From Thermoflexus sp. (GTDB lineage Bacteria > Chloroflexota > Anaerolineae > Thermoflexales > Thermoflexaceae), in the NCBI RefSeq assembly GCF_025055495.1, contig NZ_JANWXB010000011.1:1-44945 (forward strand): a stretch of DNA of 44,945 bases. Reading direction: 5' to 3'. A program made the position numbers and the translations under genes. Below, piece by piece: positions 1 to 44,945 of this stretch. The notes beneath the pieces were generated by a model. It saw nothing but the letters and a program-made list of their open reading frames with translations. It made no database searches and was not told where the DNA came from. Position 1 is the stretch's first letter; the number at the start of each line of letters is the position of its first letter.

Positions 1-2
1 TG

Positions 3-22
3 ATTTGGGAGCGCTCCCAAAT
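3..22. promoter_or_regulatory. Perfect 20-bp palindromic operator (LacI-type)
   Basis: ATTTGGGAGCGCTCCCAAAT reads identically on both strands. Its centre GAGCGCTC with a central CG is typical of LacI-family operators. A near copy sits directly before the LacI-family gene at 283, so that regulator is the likely ligand. The site overlaps the predicted start point of a leftward promoter (25-53), which places it to repress a gene beyond the left edge. Confidence 0.75.
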
Positions 23-24
23 AA

Positions 25-53
25 TCTATAGCATAGAACGTCTATTCTGTCAA
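25..53 (-). promoter_or_regulatory. Leftward sigma70-type promoter
   Basis: On the minus strand a perfect TTGACA (53 to 48) is followed by a 17-nt spacer and TATAGA (30 to 25). The predicted start near 18 falls inside the palindrome at 3-22. The transcript would leave the window to the left, probably into a sugar-transport or glycosidase gene regulated together with the locus. Confidence 0.6.
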
Positions 54-105
54 GGGCTCCCCTGGAGAGGTTCTGAATCCATTCAGGAATATCCTCCGGC
101 ATTCC

Positions 106-134
106 TTGACAAGTAAGGCTGATCAAGATAAGAT
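106..134 (+). promoter_or_regulatory. Promoter of the LacI-family gene
   Basis: TTGACA at 106-111, a 17-nt spacer and TAAGAT at 129-134 predict a start near 141. This leaves a leader of about 140 nt before the gene at 283, with the second operator (255-272) inside the leader. Confidence 0.55.
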
Positions 135-254
135 TAGGCTGTTGAGCGCGGGAGATTTGGTTCTTAGTTTCGGTTTTTAATTAAAAAATCATAATAGATG
201 GAATCTACGGATTGCGGCACTCCTAGGGCTTGTCAAGGGGAACAGGACGTTTAT

Positions 255-272
255 TTTGGGAGCGCTCTCATA
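255..272. promoter_or_regulatory. Second, imperfect LacI-type operator
   Basis: TTTGGGAGCGCTCTCATA repeats the 3-22 palindrome with a degenerate right half. It abuts the ribosome-binding site (GGAGGAGGG, 273-281) of the LacI-family gene, so repressor binding would block transcription through the leader and give autoregulation. Confidence 0.65.
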
Positions 273-282
273 GGAGGAGGGA

Positions 283-1341
283 ATGGGCTATACCTTAGAA
301 GAGATCGCCCGACTGGCAGGGGTATCCCGATCCACGGTATCCCGGGTGATCAACCACCACCCGAGCGTGCGACCGGAGGTGCGGGAGCGGGTATGGCGGA
401 TCATTCGGGAGGTGGGATATCAACCGCACGCGGCCGCCCGTAACCTGGCCACCCGACGCAGCCGGATCGTGGGGGTGGTGATCCCTGAAGCGTTGCCCAA
501 GTTCTTCAGCGATCCCTATTTCCCCGCTGTGTTGCGGGGGATCTCCGACGCGCTGACGGAGCGCAGCTATCATCTGATGCTCTCCCTGCTCTCCCCCCAG
601 CAGGAGGAGGATTTCTACCAGCGGGCCCTCCGGGGCCGTCTGGTGGATGGGATCATCGTGATCTCCGCTCAGATCACTGACCCGCTGATCCGCCAGGCCT
701 ACCAGGAAGGCCTCCCGGTGATCAGCGTCGGCCGCTATCCCCAGGAGCCGGGGGTCAGCTATGTGGACGTGGATAACGTGGGAGGTGGGCGGATGGCGAC
801 GGATCACCTATTGCGCCTAGGCCGGCGCCGGATCGCCACCATCGCTGGCCCCCAGACCCGAGCCCCAGGCATCGATCGCTTGGAGGGCTATCGCGCCGCC
901 CTTCGGGCGTGGGGGATCGACCCGCCCCCCGAATGGATCGCGGAGGGCGATTTCACGGAGATCGGAGGCTACGTGGCGATGCGCCGTCTGCTGTCCGCCC
1001 GCCCCGACGCGGTGTTCGCCGCCAGCGATCTGATGGCCGTGGGCGCCATGAAGGCCATCCGGGAGGCCGGCCTGCGGATCCCCGAGGATATCGCCATCGT
1101 GGGCTATGACGACGTGGAGCTGGCCCGGTTCACCGATCCGCCCCTGACCACCGTGCGCCAGCCGATCTATGAGCTGGGCCGCATCGCCGTCCGGCTGCTC
1201 CTGAGCCAGCTGGAGGAGGGCGCTCGAGAGCCCCAACAGGTGGTTTTGCCCACCGAGCTGGTGATCCGTGCTTCCTGTGGAGCGCTGCAGGAGCGGGGCG
1301 CGCTCGAGCCCCGCGGCGCGTCCCTTTCGGGATGGGATTGA
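283..1341 (+). CDS. LacI-family transcriptional regulator
   Basis: This 352-residue protein has the normal length of the family. Residues 3-25 form the helix-turn-helix (TLEEIARLAGVSRSTVSRV), followed by the hinge region (about 45-60, GYQPHAAARNLATRRS). A periplasmic-binding-protein-like sugar-sensing domain runs from about 61 to 335. It is expected to bind the palindromes at 3-22 and 255-272 as a dimer and release them on binding a sugar. The start is supported by a strong GGAGGAGGG site ending just before the ATG. The GH116 glycosidase follows 77 bp downstream on the same strand, and a GH38 mannosidase lies further on, so the effector is probably a gluco- or manno-oligosaccharide. The exact sugar cannot be read from the sequence. 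Confidence 0.93.
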   Translation: MGYTLEEIARLAGVSRSTVSRVINHHPSVRPEVRERVWRIIREVGYQPHAAARNLATRRSRIVGVVIPEALPKFFSDPYFPAVLRGISDALTERSYHLMLSLLSPQQEEDFYQRALRGRLVDGIIVISAQITDPLIRQAYQEGLPVISVGRYPQEPGVSYVDVDNVGGGRMATDHLLRLGRRRIATIAGPQTRAPGIDRLEGYRAALRAWGIDPPPEWIAEGDFTEIGGYVAMRRLLSARPDAVFAASDLMAVGAMKAIREAGLRIPEDIAIVGYDDVELARFTDPPLTTVRQPIYELGRIAVRLLLSQLEEGAREPQQVVLPTELVIRASCGALQERGALEPRGASLSGWD

Positions 1342-1418
1342 GCCATGTAAGCCAACCCGGGCAGCGCCCCAGCCCATGACTTCCACACAGCCTTCAGCCC
1401 ATTCGTCCGGAGGCGAAT

Positions 1419-3719
1419 ATGGCTTCGATCGCGCTGGAAATCCCGCGTGGTGCGTGGCGTCGCCCTATCGGCCTGCCGCTGGAGAATCCCGGCCGCTCTC
1501 TCCCGGAGCCCCACGTCAGCATCGATGACGGTTACTGGCAGGGTGTTCCGTTAGGGGGAATCGGGGCCGGGACCATCGGCCGGACCTATCGAGGGGATTT
1601 CGCCCGCTGGCATCTGGACCCTGGTCGTCACCGCTACGAGCCGCTGCCGGCGTGCATGTTTTCGATCTTCGTGGAAGATCAGAGCGGGCGCCTATCCCAG
1701 GCCCTATGGACGGAGGCGCCGTCCCGGGAGCTGGCCGCATGGCCATGGCGGTATCCGGTCGGTGCCGGCTTCTACGCCGCCCTCTATCCTCGTTCCTGGT
1801 TTGTTTATGAGTGGGAACGTCTCCCGGTGCGCCTGGCAGTGGAGCAGTTCTCCCCGGTGATCCCCCACAACTATCGGGAGAGCAGCTACCCGGTGGCGGT
1901 GTTTTTATGGTTCATCGAGAACCCCACCTCTGAACCTCTCCGAGTGGGGATTCTGTTCACCTGGCAGAATCTCCTCGGATTCGGATGGGATCACCGGGTT
2001 CCAGGCGGAGGGATCCATCGTTCCCGGGCGGAAGCGCTCGCCAGCGGCCGGATGATCGGGGTGGAGATGATGGGCGGGGAAGGGCCGGCGCAGGAGCCCT
2101 GGGATGGGTCCTGGGCCCTGGCCGCGCTGGAGGTGCCCGGCGTGGAGGTCACCTATCGAACCTGGTTTCCCGCAGAGGGCGATGGGGCGGAGATCTGGGA
2201 GGATTTCGCCGCGGACGGCCGTCTCGAGAGCGATGCCGGAGCGATCTCCCCTCCCGAAGGCGAGCGGGCCGGGGCGGGGCTGGCCGCCACCTTCCGGCTG
2301 GCGCCGGGCGAGAAACGCGTGGTGCCCATGGCCCTGGCCTGGGATCTGCCGATCGTGGAGTTCGGAGCGGGAGATCGCTGGTATCGTCGCCACACGGTTT
2401 TCTTTGGGCGTTCGGGCCGAAATGCCTGGGAGATCGTCCGGGAGGCTCTGGAGCGATACCCGGCTTGGCGGGAGGGGATCCAGGCCTGGCAACGACCCAT
2501 CCTGTCGGATCCCACGGTCCCGGATTGGTATCTGACGGCCCTGTTCAACGAACTGTATTTCATCGCCGACGGGGCGACGGCGTGGGTGGTGGATCCGGCG
2601 GATCCGGAGGGGATCGGCCGTTTCGCCCAGATCGAGTGCTATGATTATCCATTCTACGAGACCCTGGATGTCCGCTTCTACGGCTCGTTCCCGCTGTTGA
2701 TGCTCTGGCCGGAGCTGGAGAAAGCAGTGATGCGGGATTTCATCGCCACCGTTCCCCAGGCGGATCTGACGCTGAGAACCATCGAAGCGAACGGGGGCCA
2801 GGCGCCCCGCAAGCTCCCCGGCGCGTTGCCCCACGATCTGGGATCTCCGCTGGAGGCCCCGTGGCGTATGCCGAACGCTTATCGTTTCCAGGATCCGAAC
2901 ATCTGGAAGGACTTGAACAGCAAATTTGTCCTGCTGCTCTATCGGGATTATGTGTTCACCGGCGATCGAGAGCTGGTGGAGTCCGGGTGGCCGGCCGTTC
3001 GGATGGCGCTGGAATACCTGAAGCTCTTCGACCGGGATGCGGACGGGTTGCCGGAGAACGAGGGGCTTCCGGATCAAACGTATGACACCTGGCCGATGCG
3101 AGGGCCTAGCGCTTACTGCGGCGGCCTCTGGCTGGCGGCGCTGGAGGCTGCCATCCGGATGGCGGATCTGGTCGGAGATCCCGAGGCCCGATCGCGATAT
3201 GAGGACTGGCTTCGACGGGCCCGCGAATCCTTCGAGGCGCTGCTCTGGAACGGCCAGTATTACCGGTATGATGCGCTCAGCCCGCATCGGGACAGCATCA
3301 TGGCGGATCAGCTCGCGGGCCAGTGGTATGCCGATCTCACCGGGCTTCCCCCTATCGTCCCGGAGCCGCACATCCTGCAGGCGTTCCGAACGATCTACGA
3401 TTACAACGTCCGTCGCTTTGCGGAGGGCCGGAGGGGGGCGGTGAACGGAATGCGGCCCGATGGGACCGTGGACCGCTGCAGCAATCAGTCCGCCGAGGTA
3501 TGGGTGGGGGTGACCTACGCGCTGGCCTCAGCGATGCTGGCGCGGGGGATGGAGGAGGAAGCGTGGCGAACGGCTTGGGGCGCGTATCATGTGACCTATG
3601 AGGAGAAAGGCTACTGGTTCCGCACCCCGGAGGCGTGGGATGAGCGCGGCGACTTCCGGGCCAGCATGTATCTGCGCCCCGGCGCCATCTGGGCCATCGA
3701 ATGGGTTCGACGTCGATGA
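1419..3719 (+). CDS. GH116 family beta-glucosidase (GBA2-like)
   Basis: This 766-residue protein resembles bacterial relatives of non-lysosomal glucosylceramidase (GBA2). The N-terminal beta-domain begins with the family signature GGIGAGTIGRTYRGDFARWH (about 47-66). The catalytic (alpha/alpha)6 domain spans roughly 360-760. The likely nucleophile is the Glu of FNELY (E378), and the likely acid/base is the Asp of DQTYDTW (about D556), just before SAYCGGLW. The family retains beta-configuration and acts on beta-glucosides and sometimes beta-xylosides. No signal peptide is visible, so it should act in the cytosol on imported substrate. GGAGG sits 5-10 nt before the ATG. Its place behind the LacI gene suggests control by that repressor. 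Confidence 0.9.
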   Translation: MASIALEIPRGAWRRPIGLPLENPGRSLPEPHVSIDDGYWQGVPLGGIGAGTIGRTYRGDFARWHLDPGRHRYEPLPACMFSIFVEDQSGRLSQALWTEAPSRELAAWPWRYPVGAGFYAALYPRSWFVYEWERLPVRLAVEQFSPVIPHNYRESSYPVAVFLWFIENPTSEPLRVGILFTWQNLLGFGWDHRVPGGGIHRSRAEALASGRMIGVEMMGGEGPAQEPWDGSWALAALEVPGVEVTYRTWFPAEGDGAEIWEDFAADGRLESDAGAISPPEGERAGAGLAATFRLAPGEKRVVPMALAWDLPIVEFGAGDRWYRRHTVFFGRSGRNAWEIVREALERYPAWREGIQAWQRPILSDPTVPDWYLTALFNELYFIADGATAWVVDPADPEGIGRFAQIECYDYPFYETLDVRFYGSFPLLMLWPELEKAVMRDFIATVPQADLTLRTIEANGGQAPRKLPGALPHDLGSPLEAPWRMPNAYRFQDPNIWKDLNSKFVLLLYRDYVFTGDRELVESGWPAVRMALEYLKLFDRDADGLPENEGLPDQTYDTWPMRGPSAYCGGLWLAALEAAIRMADLVGDPEARSRYEDWLRRARESFEALLWNGQYYRYDALSPHRDSIMADQLAGQWYADLTGLPPIVPEPHILQAFRTIYDYNVRRFAEGRRGAVNGMRPDGTVDRCSNQSAEVWVGVTYALASAMLARGMEEEAWRTAWGAYHVTYEEKGYWFRTPEAWDERGDFRASMYLRPGAIWAIEWVRRR

Positions 3720-3904
3720 GACGCCAAGCTTGTCGGAAGGATGGCGTTCGCTCTGCTCCTGGATGGACAGGAGACCCCACTGCCAGCTGGCTGGGTGGTC
3801 TCTCTGAATCGTGGCGGTGAAGCCAGGGCTTTGGGAGAGCTCATGGCTCCCCGCTCTCATCCCCTTTCCCCTCGCTCCCGCACGGAGAGAGAGGAAATCG
3901 ATTT

Positions 3905-3951
3905 TTTTCTTGGGGTGCGGTCCGCCCTCGGCGGGCCGCACCCCAAGAAAA
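3905..3951. repeat. GC-rich hairpin repeat with T/A-tract ends (family A)
   Basis: Two 22-nt arms (3905-3926 and 3930-3951) are complementary apart from one G-U pair, with a CTC loop. The arms begin TTTTCTTGGGG and end CCCCAAGAAAA. The same TTTT-GGGG...CCCC-AAAA architecture recurs at 19761-19807 and, decayed, at 30163-30214. The U-tract lies inside the arm rather than after it, so this is a dispersed palindrome that may terminate transcription in both directions rather than a classic terminator. Confidence 0.6.
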
Positions 3952-3987
3952 TCCCGCGGGAGAAACGAGCACTACTATTCAGGCTAA

Positions 3988-4221
3988 ATGGATGCGCATG
4001 CGTGCGCCATTTGTGTGATAACCAAGGGCCTTGCACGGGCGGCGAGGGTGAGCCATACTACGGTCTCCCGGGCGTTGCGCGATAGCGGGGAGATCATCCC
4101 GGAGATTCAGGCTTGAATCTGGGCGATCGCCGAATTCCTGGACCATCGGCCCAACTTGGCGCCCTAGGTTCCACAAGGCCACCTCGCCCTGATTCTCAAC
4201 GTGGTGGTCATTCCCTCAGTA
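3988..4221 (+). pseudogene. LacI-family regulator remnant (HTH only)
   Basis: Reading from ATG 3988, the frame encodes a recognisable LacI helix-turn-helix: TKGLARAARVSHTTVSRALR, then DSGEIIPEIQA before a TGA at 4114-4116. Homology continues in the same frame (IWAIAEFLDHRPN, then a TAG, then GHLALILNVVV) and is then lost. At least two in-frame stops and the missing effector domain show a dead gene. It is a second LacI gene, not a copy of the one at 283, and lies next to an equally decayed ABC ATPase. Confidence 0.75.
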
Positions 4222-4289
4222 ACTTCTTCCACACACGGAGGTAAGGCGGAGGATCGGTTGGATGGCGCAGGCCCCATGGGTATGGTCTC

Positions 4290-4837
4290 CTCCGAAAGCT
4301 CCTGGGCATCCCCACCATCGATGTGACCCACGACCGGGTAAGGGCTGTGGCCCTGCCCGACCGCATCGGGGGATGGATCGAGGGTGGCGGCTCCGGGTGA
4401 TCCCCCTCGAGATCTACCGGCGGCCCCGGAATACCTTCGTGGCCACCTTCATTGGAAGCCCACCAATGAATCTGCTTCGCTGCCGCTTCCGATCCGCAGA
4501 AGCCGTGCTGGCGCTGGAGGACGGACAGATCATCGCCCCGGGCGAACGGCGAGAGGCATTGCGCCGGGCCTTCCGCGACGGCGAGCGGCTCTGGCTGGGC
4601 GTCCGCCCCGAGCATCTCGCTCTGGCTGAAGGGCCCGGCCCCGCCCATCTTGCCGCCCGTGTCTACGCCGTCGAGCCCCTGGGAGTCGAGACGCTGGTGA
4701 CCGTCCAGACGGATACGGACCGGATCTCCTTGCGCCTGTCGGTCGACGAACCTCCAGTCCTGCGGGAGCAGGTCTGGGTGCGGATTCCCGTCGAAAGGGC
4801 GCTGTTTTTCCGGGAGAGCGGCGAACTGGCGCTGTGA
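4290..4837 (+). pseudogene. Sugar ABC transporter ATPase remnant (UgpC/MalK type), C-terminal part
   Basis: Only the end of the ATPase survives. LRKLLGIPTIDVTHDRV (from 4290) matches the region before and including the H-loop of MalK/UgpC proteins. A deletion of about one base near 4366-4372 shifts the frame. From ATG 4373 the reading continues as a C-terminal domain with EIYRRPRNTFVATFIGSPPM, LGVRPEHLAL (TOBE region) and GVETLVTV up to the TGA at 4837. Walker A, the signature motif and Walker B are absent. An open frame of about 155 codons could still be translated but would have no ATPase activity. The family energises uptake of oligosaccharides, fitting the surrounding glycosidases. Confidence 0.8.
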
Positions 4838-4848
4838 GGGGGAATCCC

Positions 4849-6294
4849 ATGCATCTTTTGCTCCACTGGGAAGGCCGGTTCACGCCGGCGGACAAGGCCG
4901 CTTCGGACTATGTCCTCCTCTCCTTTGAGGTCCCTCCAGGCCTCGCCCGCCTGGAGGTTCGTTATCGCTTCGAGGGGCAGGGACACCCCGATAGCCCCTG
5001 CGTCATCGACCTGGGGCTGTTCGACCCACGGGGAACGGATTTCCTCCGGGCGGAGGGTTTTCGGGGATGGAGCGGGAGCGCCCGGTCGGAGGCGATCCTT
5101 ACGCCCCGGGCGGCGACGCCAGGTTACCTGCCAGGCCCGATCCTCCCAGGCCGTTGGCACGTGATCCTGGGCCTCTACCGGATCGCGCCGCAGGGATGCC
5201 CCTGCGCCGTGATCGTGCAGGGTTCAGAGGAGGAGGGAACGCTGCCCCATCCACCGCCTCCGGAAACCCGTGGAGAGGTGGAGTATTCCAGGGGCGGGGA
5301 AGCCCGGTGGTGGCGGGGGGATCTTCAGAGCCACAGCCATCACAGCGATGCGCCGGGGTCCCTGGAGGACCTGGTGGCGGCCGCCCGGCAGCGGGGCCTG
5401 GACTTCCTGGCGGTGACGGAACACAATACGGTGAGCCATTTCCCCTATCTCCAGGCCTGGAGCGGCCCGGATCTCCTCCTGATCCCCGGGGAGGAGGTGA
5501 CCACCTACTACGGCCACCTGAACGTCTGGGGGCTTTCCCGCTGGCTGGATTTCCGGTGCCGGACGGCCGAACAGATGCGAGCGGTGATCGAGGCCGCCCA
5601 CGCCATGGGCGCCCTGGTTTCCATCAACCATCCCAAGACCGATGGGCCGCCGTGGGAATACCCTGCGGACCTCCCGGTGGATGCGGTGGAGGCGTGGCAG
5701 GGGCCATGGCCGTTGCGGAATCATGAATCGCTGGCCTTCTGGGATCGGTTGTTGCGGGCCGGGCGCCGCGTGACCGCCGTCGGCGGAAGCGATAAGCATC
5801 AGGACCGGCCCGGCGAGGGCACGCCCTTTTATCAGGTCGGCCATCCGACTACGTGGGTCTATGCGGAGGCGCGAACGATCCCTGCGATCCTCTCGGCCAT
5901 CCGGGCGGGCCGGGTGGCGATCACCGCCGATGTGGACGCGCCGTGGATCGAGTTGATGGCGGAGCAGAGGGATCAATCCTGGGGGATCGGCGATGAGGCG
6001 CTGCCCGGCCCGGTCCGCATCCGGTGCAGGGTGCTCGAAGGGAAGGGCCTGCATCTGCGGCTCATGACCCGGTTCGGCGAGCTGGCCTTTCTCCCCATCG
6101 ATCGCTCGCCCTTCGAATGGACGGCAGAGCTTGACCTGGAAACGCACGGATACATCCGGGCGGAGCTTCGGGGGGTGCGCCATTTCCTGGGGGAGAAGCC
6201 GGAGGATTTGCCGATGGTTGCGATGACCAACCCCATCTGGGGGCGGGCTGTCCACGAATGGGGGCACGAATCCACGAATGGGATGGCGATATGA
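4849..6294 (+). CDS. CehA/McbA-like PHP-domain metallohydrolase
   Basis: This 481-residue protein has an N-terminal beta-rich domain (1-150) and a C-terminal PHP phosphoesterase-type domain (about 155-410). Metal ligands typical of PHP are visible: GDLQSHSHHSD (H162, H164), AVTEHNT, the Glu of IPGEEVTT, SINHPK and GGSDKHQDR. The family hydrolyses phosphoesters or related bonds with two or three bound metals; the substrate here is unknown. ATG 4849 is preferred over the in-frame GTG at 4834 because GAGGGGGA lies 5 nt upstream of it. Its position between the ATPase remnant and the mannosidase suggests a role in processing sugar phosphates or phosphorylated glycans, which is inference. Confidence 0.85.
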   Translation: MHLLLHWEGRFTPADKAASDYVLLSFEVPPGLARLEVRYRFEGQGHPDSPCVIDLGLFDPRGTDFLRAEGFRGWSGSARSEAILTPRAATPGYLPGPILPGRWHVILGLYRIAPQGCPCAVIVQGSEEEGTLPHPPPPETRGEVEYSRGGEARWWRGDLQSHSHHSDAPGSLEDLVAAARQRGLDFLAVTEHNTVSHFPYLQAWSGPDLLLIPGEEVTTYYGHLNVWGLSRWLDFRCRTAEQMRAVIEAAHAMGALVSINHPKTDGPPWEYPADLPVDAVEAWQGPWPLRNHESLAFWDRLLRAGRRVTAVGGSDKHQDRPGEGTPFYQVGHPTTWVYAEARTIPAILSAIRAGRVAITADVDAPWIELMAEQRDQSWGIGDEALPGPVRIRCRVLEGKGLHLRLMTRFGELAFLPIDRSPFEWTAELDLETHGYIRAELRGVRHFLGEKPEDLPMVAMTNPIWGRAVHEWGHESTNGMAI

Positions 6295-6358
6295 ACAAAG
6301 CCCAGGCGAAGTTCCAGCCTTCCTTCCTCCTATCCGCTTCATCAGACCGGAGGCATCG

Positions 6359-9196
6359 ATGACCCTTGAGGCCTTCATCGTCACCCACACCCACTGGGAT
6401 CGCGAGTGGTATCGTCCTTTCCAGGCCTTCCGCTATCGCCTGGTCCAGCTTATGGAGCAGGTCCTGGAGACCATTGAGGGGGATCCCGCCTTCGCCGGGT
6501 TCCTGCTGGATGGCCAGTCGGTGATCCTGGAAGACGTGCTGGCCATCCGTCCGGATCTGGAGCCCCGGATCCGAAAGGCGGTGGCGGAAGGGCGGCTGTG
6601 GATCGGCCCCTGGTATATCCTGCCCGACGAGTTCCTGGTGAGCGGCGAGGCGCTCCTCCGCAACCTCCTCCTCGGGATCCGGATCGCCCGGCGGTTCGGG
6701 GGCTGGATGCCCATCGGCTACACGCCGGATCCCTTCGGCCACGTGGGACAGCTGCCGCAGATCCTGAGGGGGTTCGGGATCGAGGCGGCGGTCTTCCAGC
6801 GCGGCCTCGACGATCAACCGACCCTGCTCCAGTGGGAGGCGCCGGACGGAACGCGGGTGTTGACGGTGTATCTGCGGGACGGCTACGGCAATGCGGCATG
6901 GGTCCCCGAGGACGCGGAGGCGCTGGCGGTGTATCTGAAGGCCCAGGCCCTCTCCCTGGCGCCGCACACCCCGGTTCCCATGGTGTTGCTGATGAACGGG
7001 ACCGACCACCTGTTCCCCCATCCCCAGCTTTCGCGCTGGCTCCAGGTTGCTCAGGGAAATCTGCCGGATTTGCGCCTGCGGCATGCTTCCCTGGAGGACT
7101 ACGTCCGCGCGGTGCGGTCTGCCCTGGGGGAGAACCGGGAGAACCTGCCGGTGGTCCGCGGGGAATTGCGCTCCAGCAAGCGCCATCCGGTTCTCCCCGG
7201 CGTGCTTTCAGCCCGGATGTGGATCAAGCAGCGCAACGCCGCTGCGCAGACCTGGCTGGAGTGCTACGCGGAGCCGCTGACGGCCTTCGCGTATGGGATC
7301 TGCGGCCTGGACCGGCGCCCCTTCCTTTTCGAGGCCTGGCGGCTCCTCCTCCAGAACCATTTCCACGACTCGATCTGCGGCACCGGCGTGGATGAGGCCC
7401 ACGAGGACATGAAGCCGCGCTTCGACCATGCGGAGCAGATCGCCCGGCTGGTGAGCCGCGAGGCGCTGGAGCGTCTCCTGCAGCCAGAGGCGGCGGAGGC
7501 GCCCCCGAGGTGGCTGGCTTCGGATCCCGCCTCTCTGGAGCAGACCCTCCTGGTCTATACCCCCGTTCCCGGGCCGAGCCGGGATCCGGTCGAAGTGACG
7601 CTCCCCGCGCTTCCCCCGGGATTGACCTATCGCCTGCTGGACGAGGAGGGGCGGGAGATCCCGCTCTTCGAGGTCGAGCCGGGAGTCGGGGACCGGGCGC
7701 AGTGGACCGTGAACCCGGAGGAATGGCCTGCGTTCCTCCAGCGGATGCTGTGGATTCACATCGGCCGCTATGCGGCGAAGCGGGTGTGGGTGGACCTGGA
7801 GGAACGGCGGATCTGGGCGGAGTGGGCGGATGCTTCGGCCGATATGGATCATTCGATGATCTCGGCGATCGTGCGGGTCGGCCGCCGGCTGCAGGAGATC
7901 CACCCGGCGATCTCCGCCCCCTGGACGGTCTCGGCCGCGATGGGAGGCGCCTCACGCTGGGCCTTCCGGGCCCCGGAGCATCGAGGAGTGGGCGTTCACG
8001 CGTATCGGCTGCAGATTCTCCCGGGGGAACCCTGGCGGATCCGCCCGCAGGTCCTGGGGGAGCCAGCCGTAGAGAACGAGTTCTTCCGGCTTACAGTGGA
8101 TCCCCGGGATGGGACGTTCCAGCTGGAGGATCGGCGGACCGGCCGGCGCTGGGCCGGCCTGAACCGGCTGGAGGACGAGGGCGACGCGGGGGATGTTTAC
8201 AACCATGAGCCTCCTCGGGAAGACCGGCGGATCGATCGGCCGGCGGAGCTGCCCCAGGTGCGAGCCTGGGCGGAGGAGCCCTTTGGGCAGTGCCTGGAAG
8301 TGGTGCTCCGCTACGAGATCCCGGCCGGGCTGCACCCGGATCGCAAAGGCCGCTCGGAGGAAAGGGTCTCGCTGCCCGTTACCGTGCGAGCTTGGCTTCG
8401 GCCCGGGGTTCCCCGGGTGGACATCGAAACGGCGGTGGAGAACGCGGCGATGGATCATCGCCTGCGCGTGGTTTTCCCGACCGGCCTCCGGACGGAGACC
8501 TGGGTCACGGAGGGCGCGTTCGACTGGGTCACCCGCCCGGTCGGCCTTCCGACCGTCCCGGACGAGACGTGGATCGAACAGCCGGTCCCCACGGCCCCGC
8601 AGCAGGGGTTTGCCTTCGTCGAAGATCCGACCGGCGGCTTCCTGGTGGCCAGCGCGGGCCTTCCGGAGGTCGAAGCTCGCCGGGATGCGGAAGGCAAGGT
8701 GGAACTGATCCTGACGCTGCTGCGGTGCGTGGGTTGGCTGTCGCGGGACGATCTGCGGGCCCGACGGGGGCATGCCGGGCCGCCGCAGCCCACGCCCTCG
8801 GCCCAGATGATCGGGCGGTGGACCTTCCGCTACAGCCTGATCCCCTTCACGGAGCGCGACGAGGCAATCCGGGAGGCCCATCGATTCCTGGCGCCGCCGC
8901 TGGCGGTCGCCGGGCGGGGGAAGCCGGTCGAGCGGCCGTTCATCGAGGTGGAGCCGGCCGCCTTCGTGCTGACGGCGGTGAAGGCCCCGGAGGAAGGGGA
9001 GGGGTGGATCCTCCGCGGCTACAATGCCTCCGAACAACCGATCGAAGTTCGCCTGACGTTCTGGCGCCCGATCCGGGCGGCCTGGCAGGCGGACCTGATG
9101 GAGGTTCCCCAGGAGCCCCTCTCGCCGGACGGCTCCCGGTTAATCATCCCAGTTCGGCCGAAAGAGATCCTCACGGTGCGGTTGATCCTGGAGTAG
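6359..9196 (+). CDS. GH38 family alpha-mannosidase
   Basis: This 945-residue protein has the full family layout. The N-terminal catalytic barrel begins with the zinc-binding THTHWDREWY motif (residues 9-18). YTPDPFGHVGQ contains the expected nucleophile (D124). A three-helix segment follows around 270-370 with NHFHDSICGTG, and large beta-sandwich domains fill the second half. GH38 enzymes cleave alpha-mannosidic bonds with retention of configuration, using Zn2+. No signal peptide is seen, so it is probably cytosolic. The start is fixed by ACCGGAGG 5 nt upstream of ATG 6359 and by the motif beginning nine residues in; earlier in-frame starts overlap the PHP gene. Confidence 0.93.
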   Translation: MTLEAFIVTHTHWDREWYRPFQAFRYRLVQLMEQVLETIEGDPAFAGFLLDGQSVILEDVLAIRPDLEPRIRKAVAEGRLWIGPWYILPDEFLVSGEALLRNLLLGIRIARRFGGWMPIGYTPDPFGHVGQLPQILRGFGIEAAVFQRGLDDQPTLLQWEAPDGTRVLTVYLRDGYGNAAWVPEDAEALAVYLKAQALSLAPHTPVPMVLLMNGTDHLFPHPQLSRWLQVAQGNLPDLRLRHASLEDYVRAVRSALGENRENLPVVRGELRSSKRHPVLPGVLSARMWIKQRNAAAQTWLECYAEPLTAFAYGICGLDRRPFLFEAWRLLLQNHFHDSICGTGVDEAHEDMKPRFDHAEQIARLVSREALERLLQPEAAEAPPRWLASDPASLEQTLLVYTPVPGPSRDPVEVTLPALPPGLTYRLLDEEGREIPLFEVEPGVGDRAQWTVNPEEWPAFLQRMLWIHIGRYAAKRVWVDLEERRIWAEWADASADMDHSMISAIVRVGRRLQEIHPAISAPWTVSAAMGGASRWAFRAPEHRGVGVHAYRLQILPGEPWRIRPQVLGEPAVENEFFRLTVDPRDGTFQLEDRRTGRRWAGLNRLEDEGDAGDVYNHEPPREDRRIDRPAELPQVRAWAEEPFGQCLEVVLRYEIPAGLHPDRKGRSEERVSLPVTVRAWLRPGVPRVDIETAVENAAMDHRLRVVFPTGLRTETWVTEGAFDWVTRPVGLPTVPDETWIEQPVPTAPQQGFAFVEDPTGGFLVASAGLPEVEARRDAEGKVELILTLLRCVGWLSRDDLRARRGHAGPPQPTPSAQMIGRWTFRYSLIPFTERDEAIREAHRFLAPPLAVAGRGKPVERPFIEVEPAAFVLTAVKAPEEGEGWILRGYNASEQPIEVRLTFWRPIRAAWQADLMEVPQEPLSPDGSRLIIPVRPKEILTVRLILE

Positions 9197-9341
9197 TGCT
9201 TTGTCCGTCTTTGATGAGGGGCGAGGGTGGGACTGGAGGCCAAGCGCCTCCAGTCTCGCCCCCCCAAAGATTTTTGGGGGAGAGGCCATCCTCAGGCCGG
9301 CTCTGGTTTGCTCCATCCCCACTTCATAACTGGTCAAAGCA
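9197..9341 (+). mobile_element. MITE-like palindromic element (family B), complete short copy
   Basis: The 145-bp element starts TGCTTTGTCC (9197-9206) and ends GGTCAAAGCA (9332-9341), which are terminal inverted repeats with one mismatch. Inside are a stem-loop (ACTGGAGGC/GCCTCCAGT) and the shared block CCCCCAAAGAT...GGGGGAGAGGCCATC. It begins at the codon after the mannosidase stop. It encodes no protein. Related copies are at 27363-27528, 30232-30400 (inverted), 43495-43677 and 44856 to the window end. Confidence 0.6.
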
Positions 9342-9609
9342 TCGATGACCGTCACCTTCAAGGCGACTGTCTACTGTCCTACACCAGCTGCACCGTCAGA
9401 TGGTCACGGGCTTTTTCCCGATCCCGCCGCCACAGCACCGGCAGCCGGGAACCCCGCACCCGCACATCGGCGGCCAGGTCCAGGATGGCGCGCACGGGGC
9501 TCGTGCCCCGGGGGCCTTGACCAGCAGGTGCATCCACTTGCACCCTCTGACCATCGTGCCTCTGGCTTCCTTGTAGTCCCAACTGGGAGTCGCCTCACCT
9601 CCCCCTTAT
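9342..9609. other. Intergenic stretch with no supported gene
   Basis: There is no start-plus-RBS combination and no known motif on either strand. A 67-codon minus-strand frame (9379-9582) reads like a fragment of a longer protein (DREKARDHLTVQLV at its end), possibly a transposase relic, but I cannot assign it to a family. Confidence 0.3.
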
Positions 9610-9653
9610 TGTGACAGAGTTCACACTGATTCGCTGATAAAAATTACTACAAT
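9610..9653 (+). promoter_or_regulatory. CRP/FNR-type site plus promoter of the kor-hdr operon
   Basis: TGTGA-CAGAGT-TCACA at 9610-9625 matches the CRP consensus TGTGA-N6-TCACA exactly. TACAAT at 9648-9653 is a good -10 box with no -35 match. With a start near 9660 the site is centred at about -42.5, the class II activator position. This fits a CRP-family activator that replaces the -35 contact and switches on the genes from 9815. Confidence 0.6.
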
Positions 9654-9814
9654 CAGGGTTATCATTTTTTTAAGGTAGAAACTGAAGCGAAGGCGCTCCT
9701 TCTTGTCCTCGTTCATGGCAATCGGGCACAGATAAATTAAAGCCCTTGTCGCTTCCATTACGCCCCATCGCTGTCACAAGCTGGCCCGTTACTCTAAACT
9801 TCTGGGAGCGGTAT

Positions 9815-10087
9815 ATGCGGGTCTATGCGCGGCAGCCGGTGAACCTGACCCAGATTCGGATTCCGCGGGGCCAGGTGTTTCTCATCCCGGACCGCTGTAA
9901 AGGCTGCCAGATGTGTGTGGAGTTCTGCCCCCAGCAGGTCCTCCGCATGTCCCACGAGATGAACGCTCGAGGTTACCACTATCCAGAAATCGCGCCCGGG
10001 AAAGAGAACGCCTGCGTCCACTGCGAATTCTGCATGATGGTTTGCCCCGAGTTCGCCATCTTCACCATCGAGGTGGATTCCGCATGA
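9815..10087 (+). CDS. korD: 2-oxoacid:ferredoxin oxidoreductase, delta (ferredoxin-like) subunit
   Basis: This 90-residue subunit has two [4Fe-4S] motifs, CKGCQMCVEFCP and CVHCEFCMMVCP, in the usual bacterial 2[4Fe-4S] arrangement. It passes electrons from the thiamine-diphosphate subunits to external ferredoxin. ATG 9815 is chosen because GGGAG lies 6 nt upstream; longer in-frame starts add a sequence without homology. The stop overlaps the next start (ATGA, 10084-10087), so it is translationally coupled to the alpha subunit. It is the first gene behind the CRP-type promoter at 9610. Confidence 0.9.
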   Translation: MRVYARQPVNLTQIRIPRGQVFLIPDRCKGCQMCVEFCPQQVLRMSHEMNARGYHYPEIAPGKENACVHCEFCMMVCPEFAIFTIEVDSA

Positions 10088-11274
10088 AAGGCCGGGGGGT
10101 GTTGACGGGCGTGCATTTCATGCACGGCGACCACGCCTGCGCGGAAGGGGCGATCGCGGCGGGCTGCCGGTTCTTCGCCGGATACCCCATCACCCCTTCC
10201 ACCGAGATCGCGGAGCGGATCGCCCAGCGCTTTCCGGAGGTCGGAGGGGTGTTCATTCAAATGGAGGATGAGATCGCCAGCATCGTGGCGGTGATCGGGG
10301 CTTCGGCGGCGGGCGTCCGGGCGATGACCGCAACCTCCGGCCCGGGCTTCAGCCTGATGATGGAGAGCGTGGGCCTGGCGGTCATGATGGAGATCCCGTG
10401 TGTGATCGTGGATGTCCAGCGCGGTTCCCCCTCCACCGGCCTTCCCACCCTCCCCGGCCAGGGGGACGTCATGCAGGCCCGCTGGGGCTCCCACGGGGAT
10501 TACGAGATCGCTGCCTATGCCCCCTGGTCTCCTCAGGAGATGTTCGATCTCACCATCCTGGCCTTCAATGTGGCCGACCGCTTCCGCATCCCGGTAATGG
10601 TCATGGCCGATGAGGTGGTCGGCCACATGGTCGAACGGGTGGTGATCCCACCGGAGGACCAGATCCCTCGCTGGGAGCGCAAACGTCCTCGCTACCCGGC
10701 TGGCAACGGCTTCAAGCCTTTCCTGGTGGAGGATGAGGATCTGGTCCCCCCCATCGTGCACGCCGGGGAAGGCTATCGGGTGCACTTCACCGGCCTGACC
10801 CACGACGAGCGGGGCTACCCGGATATGTCCGCGGAGGCCCATCACCGCTTGGTCACCCGGTTGGTGGAAAAGGTGCGGCGGAACGCTTCGCAGATGATCC
10901 GCTACGACACCTATGCGCTCGATGACGCGAAGATCGCGGTGATCTCTTACGGATGCACCGCCCGCTCGGCCCGCCGGGCCGTGGCCGACGCCCGCCGGAT
11001 GGGGATCCCGGCCGGGTTGTTGCGGCTGATCTCCCTCTGGCCGTTCCCCGTGGATGTGGTGCGGGAGCTGGCCCGACAGGTGGACGTTTTCATCGTCGCC
11101 GAGATGAACCTGGGCCAGATGATCTGCGAAGTCGAGCGGCACGTCTGCCAGCCGGTGAAGGGGGTTTTCCACGCGGGCGGGGCGATGATCCCGCCGGACC
11201 CCATTCTGCAGGCCATCCGGGAGGTGGCGTTCCATGGCACACGCGTTGGTGGCGGAAAAGCATCCGCTGGATGA
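10084..11274 (+). CDS. korA: 2-oxoacid:ferredoxin oxidoreductase, alpha subunit
   Basis: This 396-residue subunit carries the pyrimidine-binding domain of thiamine diphosphate (GYPITPSTEIAERIA near residue 34, conserved in the superfamily) and a C-terminal transketolase-C-like domain (about 270-390). The subunit order delta-alpha-beta-gamma and the size match the 2-oxoglutarate (KorABCD) type more than the pyruvate type. The reaction is 2-oxoacid + CoA + oxidised ferredoxin to acyl-CoA + CO2 + reduced ferredoxin. Substrate choice between 2-oxoglutarate and branched-chain 2-oxoacids cannot be settled from sequence alone. A separate full-length pyruvate enzyme (nifJ) is nearby, which makes pyruvate less likely. 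It overlaps korD by 4 bp and korB by 41 bp. Confidence 0.88.
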   Translation: MKGRGVLTGVHFMHGDHACAEGAIAAGCRFFAGYPITPSTEIAERIAQRFPEVGGVFIQMEDEIASIVAVIGASAAGVRAMTATSGPGFSLMMESVGLAVMMEIPCVIVDVQRGSPSTGLPTLPGQGDVMQARWGSHGDYEIAAYAPWSPQEMFDLTILAFNVADRFRIPVMVMADEVVGHMVERVVIPPEDQIPRWERKRPRYPAGNGFKPFLVEDEDLVPPIVHAGEGYRVHFTGLTHDERGYPDMSAEAHHRLVTRLVEKVRRNASQMIRYDTYALDDAKIAVISYGCTARSARRAVADARRMGIPAGLLRLISLWPFPVDVVRELARQVDVFIVAEMNLGQMICEVERHVCQPVKGVFHAGGAMIPPDPILQAIREVAFHGTRVGGGKASAG

Positions 11275-12070
11275 TCTGATCCGTCGGGATCGGATGCCGC
11301 ACATCTGGTGCCCGGGATGCGGCATCGGGATCGTGATGCGTTGTTACGCTCAGGCCATCCTGGAGTCGGGCATCCCGGTGGAGCGCCATGTCGTGGTCTC
11401 CGGCATCGGCTGCACGGCCCGTGTGCCGGGCTATATGAACCTGGACTCTTATCACGCCACCCACGGGCGTCCGGTCCCCTTCGCCATCGGCCTGAAGCTG
11501 GCGAAGCCGGAACTCATGGTGACGGTGTTCAGTGGGGATGGGGATCTGGCGGCGATCGGGGGCAACCATCTGATCCACGCCGCTCGGCGCAATGTGGACA
11601 TCAAGATCATCTGCATCAATAACTTCAACTACGGCATGACCGGCGGGCAGGTCGGCCCCACCACGCCGCTGGGGGCCAAGACCACCACCACGCCCTATGG
11701 GAATCCGGAGCATCCGTTTAACCTCCCCTATCTCATGGCGGCCGCGGGGGCGGTTTTCGTATCCCGATGGACGGCCCTCCATGTCCGCCAGATCAAAGAA
11801 GACATCCTGTATTCCTTCCGGAAGCCAGGGTTTACTTTCGTTGAGGTGTTGGCCCCTTGCCCCGTGGGCTTCGGGCGGCCGAATGACATTGAGGATGGGG
11901 TGGAGGAGATGCGGATCTACCGGCGTCGCAGCCGCCTGGTCTACCGGGTGCCCGATGAGATGCCATGGGAGGCGCTGGAGGTGGATCTCCGGGAGGAGCG
12001 CCCCATCTACGTGGGGCGGTTCGTGGATCGGGAGCGGGAGGTCTTCCAGCCGGTGCGGCTGCGCTCATAA
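11234..12070 (+). CDS. korB: 2-oxoacid:ferredoxin oxidoreductase, beta (TPP-binding) subunit
   Basis: This 278-residue subunit begins with the cluster-ligating CPGCGIG motif (residues 26-32) typical of KorB/PorB. The thiamine-diphosphate/Mg2+ motif is GDGDLAAIGGNH, with the following conserved NNFNYGMTGGQ. Further cysteines (SGIGCTAR, LAPCPVG) are in the expected positions for the [4Fe-4S] cluster. It overlaps the end of korA by 41 bp, which implies coupled translation of the catalytic pair. Confidence 0.92.
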   Translation: MAHALVAEKHPLDDLIRRDRMPHIWCPGCGIGIVMRCYAQAILESGIPVERHVVVSGIGCTARVPGYMNLDSYHATHGRPVPFAIGLKLAKPELMVTVFSGDGDLAAIGGNHLIHAARRNVDIKIICINNFNYGMTGGQVGPTTPLGAKTTTTPYGNPEHPFNLPYLMAAAGAVFVSRWTALHVRQIKEDILYSFRKPGFTFVEVLAPCPVGFGRPNDIEDGVEEMRIYRRRSRLVYRVPDEMPWEALEVDLREERPIYVGRFVDREREVFQPVRLRS

Positions 12071-12177
12071 GCGAAAGAGCCACAAAGGGCACGAAGGACA
12101 CGGGATTTTAATCCAGCAACGGGGTCGCTTCGCCCGTTCGGAATTCGCGCCAGTGGGCTCGGACTCAGGAGGATGGA
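12071..12177. other. korB-korC spacer with a CACAAAGG-type repeat
   Basis: The 107-bp gap interrupts an otherwise tightly packed operon. At 12079-12103 it contains CACAAAGGGCACGAAGGACACGG, a short degenerate tandem repeat (CACRAAGG). I see no promoter or terminator in it. Confidence 0.4.
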
Positions 12178-12741
12178 ATGCGAAAGGAGATCCGGATCGC
12201 AGGCTTCGGGGGGCAGGGCGTCGTACTGGCCGGGTATATCCTCGGCAAGGCCTTCGCCGTTTACGAAGGCCTGGAGGCCGTGATGACTCAATCCTACGGC
12301 CCGGAGGCGCGGGGTGGCTCCTCCAGCTCCAACGTCGTGGTCTCCGACGAACCCATCGATTACCCCTTCGTCCTCGAGCCGGACGTTCTCGTCCTCCTCT
12401 CCCAGGAGGCCTACACCCGGTTCCGCCCCACGGCCAAGCCGGATGCCCTGGTCATCATCGAGGAGGACCTGGTCCATCCGTGGCCGGAGGATCGGCCGCT
12501 CCGGATCCCGGCCACCCGCCTGGCGGAGGAGCTGGGACGACGGATCGTCGCCAATATGGTGGTCCTGGGGTTCCTGACGGCGGTCTCCGGGCTGGTGAAG
12601 CGGGAGTCCGTGGAGAAGGCGATCGAAACCACGCTGGCCCCCCGGCTGGTGCCGCTCAACCTGAAAGCCTTTGCGACCGGCTATGAATATGCGGGAACCC
12701 TGACAGCGGTCTCGCCCTCGGCGGGCTTTCTTAAGCGGTAA
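12178..12741 (+). CDS. korC: 2-oxoacid:ferredoxin oxidoreductase, gamma subunit
   Basis: This 187-residue protein starts with IRIAGFGGQGVVLAGYILGKA, the Rossmann-like signature of gamma subunits of this superfamily. TQSYGPEARGGSSSSNVVVS is the conserved CoA-contacting loop. GGAGG precedes the ATG by 5 nt. It completes the korDABC set; the 107-bp gap before it is unusual for these operons but the order is conventional. Confidence 0.9.
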   Translation: MRKEIRIAGFGGQGVVLAGYILGKAFAVYEGLEAVMTQSYGPEARGGSSSSNVVVSDEPIDYPFVLEPDVLVLLSQEAYTRFRPTAKPDALVIIEEDLVHPWPEDRPLRIPATRLAEELGRRIVANMVVLGFLTAVSGLVKRESVEKAIETTLAPRLVPLNLKAFATGYEYAGTLTAVSPSAGFLKR

Positions 12742-12893
12742 CGGTCCCCGGCGGGGCCCTCCGGCACTGGACTCGTTGTGGAATGAGTGGAGGGCCTTTG
12801 GGGCAGGGAGGGGGATTCGAAGATTGGGCAAGTGGGACGGCGTGCCGTGCCCGCATGGAACCCCGGGCCTATTTCCACAGAGGAGTTGTGGCG

Positions 12894-15800
12894 ATGAGCG
12901 ATTCGGTCCTCATCATCGGCGGAGGGATCGCAGGAATTCAGGCGGCGCTCGATCTGGCCAACGCCGGCGCGCGGGTGGTGCTGGTGGAGCGGGAGCCGAC
13001 CATTGGCGGGAAGATGGCCGTCCTGGATAAAAACTTCCCGACGCTGGACTGCTCCATCTGCATCGAGGCGCCCAAGATGTCCGAGGTCGGCCTCCACCCG
13101 AACATCGAGGTGCTCACCCTGGCGGAGGTGGAACGGGTGGAGGGGCACGCGGGGGACTTCCAGGTGACGATCCGCCAGCGGGCCCGCTTTGTGACCGACC
13201 AGTGCACCCGCTGTGGGGAATGTGTGAGCGTCTGTCCGGTGGTCCTCCCCAACGAGTTCGACGCCGGGATGGCGGCCCGCAAGGCCATTTACACCCCGAT
13301 CCCTCAGTCCGTGCCCGGCGCCTATGTCATCGACGTTGCGCACTGTCTGAACGATCCGCCTCATTACCTTCCGTGTCACCGATGCGTTCAGGTCTGCCAG
13401 CCGGGGGCCATCGATTTCCTCATGCCTCCGGAGCGGCGCCTGACCCGCCGCGTGGGTTCCATCATCGTGGCCGTGGGCTATGAGAGCATCGACCCGCGCC
13501 TGTTGCGGGAATTCGGATATGGAACGCATCCGGACATCCTGACCGCGCTGGAGTTCGAACGCCTGCTCACTTCGGCCGGCCCCACGGGCGGCGAGATCCT
13601 GCGGCCCTCCAACGGTCAGCATCCCCATAACATCCTGTTCGTCCTGTGCGTGGGCTCCCGGGACCGTCGCTTCTTCCGGCATTGTTCCCGCATCTGCTGC
13701 ATGTATTCCATCAAGCACGCCTACCAAGCTATCGACCACGGCGTCCCGCATGTGACGGTCCTCTATATGGATATCCGGGCCTACGGGAAGGGATTCGATG
13801 GCTTCTGGGCCCGGACCCTGGAGGCGGGCGCGCGGTTTGTGCGGGGCCGTCCGGCCCGCATCGGGCCCAACGGAGATGGGCGGATCCGGGTGGTCTATGA
13901 GGACACCGAGTGCGGCGTCCGGGTTTCCGAAGATTACGATATGGTGGTCCTGGCCACCGCCGTCTCCCCCCCAGATGGCCTGGCGGAACTGGCCCGGCGG
14001 CTGGGGATTGAGCTCGATGAGGATGGCTTCATCCGGGCGCTGGAGAGCGAGGGCGGCCTGGTGCGGACCACCCGGCCGGGGATTTACGCGGCGGGTTGCG
14101 TGACCGGGCCGAAGGACATCCCGGACAGCGTCTCGGAGGGAAGCGGCGCGGCCGCCCTGGCGCTGGGGCATCTGACCCGCCGCCACTGGCCGGAACCCCT
14201 GAAGGTCGAGCCGATCCAGGATATCGAGACGCCGCGGGTGGGCGTGTTCGTCTGCCACTGCGGCAGCAACATCGCCGGCGTGGTGGACGTGCAGCGGGTC
14301 GTGGAGTTCGCGAGGACATTGCCCGATGTGGTTTACGCCACCCATCAGATGTTCTCCTGCGCGGGGAACACTCAGAAGGAGATCGAAGAGGCGATCCGGC
14401 GGGAGCGGATCAACCGGGTGGTGGTGGCGGCATGCTCACCCCGCACCCATGAGGTGATCTTCCGGGGGGCGCTCGAGCGGGCCGGTCTCAATCCGTATCT
14501 GTTGGAAATGGCCAACATCCGCAACCTGGACTCGTGGGTGCATAAGGCTGATAAAGAGGCAGCCACCATCAAGGCGATGGACATGGTCTGGATGGCTGTG
14601 GAGAAGGCCCGGCGCCTGACGCCGGCGGAGCCTTCGCATCTCCCCCTGACCCAGCGGGCGCTGGTGATCGGCGGCGGGATCGCCGGGATGACGGCGGCGA
14701 CCGCTCTGGCCCGCCAGGGCTTTGAGACCCATCTGGTGGAGCGCAGCCACGAGCTGGGCGGGCTGCTGAACCGCTTGGATGAGCTCTCGCCCTCCGGCCT
14801 GAGGGCCCGGGAGCTGGTGGAGGCCAAAAAGCGGGAGTTGCTTCAGAGCGGCGTCCGGGTGCACCTGGGGAAGCAGATCGAAACCATCGGCGGCGTGGTG
14901 GGGAATTTCCATGCGCGCCTCAGCGATGGCACGACCTTGCAGGTAGGGGCCGTGGTGATGGCCACCGGGGCGGAGCCTTATACGCCCACCGAGCTCGGTT
15001 ATGGCTCCGATCCCCGGGTGATCACCAATCTCGAGCTGGAGGATCTCCTTCGGCGCGGGACGGTGGAGGCGGAGCGGATCACCTTTGTGGGCTGCGTGGG
15101 CTCCCGGCAGGGGAATATGGGGTGCTCCCGCTATTGCTGCGCCTCCATGATCGGCCAGGCCCTGCGCTTGCGGCGCATGGGCAAGAAGGTGCGGGTGCTC
15201 TATCGGGAGATCCGCACCTACAGCCGCAACGCCGAGGAGCTTTACGAGCAGGCGATGCGGGAGGGCGTCCAGTTCTTCCGCTATGACCCGGATCGGCCGC
15301 CTCAGGAGGCCATCACCTTCGAGGACGGTCATTTGATCTTCTATGATCATCTCCTGCAAACCTATCTCCGCCTTCCGACGGATCTTCTGGTCCTCGTGAT
15401 CGGCCTGCGGCCGTCCGCGGATGGCCTGGCCGAGCAGCTCCGGCTCTCCCGCAGCGAAGATGGCTTCCTGATGGAGTTGCATCCCAAGCTGGGGCCGGCG
15501 GAGACCGCAGTCCAGGGCATTTACCTGGCGGGCACGGCGCAAGGTCCTAAGGATGTCCGGGAGGCCATCGCGCAGGGGCTGGCAGCGGCTGCCAAAGCTG
15601 GCGCCCTGCTCGCCCGGGGCGTGATCGAGAAGGAGCCGCTGACCGCCCGGGTGGATCTGGAGAAGTGCATCGGGTGCATGCGGTGTGTGAAGGTCTGCCC
15701 CTTCAACGCTATTGAGGCCACCGGGCCGGTCAAGGTGGGGAAGGTGCGGATCCTGGAAGCCGCGTGCATGGGTTGCGGCACTTGCGCCGCCGAGTGCCCG

Positions 15801-16343
15801 GCGGACGCCATCACCATGCCTTTCTTCACCAAGGAGCAGATCCTGGCTCAGATCGATGCGGCCCTGGCCGAGCGGCCCGAGGAGAAGTGCATTGTCTTTA
15901 CCTGCAACTGGTGCTCCTACGCCGGAGCGGATCTGGCTGGGATCGAGAAGCGGCAGTATCCGCCTTCCTCCCGGATCATCCGGACGATGTGTTCTGGCCG
16001 GTTCGAGGAGGACTTCATCGCCCGCGCCTTTGAGAGGGGAGCGGGCGCTGTCCTGGTCACCGGTTGCCGGCTGACGGAGACCGGATCGGATTGCCATTAC
16101 AACTACGCCAACCGCCAGACATGGAAGCGGTTCCAGTACTGGCAGCGGAAGTTCACGCGGATGGGAATCGAGCCGGAGCGGCTGCAGTTGCGGTGGATCT
16201 CGGCGGCGGAGGGCAAGGAGTTCGCGGAGAAGCTGAAAGAGATGGATGAGGTCGTGCGCCGCTATGTTCGCAAGCTGCGTGGGGAAGTGGTCCCGGCTCC
16301 GGAGCGAGCCGCTCAGCCTGCTGAAACAGTGGGAGGCGAGTGA
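12894..16343 (+). CDS. hdrA: Double HdrA-MvhD fusion flavoprotein (heterodisulfide reductase A-like)
   Basis: The 1149-residue protein joins two HdrA units and an MvhD domain. Unit 1 (1-440) has an FAD motif GGGIAG (9-14), C53/C56, one [4Fe-4S] motif C104-C107-C110-C114 and a cluster-like C151...C161-C164-C168. Unit 2 (about 445-900) opens with the HdrA N-terminal module (FVCHCGSNIAG, ACSPRTHE), a second GGGIAG (about 591) and CVGSRQGNMGCSRYCC. A 2[4Fe-4S] ferredoxin domain follows (CIGCMRCVKVCP, CMGCGTCAAECP; 925-968), then an MvhD/FlpD-type domain (from about 1000, FTCNWCSYAGADL). HdrA carries the bifurcating FAD in known Hdr complexes; MvhD normally receives electrons from a hydrogenase or formate dehydrogenase, but neither is encoded here. 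AGAGGAG precedes ATG 12894. The stop overlaps the next start (TGATG). Confidence 0.9.
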   Translation: MSDSVLIIGGGIAGIQAALDLANAGARVVLVEREPTIGGKMAVLDKNFPTLDCSICIEAPKMSEVGLHPNIEVLTLAEVERVEGHAGDFQVTIRQRARFVTDQCTRCGECVSVCPVVLPNEFDAGMAARKAIYTPIPQSVPGAYVIDVAHCLNDPPHYLPCHRCVQVCQPGAIDFLMPPERRLTRRVGSIIVAVGYESIDPRLLREFGYGTHPDILTALEFERLLTSAGPTGGEILRPSNGQHPHNILFVLCVGSRDRRFFRHCSRICCMYSIKHAYQAIDHGVPHVTVLYMDIRAYGKGFDGFWARTLEAGARFVRGRPARIGPNGDGRIRVVYEDTECGVRVSEDYDMVVLATAVSPPDGLAELARRLGIELDEDGFIRALESEGGLVRTTRPGIYAAGCVTGPKDIPDSVSEGSGAAALALGHLTRRHWPEPLKVEPIQDIETPRVGVFVCHCGSNIAGVVDVQRVVEFARTLPDVVYATHQMFSCAGNTQKEIEEAIRRERINRVVVAACSPRTHEVIFRGALERAGLNPYLLEMANIRNLDSWVHKADKEAATIKAMDMVWMAVEKARRLTPAEPSHLPLTQRALVIGGGIAGMTAATALARQGFETHLVERSHELGGLLNRLDELSPSGLRARELVEAKKRELLQSGVRVHLGKQIETIGGVVGNFHARLSDGTTLQVGAVVMATGAEPYTPTELGYGSDPRVITNLELEDLLRRGTVEAERITFVGCVGSRQGNMGCSRYCCASMIGQALRLRRMGKKVRVLYREIRTYSRNAEELYEQAMREGVQFFRYDPDRPPQEAITFEDGHLIFYDHLLQTYLRLPTDLLVLVIGLRPSADGLAEQLRLSRSEDGFLMELHPKLGPAETAVQGIYLAGTAQGPKDVREAIAQGLAAAAKAGALLARGVIEKEPLTARVDLEKCIGCMRCVKVCPFNAIEATGPVKVGKVRILEAACMGCGTCAAECPADAITMPFFTKEQILAQIDAALAERPEEKCIVFTCNWCSYAGADLAGIEKRQYPPSSRIIRTMCSGRFEEDFIARAFERGAGAVLVTGCRLTETGSDCHYNYANRQTWKRFQYWQRKFTRMGIEPERLQLRWISAAEGKEFAEKLKEMDEVVRRYVRKLRGEVVPAPERAAQPAETVGGE

Positions 16344-17497
16344 TGCAAGCGCTGATGGTCCTCACCCCGGATGAAGCCCTGTGGGAACGCCTGTTCCAGG
16401 AGACGCAGGGGGCGATGGCCCTCTGCTATCAGTGCGGGGTCTGCACCGCCGCCTGCCCATGGGGGCTCGTTCGCCATGAGCCGTTTTCGGTGCGGACCAT
16501 GATGCGGCGGGTCCAGGTCGGGGTGCTGAATGGCGATGAGAGCCTCTGGCTGTGCGCCGCCTGCGCCCAATGCGAGGTCCTGTGCCCTCGTGGCGTCCCG
16601 GTCGCTGAGATCTTTCAAAGCCTTCGCGAATACGCCTGGGAACAGCGCCGCGTCCCCAAGGGCCTGCCCTCCGTGCTCTGGTCAGTTTACTGGAACAACA
16701 ACCCCTGGTTCCAGCCGCCCTCCTACCGGATCCGATGGGCTCGCGATCTGGAGGTCCCCCGGTTCGATCCGGAGCAACACGAGATCCTCTATTACGTGGG
16801 CTGCACTTCGTCTTACGATCGACGGGCCCAGAAGGTCGCCCGGTCCATTGTGCAGCTCCTCCGCGCGGCTGGCGTCCAGTTCGGCACGCTGGGGAACGAT
16901 GAACCCTGCTGTGGGGAGGCGGTGAAGAGCCTCGGGCATCGTCCCTATTTTTATGAGATCGCCCAGAACAACGCGAAGCGGTTTGCAGATGCGGGGGTGA
17001 AGGAGCTGATCACCACTTCGCCTCACTGTTATGAGGTGTTCCAGAACCACTACCCGCGCTTTGAGGCGGAATTCCGGCCCCACCACTACACTCAGTATCT
17101 GGCCCGCTTGCTCGAAGAAGGCCGCCTCCGATTCTCGCGGGAGGTCCCCTTACGGGTGACCTATCACGATCCGTGTTACCTGGGTCGACGGAGCGGTGAA
17201 TACGAGGCGCCGCGTCGGGTGCTGGATGCCATCCCGGGCCTGGAGCGGGTGGAGATGGCTCACTTCGGGCCGGACGCCCTTTGCTGTGGAGGCGGGGGCG
17301 GGCGGATGTGGCTCGAGACCCGGGCCGGGGAGCGCTTCGCCGATCTCCGGGTCCAGGAAGCGCTGGAGACCGGCGCCCAGGTGATCGTCACCGCCTGCCC
17401 TTTCTGTATGGCCTGCCTGGAGGACAGTCTGAAGGGATTGGGCATTCAGGGGGTGAGGGTGATGGATGTGGCGGAGATCGCGGCGATGGCGGTGTAG
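16343..17497 (+). CDS. HdrC-HdrB fusion (HdrD-like) iron-sulfur oxidoreductase
   Basis: In this 384-residue protein an N-terminal HdrC part (20-85) binds two [4Fe-4S] clusters (C28-C31-C34-C38 and C71-C74-C77-C81). The HdrB part has two CCG modules. Module 1 has C154, C189-C190-G and C229 in TTSPHCY, where the usual first Cys of CxxC is Ser226. Module 2 is complete (C278, C314-C315-G, C352-x2-C355). HdrB-type modules hold the noncubane clusters that reduce disulfides or hand electrons to other proteins. The start ATG overlaps the hdrA stop (TGATG), so the two are coupled and surely form a complex. GGGAGG lies 6 nt upstream. The substrate disulfide or partner is unknown; the Etf pair directly downstream is the best candidate. 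Confidence 0.88.
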   Translation: MQALMVLTPDEALWERLFQETQGAMALCYQCGVCTAACPWGLVRHEPFSVRTMMRRVQVGVLNGDESLWLCAACAQCEVLCPRGVPVAEIFQSLREYAWEQRRVPKGLPSVLWSVYWNNNPWFQPPSYRIRWARDLEVPRFDPEQHEILYYVGCTSSYDRRAQKVARSIVQLLRAAGVQFGTLGNDEPCCGEAVKSLGHRPYFYEIAQNNAKRFADAGVKELITTSPHCYEVFQNHYPRFEAEFRPHHYTQYLARLLEEGRLRFSREVPLRVTYHDPCYLGRRSGEYEAPRRVLDAIPGLERVEMAHFGPDALCCGGGGGRMWLETRAGERFADLRVQEALETGAQVIVTACPFCMACLEDSLKGLGIQGVRVMDVAEIAAMAV

Positions 17498-17498
17498 C

Positions 17499-17720
17499 AG
17501 CGATTGGAAATCGCTCTTTTCGGGCGGTTTGCGCCGGGGGTCGGCCTGTGCCGACCCTCTTCCTGGGTATCGCATAGATGGGTCGGTGCAGGCGGATCTC
17601 TGGCCGTAGGCTCTGAGGGTCGGCTTTCTTGGGGGTTGGTTTCCAGCGATTGGAAATCGCTCTTTTCGAGTGGTTTGCGCCGGGGGTCGCTCTTCCTGGG
17701 CATTCCATAGACGGGTCGGC
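17499..17720. repeat. Tandem-related palindromic repeat block (two copies)
   Basis: Two diverged copies, 17499-17588 and 17645-17720, share a hairpin AGCGATT-GGA-AATCGCT followed by CTTTTCG, then GGTTTGCGCCGGGGGTC and TCTTCCTGGG. GGGTCGGC...GCCGACCC palindromes lie at about 17537-17556 and 17714-17733. The first hairpin starts 2 nt after the HdrB-fusion stop and has a short U-tract, so it could act as a weak terminator between hdr and etf. Another palindrome, GACGACTTCAGTCGTC, lies at 17753-17768. No gene is present between 17498 and 17783. Confidence 0.6.
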
Positions 17721-17783
17721 GAAGGCCGACCCCTGGCGCTAAGCCCGAAGCGGACGACTTCAGTCGTCGCTACGAGGTGGACC

Positions 17784-18803
17784 ATGGCAGCCTCTCTCTA
17801 CGGTCCGAATGAAGCGCAACCAGCGCTCTGGATTTACCTGGAGCATGAGGAAGGAAACCTGGAGCGGGTCTCGCTGGAGTTGCTCTCCAAAGCGCGGGAT
17901 CTGGCGGATGCAGCCGGCTGGCGGGTGGCTGGCCTGCTGTTGGGCCATCGGGTGGATTCCCTGGTGGAACAGGCCTTCGCCTGGGGAGCCGATGAAGTCT
18001 GGGTGGCCGATCATCCGTTGCTGGATCCCTTCCGGGTGGAGACCCATACCGCTATGGCCTTCCAGGCGATCCTGCAGGGCCGCCCCAGCATTTTCCTCTG
18101 TGGGGCCACGCCCAACGGGCGGGATCTGGCGGGGCGCCTGGCGGTCCGACTGCGGACCGGGCTCACGGCCGACTGCACGGATCTGCGGCTCGATCTGGAG
18201 CAGGGCGGCGTGCTGATCGGAGAGGTCACCGGGTTCGGCGGCGGGGTCGTCGCCCTGATCACGATGCCTCACCATCGCCCCCAGATGGCCACTGTGCGAC
18301 CAGGGGTCTTTCCCCTCTCCCGTCCCCCGTCGGAGCGGACCGGCGCGGTGGTCCCGATAGAAGGAGATCTGCGGCCGGAAGATCTCCGCACCCGGGTAGT
18401 GGAGCGGGCCATCGGCCGGGGGGTGGATCTCACCCAGGCCCCGGTGCTGGTGGTCGGGGGGCGAGGGATCCACGGTCGGTTCGATCTGCTCCAGGAGCTG
18501 GCCGCGCTGCTGGGCGGGGAGGTGGGGGCGACCCGGCCCCCAGTCGATGAGGGCTTCATCGGCCGGGAGCGGCAGGTCGGCCAGACCGGTGTGGTGTGCC
18601 GACCGAAGGTCGCTATCGTGAGCGGCGCCAGCGGGGCCTTTCAGTTCGTGGTGGGGATCCAGAACGCCGGGACGGTGATCGCTATCAACACGGATCCGGA
18701 GGCGCCGATCTTCGAGTTCGCGGATTACGGCGTGGTGGGCGATGCCCTCCAGGTGATCCCAGCCCTGATCGAGGCGTTGCGGGCGGAACGGGTGGCCGTG
18801 TAG
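17784..18803 (+). CDS. etfA: Electron transfer flavoprotein, alpha subunit
   Basis: This 339-residue protein has an N-terminal adenine-nucleotide-hydrolase-like domain (1-195) and the C-terminal FAD domain, with VVVGGRGI, RPPVDEGFIGRERQVGQTG and the closing block AINTDPEAPIFEFADYGVVGD. The usual CGISGA stretch reads VSGASGAFQF. EtfA binds the electron-transferring FAD and hands electrons to a dehydrogenase or oxidoreductase. GAGGTGG lies 4-10 nt before ATG 17784; upstream in-frame starts run through repeat DNA and are rejected. EtfB follows after 93 bp, so the order is alpha-beta. Position behind the HdrB-type fusion suggests exchange of electrons with it. Confidence 0.92.
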   Translation: MAASLYGPNEAQPALWIYLEHEEGNLERVSLELLSKARDLADAAGWRVAGLLLGHRVDSLVEQAFAWGADEVWVADHPLLDPFRVETHTAMAFQAILQGRPSIFLCGATPNGRDLAGRLAVRLRTGLTADCTDLRLDLEQGGVLIGEVTGFGGGVVALITMPHHRPQMATVRPGVFPLSRPPSERTGAVVPIEGDLRPEDLRTRVVERAIGRGVDLTQAPVLVVGGRGIHGRFDLLQELAALLGGEVGATRPPVDEGFIGRERQVGQTGVVCRPKVAIVSGASGAFQFVVGIQNAGTVIAINTDPEAPIFEFADYGVVGDALQVIPALIEALRAERVAV

Positions 18804-18896
18804 GGCCGTCCGCAAATGGGGCGCGGATGCACGAATTCGCAAGGAAGGAGCCGCCGCCCGACAGAGAAAGATCCATCATGCCGAAGGGAGGAGAGA

Positions 18897-19727
18897 ATGG
18901 AATCGTTGGGGATGAGCCGGGATGGACATGGATGGCATTTCGTGGTCTGTATGAAGGTGGTGCCCAAGCCCGAGGAGGTGCGGGTGGATCCGGAGACCCG
19001 GCGGCTGGATCGGGCAGGAGCCCGTTCGGAGATCAACCCGCCGGATATGAACGCGCTGGAGATGGCCCTTCAGCTGAAGGATCGTTTCGGCGGACGGGTC
19101 TCGATCGTCTCGATGGGGCCTCCGTTCTTCGAGCCCTATCTGCGGGTGGGCCTCGCCATGGGGGCTGATCATATTTACCTGCTCAGCGATCGCAAATTCG
19201 GCGGGGCAGACACCCTGGCCACGACATATACGCTGGCCCGGGGGATCCAGAAGCTGGGCCCGGTGGATCTGGTCTTTTGTGGGGAGGAGTCCTCCGATGG
19301 GGCGACCGGGCAGGTGCCGCCCGGTCTGGCGGAGTGGCTGGATTTCAATCAGATCACCTTGGTGAGGCAGATCGAGCTGGACCCATTGCGGCGGGTGGTG
19401 CGGGGGCGACGGGAGCGAGCGGGCGGGTATGAGATCCTGGAGGTTCCCTTGCCGGCGGTGATCTCGGTCAAGACCGGTTGCAATGAGCCCCGTTTTATGG
19501 ATTACCGGCTCAAGCCATGGGCCTTTGCTCCGGAGCGGGTTACAGTGTGGAACGCGGCGGACCTGGAGGCAGATGAGGCCTTCATCGGGACAGCCGGATC
19601 GCCCACCTGGGTCTCGGGTCTGGCCCAGGCTCCCTCTCGGGAGCGGAAGCGGATCCGGCTGGAGGGCAGCCCGGAGGAAGTTGCCCGCGTGCTGGCGGAG
19701 CGCTTGCGGGAGCTCCTGGGAGCCTGA
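18897..19727 (+). CDS. etfB: Electron transfer flavoprotein, beta subunit
   Basis: This 276-residue protein carries the beta signature: FVVCMKVVPKPEEVRVDP, INPPDMNALEMALQLKD and FCGEESSDGATGQVPPGLAE, with GADHIYLLSDRKFGGADTLA in between. In ordinary Etf this subunit holds AMP; in bifurcating Etf it holds a second FAD. The sequence alone does not decide which applies here. GGGAGGAGAG ends just before ATG 18897; an alternative in-frame ATG is at 18912. It is the last gene of the rightward island and faces the DHOD-like gene. Confidence 0.92.
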   Translation: MESLGMSRDGHGWHFVVCMKVVPKPEEVRVDPETRRLDRAGARSEINPPDMNALEMALQLKDRFGGRVSIVSMGPPFFEPYLRVGLAMGADHIYLLSDRKFGGADTLATTYTLARGIQKLGPVDLVFCGEESSDGATGQVPPGLAEWLDFNQITLVRQIELDPLRRVVRGRRERAGGYEILEVPLPAVISVKTGCNEPRFMDYRLKPWAFAPERVTVWNAADLEADEAFIGTAGSPTWVSGLAQAPSRERKRIRLEGSPEEVARVLAERLRELLGA

Positions 19728-19760
19728 TCAGACTTGTTGGAGGATTCGTGGGAAGGAGCT

Positions 19761-19807
19761 TTTTGGGGCCGGGGAGGCCGCCGAAGGCGGCCTCCCCGGC
19801 CCCAAAA
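19761..19807. terminator. Perfect 22-bp hairpin between convergent genes (family A)
   Basis: Arms 19761-19782 and 19786-19807 are perfectly complementary with a GAA loop. They start TTTTGGGGCCGGGG and end CCCCGGCCCCAAAA. The hairpin sits between etfB and the oppositely oriented DHOD-like gene, where a bidirectional terminator is expected. The family resemblance to 3905-3951 and 30163-30214 shows it is also a dispersed repeat. Confidence 0.6.
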
Positions 19808-19916
19808 GTCGATTTCTCCCCTGGGGGAGGGACGCGCCCTGGATGCCAGGACGCATGGAGGACAAGAAGCAGGAGGGGCTGCGAGGGCTACCCAATCCCC
19901 CGATTCCCTTCCTCTT

Positions 19917-20930
19917 TTATCCCCTGCTGGCGATCTTCCATTCGAAGGAGCTCAGCACCCGCATGTAGTTCGCCCGTTCGTAGGCGGCGGGGTTGGCCAC
20001 CCGCTGGCGGGACATGCTCCCCTGCATCTGCCGGATCGAGACGTATTCGTGCTCCTCCATCCAGCGCCGGATGTCCTCCAGGAGCTGCCGCACGTGCTCC
20101 GGGCCGCGGCGCAACAGGACAGAGGCCATGGTGACGGCCTTGGCGCCGACCATCATCGCTTTCAGCACATCCTCCGCCGTGTGTACTCCACCCGTGATCG
20201 CCAGATCCAGCCGCACCTGGGGGTGGAGGATCGCCACCCAGCGCAGGCGCTCCCGAAGTTCGTGGGAGGAGCTGAGCACCAGGTTGGGCACGACTTCCAG
20301 GGTTTCGAGATCGATATCCGGTTGATAAAACCGGTTGAACAGCACCAGCGCTTTCGCTCCCGCCTCCTCGAACCGCCGGGCCATATAGGGCAGGGAGCTG
20401 AAATACGGGCTGAGCTTCAGGGCCACCGGGATGCGCACAGAGGAAGTCACGTCCCGCACCAGTCGGATGTATCCCTCCTCAACGGCCTGGCTGGTCTCCT
20501 CCGATGAGGTGGGCAGGTAGTAGAGATTCAACTCCAGAGCATCGGCTCCCGCTTCCTCCATCAGACGGGCATACCGGATCCATCCGCCCGTGGTGACTCC
20601 GTTCAGGCTGGCGATGACCGGGATGGAGAGGTTGGCCTTCACCCGGCGGATATGCTCCAGGTAACCCTGAGGTCCCATGTTGTAATCCTGGAGGTCGGGG
20701 AAGTAGCGCAGGGCCTCGGCGAAGCTCTCCTCGCCGTAGGAGAGGCCGTAGTCGAGTATCTCGCTCTCCCGGGTGATCTGCTCTTCGAACAGCGAGGGCA
20801 GCACCACTGCGGCGATCCCCGCCTCCTCCAGACGGCGAAGCGTCTCCAGATCCTCGGTCATGGGGGAGGAGGAAGCGATCAGCGGGTTTTTCAGGCGGAA
20901 GCCCATGTAATCGGTGGACAGATCGATCAT
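19917..20930 (-). CDS. Dihydroorotate dehydrogenase-like FMN protein
   Basis: This 337-residue TIM-barrel protein is of the class-1 dihydroorotate dehydrogenase superfamily. MGFRLKNPLIASSSPMTED matches the N-terminal FMN-contacting strand. VIASLNG, ALELNLYYLP, VALKLSP and the phosphate-binding ITGGVHTAEDVLKAMMVGA follow in order. A true PyrD would use a Cys or Ser base at the substrate site; this subgroup is usually annotated only as DHOD-like. It lies 300 bp downstream of nifJ on the same strand, an arrangement I know from other phyla, suggesting a role linked to pyruvate:ferredoxin oxidoreductase rather than to pyrimidine synthesis. ATG 20930 is taken as the start, with GGGAGG about 10 nt upstream. 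Confidence 0.82.
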   Translation of the reverse strand: MIDLSTDYMGFRLKNPLIASSSPMTEDLETLRRLEEAGIAAVVLPSLFEEQITRESEILDYGLSYGEESFAEALRYFPDLQDYNMGPQGYLEHIRRVKANLSIPVIASLNGVTTGGWIRYARLMEEAGADALELNLYYLPTSSEETSQAVEEGYIRLVRDVTSSVRIPVALKLSPYFSSLPYMARRFEEAGAKALVLFNRFYQPDIDLETLEVVPNLVLSSSHELRERLRWVAILHPQVRLDLAITGGVHTAEDVLKAMMVGAKAVTMASVLLRRGPEHVRQLLEDIRRWMEEHEYVSIRQMQGSMSRQRVANPAAYERANYMRVLSSFEWKIASRG

Positions 20931-21230
20931 TGCGAAGGCCCTCCCAGTAGGGTCATCCCGATATCGGCAGGCCCGGGGATCCGGTGCGGGGCCGGGCCAG
21001 CGCGGGGGCGAAGGGCATGGCACCCGATGCCGGGTTTGCGCAGGGGCGACCCCCTGGGGTTGCCCCCCGTGATGGCCCGAATGGGGCAGACACAGGGATC
21101 TACCTCTGCGGGCGGGCACGGGGGCCTGCCCCTACGAAAGGCGCGATGCGCCATGTTGTTTGGTAGGGGCAACCCCCCGGGGTTGCCCCTACGTAGGGCC
21201 GATCGGATCGCCCCAGTCCCCATGGTCGCC
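20931..21230. repeat. Repeat-filled spacer with a GTAGGGGC hairpin
   Basis: The spacer between nifJ and the DHOD-like gene contains no supported gene. A 14-bp perfect hairpin, GTAGGGGCAACCCC/GGGGTTGCCCCTAC, lies at 21163-21192. Partial relatives are at about 21041-21070 (GGGGCGACCCCCTGGGGTTGCCCCC) and 21110-21135 (GCACGGGGGCCTGCCCCTAC). This is a dispersed repeat type, not a classic terminator. Confidence 0.55.
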
Positions 21231-24200
21231 CTATGCGCCGCGCCCGTTGCCGCTCCGTCCGTTGAGTTGCATCTCGGCCAGCGCCTCGTAGATCCGCCAG
21301 CGGAACCGGATGTCGGCTTCGGCTTCCTCCAGTAGCTCCTCTGCGATCTCCGGCCGGCTGTGGAGCAGCACTGTGAAGCGCGTCTCGTTATACATATACT
21401 GGGACAGCGGCAGGCTCGGCGGCTTGGAGTCGATCTGAAGGGGGTTAAGGCCCTCCCGCAGCCGCCGCGGGTCGTAGCGGATCAGCGGCCAGTAGCCGGT
21501 GAGCACGGCCCGCTTCTGCTGCTCCATGCCGTAGCGCATGTCGTAGCCGTGAGCAATGCAGTGGCTGTAAGCGATGATCAGCGACGGGCCCTCATAAGCG
21601 TCGGCCTCCAGGAAAGCCTTGAGGGTGTGGGCGTCATTGGCCCCCATGGCCACCCGAGCCACGTAGACGTTGCCATACGTCATCGCCATCAGGGCGAGGT
21701 CCTTCTTGGGGCCCCGCTTGCCGCCGGCGGCGAACTTGGCCACCGCCCCCCGCGGCGTGGCCTTCGACATCTGGCCGCCGGTGTTGGAATACACTTCGGT
21801 GTCCAGCACCAGGATGTTCACATCGTAGCCGGAGGCCAGCACATGGTCGAGGCCGCCGTAGCCGATATCGTAGGCCCACCCATCACCCCCGATGATCCAC
21901 ACGCTCTTGCGCACCAGGGCGTCCGCCACAGCCAGCAGACTCCGGACCTCCGGCGAATCCGGCAGCTCCCGCAGGCGGGCCTTAAGCAACCCCACCCGTT
22001 CCCGCTGGGCCCGGATCCCCTCCTCGGTGGACTGATCGGCGTTCAGGATCTCCTCCGCCAGGGCCTCGCCGATCTGGACGCTGAGCCGCCGCAGGAGCTC
22101 CTGGGCGTATTCCCGCTGCTTGTCCAGGCTCAAGCGCATCCCCAGGCCGAACTCCGCGTTGTCCTCGAAGAGGGAGTTAGACCACGCCGGCCCGCGCCCA
22201 TCCTGGTTATAGGTCCACGGCGTGGTAGGGAGGTTGCCGCCGTAAATCGAGGAGCATCCCGTGGCGTTGGCGATCACCAGCCGGTCGCCGAACAGCCGGG
22301 TGAGCAGGGAAAGGTAAGGGGTCTCCCCGCAACCCGCGCAGGCACCCGAGAACTCAAAAAGCGGCTCCAATAGCTGCGCGTCCTTGACCTGATGGACATT
22401 TAGTCGCAGCCGGTCCACTTCGGGAAGCCGGAGGAAGAACTCCCAGTTCCGGCGCTCGGCCTCCCGCAGCGGCGCCTGCGGCCGCATATTGATGGCCTTG
22501 CGGCTCACGTCCGACTTATCCTTGGCCGGGCAGACCTCCACACACAGGGCACACCCGGTGCAGTCCTCAGGGGCCACCTGGAGGGTGTAGACCATATCCT
22601 TAAACTCCCGCCAGCGGGCGGGGGCATGCTGGAAGGTGGGCGGCGCGTCGGCGAGAAGCGCCGGATCGTAGACCTTCGCCCGGATCACCGCGTGGGGGCA
22701 GACCATCACGCACTTGCCACACTGGATGCAGATCTCCGGCTCCCAGACCGGGATCTCCTGGGCGATGTTGCGCTTCTCCCACTTCGTGGTGCCGCTGGGC
22801 CATGTGCCATCCGGCGGGAAGGCGCTCACCGGCAGGAGATCGCCCTCCCCGGCGATCAGGCGGGCGGTTAGCCGCTGCACAAACTCCGGGGCCTCCGCCG
22901 GGACCGGCGGGCGGCGGTCGAAGGTGCTGGTGATACGGCCGGGGACTTTCACCTCGTGAAGGTGTTGGAGGGCGGCGTCCACAGCGGCGAAGTTCTTCTC
23001 CACGATGGCCTCACCCCGCTTCCCGTAGGTCTTCACGATGGCGTCCTTGATCTCCGCGATCGCCCGCTCGATGGGCAGGATGGGGGTGAGCGCGAAGAAG
23101 CAGGTCTGCAGGATGGTGTTGATGCGCGGCCCCAGCCCGTGCTCCCGGGCGATCCGGTAGGCGTCGATCACATAGAAGCGCAGGTTCTTCTCGAGGATGG
23201 CCTGCTGCACCGAGCGGGGCAGATGATCCCACACCTCGTCCGGGCCGTAGGGGCTGTTCAGCAGGAAGATGCCCCCGGGCTCGGCGGCCTGGAGCACGTC
23301 CATCCGCTCCAGGAAGTGGAACTGGTGGCAGGCCACGAAGTTGGCGCGGCGGATCAGGTAAGAGGAGCGGATCGGGCGCGGCCCGAAGCGCAGGTGCGAG
23401 ACCGTCACCGAGCCGGATTTCTTGGAGTCATACACGAAGTAGCCCTGGGCGTAGTAATCCGTTGTGTCGCCGATGATCTTGATGGAGTTCTTGTTGGCGC
23501 TCACGGTGCCGTCGGCCCCCAGGCCGTAAAACACCGCGCGCACCGTGTCCGGGCTCTCGATGAAGAAATCCGGGTCGAACGCCAGGCTGGTGTGGGTCAC
23601 ATCGTCATAGATGCCCACCGTGAAGTGGTTCTTCGGCCGGTCCTTCGCCAGCTCGTCGAAGACCGCCTTGACCATGGCTGGGGTGAACTCCTTGGAGGAG
23701 AGCCCGTAGCGCCCGCCGATGATCCGCGGCATCGCCCGGAAAGGCGCGATGCCCGAGGTCATGGCTTCCGCCACTGCGGTCACCACATCCAGATAGAGGG
23801 GCTCCCCGGCGCTCCCGGGCTCCTTCGTGCGATCCAGGACGGCGATCGCCTTCACGGTGGAGGGCAACGCCCGAATGAAATGTTCTACCGAGAACGGCCG
23901 GTAGAGGCGGACCTTCACCACGCCGACCCGTTCGCCGCGGGCGTTGAGGTATTCCACTGTCTCGTGGACCACCTCCGCCCCTGAGCCCATGATCACGATC
24001 ACCCGCTCCGCCTCCGGGTCCCCCACGTAATCGAAGAGATGGTACTGGCGGCCCACCAGGCGGGCGAGGCGATCCATGGCGTTCTGGACGATGGTCGGGC
24101 AGGCCAGGTAATAGGGGTTCACAGCCTCCCGCGCCTGGAAATACGTATCCGGGTTATGGGCCGTCCCCCGGATGAACGGGTGATCCGGCGAGAGCCCCCG

Positions 24201-24815
24201 GGCGCGGTGCGCACGGATCCACTCCTCGTCGATCATCGCCCGCAGATCGTCCGGGGTGAGCAGTTCGATCTTGTTGACCTCGTGCGAGGTGCGGAAGCCG
24301 TCGAAGAAGTGAAGGAAGGGGACCCGTGCCTCCAGGGTGGCCGCATGGGCGATGAGGGCCAGGTCCTGAGCCTCCTGAACAGAGCCCGAGGCCAGTAGAG
24401 CGAATCCGGTTTGCCGGGCGGCCATCACATCGCTGTGGTCGCCGAAGATCGAGAGGGCATGGGTGGCGATGGTGCGGGCCGCCACGTGGATCACCAGGGG
24501 GGTGAGTTCCCCAGCGATCTTATACATGTTGGGGATCATCAGGAGCAGGCCCTGGGACGCTGTGAAGGTGGTAGCCAGAGCGCCGGTCTGGATGGCGCCG
24601 TGAATGGTGCCGGCCGCCCCACCCTCGCTCTGCATCTCAATCACCTTCGGCACAGTGCCCCAGATATTGGGACGCCCTTTAGCCGCCCATTCATCGGCCA
24701 GTTCGCCCATCGGCGAGGAAGGGGTGATGGGGTAGATGGCGATCACCTCGCTGAGCTGATAGGCCACGTTCGCCGCGGCCTCGTTCCCATCCACCGTAAC
24801 CATCGGTCGAGCCAT
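21231..24815 (-). CDS. nifJ: Pyruvate:ferredoxin (flavodoxin) oxidoreductase, single-chain
   Basis: This 1194-residue homodimeric-type enzyme has the normal length. Domains in order are the pyrimidine-binding region (IAIYPITPSSPMGE, about 28-41), the transketolase-C-like and gamma domains (FGADGTVSANK-type block, here FYGLGADGTVSANKNSIKII), and a 2[4Fe-4S] domain (CIQCGKCVMVCPHAVI and CTGCALCVEVCPAKD). The C-terminal thiamine-diphosphate domain includes CAGCGETPYLSLLTRLFGDR, NATGCSSIYGGNLPTTPW and GDGWAYDIGYGGLDHV. It converts pyruvate + CoA to acetyl-CoA + CO2 with reduction of ferredoxin. ATG 24815 is chosen over an upstream in-frame start because GGAGGT lies 5 nt before it and the conserved VTVDGNEAAA begins at once. 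Reduced ferredoxin made here could feed the Hdr/Etf proteins across the convergent junction. Confidence 0.96.
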   Translation of the reverse strand: MARPMVTVDGNEAAANVAYQLSEVIAIYPITPSSPMGELADEWAAKGRPNIWGTVPKVIEMQSEGGAAGTIHGAIQTGALATTFTASQGLLLMIPNMYKIAGELTPLVIHVAARTIATHALSIFGDHSDVMAARQTGFALLASGSVQEAQDLALIAHAATLEARVPFLHFFDGFRTSHEVNKIELLTPDDLRAMIDEEWIRAHRARGLSPDHPFIRGTAHNPDTYFQAREAVNPYYLACPTIVQNAMDRLARLVGRQYHLFDYVGDPEAERVIVIMGSGAEVVHETVEYLNARGERVGVVKVRLYRPFSVEHFIRALPSTVKAIAVLDRTKEPGSAGEPLYLDVVTAVAEAMTSGIAPFRAMPRIIGGRYGLSSKEFTPAMVKAVFDELAKDRPKNHFTVGIYDDVTHTSLAFDPDFFIESPDTVRAVFYGLGADGTVSANKNSIKIIGDTTDYYAQGYFVYDSKKSGSVTVSHLRFGPRPIRSSYLIRRANFVACHQFHFLERMDVLQAAEPGGIFLLNSPYGPDEVWDHLPRSVQQAILEKNLRFYVIDAYRIAREHGLGPRINTILQTCFFALTPILPIERAIAEIKDAIVKTYGKRGEAIVEKNFAAVDAALQHLHEVKVPGRITSTFDRRPPVPAEAPEFVQRLTARLIAGEGDLLPVSAFPPDGTWPSGTTKWEKRNIAQEIPVWEPEICIQCGKCVMVCPHAVIRAKVYDPALLADAPPTFQHAPARWREFKDMVYTLQVAPEDCTGCALCVEVCPAKDKSDVSRKAINMRPQAPLREAERRNWEFFLRLPEVDRLRLNVHQVKDAQLLEPLFEFSGACAGCGETPYLSLLTRLFGDRLVIANATGCSSIYGGNLPTTPWTYNQDGRGPAWSNSLFEDNAEFGLGMRLSLDKQREYAQELLRRLSVQIGEALAEEILNADQSTEEGIRAQRERVGLLKARLRELPDSPEVRSLLAVADALVRKSVWIIGGDGWAYDIGYGGLDHVLASGYDVNILVLDTEVYSNTGGQMSKATPRGAVAKFAAGGKRGPKKDLALMAMTYGNVYVARVAMGANDAHTLKAFLEADAYEGPSLIIAYSHCIAHGYDMRYGMEQQKRAVLTGYWPLIRYDPRRLREGLNPLQIDSKPPSLPLSQYMYNETRFTVLLHSRPEIAEELLEEAEADIRFRWRIYEALAEMQLNGRSGNGRGA

Positions 24816-25409
24816 CGTCAACCTCCATCCGTCGCAATCTCCATCGGCCCCGCAGGGTCCGAGAACGCTCCTCACAATTCGTTTATCGCAGTAAGTATAT
24901 ACCCAGAGGGGCTTGGGTGAGGATGTCAACCGTCAGACAGGAGGGATGCCTTTGATCAGGTGAAGCCAACTGAAAGGCGTTTGGGGATCGAGAAGTCTGA
25001 CTTCAGCCAGGGGTGTTCAGTCAAAGGCTGGGCGGTGGTCCTTTCCTGGTCAGGAGTCAGGACATAGAAAGCCGGTTGGACGGGGGGTAAGGGTTCTCGC
25101 CCCCCACAACCCTCCCTACGGCCCAAGAGGCCATGGGGAGGGAGGATAAAAGGCTCCCCGAGGAAGCGAAAAAGATCCCGCTTGGCTGCTGACTGAAAGA
25201 TGTGTTTCGGGGTTGGGGGTGCGGGATCGGAGGCCTTCAGCCCTCGGCCCCGCACCCAACGATTTCGTTCCCCCTCCTTCCCGCGGCCCTCGGGCGCGGG
25301 AAGGAGGGAGGGGAAGGGCGTAGTCGATCGACTGAAGCATAGCCGCGAGTTGCGTTATGATGGGAGGAAACCCCACTGAACGGCATCACCCCCGCGCTTC
25401 GGAGGAGTC
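24816..25409. repeat. Intergenic region between divergent genes with stacked palindromes
   Basis: There is no gene in this stretch. 24816-24930 is the nifJ leader. 24930-25080 shows nothing recognisable. Hairpins then follow one another: GGGGGG/CCCCCC (25082-25105), CCCTCCC/GGGGAGGG (25110-25142), GTTGGGGGTGCGGG/CCCCGCACCCAAC (25212-25260) and CCCCTCCTTCCCGCG/CGCGGGAAGGAGGG (about 25271-25309). A 12-bp palindrome AGTCGATCGACT (25322-25333) lies just before a possible -10 TATGAT (25356-25361) for the peptidase gene; its -35 is poor. Confidence 0.5.
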
Positions 25410-27362
25410 ATGAAACACATCCTGTTGGGATTGGGCTTAAGCCTTCTGATCGCCCTGAGCGGGATCTGCATCCGCAGCAGTCTGCCCTCGCCGATCCCCT
25501 CCACGCCGACATCGACGTCCCCTGCGGTTTGGACCCAAACGCCATCTGCCTCAGCGCTCCCCGCCTGGGGGGAGGCTTCAGAAACCCTTCAGATCTTGCT
25601 TCAAACGGATTTGCCCATCCGGGATCTCCGGGATCTGGCGATTCGATATCGCGGGCTGTCACCGGAGACCCCGGAGACGGCCTGTCATCGGGAGGGGGAC
25701 CTGCCGGTCGGCGCGCGGCGGGCTTTCCTGGTCTCCAACAACGATACCAGTGAGACCTTTACGGTGACAGCGGTTCTGTGGGTGAAGACGCCGCATCTTT
25801 ACCTGTGGGTGGAAGAGGATCGCCATGTGAATCCGGCGGATTTAGAAGCCGCGGCGGCAACCTTCGACCAGCGGATCTATCCGACGGTCCGTTCCTTCTT
25901 TGGAAGCGAGTGGACGCCCGGGGTGGATTGCGATCCCCGCCTGGTGGTTCTCCACGCGGCCGGGATGGGCGGCGTGGCGGGCTATTATGCCAGCAAGGAC
26001 GAGTTCCCGAAGGCGGTGCGCCCGGATTCCAATGAGGCGGAGATGTTTTACATCAACCTGGATGCGGTGCGGGTGAACTCGGCGTTCTACAACGGGGTTC
26101 TCGCCCACGAATTCCAGCACATGGTCCACTGGCACAACGATCGCAACGAGGAGACGTGGCTCAACGAGGGGGCCTCAGAATTGGCCGCCTTCCTCAGCGG
26201 CTATGGCGGGGGTGGATTTGAGCTTTCCTTCCTCGCCAGGCCGGACACCCAGCTGAACACATGGGCACCTCAAGAGGAGGGCAACGCGGAGCACTACGGG
26301 GCGGCGTTCCTGTTCATGGAGTATTTCCTGGAGCGCTTCGGAGAAGAGGCCACCCGGCGTCTGATCGCCCATCCGGAGAACGGCCTGGCCGCTGTGGATC
26401 AGGTGCTGAAGGGGATCGGCGCGGAGCTGGATGCAGATGCCTTCTTCCTGGAGTGGGTGGCGGCGAACTTCTTGGATCACCTGGATCTTTCCGACGGCCC
26501 CCGATATCATGCCCTGCGACTTCCAGCGCCCAATCGGGCGGCGACGGTCCGTCACCTGCCCCAGGAGATCCGGGATGCGGTCTTCCCTTACGCTACGGAT
26601 TACATGGAGCTCCCTCCAGGCGAAGCTCTGCGTCTGATTTTCCAGGGAACGCCCACGCTTCCGCTCGTCCCCGCTTCTCCTTTCGATGGACATCGGTTCT
26701 GGTATGCTGTGCGGGGCGATGAGGGCAATCCGCGGCTGACCCGCGCGGTCGATTTGCGAGGGGTGAGCCGGGCCACCCTGCGCTATCGGATCTGGTATGA
26801 TCTGGAAGAGGACTGGGACTACGCCTATGTCAGCGTTTCGACCGATGGCGGTCAGCGCTGGACGCTTCTGCGCACCCCCTCGGGGACCGATACGAATCCC
26901 CATCATAACAACCTGGGGTGGGGATACACGGGGGTGAGCGGCGGGGACGACAGGCCGCGCTGGATCACCGAGACGGTGGATCTCACGCCGTATGCTGGCC
27001 AGGAGATCCTTCTCCGGTTTGAGGTCGTGACCGATGACGCGGTGAATCGTCCGGGGGTCGCCCTGGATGCCCTGGAGATCCCGGAGATCGGGTTCTGGGA
27101 TAGCGCGGAGACGGACCTGGGGTGGCAGGCGGAAGGCTGGGCGCGGGTCACCCCACAGGTTCCGGTCCGTTTCGCCCTCCAGGTCTTGCGGATCCGCCGG
27201 GATGGGACTGTCCGGATCGAGCGTCTTCCCATCGGGGAAGAGGCGAAAGGGGAGTGGATCCTGGAGGGCGGCCCGGATCGCCGTGCGGTCTTGGCGCTCT
27301 CGGCCCTCGCCCGGTTCACCACGGAACCAGCGCTCTACACCCTGCGGATCGAGCGGCCGTGA
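25410..27362 (+). CDS. Secreted zinc metallopeptidase with immune-inhibitor-A-like C-terminus
   Basis: This is a 650-residue protein. Residues 1-24 form a signal peptide (MKHILLGLGLSLLIALSGIC), followed by a Ser/Thr/Pro-rich linker (25-55). The catalytic domain (about 100-365) has the zinc motif HEFQHMVHWHND (about 232-243) followed by NEGASELAA, whose Glu is the likely third ligand. The pattern resembles hyicolysin (M30)/M6-like peptidases. The C-terminal part (about 415-560) is a beta-sandwich of the type found after immune inhibitor A catalytic domains (TLRYRIWYDLEEDWDYAYVS). It should degrade proteins outside the cell or in the envelope. GGAGGAG lies 5 nt before the ATG. The Cys after the signal core is not in a good lipobox. 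Confidence 0.85.
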   Translation: MKHILLGLGLSLLIALSGICIRSSLPSPIPSTPTSTSPAVWTQTPSASALPAWGEASETLQILLQTDLPIRDLRDLAIRYRGLSPETPETACHREGDLPVGARRAFLVSNNDTSETFTVTAVLWVKTPHLYLWVEEDRHVNPADLEAAAATFDQRIYPTVRSFFGSEWTPGVDCDPRLVVLHAAGMGGVAGYYASKDEFPKAVRPDSNEAEMFYINLDAVRVNSAFYNGVLAHEFQHMVHWHNDRNEETWLNEGASELAAFLSGYGGGGFELSFLARPDTQLNTWAPQEEGNAEHYGAAFLFMEYFLERFGEEATRRLIAHPENGLAAVDQVLKGIGAELDADAFFLEWVAANFLDHLDLSDGPRYHALRLPAPNRAATVRHLPQEIRDAVFPYATDYMELPPGEALRLIFQGTPTLPLVPASPFDGHRFWYAVRGDEGNPRLTRAVDLRGVSRATLRYRIWYDLEEDWDYAYVSVSTDGGQRWTLLRTPSGTDTNPHHNNLGWGYTGVSGGDDRPRWITETVDLTPYAGQEILLRFEVVTDDAVNRPGVALDALEIPEIGFWDSAETDLGWQAEGWARVTPQVPVRFALQVLRIRRDGTVRIERLPIGEEAKGEWILEGGPDRRAVLALSALARFTTEPALYTLRIERP

Positions 27363-27528
27363 GCGGTTGAGACGAGGCGCTGATGAGGTGGAACGGCCCC
27401 ACCCCTCGCGGTATCCCCCTCCCCACGGCTCAAAGGGTCGTGAGGGGGAGGAGAAGGGGGGAGGGGCCATTGCCCCTCCGAATGGGCTTTCGCTCTCCAA
27501 ATCCCTAATTTCATAACAGGTCAAAACA
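27363..27528 (+). mobile_element. MITE-like palindromic element (family B), second copy
   Basis: The copy starts right after the peptidase stop. It contains a hairpin CCCCCTCCCCACGGCTC/GGGTCGTGAGGGGG (about 27416-27455), the shared block GAGGGGCCATTGCCCC and the right end TCATAACAGGTCAAAACA (27511-27528). This aligns with 9321-9341. The left end is less well preserved (GATGAGG at about 27382). Confidence 0.5.
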
Positions 27529-27625
27529 GTAGTCGGGCATATCCGGTGCCCGTTCTGTTTTTGGGAACACCGAACGGGTCCTGAGATGCCAAACTACAAA
27601 CAAACTGCGAACGAGGAGATGCGCG

Positions 27626-27937
27626 ATGGATCCCAACCCGGAGGCATGGCTGGAGCGCATTCTCGAAGACGAAAGCTGGCGGAGTGGCCTGACGGATGAA
27701 CAGGCCGGACGCCTTCTTCAGTGGGCTCTCGACCGGGCTGGCCCGTATCCGGAGGAGACCGGTGAGGCCCTGCGCCGGGCGTTGCGCAAGATTCGGCGGG
27801 CTGTGCAGGCCTGCGGGGAAGAGGCCGAGACGCTCCTATCGGAATGGGAGATCTCGATGCCGCCGGGGTGGATGAGCTGGACCATTGACGAGCGCCTGGC
27901 ATGGGTGCTTCAGGCGCTGAGCTCCTGGAGGCCCTGA
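27626..27937 (+). CDS. Small hypothetical protein
   Basis: This 103-residue acidic protein is of unknown function. It is predicted mostly alpha-helical, Trp-rich at both ends (WLERILEDESW near residue 8, WMSWTIDERLAWVLQALSSW at the end) with no signal peptide, membrane segment or known motif. GAGGAG lies 7 nt before the ATG and codon usage resembles its neighbours, so it is probably real. It precedes the phospholipase D-like gene by 73 bp on the same strand and may be co-transcribed with it. Confidence 0.65.
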   Translation: MDPNPEAWLERILEDESWRSGLTDEQAGRLLQWALDRAGPYPEETGEALRRALRKIRRAVQACGEEAETLLSEWEISMPPGWMSWTIDERLAWVLQALSSWRP

Positions 27938-28010
27938 GCGATTCATTTCGACAGAGCGGGGCAGCAAGGGCATCGCCGCCTCGTTTTCGATTCCCAATAG
28001 GGAGGAAGCC

Positions 28011-29180
28011 ATGTTCCCCTCTCGTCCACGGCCAGCCCGCAAAGGGAGGTGGCGGTCTCTGCGCCGGACTCCCTCCCTCGTGGGCCTGGTGAGCTTGTTG
28101 CTGCTCGCAGTGGGGATTTTTGTCGTCCAGCGTTGTCTGGCTTTGCCGGAGGCCCCGTCGACGCCTGCCCCGGAGGGACGGGCCGGATGGTATGAGGTCT
28201 TTTTCACCACCCCGCGCTTCCCCGATGATCCCGATCTTCATCGAGGAGGCGTGGTGGATTCCCTGATCGCCGCCATCGACAGCGCCCGCCAGACCCTGGA
28301 TGTGGCGGTCTATGACATCGATCTGATGCCCGTGGCGGAGGCCCTGTTGCGGGCCCGGGACCGCGGCATCCGCGTCCGCGTGGTCACAGAGACGGACAAC
28401 GCCGACACGAAGGCGATCGCCCGTCTGCGGGCAGGCGGCATCCCAGTGGTGACCGATGAGCGGGAAGGCTATATGCACAATAAATTCATGGTGATCGACG
28501 GCGAGCGCGTATGGACCGGCTCCATGAATTTCACGGATAACGACGCTTACCAGAACAACAATAATGCGGCGCTGATCCATTCCCCAGACCTTGCTCGGAA
28601 CTACGCGATCAAGTTCGCCGCGATGTTCGAGCGGCGGGCTTTCGGCCCGGCCCGTTCCTCCGGCGATACTGTTCCCCAATTGACCATCGAGGGGATCCCG
28701 GTGGAAAATTACTTCGCGCCGGAGGATCCCACGGTGGAAGCCATCCGACAGGTGATCCAGGGCGCCCGGGAGCGGATCGTGTTTATGGCCTTCTCCTTCA
28801 CGCACCCTCAAATCGGCAACGCCTTGCTGGAGCGCGCCCAGGCTGGGGTGGAGATCCATGGGGTCTTCGAGACGGTGGGGGCGGAGGCACCGGCCAGTCA
28901 GTTCCGTCGTCTCCGACGGGCCGGGATCGATGTCTTAAAAGATGGCAACCCTTACAATATGCATCACAAGGTGTTCATTATCGATCGCCGGATAGTGCTC
29001 TTCGGCTCGTATAATTTCTCCCGGAATGCAGCGCAGGACAACGATGAGAACTTCCTGATCGTAGCGGATCCCGGCATGGCGATGCGTTTTGAAGCGGAGT
29101 TCGCTCGGGTCTATGAGCAGGCACTGAACCCGCCCCGCGCCGGATGGCCGGGCGTGGAATGGGTCTTCGCGTCCCGGTAA
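28011..29180 (+). CDS. Membrane-anchored phospholipase D-like protein
   Basis: This 389-residue protein has a basic N-terminus and one membrane segment (about 22-42, SLVGLVSLLLLAVGIFVVQ), which should place the rest outside the membrane. Two HKD motifs make a complete active site: HNKFMVIDGERVWTGSMNF (about 156-174) and HHKVFIIDRRIVLFGSYNFS (about 317-336). The superfamily forms a phosphohistidine intermediate and acts on phospholipids or nucleic acids. The short two-HKD form resembles the Nuc/endonuclease and cardiolipin-synthase-like members, and the substrate is not determined. GGGAGGAAG precedes ATG 28011. Confidence 0.88.
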   Translation: MFPSRPRPARKGRWRSLRRTPSLVGLVSLLLLAVGIFVVQRCLALPEAPSTPAPEGRAGWYEVFFTTPRFPDDPDLHRGGVVDSLIAAIDSARQTLDVAVYDIDLMPVAEALLRARDRGIRVRVVTETDNADTKAIARLRAGGIPVVTDEREGYMHNKFMVIDGERVWTGSMNFTDNDAYQNNNNAALIHSPDLARNYAIKFAAMFERRAFGPARSSGDTVPQLTIEGIPVENYFAPEDPTVEAIRQVIQGARERIVFMAFSFTHPQIGNALLERAQAGVEIHGVFETVGAEAPASQFRRLRRAGIDVLKDGNPYNMHHKVFIIDRRIVLFGSYNFSRNAAQDNDENFLIVADPGMAMRFEAEFARVYEQALNPPRAGWPGVEWVFASR

Positions 29181-29205
29181 CACTGCTTGTGATCCTATAA
29201 CTCCT

Positions 29206-29242
29206 CCCCCTTCCTGCCGCCCTTCGGGCGGCAGGAAGGGGG
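29206..29242. repeat. Perfect 17-bp hairpin downstream of the PLD-like gene
   Basis: Arms CCCCCTTCCTGCCGCCC (29206-29222) and its complement (29226-29242) flank a TTC loop. No U-tract follows. A second imperfect palindrome with CCCCCAAA...TTTTGGGGG spans about 29279-29312. The type matches the CCCCTTCCCGCCGCCC hairpin at 41978-42012. Confidence 0.55.
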
Positions 29243-29349
29243 AATCGAGTGCGGGCAGGAGTTGCGATGATCGTCTCCGCCCCCAAAGCCCGCTTCCCGG
29301 GGATTTTGGGGGCGAATCCGCACATCCCCTTCTCAGGAGCATTCCGGCA

Positions 29350-30138
29350 ATGGCGGCGACACAGCCCTCCCGTTCCTCGCCTGAGGAGCTGGAGCCAGCC
29401 CCGCCCTGGGGCATCGGACTGGCTCTGACGGCCCTGGCCTATTTCCTGATGGTCCAGTTCATGCTGGGCGTCCTTTTCTTTTTGATCTACTGGGTGCTGC
29501 TGGAACCTGCCCAGCCTTTTGAGATGGCTTTCCAGCGCGCAGCGGCCAGCGGGCGTTTCATGGGGCTGGCCAATGGCCTGATTTATCTGTTCATCCTGCT
29601 CACTGTGATGGCCGCCCTGCGCCTGTGGGTGCGCCAGCCGCTGGGCCCAGCCCTCCGCCTGGTTCCTCCGGTCCGGATCCCCCTGTGGGCGACGCCGTTC
29701 CTGGCCCTGGGCCTGGGGGTCGCCATAGATGCCGTGACGATGGCTATGGGGCGTCCGGTGATCCCGGAGAACATAGCTCCCTTGTTTCAGGGACAGGATC
29801 CGCTGGGATGGGTCTCGATGGGGTTCCTCACGGTGGTCGTTGGGCCGCCAACGGAGGAGTTGCTTTTCCGGGGCTTGCTGTATCCTGCTCTCGCGGCGCG
29901 AGTGGGCCCGATGTTTTCCATCTATCTGGTCTCTCTGATCTTCGCGCTTTTTCATCTCTTCACTTACGGCGGCACGGCCGACCAGTGGTTTTGGATCGCC
30001 CAGGCGTTCCTGGTGGGCCTGGCGCTGACTGGCCTGCGGGCCCGCACCCGCTCGTTGTGGCCTCCCATCGTGATGCACATGACATTGAATCTGTATGCGA
30101 CGGTGGAGGCCATTTTCCTTTTGAACTTCCGGGCGTAA
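29350..30138 (+). CDS. CPBP-family intramembrane glutamic endopeptidase
   Basis: This 262-residue membrane protein has about six to eight hydrophobic segments. The family motifs are all present: TEELLFRGLLYPAL with the paired glutamates and Arg (about 168-181), SLIFALFHLFTYG with the catalytic-site His, and the last motif IVMHMTLNLYAT. These proteins are Abi/CAAX-protease-like enzymes that cleave within the membrane; bacterial roles include bacteriocin immunity and protein maturation. The substrate is unknown here. CAGGAG lies 10 nt before the ATG. It stands alone between hairpin repeats. Confidence 0.88.
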   Translation: MAATQPSRSSPEELEPAPPWGIGLALTALAYFLMVQFMLGVLFFLIYWVLLEPAQPFEMAFQRAAASGRFMGLANGLIYLFILLTVMAALRLWVRQPLGPALRLVPPVRIPLWATPFLALGLGVAIDAVTMAMGRPVIPENIAPLFQGQDPLGWVSMGFLTVVVGPPTEELLFRGLLYPALAARVGPMFSIYLVSLIFALFHLFTYGGTADQWFWIAQAFLVGLALTGLRARTRSLWPPIVMHMTLNLYATVEAIFLLNFRA

Positions 30139-30162
30139 ACCAGACCCACCCATCAATCTGGG

Positions 30163-30214
30163 GAATCGAGAACCGGGAAGGCCGCCGAAGACGGCCCCGC
30201 CCGGCCTCAAAAGT
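30163..30214. repeat. Decayed family A hairpin
   Basis: AAGGCCGCCGAAGACGGCC followed by CCCGGCCTCAAAAGTC matches the loop region and right arm of the perfect hairpin at 19761-19807 (GGCCGCCGAAGGCGGCC...CCCCAAAAGTC) with several changes. Confidence 0.5.
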
Positions 30215-30231
30215 CCCTCTGCTGGGATTAT

Positions 30232-30400
30232 TGCTTTGATCCGTTATGAGTTCGAGATTTTAAAGAACGGAAGCCTGTGGGAGGGACGATGGCCTCTCTC
30301 CCTTTCTCCCCTTTCCCCACGGCCCAGAGGGCCGTGGGGAAAGGGGGAGAAAACATCGTTCGAGGGCGGGGGCGGAGCCATTCCACCTCGTCTGACCAGC
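30232..30400 (-). mobile_element. MITE-like palindromic element (family B), inverted copy
   Basis: In the reverse orientation it ends ...CTCATAACGGATCAAAGCA (30250-30232). Its central hairpin is perfect over 18 bp (CCCCTTTCCCCACGGCCC/GGGCCGTGGGGAAAGGGG, 30308-30346, loop AGA), and GATGTTTTCTCCCCC is shared with 43495-43677. It fills most of the 318-bp gap before the enoyl-CoA hydratase gene; the remainder (30401-30456) is that gene's leader. Confidence 0.55.
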
Positions 30401-30456
30401 TCCCAACAGCGTAATGCCTATCCATACAAATCAGTGTGCCTGGCGGAGGGAACCCC

Positions 30457-31233
30457 ATGGCGAGCTACACGTCGATCCTCGTGGAGACTCTCGAGAATGT
30501 GGGGCTGATCCGCCTGAACCGGCCCCAGCAACTGAACGCGCTCAACAGCGTCCTGATGGAAGAGCTGGCCACCGCTCTGGAAGCCTTCGACCGGGACGAT
30601 CAGATCCGGTGCATGGTGATCACCGGCAACGAACGGGCCTTCGCGGCCGGCGCCGATATCAAAGAGATGGCGGAGGCCAGCGCCGTGGAGATGTTGCTTC
30701 GGGACAACATCGCCCGGTGGGATCGGATCCAGCGGATCCGGAAGCCGATCATCGCCGCGGTGTCGGGCTGGTGCCTGGGCGGAGGTTGTGAGCTGGCGAT
30801 GGTCTGTGACATCATCATCGCCTCCGAGACGGCCGTCTTCGGCCAGCCGGAGATCAACATCGGCGTGATGCCGGGTGCCGGAGGGACTCAGCGCCTGACC
30901 CGGGCGATCGGGAAGTCGAAGGCGATGGAGATGATCCTGACCGGGCGCTATATGAGCGCCCGGGAGGCCGAGGCCGCCGGGCTGGTCTCCCGCGTGGTCC
31001 CTGTGGAGTCCTATCTGGAGGAAGCGATCCGCTTGGCGAAGGAAATCGCCGCCCGCCCGCCCATCGCCGTCCGGCTGGCGAAAGAAGCCGTGAACAAAGC
31101 CTTCGAAACCAGCCTGCGGGATGGCCTGGAATACGAACGGCGGCTGTTTTACTTCCTGTTCGCCACGGAAGACCAGAAGGAAGGGATGCAGGCCTTCATC
31201 GAGAAACGAAAACCCGAATGGAAAGGACGCTGA
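30457..31233 (+). CDS. Enoyl-CoA hydratase/isomerase family protein
   Basis: This 258-residue crotonase-fold enzyme has the oxyanion-hole segments AAGADIKEM (63-71) and GWCLGGGCELA (104-114), and both catalytic glutamates are present (E112 and E132 in GQPEINIGVMPGAGGTQ), as in true hydratases. It hydrates trans-2-enoyl-CoA to 3-hydroxyacyl-CoA in fatty-acid or amino-acid degradation. GGAGGGA precedes ATG 30457; an in-frame start seven codons earlier lacks an RBS. The 3' end overlaps the AAC(3)-like gene by 16 bp, so they form one transcript. Confidence 0.94.
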   Translation: MASYTSILVETLENVGLIRLNRPQQLNALNSVLMEELATALEAFDRDDQIRCMVITGNERAFAAGADIKEMAEASAVEMLLRDNIARWDRIQRIRKPIIAAVSGWCLGGGCELAMVCDIIIASETAVFGQPEINIGVMPGAGGTQRLTRAIGKSKAMEMILTGRYMSAREAEAAGLVSRVVPVESYLEEAIRLAKEIAARPPIAVRLAKEAVNKAFETSLRDGLEYERRLFYFLFATEDQKEGMQAFIEKRKPEWKGR

Positions 31234-32069
31234 GCCCGGTGAGCGCGCCGATCGGTTTCCGAACCCTCGCGCTGGCGCTGGAGGCGGTTCGCTGGAATTC
31301 GAACGGCCCCGCTTTGATCCTGGTGGCCCCGGAGACGGAACATCGGGTGCGGGGCGGCGTCGCGACCGTTCTCGGCGCGGTTCAGGCGACGATGCAGGGG
31401 AACGTCTGGATCACCCCCGCGTTCACCTCGCGGACCATGGTCTACCCGCGGGTGGGGCCGCCGGATAACGGCGTGGTCTATCTGGCCATGCAGGCGGCGA
31501 ATTCCCGGGCGACGTTCTTCCACATCGATTTGCCGGCGGATCCCGAATGGGGGCCGTTCCCGGAGGCAGCTCGGCGACTCCCCGGAGCGCGGCGCAGCGA
31601 GCATCCGGTCCTCTCGTTCGTTGCGGTAGGCCCTCAGGCCGAGACGGCGGCCGCGGCGCAATCCATCCTGGATCCCTGGGGACCCATCCGCTGGCTGCAC
31701 GCCGAGGATGGGGATGTGATCCTGGTGGGGGCTGATCATACGATGAATGTGGCCATTCATTACGTGGAAGCCCTGGCCGGGCGGAAGACCTTTGTGCGCT
31801 GGGCATTGATGGATCGACGGGTGGTGGAGCTGCCAGGCTTTCCGGGATGTCGACGGGGCTTTGGGGCGGCAGCCCCGTTGCTGGAACCCGCGACTCGCCG
31901 GGTTCACCTGGGCGATTGGTTCCTCCAGGGCCTGCCGCTGGAACGGATGGTCCAGATCCTGCTGGACCTGCTGCGCCGGGATCCGATGGCGTTGCTTTGC
32001 GAGGATCCGCTTTGCCTGCTCTGCCATGCGGTCCGACAGCACGTGCTTTACGGCGCTCGCCCTGCCTGA
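31218..32069 (+). CDS. AAC(3)-like N-acetyltransferase family protein
   Basis: This 283-residue protein resembles the aminoglycoside 3-N-acetyltransferase family (Antibiotic_NAT fold). Matching regions are the glycine-rich VLGAVQATMQGNVWITPAFT, GADHTMNVAIHYVEALAGR (the family's conserved His/Asp loop reads GHxxNTSLHLAE in resistance enzymes) and the C-terminal GCRRGFGAAAPLLEPATRR with CEDPLCLLCHAVR. Family members transfer acetyl from acetyl-CoA to an amine. Divergence from resistance enzymes argues for a metabolic amine substrate rather than an aminoglycoside. ATG 31218 lies inside the end of the hydratase gene; a GTG at 31240 is an alternative start. Confidence 0.7.
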   Translation: MERTLSPVSAPIGFRTLALALEAVRWNSNGPALILVAPETEHRVRGGVATVLGAVQATMQGNVWITPAFTSRTMVYPRVGPPDNGVVYLAMQAANSRATFFHIDLPADPEWGPFPEAARRLPGARRSEHPVLSFVAVGPQAETAAAAQSILDPWGPIRWLHAEDGDVILVGADHTMNVAIHYVEALAGRKTFVRWALMDRRVVELPGFPGCRRGFGAAAPLLEPATRRVHLGDWFLQGLPLERMVQILLDLLRRDPMALLCEDPLCLLCHAVRQHVLYGARPA

Positions 32070-32296
32070 TGGACCGTTGCCTCCTGTCATACAAACCGGA
32101 GCGCGTCGGGCTTCGTCTCGCAGAATCGTTTCGGCCTGGGTAGCGCGTTGGGCAGGCGGGACGGTTCAGGCCGCCTGGGGTGACCTGGGCTACCCCGACC
32201 CAGATAGGAGTTACGCTGTTGGCTTCTCCATAGGGGCTTGTCGAAGCATCAGGCTCCTTCGTCCCTTTCGATTTCTGGCGCTCAGGAGGGAGACCA

Positions 32297-32713
32297 ATGG
32301 CCCGGGAAGTGATTTCCACAGACCAGGCTCCAGCGGCCGTGGGGCCTTATTCCCAGGCGATCCGGGTGGGGAATCTGATTTTTACGGCGGGGCAGCTGGG
32401 GCTGGTTCCCGAAACCCGCCAGCTGGCAGGGCCCGACATCGAAAGCCAGACCCGGCAGGCCCTGGAGAACCTGCGGGCGATCCTGGAGGCGGCGGGGTCT
32501 TGCCTGCGCCATGTGGTGAAGACGACGGTGTTTCTGACAGATCTCTCCGAATGGCCCCGGATGAACGCGATTTATGCTGAGTTCTTCCCGGAACGCCCTC
32601 CCGCTCGCTCCGCGATCGGCGTGGCCGCCCTTCCGATGGGCGCGCGGGTGGAGATCGAAGCAGTGGCCGAGGTCTGTGATTGCCCCTCGCCCGATGCCTG
32701 CGGGTGCGCGTAA
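32297..32713 (+). CDS. ridA: RidA-family enamine/imine deaminase with Cys-rich tail
   Basis: This 138-residue RidA (YjgF/YER057c) protein has the N-terminal AVGPYSQAIRVGN, the catalytic Arg in ARSAIGVAALPMGARVEIEA (R104) and the following conserved Glu (E121). RidA hydrolyses reactive enamines and imines released by PLP enzymes such as threonine dehydratase. The trimer binds substrate at subunit interfaces. Unusually, the last 12 residues hold four cysteines (C127, C129, C135, C137), a tail absent from ordinary RidA of about 128 residues. GGAGGGAG lies before the ATG. Confidence 0.93.
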   Translation: MAREVISTDQAPAAVGPYSQAIRVGNLIFTAGQLGLVPETRQLAGPDIESQTRQALENLRAILEAAGSCLRHVVKTTVFLTDLSEWPRMNAIYAEFFPERPPARSAIGVAALPMGARVEIEAVAEVCDCPSPDACGCA

Positions 32714-32905
32714 GGAGGAGGCGGGCTTTGTCTCTGTCTTGCCATCCCGTGACGCGGGGTGATGACGCGGGGTGGCAGGAAGCGGAGGTATCGCCCCTGG
32801 ATTCCGGAGGCGGGCAGGCCTGGGGTCGTTAAACGCGGTCTGGCCTCACCTCGGGCAAGATAAGCAACCGGATGTTTGGCGAACCATCCCGTCTTCCCCT
32901 ACACC

Positions 32906-32935
32906 TTGACAGGGCTCATGTCCCCAAGGTAAAAT
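32906..32935 (+). promoter_or_regulatory. Promoter of tRNA-Ala(CGC)
   Basis: TTGACA at 32906-32911, an 18-nt spacer and TAAAAT at 32930-32935 place the start near 32942, a few bases before the mature tRNA. Confidence 0.7.
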
Positions 32936-32948
32936 AAAGTTTGCACGT

Positions 32949-33024
32949 GGGGCCGTAGCTCAGCTGGGAGAGCGCTCCTCTCGCACGGGAGAGGTCGCCG
33001 GTTCGAATCCGGTCGGCTCCACCA
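32949..33024 (+). tRNA. tRNA-Ala (anticodon CGC)
   Basis: A full cloverleaf can be drawn: acceptor GGGGCCG/CGGCTCC, D-stem GCTC/GAGC, anticodon stem CTCCT/GGGAG with loop CTCGCAC, and T-arm GCCGG-TTCGAAT-CCGGT. The anticodon CGC reads GCG (Ala). The G3-U70 wobble pair, the alanine identity element, is present. The CCA end is encoded. Confidence 0.96.
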
Positions 33025-33061
33025 GGATGTTTAAGAATCGAATCTTGTATTGGAGGCCAGA

Positions 33062-33283
33062 GTGGGCGTTGCGGAGCTGTTGCAGGCTGCAGAATTCGTT
33101 GTGGATGCCCACGGGAATAAGAAAGCCGTGTTGCTGGATTATAAGGTCTGGGAAGAGCTGTTGACCTTGCTCGAAGACTGGGAGGATGCGGAGGAAATGC
33201 AGCGCCTTCGCGAGGCTGGCGAGGAAGCGCTCCCGTGGGAAGACGCCAAAGCCGAACTGCGTGCCAGGGGAAAAGATTTATAA
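33062..33283 (+). CDS. Type II antitoxin (RelB/Phd-like) of a RelE pair
   Basis: This 73-residue acidic protein lies 9 bp upstream of a RelE-type toxin. Its N-terminal part (VGVAELLQAAEFVVDAHGNKKAVLLDYKVWEEL) has the strand-helix pattern of Phd/YefM-like DNA-binding antitoxins. The C-terminal helix is rich in Glu and would wrap the toxin. GTG 33062 is favoured because GGAGG lies 5 nt upstream; a TTG at 33050 is possible. It should neutralise the toxin and repress the operon. Confidence 0.75.
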   Translation: MGVAELLQAAEFVVDAHGNKKAVLLDYKVWEELLTLLEDWEDAEEMQRLREAGEEALPWEDAKAELRARGKDL

Positions 33284-33292
33284 AACCAAGAA

Positions 33293-33544
33293 ATGTATCG
33301 CATTCTCATCCTGCGGAAAGCGATCAAAGATATTGATGATCTGCCCAAAGAATATGCCCGTTTGATCGCCGAACATATTGACCGGTTAAGAGAGAACCCT
33401 AGGCCGCTAGATGTAAAGAAGCTTCGAAAAGCCGGAGGTTATAGTTTACGAGTGGGAGTGTATCGGATCCTTTATGATATAGATGACGATACCCTCATCG
33501 TTACTATCTATCGGGTGAAGCATCGGCGCGAGGCTTACCGTTGA
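33293..33544 (+). CDS. RelE/ParE-family toxin
   Basis: This 83-residue protein has the RelE fold pattern: MYRILILRKAIKDIDDLPKE, LRKAGGYSLRVGVYRILYDI and the C-terminal IYRVKHRREAYR with the basic and Tyr residues used for mRNA cleavage in RelE enzymes. RelE toxins cut mRNA in the ribosomal A site; ParE relatives hit gyrase. The H/R/R/Y tail favours RelE. It is AT-richer than its neighbours, a sign of recent arrival. The pair sits between two tRNA-Ala genes. Confidence 0.88.
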   Translation: MYRILILRKAIKDIDDLPKEYARLIAEHIDRLRENPRPLDVKKLRKAGGYSLRVGVYRILYDIDDDTLIVTIYRVKHRREAYR

Positions 33545-33584
33545 TCTGATTCCCTAGGTGAGTTTTGCCTTCGTGAAACTGTGT

Positions 33585-33657
33585 GGGCCCGTAGCGCAGC
33601 TGGGAGCGCGCCTCAATGGCATTGAGGAGGTCACGGGTTCGAATCCCGTCGGGTCCA
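33585..33657 (+). tRNA. tRNA-Ala (anticodon GGC)
   Basis: Acceptor GGGCCCG/CGGGTCC, D-stem GCGC/GCGC, anticodon stem CCTCA/TGAGG with loop ATGGCAT (anticodon GGC, reading GCC/GCU) and T-arm ACGGG-TTCGAAT-CCCGT. G3-U70 is present, confirming Ala. After discriminator A33657 only CC then T follows, so the final A of CCA must be added after transcription. Confidence 0.95.
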
Positions 33658-33667
33658 CCTTTCGAAA

Positions 33668-33694
33668 GGGGCGCGAAAGCGCCCCGTTGTTTTA
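33668..33694 (+). terminator. Intrinsic terminator after tRNA-Ala(GGC)
   Basis: Stem GGGGCGC (33668-33674), GAAA tetraloop and GCGCCCC (33679-33685), followed by GTTGTTTT. It is a classic rho-independent terminator for the tRNA-TA-tRNA unit. Confidence 0.85.
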
Positions 33695-33885
33695 CCCCCA
33701 GCTGGGTTTGGGACAGCTGAGAACCTTCCTTTACCGCTCAAAGAGCTGCTTTTAAGGAGAAGGATGGGAAATTTAAAAGGCGGGCGGAATCGCCGAAAGC
33801 GGCCCCGCTTGCGCTCCTATTCCTCGGATATGAGGGCCGAGCCCTTCGTCCAGAGTCTGCTTTACTGAAAGGCGATTCCATCGAA

Positions 33886-34163
33886 AGGCGAGGAAGGGGA
33901 GTAGTAGGCCATCCCCCAGCGAGCGGCCGGGTGGTGCAAGGCCGCAGGGCCCTCGGGGAGGGCCCGGGGGCGCTTTGCTCCCAAAGGCCGAACTCGCCCT
34001 GGAGCTGCCGGGGTGAAGGCGAGCCTCGCTAAAGCTCCGGCCGGGCTGCGCCCGTTATCGTGCCCGAGCGCACCGGAGGCGGGAGAACTTCCTTCCGGTG
34101 AATCAGGGTGGGACCGCGGAGGAACCCCCCTTCGTCCCTGACGGAGGGGGGTTCCTTGTTTTT
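33886..34163 (+). promoter_or_regulatory. T-box riboswitch, Leu (CTC) specifier, with terminator
   Basis: Stem I: AGGG (33895-33898) then the S-turn AGTA (33900-33903) faces the specifier loop GAA-CTC-G and CCCT (33997-34000). CTC (33993-33995) is a leucine codon. The apical part has AGCGAGC (33918-33924) and GGTGGTGCAA within a GCGGCC/GGCCGC stem, as in other T-boxes. The T-box core AGGGTGGGACCGCGG is at 34105-34119. The antiterminator pairs TCAGGG (34103-34108) with CCCTGA (34136-34141). The competing terminator pairs GGAACCCCCCT (34121-34131) with AGGGGGGTTCC (34145-34155) before TTGTTTTT. Uncharged tRNA-Leu should prevent termination and switch on the genes downstream, which include ilvE and leuS. 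The base meant to pair with the discriminator is G, not the U expected for an A73 tRNA. Confidence 0.88.
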
Positions 34164-34190
34164 GGGAATTCACAAGGGCTGGGAGGTTCG

Positions 34191-34706
34191 ATGACGTTGA
34201 TGGCCCATGCGGCGGCAGGCGTGGTGGCCGCTTACATGATCCAGCGCGCTACGCATCAGCCGTTCCACCTGGGGATCGCCGGGCTGGCGGTCTTTCTCAG
34301 CGGGCTGCCGGACCTGGATCTCCTGTGGGGATGGTGGCGTCGGCGGCGCGCGGGGGAGGAAGGCCATAACCCTCACCATGCCCTCTGGACGCATACGCCG
34401 CTGTTCTGGGTGATCTGGGGGGGGATCCTGGCATGGGGATTCCATCTGCCGCTGGGGCTGGTGATCGGGCTGGCCCTGGTGCATCTCGTGCTGGATAGCA
34501 TCGGGACCGATGATGGGATCATGTGGCTCTGGCCCTGGCGTCGGCGTCAGTATGCCCTGTGGCCCCGGAATCTCCACGCCGCGGGGGCCCGCGGGCTGGC
34601 TTTCTATCGTCGATACTATCGACAGCCTCTGCTTCTGCTGATCGAGCTATCGCTGCTCACCGTGGCCTCGATGATCCTGGGCTGGGAGATCCTTCGAACT
34701 TTCTGA
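34191..34706 (+). CDS. DUF457/YdjM-like membrane-bound metal-dependent hydrolase
   Basis: This 171-residue protein has about four hydrophobic segments. Family marks are AHAAAGVVAAYMIQ near the N-terminus, FLSGLPDLDLLWGWW with the Asp pair, HHALWTHTPLFW with clustered His, and LALVHLVLDSIGTDDGIMW. The family is annotated as LexA-regulated or metal-dependent membrane hydrolases; no reaction is established. ATG 34191 lies 28 nt after the T-box terminator with GGGAGG 4 nt upstream, so it is the first gene of the leucine-responsive operon. IlvE begins 14 bp after its stop. Confidence 0.78.
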   Translation: MTLMAHAAAGVVAAYMIQRATHQPFHLGIAGLAVFLSGLPDLDLLWGWWRRRRAGEEGHNPHHALWTHTPLFWVIWGGILAWGFHLPLGLVIGLALVHLVLDSIGTDDGIMWLWPWRRRQYALWPRNLHAAGARGLAFYRRYYRQPLLLLIELSLLTVASMILGWEILRTF

Positions 34707-34719
34707 GGGAGGAGCCCGG

Positions 34720-35646
34720 ATGGCGCCAAGAAGCGAGTGGATCTGGTGGAACGGTCAGCTGGTGCCCTGGGATCAGGCGACGATCCATGTCACGGCCCAC
34801 GCCCTGCATTATGGGACCAGCGTGTTCGAGGGGATCCGGGCCTATGAGACGCCTCGTGGGGCAGCGATCTTCCGGCTCCGGCCCCACCTGGCCCGGCTCT
34901 TCTTCTCCGCCCGGCTCCTGCGCTTCGAGATCCCTTACACTGAAGACGAGCTGGCGCAGGCCGTAGTGGAGACGGTGCGGGCGAACCGCCATTCCTCCTG
35001 TTATATCCGCCCTCTGGTCTTTCGGGGCGCGGGGCCGCTGGGCGTGGATGGCCGCTCATGCCCGGTGGAGGTGGTGATCATCACCTTTGAGTGGGGGAAG
35101 TATCTCGGCCAGGAGGCCCTGGAGAAAGGCGTGGACGTTATTGTCTCCTCATGGCGACGCATGGCGCCGGACACGTTCCCGGCCCTGGGCAAGATCGGCG
35201 GCCAGTATGTCAACTCACAGTTTGCGGCGATGGAGGCGCATGATCTGGGATATGCGGAAGCCATTATGCTGGATGCCTATGGCTACGTGGCGGAGGGCAG
35301 CGGGGAGAATCTCTTCCTGGTCAAGGACGGTGTGCTTTACACGCCGCCTTTGCATCAATCGATTCTGCTTGGCGTAACCCGCGATACCGTGCTGACTCTG
35401 GCCCGAGAGCAGGGTATTGAGGTGCGGGAACAGCCCATTCCGCGGGAATGGCTGTATGCAGCCGACGAGATCTTCATGACGGGCACGGCGGCCGAGATCA
35501 CGCCGGTGCGTTCCGTGGATCGCATCCCGATCGGCCGGGGGGAACCCGGCCCGATCACCCGTCGGCTCCAGGAGCGCTTCTTCGCCATCGTGACGGGCGA
35601 GGCCCCCGATGGATATGGGTGGTTGACGCCTGTAGGATCTGCATAG
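34720..35646 (+). CDS. ilvE: Branched-chain amino acid aminotransferase
   Basis: This 308-residue fold-type IV PLP enzyme has the lysine that forms the Schiff base at K158 (FPALGKIGGQYVNSQ). HYGTSVFEGIRAYET at 30-44 is the family's N-terminal signature. GYVAEGSGENLFLVKDG and TGTAAEITPV complete the cofactor site. It transfers the amino group between glutamate and the 2-oxoacids of Leu, Ile and Val. GGGAGGAG precedes the ATG. It is co-transcribed with leuS behind a leucine T-box, so leucine shortage would raise both synthesis and charging. Confidence 0.96.
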   Translation: MAPRSEWIWWNGQLVPWDQATIHVTAHALHYGTSVFEGIRAYETPRGAAIFRLRPHLARLFFSARLLRFEIPYTEDELAQAVVETVRANRHSSCYIRPLVFRGAGPLGVDGRSCPVEVVIITFEWGKYLGQEALEKGVDVIVSSWRRMAPDTFPALGKIGGQYVNSQFAAMEAHDLGYAEAIMLDAYGYVAEGSGENLFLVKDGVLYTPPLHQSILLGVTRDTVLTLAREQGIEVREQPIPREWLYAADEIFMTGTAAEITPVRSVDRIPIGRGEPGPITRRLQERFFAIVTGEAPDGYGWLTPVGSA

Positions 35647-35732
35647 GGGAAACGCCATCTCAGAAAGTTGCCCGTGGCGGTCTTTCGACTCCGCGGCCCG
35701 AAGGGCTTGAAAAGAGAGGAGGTATAGGGAAA

Positions 35733-38177
35733 ATGGAGCGCTATGATCCGCAGGTCATTGAGCCGAAATGGCAGCAGCGCTGGGAGGAGACCGGCATCTA
35801 TCGGGCGGTGCGCGACCCGAGCCGCCCCAAGTTCTACTTCCTGACGATGTTCCCCTACCCCTCGGGGGACCTGCACATGGGCCACTGGTTCGCCATGGCT
35901 CCCAGCGACGCGGTCGCTCGCTACCTGCGCATGAAGGGCTATAATGTCCTCTTCCCCATCGGCTTTGACGCCTTTGGCCTGCCAGCGGAGAACGCGGCCA
36001 TCAAGCACAACACCCACCCGAAAACGTGGACCTACGCCAACATCGAGCGGATGCGCCGGCAGCTGCGCAGCATGGGGGCCTCCTTCGACTGGACACGCGA
36101 GGTGGTCACCTGCGAGCCGGAGTATTACAAGTGGAACCAGTGGTTTTTCATCCAGTTTTTCAAGCGCGGGCTGGCCTACCGCAAACGCTCGGCGGTGGAC
36201 TTCTGCCCGAAGTGCAATACCACCCTGGCCCGGGAGCAGGTGGTCTCTGAGGACGGCGAGCGGGTCTGCGAACGCTGCGGGACGCCGGTGATCAAAAAGG
36301 AGTTGGAGCAGTGGTTCCTGCGCATCACCGCTTACGCCGAGGAATTGCTGGACCACAGCCGGCTGGACTGGCCGGAGCGGGTCTGCACGATGCAGAAGAA
36401 CTGGATCGGCCGCAGCGAGGGGGCGGAGATCGTCTTCCCCACCGAGGGCGAGGAGTCCATCGTGGTGTTCACCACGCGGCCCGACACGCTGTTCGGAGCA
36501 ACCTTCATGGTGCTGGCCCCCGAGCACCCGCTGGTGCCGAAATTGACAGCTCCAGACCGCCGGAAGGAGGTGGAGGCATACATCCAGGAAGCCCAGCGGC
36601 GCACGGAGATCGAGCGGCTATCTCTGGAACGGGAGAAGACGGGGGTCTTCATCGGCGCGTATGCCCGGCACCCGCTGACGGAGGAGCGATTGCCGATCTG
36701 GATCTCGGACTATGTGCTGATGGAATACGGGACCGGGGCCATCATGGGGGTGCCGGCCCACGATCAGCGTGACTTCGAGTTCGCGGTGAAGTTTCAACTG
36801 CCCATCCGGGTGGTGATCGCCCCGCCGGACTGGAAGGGCGAGCCCCTTTCCGCTGCCTACGAGGGACCCGGGACGATGGTGAACTCCGGCCCCTTCGACG
36901 GCTTGCCGAGCGAGGAGGGGAAGCGGGCGGTGACGGCGGAGCTGGAGCGGCGGGGTCTGGGCCGGCCGGCGATCTCCTACCGGCTGCGGGATTGGTGCAT
37001 CAGCCGCCAGCGCTACTGGGGCACTCCGATCCCTATTATCTACTGCCCGACGTGCGGCATGGTCCCGGTGCCAGAGGACCAGCTGCCGGTGCTGCTGCCC
37101 GAGAGCGTCAACGTGTTGCCCACCGGCGAGTCCCCGCTGAAATACCTGGAGGACTTTGTGAAGACCACCTGCCCGCAGTGCGGTGGGCCGGCGGAGCGGG
37201 AGACCGACACCATGGACACCTTCGTGGACTCCTCCTGGTATCAATATCGTTATCTGAGCCCGCATAAGGAGGACGCTCCGTGGGACGAGGAGGAGGCCCG
37301 TTACTGGCTGCCGGTGGACCTGTATACGGGCGGGGTGGAGCACGCTACGATGCACCTGCTCTACACCCGGTTCTGGACCAAGGTCCTGCGGGATATGGGG
37401 ATGGTCTGGTTCGATGAGCCGATGATCCGCCTGCGCAACCAGGGCGTCATCCTGGGGGAGGATCGGGAGAAGATGTCCAAGTCGCGGGGGAATGTGGTGG
37501 CCCCGGATGAACTGGTGATGCGCTATGGGGCGGATACGGTGCGGGCGTATCTGATGTTCGGCTTCCGATGGGATATGGGCGGTCCATGGAGCTCCACGGG
37601 CATCGAGGGCGTGCACCGCTGGCTGCACCGCGTATGGAACCTGGTCCTGGAGCCCGCCAGCGTCGAGGGGATACCCACCCCTGAGCAGGTGGCTGCGTTG
37701 CGACGTTGGACCCATCGGACCATCCAGCGGGTGAGCCGGGATCTGGAGGATTTCGAGTTCAACACCGCCATCGCTGCGCTGATGGAGTTCACCAACTACC
37801 TGCAGGACGCCAAGGATACCCCTGTGGTTCACCACGAGGCGTGGGATGAGGCCATCCGGACCCTGATGCTGTTGCTGGCACCGTTTGCGCCGCATCTGGC
37901 GGAGGAGCTGTGGGAGCGCGTGGGGTATCCGTATAGCGTCCACCAGCAGCCGTGGCCCCAGTGGGATGAGGAGCTGGCCAAAGCGGACACCATCACCCTG
38001 GTGATCCAGATCAACGGCCGGGTGCGGGATCGGGTGGACGTGCCGGCCTCCATCACCGAGGAGGAGGCCAGGCGCATCGCGCTGGACCGGGCCAACGTCC
38101 GTCGCCACTTAGGCGACCGGCAGCCCCAGCGCATTATCTACGTGCCGGGCCGGCTGATCAACATCGTGGTGGAATGA
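35733..38177 (+). CDS. leuS: Leucyl-tRNA synthetase
   Basis: This is an 814-residue class I synthetase. The HIGH-type motif is PYPSGDLHMGHW (about 41-52) and the KMSKS loop is GEDREKMSKSRGN (about 576-588). A zinc-binding insert (CPKCNTTLAREQ...CERCG) lies near 155-185, and the CP1 editing domain fills roughly 220-410 with its T-rich FTTRPDTLFGATFM. The anticodon-binding and C-terminal domains follow. It charges tRNA-Leu. GGAGGT lies 9 nt before ATG 35733; a much longer in-frame extension into ilvE is rejected. The operon's T-box with its CTC specifier is a direct link between this gene and the leucine supply. Confidence 0.97.
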   Translation: MERYDPQVIEPKWQQRWEETGIYRAVRDPSRPKFYFLTMFPYPSGDLHMGHWFAMAPSDAVARYLRMKGYNVLFPIGFDAFGLPAENAAIKHNTHPKTWTYANIERMRRQLRSMGASFDWTREVVTCEPEYYKWNQWFFIQFFKRGLAYRKRSAVDFCPKCNTTLAREQVVSEDGERVCERCGTPVIKKELEQWFLRITAYAEELLDHSRLDWPERVCTMQKNWIGRSEGAEIVFPTEGEESIVVFTTRPDTLFGATFMVLAPEHPLVPKLTAPDRRKEVEAYIQEAQRRTEIERLSLEREKTGVFIGAYARHPLTEERLPIWISDYVLMEYGTGAIMGVPAHDQRDFEFAVKFQLPIRVVIAPPDWKGEPLSAAYEGPGTMVNSGPFDGLPSEEGKRAVTAELERRGLGRPAISYRLRDWCISRQRYWGTPIPIIYCPTCGMVPVPEDQLPVLLPESVNVLPTGESPLKYLEDFVKTTCPQCGGPAERETDTMDTFVDSSWYQYRYLSPHKEDAPWDEEEARYWLPVDLYTGGVEHATMHLLYTRFWTKVLRDMGMVWFDEPMIRLRNQGVILGEDREKMSKSRGNVVAPDELVMRYGADTVRAYLMFGFRWDMGGPWSSTGIEGVHRWLHRVWNLVLEPASVEGIPTPEQVAALRRWTHRTIQRVSRDLEDFEFNTAIAALMEFTNYLQDAKDTPVVHHEAWDEAIRTLMLLLAPFAPHLAEELWERVGYPYSVHQQPWPQWDEELAKADTITLVIQINGRVRDRVDVPASITEEEARRIALDRANVRRHLGDRQPQRIIYVPGRLINIVVE

Positions 38178-38379
38178 GGAGCAAACACTTCAGGGATAGC
38201 TTAGGAAAGCAAAGAGCAGCCCCGAAATGGGGGATTTGGAATATAATTGGGTTGCCTGCTCCTTATTCTGGCGCTACCGATCGGCCTGAGGGGTCTGATG
38301 GGGGAAGGAAAGCGGAGCTATCCCCCGCTTAATGGTGCCGCGGGTCTAATGAAGGCTGATGCTGGGAGGGAAAGTTTAA

Positions 38380-39306
38380 ATGTCCATCACGCTCGATGAT
38401 CTTCCAACTCTGCTGGCGTTGCTAGATAAGCATCCCGAATGGCGGGAGGCTCTGCGGGCGGTTTTGCTTTCTGAAGAGCTGCTGAAGATGCCTGAGGAGC
38501 TTCGACGTCTGGAGGGGGTGATCGCCAAGATCCTGGAAGCCCACCGCTTGGGCGAGGAGGCTCTCGCCGCCTTTCGGATGGAAAGTGAGCGGCGATTTAT
38601 GGAGCTGGCCGGGGCCCTCACTCGTTTAAGCGAAATGCAGAATCGCTTGTCTGAGGTGCAGGCGCGGATGGAGGAGCGGATGACGCGCCTGGAGGAGCGG
38701 GTGGGGCGTCTGGAGGAGGCGGTGGCCCGTTTGATTGAGGTGCAGGCGCGGATGGAGGAACGGATGACGCGCCTGGAGGAGCGGGTAGGGCATTTGGAGG
38801 AGCGGGTGGGGCGTCTGGAGGAGGCGGTGGCCCGTTTGATTGAGGTGCAGGCGCGGATGGAGGAACGGATGACGCGCCTGGAGGAGCGGATGATCCGAAT
38901 GGAGGAACGGATATTGCGGCGTCTTAATGCGTTTGGAGCTCGTTGGGGGTTGCGCAGTGAGCGAGCGTGGCGGGAAGGGATGCGGGCCGTGCTGGAAGAA
39001 GCGGGGTTCGAAGTAGAGCGATGGACCGACTTTGATGAGCGGGGAGAGGTCTTCAACTTCCCATCTGATGTAGAAGTGGATGTGGTAATTCGAAATGGAC
39101 GGGTTCTAGTGGTGGAGCTGCGGACTTCGGTCAGCCGAGAGGCGCTTCCCACCATGGAACGAAAGGTGAGGTTCTACGAAGGCCGAACGGGCCGCAAGGT
39201 AGACCGAAGGATTCTGGTGACCCCATGGTATGATCCAGGCGTAGATGAGCTGGCTCGCCGGCTAGGATGGGAGCTCTACGGTGAACCGGAGGAGATCCAG
39301 GAATAA
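38380..39306 (+). CDS. DUF3782-type coiled-coil protein with nuclease-like C-terminus
   Basis: This 308-residue protein has residues 1-70 helical, then a long coiled coil (about 80-190) of near-identical repeats, then a C-terminal domain (about 195-300). The C-terminal domain has FNFPSDVEVDVVIRNGRVLVVELRTSVS, a beta-strand/acidic pattern of PD-(D/E)XK nuclease folds, where the usual E-x-K reads E-L-R. These proteins are frequent in thermophiles and cyanobacteria; no function is established. A TATAAT box lies at 38242-38247 but its -35 is poor. The terminator at 39333 ends the transcript. Confidence 0.8.
   Translation: MSITLDDLPTLLALLDKHPEWREALRAVLLSEELLKMPEELRRLEGVIAKILEAHRLGEEALAAFRMESERRFMELAGALTRLSEMQNRLSEVQARMEERMTRLEERVGRLEEAVARLIEVQARMEERMTRLEERVGHLEERVGRLEEAVARLIEVQARMEERMTRLEERMIRMEERILRRLNAFGARWGLRSERAWREGMRAVLEEAGFEVERWTDFDERGEVFNFPSDVEVDVVIRNGRVLVVELRTSVSREALPTMERKVRFYEGRTGRKVDRRILVTPWYDPGVDELARRLGWELYGEPEEIQE
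38653..38910 (+). repeat. In-frame tandem repeats encoding the coiled coil
   Basis: Unit 1 (38653-38736, 84 bp, 28 codons), unit 2 (38737-38841, 105 bp, 35 codons with one extra heptad) and a partial unit 3 (38842-38910) start with the same GAGGTGCAGGCGCGGATGGA. They are almost identical at the DNA level. Lengths are multiples of 21 bp, so heptads are gained or lost without breaking the frame. Confidence 0.85.
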
Positions 39307-39332
39307 GTGCTTCCTTGCTTCAGAGTTTCAGG

Positions 39333-39369
39333 GATGGGGGCGGGATTGATAAGCCCGCCCCCATCTTTT
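39333..39369 (+). terminator. Intrinsic terminator
   Basis: Perfect 12-bp stem GATGGGGGCGGG/CCCGCCCCCATC (39333-39344 and 39354-39365) with a 9-nt loop and then TTTT. It serves the DUF3782 gene and lies between it and the convergent miaB. Confidence 0.85.
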
Positions 39370-39460
39370 CCGTCTCTTCGGGAGTTTGCGTAGCCATGAT
39401 CTGCTGGGCCTCCACGCATGGAGGTGCAGCAACTGGGGTATACTTGCCCTGGTCCTTGAT

Positions 39461-40789
39461 CTATAGGAGAGGGGCTCCCTGGAGGGACCAGGCGCCCGCC
39501 GACAGGATGCGAACCTGAACCAGCTGGCCCCGCCAGTCGCGGTCGCCGTCCTCAAAGAACACCAGCTTGTTGTTCCGAGTCCGCCCGAACCACTTCCCCT
39601 TCTCGTTGCGATCCTCCACCAGGATCTCCACCGTCTGCCCGATCAGGGCCTCGTTCTTGCGGCGGGAGATCCGTTCGTAGAGCTCCTCCAGCATCCGGAA
39701 GCGGCGTTCCTTCTCCTCGGGCGGCACGTCGTCCGCCATGGTGCGCCAGGCCACCGTTCCCGGCCGGGGGGAGTATTTGGCGATGTGCACCACGTCGAAC
39801 TCCAGCTCCTCCACCAGCCGGTAGGTGTCCATGAACTGCTCTTCGGTCTCCCCGCAGAAGCCCACAATGATGTCCGTAGCGATCGAGGCGTTCGGGATGC
39901 GCTTCCGGATCTTCTCCACCACCCGCTTGTAGTCGGCCACTGTGTAGCCCCGGCGCATGCGGGCCAGCACCTCGTCGTTGCCCGCCTGGACAGGGATCTC
40001 GATGTGCTCGCAGACCTTGGGCAGCTCGGCCACCGCGTCGATGATCCGGTCGGTCATGAAGCTGGGATGGGAGGTCAGGAAGCGGATGCGCTGGATCCCT
40101 TCCACCTCGTGGACCACCTGCAGGAGATCGGCCAGATCTGGGCCGTCGGGGATGTCTTTGCCGTAACGGTCCACGATCTGGCCCAGCAGGGTCACTTCCT
40201 TCACCCCCTGTTCGGCCAGGGCGCGCACCTCAGCAGCCACCTGGCCCACCGGGCGGCTCCGCTCGGGGCCGCGGCGGTAAGGGATGATGCAGAAGGTGCA
40301 GCCGAAGGAACAGCCGTGCACAACCGGCACATACGCCGTCACCTTCCGGCCGCGCTCGGAGAGGGGCAGCACGAGCTCCTCATCCTGGAGGGCGTAGCGG
40401 ATCATCCGGTCCATGTCTTCCTGCGCCCGCCCCTCATCGATCCGCCGGGCCAGAAAGTTCACCAGCGGCCGGGGGTCCGCCGGCGGCATGAACACATCGA
40501 CCCAGGGGAAGGCCCGTCGCAGCCCCTCGTTTCCCTTCACCCCGACGAGGCAGCCCATGACCGCCACCACCCGGTCGGGCCGTCGCTCCTTCAGGGGGCG
40601 GACCATATGGAGCCACCCATAGGCCTTCTCCTCAGCCGACTGGCGGACCACACAGGTGTTCACGACCAGCACATCGGCCTGCTCAGGCCGTTCTGCCATC
40701 TGATACCCGAGTTTCTCCAAGGCCGAGGCCAGCCGCTCGCTGTCGGCGACGTTCATTTGACAGCCAAAGGTGTGAATGTAATACCGCAT
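39461..40789 (-). CDS. miaB: tRNA-2-methylthio-N6-dimethylallyladenosine synthase
   Basis: This 442-residue methylthiotransferase has the N-terminal cluster ligands C10 (TFGCQMN), C46 (VNTCVVRQ) and C80 (VMGCLVG). The radical-SAM motif is C160-x3-C164-x2-C167 (HGCSFGCTFCIIPYRRGPERSR region). A C-terminal TRAM domain (about 375-440) completes the layout. The GCQMN and PERSR signatures match MiaB rather than MtaB or RimO. It adds a methylthio group to i6A37 of tRNAs reading UNN codons, using SAM and two [4Fe-4S] clusters. ATG 40789 is chosen because homology begins at once; an in-frame start 23 codons upstream has no supporting homology. Confidence 0.94.
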   Translation of the reverse strand: MRYYIHTFGCQMNVADSERLASALEKLGYQMAERPEQADVLVVNTCVVRQSAEEKAYGWLHMVRPLKERRPDRVVAVMGCLVGVKGNEGLRRAFPWVDVFMPPADPRPLVNFLARRIDEGRAQEDMDRMIRYALQDEELVLPLSERGRKVTAYVPVVHGCSFGCTFCIIPYRRGPERSRPVGQVAAEVRALAEQGVKEVTLLGQIVDRYGKDIPDGPDLADLLQVVHEVEGIQRIRFLTSHPSFMTDRIIDAVAELPKVCEHIEIPVQAGNDEVLARMRRGYTVADYKRVVEKIRKRIPNASIATDIIVGFCGETEEQFMDTYRLVEELEFDVVHIAKYSPRPGTVAWRTMADDVPPEEKERRFRMLEELYERISRRKNEALIGQTVEILVEDRNEKGKWFGRTRNNKLVFFEDGDRDWRGQLVQVRILSAGAWSLQGAPLL

Positions 40790-41248
40790 CCCTGCGCTTC
40801 CTGTCCGGATCCCCCGGAAGGGCTTTGAGCTCCAGGAAATGATCGATTCGCTCATCATTTTAGGGGGATCATCGGGCTCCCGTCAAATCGGAAAGCAGCG
40901 CCGGTGTGCCCCAAATCAATCCGGCAACGCTTACTTGGGAGGGATTGCGCTCCCTATTCGCGCCATCGATTCCTCTCCCCCCAGGCCCAGAGGGCCTCGG
41001 GGAGAGGAAATCCAGGGGGACCCTTGCCGTAGTGTCTCCATTCGTCAGCAGCTCAGCGCTACCTCGAATCCGCGGGACGATATTCCGGCTTCTGGATCCG
41101 CGTCTTTTCCGCAGAGATGGTGCGCCTGCCGATTCGGCGGGCCAGGAGGCCCGCTGGCTCTGTGAAGAAGATCACCAGGACCGGAAGGAGGCGGCCGGAT
41201 ACGATTCCTCTTGAGGGGTGGTGGACGATTCGATTCGCTGGAGGATCT
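40790..41248. other. Intergenic region with one hairpin
   Basis: There is no supported gene on either strand. A hairpin CTCTCCCC...AGGCCC-AGA-GGGCCT...GGGGAGAG lies at about 40974-41009, of the same CCCC/GGGG hairpin class as the other intergenic repeats. The part from 41117 could extend the HEPN frame upstream but shows no family similarity. Confidence 0.4.
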
Positions 41249-41620
41249 ATGGCCAGCCGCTGGAAGGACGGGTATGAACATCCTCAACATTCAGCATGGA
41301 TACTTAATGAATGGGCCTGTTTCACCCTTCAGCGATCCGTGGAGAAGATCATTAAGGCCTTGGGGCTGGCGCTGGGGCTGACGCTCTGGGGGCATTCTCT
41401 GACCGAGATGCTGAAGCTGATCGAGCAGCGCATCCCCGTTCCGCCCGAGATCCTGGATGACGCCCGATCCCTGGACTTTTATTACATCCCGCCTCGCTAT
41501 CCCAACGGGTTTCCATCCGGAAAGCCCGCGGATTATTTCACGGAAGCTCAGGCGCGGGAGGCACTGGATGCGGCGGATCATATCATCGGGTTCTGTGAAA
41601 GCCATCTTCCTGGATCGTGA
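41249..41620 (+). CDS. HEPN-domain protein (toxin partner)
   Basis: This 123-residue helical protein matches the HEPN family at ILNEWACFTLQRSVEKIIKALGLALG and at its typical end RYPNGFPSGKPADYFTEAQAREALDAADHIIGF. HEPN proteins paired with MNT nucleotidyltransferases work as RNase toxins or as partners controlled by nucleotide addition. The first helix is short compared with relatives, so the N-terminus may be trimmed or the start may lie upstream. GGAGGA lies close (3 nt) to ATG 41249. The gene overlaps the MNT gene by 26 bp. Confidence 0.75.
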   Translation: MASRWKDGYEHPQHSAWILNEWACFTLQRSVEKIIKALGLALGLTLWGHSLTEMLKLIEQRIPVPPEILDDARSLDFYYIPPRYPNGFPSGKPADYFTEAQAREALDAADHIIGFCESHLPGS

Positions 41621-41954
41621 TGCGCTGCTTCGACGGTTGCGGGAGGTCGCCGTTGAGGCCCTGGAGGCTTTTCCAGAGCTCCAGGAGGTGTGGCTCATTG
41701 GCTCCCTGGCTGCTGGGACGGCCACGGGCACCAGCGATGTGGATCTGCTGCTTCAGGTGAAGGAGATCCAGGGGAATCCCCTGGAGGCCGCGAAGCCCTA
41801 TTACTTTTTCTTCTCCCGTCGCCTGGAGATCGCCCTGGATCTTCTGCTGGCGGGCCCGGAGCTCTCCCCCGGCCTGGAGGCGGCTCTGGCAGGGGGCGTT
41901 CGGCTAGCCATGCGAGGTGAAACGCGCGATTCCGGGCTGGAAAAAAGGCCTTGA
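41595..41954 (+). CDS. MNT-type minimal nucleotidyltransferase
   Basis: This 119-residue protein has the polymerase-beta-type active site GSLAAGTATGTSDVDLLL: G36-S37 and the metal-binding D48 and D50 are intact, so it is probably active. Starting at GTG 41595, it overlaps the HEPN gene by 26 bp, the usual coupling of HEPN-MNT pairs. In characterised pairs MNT adds AMP to a HEPN tyrosine and silences the toxin. That role is inferred here from family and context. Confidence 0.82.
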   Translation: MKAIFLDRDALLRRLREVAVEALEAFPELQEVWLIGSLAAGTATGTSDVDLLLQVKEIQGNPLEAAKPYYFFFSRRLEIALDLLLAGPELSPGLEAALAGGVRLAMRGETRDSGLEKRP

Positions 41955-41977
41955 TCGGGCAAATCCTCGGTGTCTTT

Positions 41978-42012
41978 CCCCTTCCCGCCGCCCGAAGGGC
42001 GGCGGGAAGGGG
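41978..42012. repeat. Perfect 16-bp hairpin between convergent genes
   Basis: CCCCTTCCCGCCGCCC (41978-41993), loop GAA, and its complement (41997-42012). It lies between the MNT gene and the convergent COG2403 gene, so it may terminate both. It resembles the hairpin at 29206-29242. Confidence 0.6.
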
Positions 42013-42104
42013 AGAAGGGGACCCGGCCCTCTCCATCGGGTCCCTCCCAGCGGAATGAGGGGGACGACCCAGGGGTTGCTCTCCCCGACAGGAAGGGACT
42101 ATCG

Positions 42105-43469
42105 TTAGGGCTCCATACGCGGTGCAGGAGCCTCCGGTGGGCGTGGGCCGCGCCCCAGGCGCTCCGCCAGCACATCCATCAGGGTGGGGCGGCCGATCTC
42201 CTGGATCTCATAGCGCACCCTCATGATCGGATGTCGCACCCTCAGAATGCGGCTCAGATCCACCGGGGTGGCCGCCAGGACCAGATCACAGGGCACCCGG
42301 TTGATCGTCTCCTCCAGTTCCCGGATCTGCTCGGCGCCGTAGCCCATGGCGGGGAGCACCGGGCCTGTTTGCGGGTAAAGCCGATAGGTTTCCTGAATGC
42401 TCCCCACCGCATAGGGGCGGGGGTCGATGATCTCGGCCGCGCCGAAGCGGCGGGCGGCCACCACCCCTGCCCCGTAGGCCATCTCTCCATGCGTGAGGGT
42501 TGGCCCATCCTCCACCACCAGGAGCCGCCGGCCGCGGATGGCTCCTGGATCCTCCACGAAGATGGGCATGGCCGCCTCGATCAGGATCGCCCGCGGGTTG
42601 GCTTGGAGGATGTTCTCCCGAACCTGGACGATGGCCTCCGGAGGGGCAGTGTCGATCTTGTTGATCACCACTACATGGGCCATGCGGAGGTTCGCCTCGC
42701 CCGGATGATACCGCAGCTCATGGCCCGGACGGTGGGGATCCGCCACCACAATGTGGAGATCCGGGACGAAGAAGGGGAAGTCGTTGTTCCCCCCATCCCA
42801 AAGGATGAGGTTCCCCTCGGCCTCCGCGGCTCGCAGGATCTGTTCATAATCGACTCCTGCATAGACCGTGAAGCCGTTGGCGAGGTGGGGCTCGTATTCC
42901 TCCCGCTCCTCAATGGTGCACTCATAGCGGTCCAGATCCTCAAAGGAAGCGAATCGTTGCACGATCTGTTTGCGCAGGTCGCCGTAGGGCATCGGGTGGC
43001 GGACGATCACGGGGTTCCATCCGAGCTCTCGCAGGAGACGGGCCACCCGGCGGGTGGTGGGGCTTTTGCCGCTGCCGGTGCGCACTGCGCCGATGGAGAC
43101 CACCGGCTTGCGGGATTTCAGCTGCGTGGCCTTCGGGCCCATCAACCAGAAATCCGCCCCGGCGGCGTGAGCGATGCTGGCTCGATGCATCACATACTCA
43201 TGGCTGACGTCGCTGTAGGCGAACACCACGCGATCCGCCTGGAAGCGGCGGATCAGCTCAGGGAGCTCTTCCTCGGGATAGATCGGAATGCCGTTCGGGT
43301 AAAGCGGACCGGCGAGCTCCGGCGGATAGAGACGCCCTTCGATGTTTGGGATCTGGGCGGCCGTGAAGGCCACCACCTCGTAGTCCGGGTTGTTCCGGAA
43401 GAACACGTTGAAGTTATGGAAGTCGCGCCCGGCGGCGCCCATGATGATCACCCGGATGGGATTGGCCAT
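42105..43469 (-). CDS. COG2403-type predicted GTPase (often named cyclic 2,3-diphosphoglycerate synthetase)
   Basis: This 454-residue protein has an N-terminal Rossmann-like domain (VIIMGAAGRDFHNFN, 7-21). A P-loop-like segment GAVRTGSGKSPTTRRVARLL lies at 128-147, and NKID, the guanine-specificity-type motif, appears in VVVINKIDTAPPE (about 269-281). Databases call relatives either GTPase or cyclic 2,3-diphosphoglycerate synthetase. The latter activity is proven for methanogen enzymes that use ATP, and I would not assume it here. If correct, it would make a thermoprotectant solute from 2,3-diphosphoglycerate. AAGGAGG precedes ATG 43469, and a family B element lies directly upstream of the RBS. 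Confidence 0.78.
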   Translation of the reverse strand: MANPIRVIIMGAAGRDFHNFNVFFRNNPDYEVVAFTAAQIPNIEGRLYPPELAGPLYPNGIPIYPEEELPELIRRFQADRVVFAYSDVSHEYVMHRASIAHAAGADFWLMGPKATQLKSRKPVVSIGAVRTGSGKSPTTRRVARLLRELGWNPVIVRHPMPYGDLRKQIVQRFASFEDLDRYECTIEEREEYEPHLANGFTVYAGVDYEQILRAAEAEGNLILWDGGNNDFPFFVPDLHIVVADPHRPGHELRYHPGEANLRMAHVVVINKIDTAPPEAIVQVRENILQANPRAILIEAAMPIFVEDPGAIRGRRLLVVEDGPTLTHGEMAYGAGVVAARRFGAAEIIDPRPYAVGSIQETYRLYPQTGPVLPAMGYGAEQIRELEETINRVPCDLVLAATPVDLSRILRVRHPIMRVRYEIQEIGRPTLMDVLAERLGRGPRPPEAPAPRMEP

Positions 43470-43494
43470 GGTGAAATCCTCCTTTTCAGCTATT

Positions 43495-43677
43495 TTGGGG
43501 TTGTTCGGGGGTGGGGCTGGGGCCCTTGCCCCCAGCCCCACCCCCGAAAGATGTTTTCTCCCCCTCCCCACGGCCTTCCGGGCCGCAAGGAGGGGGAGAA
43601 AGGTGAGGAGGAGCCATCGCCCTTCCGAGCGGTCTTCCGCATCTTTCAAGCTCGAACTCATAGCTGCTCGAAACGCG
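43495..43677 (+). mobile_element. MITE-like palindromic element (family B), long copy
   Basis: Two hairpins are present: GGGGGTGGGGCTGGGG/CCCCAGCCCCACCCCC (about 43507-43545) and CCCCCTCCCCACGGCC/GGCCGCAAGGAGGGGG (about 43560-43596). They are joined by GAAAGATGTTTTCTC. The right part GAGCCATCGCCCTTCC...CTCGAACTCATAGCTGCTCGAAAC aligns with the inverted copy at 30232-30400. It lies in the leader of the COG2403 gene. Confidence 0.6.
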
Positions 43678-43756
43678 CTGTGAGGATCTCCCTTGCGGCT
43701 TAGAAGGATCCCTCCTCGAGGTCCTTTGGGCCTCATAGCTGAGGATTCCGAAATCC

Positions 43757-44500
43757 CTAATCTGCGAGGGCCGCCAGCAGCACGCTGAGCAAATAGAGGG
43801 CGATTAACGGCACCATCACGATGGACATGTTCACTGGATCCACCGTCGGCGTGATGGCGGCCGCCAGGATGGCGATCATCAACACGGCGAAGCGCCAGGC
43901 TCGCAGCAGCTGACGGGCCGTGATCAACCGGGCCTTCGCCAGGGCGAAGAAGGCCAGGGGCATCTCGAAGCTTAACCCCAGCCAGAACATCAGGGAGACC
44001 ACAAAGGAGAGATAGCTGGAGGGGCGCGGCTCGGTGCGGATGCCGGCGAAGGTGGTCAGGAAGGGGATGGCCACCGGCATCATCACGAAGTAAGTGAAAG
44101 CGGCCCCTCCCAGGAAGAGCATGGTGGCCAGCGGCACCAGCAGAAGGATGATGCGGCGTTCGTGGGGAAGCAATCCGACGTAAACGAACGCCAGGATCTG
44201 ATAGGTGATATACGGGAAAGCCAGGGTGAAGCCGGTCAGCAGGGCCACCCGCATATAGGCAGCGATGCTTTCGGTGACGTCGATCGAAACCAGGCCGGCG
44301 CGGCCTCCAACAGGGGCGGCCAGGAAATCGATGACCCGATCCGCCACCAGCAGCCCGATCCCCGTCCCGATCCCCAGGGCGATCAAGCTGTGGATCAGTC
44401 GCTGGCGCAGCTCCTCCAGGTGCTCCAGCAACGGCCGGGGCTGATCCTGCGCTGGCGCCTTAACGGTCTTCCGGGCGGTCGGTCGTCGAAGGATTCGCAT
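43757..44500 (-). CDS. tatC: Sec-independent protein translocase TatC
   Basis: This 247-residue protein has the TatC pattern. The N-terminal LLEHLEELRQRLIHSLIALG (around 25-44) includes the conserved Glu that reads the twin-arginine signal. Six hydrophobic segments follow, with ITYQILAFVYVGLLPHERR and MFWLGLSFEMPLAFFALAK in place. With TatA/B it moves folded, often cofactor-containing proteins across the membrane. It overlaps the TatB-like gene by 41 bp. Confidence 0.94.
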   Translation of the reverse strand: MRILRRPTARKTVKAPAQDQPRPLLEHLEELRQRLIHSLIALGIGTGIGLLVADRVIDFLAAPVGGRAGLVSIDVTESIAAYMRVALLTGFTLAFPYITYQILAFVYVGLLPHERRIILLLVPLATMLFLGGAAFTYFVMMPVAIPFLTTFAGIRTEPRPSSYLSFVVSLMFWLGLSFEMPLAFFALAKARLITARQLLRAWRFAVLMIAILAAAITPTVDPVNMSIVMVPLIALYLLSVLLAALAD

Positions 44501-44777
44501 CCGCAGTCCCGCTTAAGGACGGCAACTGATAGGTGGCAGCCTCCGGCGGGAGAGTGACCTTCGGCTGATCCTGGACGGCCCACTCGACCTCCCGGCTCGC
44601 CTCTTGAACCTCAGCCTCCCATTCCCGCCGGAACTCCGCGTAAAGGAGCTGGGCCTGGCGGATCCATCGGCCCAGCTGATAGGCCAGGCGGGGCAGATCC
44701 CGCGGCCCTAACAGGATGAAGGCCAACAGGAAGATGAAGGCCAGTTCCATCGGACCAATGCCAAACAGGCTCTCCAT
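44460..44777 (-). CDS. TatA/TatB-family translocase subunit
   Basis: This 105-residue protein has one N-terminal membrane helix (MELAFIFLLAFILLGPRDLP, 10-29), then the amphipathic helix RLAYQLGRWIRQAQLLYAEFRRE and an acidic, flexible tail. FGIGPMELAF and the length favour a TatB-like role (signal-peptide receptor with TatC). In organisms without separate TatA it could do both jobs. It overlaps tatC, and both are read leftwards. Confidence 0.88.
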   Translation of the reverse strand: MESLFGIGPMELAFIFLLAFILLGPRDLPRLAYQLGRWIRQAQLLYAEFRREWEAEVQEASREVEWAVQDQPKVTLPPEAATYQLPSLSGTADANPSTTDRPEDR

Positions 44778-44855
44778 CAGAGGATCCTTTCACGGATTTG
44801 AGCGAGTTCTGCCAGGTTAGTCATCGCTCCCTGCTCTCTGCCTGAGGGAGGCGAT

Positions 44856-44945
44856 TGCTCTGTCCATTTTTGATTTGGAGGTTTCCGGGGGCAGGGCTGG
44901 AGGCTGAAGGCCCCCAGCATCGCCCCCGAAAGATATTTTCTCCCC
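44856..44945 (+). mobile_element. MITE-like palindromic element (family B), cut by the window end
   Basis: It begins TGCTCTGTCC, one change from the 9197 copy (TGCTTTGTCC). It continues with TTTTTGAT, a hairpin GGGGCAGGGCTGG...CCAGCATCGCCCCC and GAAAGATATTTTCTCCCC, where the window ends. Confidence 0.55.

Follow-up and report, generated by a model that had tools for sequence, protein, structure and literature searches.

Does the leader that precedes DUF457, ilvE and leuS in Thermoflexus, a hot-spring bacterium of the Chloroflexota with a high-GC genome, form a genuine leucine-sensing T-box, and what is to be made of the one base in it that lacks its usual pairing to tRNA-Leu? In the window (the whole stretch of DNA analysed, 44,945 nucleotides), a full-length transcription-type T-box leader extends from 33882 to 34163 on the forward strand, upstream of these three genes; the parts of the leader and the genes themselves are on that strand too. 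The nearest named leuS locus is that of Candidatus Thermoflexus sinensis (95% identity). A preliminary description had recognised here a T-box with both family hallmarks, and this is borne out: the specifier loop and the T-box sequence are present, and the covariance-model search with the Rfam T-box model that it had proposed as a check returns a full-length RF00230 match at 33882-34142 (model positions 1-219 of 219, 56.2 bits, E = 1.4e-11 in the window; E = 1.8e-11 when scored against the whole genome). The terminator and U-tract extend the leader from the end of this match (34142) to 34163. The interval first given, 33886-34163, is correct at its end, its start being four bases late with respect to the covariance-model start.

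The match was found with an E-value threshold, as its score lies below the curated gathering score of RF00230 (93 bits). This is also why scanning the window with Rfam defaults returns two tRNA-Ala genes only and leaves out the T-box leader. Only one of the six RF00230 T-boxes of the genome exceeds the gathering cut-off, four of the five siblings of the leucine leader falling below it; the low score is therefore probably a matter of GC-rich leaders more than of a weak case. The fold of the leader lies 3.9 standard deviations below those of dinucleotide shuffles (z-score -3.9), with none of 200 shuffles as stable.

All the elements of a T-box leader RNA can be placed, from Stem I through Stem II, the IIA/B element and Stem III to the antiterminator and terminator. 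Stem I (33888-34005), supported by the Rfam alignment, by complementarity and by compensatory changes in the genus alignment, comprises a base with a kink-turn (GA) motif (33888-33889/34004-34005), a lower helix (33896-33898/33997-33999), a specifier-loop helix (33907-33910/33986-33989), a subapical helix (33912-33916/33955-33959), the AG-bulge AGCGA (33918-33922) and an apical hairpin with the loop GGTGCAA (33923-33945). The specifier loop reads GAACTCGCC. Stem II (34007-34041, helix 34007-34013/34035-34041) is supported by complementarity and two pairs changed on both sides, and Stem III (34071-34100, helix 34071-34077/34094-34100) by complementarity and one such pair; between them lies the IIA/B pseudoknot element with its CCGTTA (F-box), placed at 34041-34061 by the Rfam alignment.

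The antiterminator (34104-34140) consists of helices A1 (34104-34108/34136-34140) and A2 (34116-34120/34131-34135), all pairs of which are kept in six species, including a G-U wobble at the base of A2 (G at 34116 with U at 34135). Directly after the 5' strand of A1 comes a 7-nt bulge, TGGGACC (34109-34115), and the T-box sequence, AGGGTGGGACCGCGG (34105-34119), is invariant in seven Thermoflexus leaders. A T-box bulge normally reads UGGN, N pairing with base 73 of the tRNA (the discriminator). The UGGN of this leader stands next to A1 and before ACC, as expected of a member of the family; it reads UGGG (34109-34112), and its last base, the G at 34112, lies opposite A73 of tRNA-Leu, to which it is not complementary. 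The intrinsic terminator (34120-34163) has a 17-pair stem (34120-34136/34140-34156) followed by TGTTTTT to 34163. Antiterminator and terminator exclude each other because the 3' strand of the former sits within the stem of the latter, so that the mutually exclusive helices reported earlier hold up, with a shared strand and a terminator that is conserved in the genus.

Matches at the DNA level to the leader and first gene were found within the genus, where seven species, that of the source genome among them, retain an intact T-box core, with ilvE and leuS downstream of the leader in the six others. In an alignment of six Thermoflexus leaders, 99.2% of the pair cells in the T-box helices contain standard pairs and five pairs are changed on both sides, while slid controls of the same alignment give 33-55% pairing and no pair changed on both sides. 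Compensatory changes are present in Stem I, Stem II, Stem III and the terminator, the last of which is paired in every cell (100%). That the entire antiterminator is invariant argues, at the level of sequence, for a switch that still works.

That the leader is instead a decayed or chance T-box-like sequence without regulation might be suggested by its score below the gathering value, but the E-value of 1.4e-11, the compensatory changes and the invariance of T-box and antiterminator in seven species make this extremely improbable, and conservation largely refutes it. A truly decayed copy, moreover, looks very different. This copy is found in an eighth Thermoflexus genome (G007), where the leader, AGGCTGCGATCGCGG, has decayed while ilvE is intact, the contig ending soon after. 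As ilvE is kept there behind a decayed leader, the switch is not indispensable everywhere. DUF457 is broken in the same genome (G007:C176) and lies about 1.5 kb from its own remnant. The draft genome of a ninth Thermoflexus (G008) yielded no leader and no leuS.

Which amino acid the leader reads can be established from its siblings. The five remaining T-boxes of the genome precede trpS, trpE, valS, pheS and alaX-ileS, and in each of them the codon immediately ahead of the Stem I 3' strand spells the amino acid of the gene downstream: TGG (trpS and trpE), GTC (valS), TTC (pheS) and ATC (alaX-ileS). In the same register, which names the T-box's own gene in all five, the specifier of the leuS leader is therefore CTC (33993-33995), a leucine codon that pairs with the anticodon GAG. 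The agreement of a CTC specifier with the downstream leuS, proposed in the preliminary description, is thus supported by this shared register, by the presence of a tRNA-Leu(GAG) gene in the genome and by leuS and ilvE both lying downstream. A CUC triplet is likewise described, in a title cited in PMC2494555, as conferring leucine control on the Bacillus subtilis ilv-leu operon.

Two of the siblings have features of their own. The isoleucine-type T-box (ATC, UGGU; G000:C6 5714-6025, reverse strand) is followed first by the gene of an AlaX-like tRNA-editing protein (tRNA_SAD domain) and next by ileS; an isoleucine operon thus appears to contain an alanyl-type editing domain. The trpE T-box (G000:C419:3249-3579) gives two separate Rfam matches, apparently because a long insertion separates its Stem II portion from its antiterminator.

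A search for another tRNA whose discriminator would suit UGGG yields a single candidate, threonine, by wobble. The loop reads GAACTC, in which a shifted frame gives ACT, and the tRNA-Thr(CGT) of the genome carries U73, a possible wobble partner for the G of UGGG; the leader could accordingly be imagined to sense tRNA-Thr. The register of the five siblings, in which the specifier comes immediately ahead of the 3' stem, contradicts this, as it selects CTC and not ACT. The GAACTC loop is also common to T-boxes ahead of leuS that have U at N, and the operon under the leader includes leuS itself, leaving threonine sensing with an almost negligible probability.

From its parts, the register of its specifier, its competing helices and its conservation, all read in the DNA, the leader is very probably a T-box riboswitch of class I, the transcription-attenuating type, that is specific for tRNA-Leu(GAG) and controls DUF457-ilvE-leuS. 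Coordinates and profile matches confirm this gene order, as first described: a DUF457/YdjM-family membrane protein (34191-34706, 171 aa; PF04307, 47.7 bits) is followed by ilvE, encoding a branched-chain amino acid transaminase (34720-35646, 308 aa; TIGR01122, 424.9 bits, and NF005146, 440 bits, both over cut-off), and by leuS, encoding leucyl-tRNA synthetase (35733-38177, 814 aa; TIGR00396, 1023 bits, over cut-off), IlvE and LeuS both passing NCBIfam equivalog cut-offs. The pairing of aminotransferase and synthetase under one leucine-sensing leader, pointed out earlier as a neat arrangement, is supported; it is tidy, and not new in kind. A short way upstream of the T-box, between the tRNA-Ala CGC and GGC genes, lies a pair made of a Phd/RelB-like antitoxin (a weak match) and a ParE-family toxin (33050-33544), and downstream of leuS a DUF3782 and PDDEXK_10 protein (38380-39306) with long heptad repeats (MEERMTRLEER...), the number of which may vary.

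Elsewhere in the class, CTC T-boxes are found a few hundred bases upstream of leuS (for example in G010, G027, G201 and G270). These leucine T-boxes of other families share the GAACTC loop, the T-box core and the leuS target with the Thermoflexus leader, but have U at N, and in those checked leuS comes next, with no DUF457-ilvE in between. The insertion of DUF457-ilvE between leader and leuS therefore looks like a Thermoflexus-specific arrangement. In another family of the class (G017:C124), a leucine T-box is followed by ORFs that resemble, by eye from their translations, a hot-dog thioesterase and a metallo-beta-lactamase-fold protein, and then by leuS.

What remains to be explained is the G of UGGG, a base mismatched to A73 of tRNA-Leu and a detail absent from the preliminary description. 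Among the 66 T-boxes with a readable core in the loci retrieved for this comparison, N is U in 48, C in 11 and G in 7, all seven of the latter being Thermoflexus leucine leaders. A pattern search of 41 relatives finds G at N in seven Thermoflexus genomes and nowhere else, and a pattern search of 301 Chloroflexota genomes finds UGGG T-boxes in three, all Thermoflexus. Counting distinct leucine T-boxes, G occupies N in 7/7 from Thermoflexus and U in all 32 others collected. An assembly error is excluded by the occurrence of the same base in seven separate genomes.

On the side of the tRNA, tRNA-Leu(GAG) has A73 in the source genome and in all eight congeners, so that the fourth acceptor pair is G.A and not U-A. 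Genome tRNA genes were taken by region, the comparison of discriminators covering the Leu, Val, Phe and Ile T-boxes: tRNA-Val, tRNA-Phe and tRNA-Ile have A73, matching the UGGU of their own T-boxes, while N of the leucine leader is not complementary to its cognate discriminator. The Trp T-boxes of the genome carry UGGC. According to TBDB, N matches the discriminator in the majority of cases, the exceptions named being Trp (wobble) and His (PMC7778990). As complementarity to the discriminator is usual rather than defining, the membership of the leucine leader in the T-box family stands.

The mismatch appears to cost little. Nearest-neighbour energies at 37 C are -2.4 kcal/mol for UGGG:ACCA and -2.5 for UGGU:ACCA, or -5.1 and -6.0 when flanks are included, a cost of 0.1 to 0.9 kcal/mol for G instead of U at N, where G does better than C or A. 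Terminal G.A mismatches stack well, which fits this small cost. Tolerance of the G.A73 contact is thereby supported, and the G is most likely, as far as can be judged from sequence, a variant fixed in the lineage and tolerated by a switch that works.

The G could also represent a functional tuning, the G.A73 contact lowering affinity for tRNA-Leu or speeding its release so that the switch would fire only at strong leucine starvation. The consistent split between Thermoflexus and the other leucine T-boxes collected, and the invariance in the genus of the whole T-box around the G, would suit such tuning. Across the same seven genomes, however, 33-39% of the 4-fold sites of ilvE and leuS are invariant as well (tree length 2.3-2.9), and the computed energy cost is small, so that tuning seems improbable. 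Given the share of invariant 4-fold sites, the constancy of the G is no proof of selection, and selection on it is not demonstrable in this way. In its broader form, that of a functional exception to the UGGN-discriminator rule which changes the set-point of the switch and is perhaps tied to growth at high temperature, the idea is doubtful.

Another conceivable effect of the G would be to promote a competing hairpin between GGGAC and GTCCC, in which the bulge would be hidden and the leader biased to OFF. In the window sequence, this hairpin is indeed 1.7 kcal/mol more favourable than the antiterminator when N is G, an advantage that it lacks when N is U. The effect is inconsistent in the genus, however: in three congeners (G003, G004 and G006) misfolding would be promoted more strongly by U than by G, and in a fourth (G001) the sign changes with temperature. 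With support in the window sequence and no consistent support across the genus, an effect through this hairpin is very unlikely, and a tolerated variant is still the preferred reading of the G.

By analogy with the T-box family, tRNA binding, antitermination, a response to leucine and tolerance of the mismatch would be expected of the leader. When leucine is short, uncharged tRNA-Leu would make two contacts by base pairing, one between its anticodon and the CTC specifier of Stem I, the other between its free ACCA end and the antiterminator bulge, the latter in Thermoflexus through three Watson-Crick pairs (UGG:CCA) and a terminal G.A73 mismatch replacing the usual U-A73. The antiterminator would then be held and the terminator blocked, RNA polymerase reading on into DUF457-ilvE-leuS, and this readthrough would increase both the final reaction of leucine synthesis, through IlvE, and the charging of leucine, through LeuS. 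The 3' end of charged tRNA-Leu would be unable to dock, and the terminator would win.

Compared with the B. subtilis ilv-leu leader (RF00230 class I, Leu CUC), the Thermoflexus leader has the same Stem I specifier loop, AG bulge, apical loop and kink-turn base, followed in both by Stem II, IIA/B, Stem III, the T-box bulge and a competing terminator. It differs from that type in carrying UGGG and not UGGU despite the A73 of its tRNA-Leu, in its very high GC content, and in having DUF457 and ilvE between leader and leuS. No mention of Thermoflexus together with T-boxes was found in the literature searched. The T-boxes described from Chloroflexi in 2008 were those of Dehalococcoides ileS, trpE and a trpB-like gene (PMC2494555); they belong to the same phylum and regulator class, and no leucine T-box is listed there for the two genomes studied.

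The leucine leader is thus of an ordinary T-box type, with one unusual feature, a genus-fixed G without the usual pairing to tRNA-Leu. Thermophilic Chloroflexota thereby gain a well-supported leucine T-box, together with its regulon, that escapes default Rfam scans. The G.A73 contact provides a natural test of the weight of the discriminator pair in T-box sensing, and a specificity predictor that demands discriminator complementarity would mis-score a genuine leucine switch.
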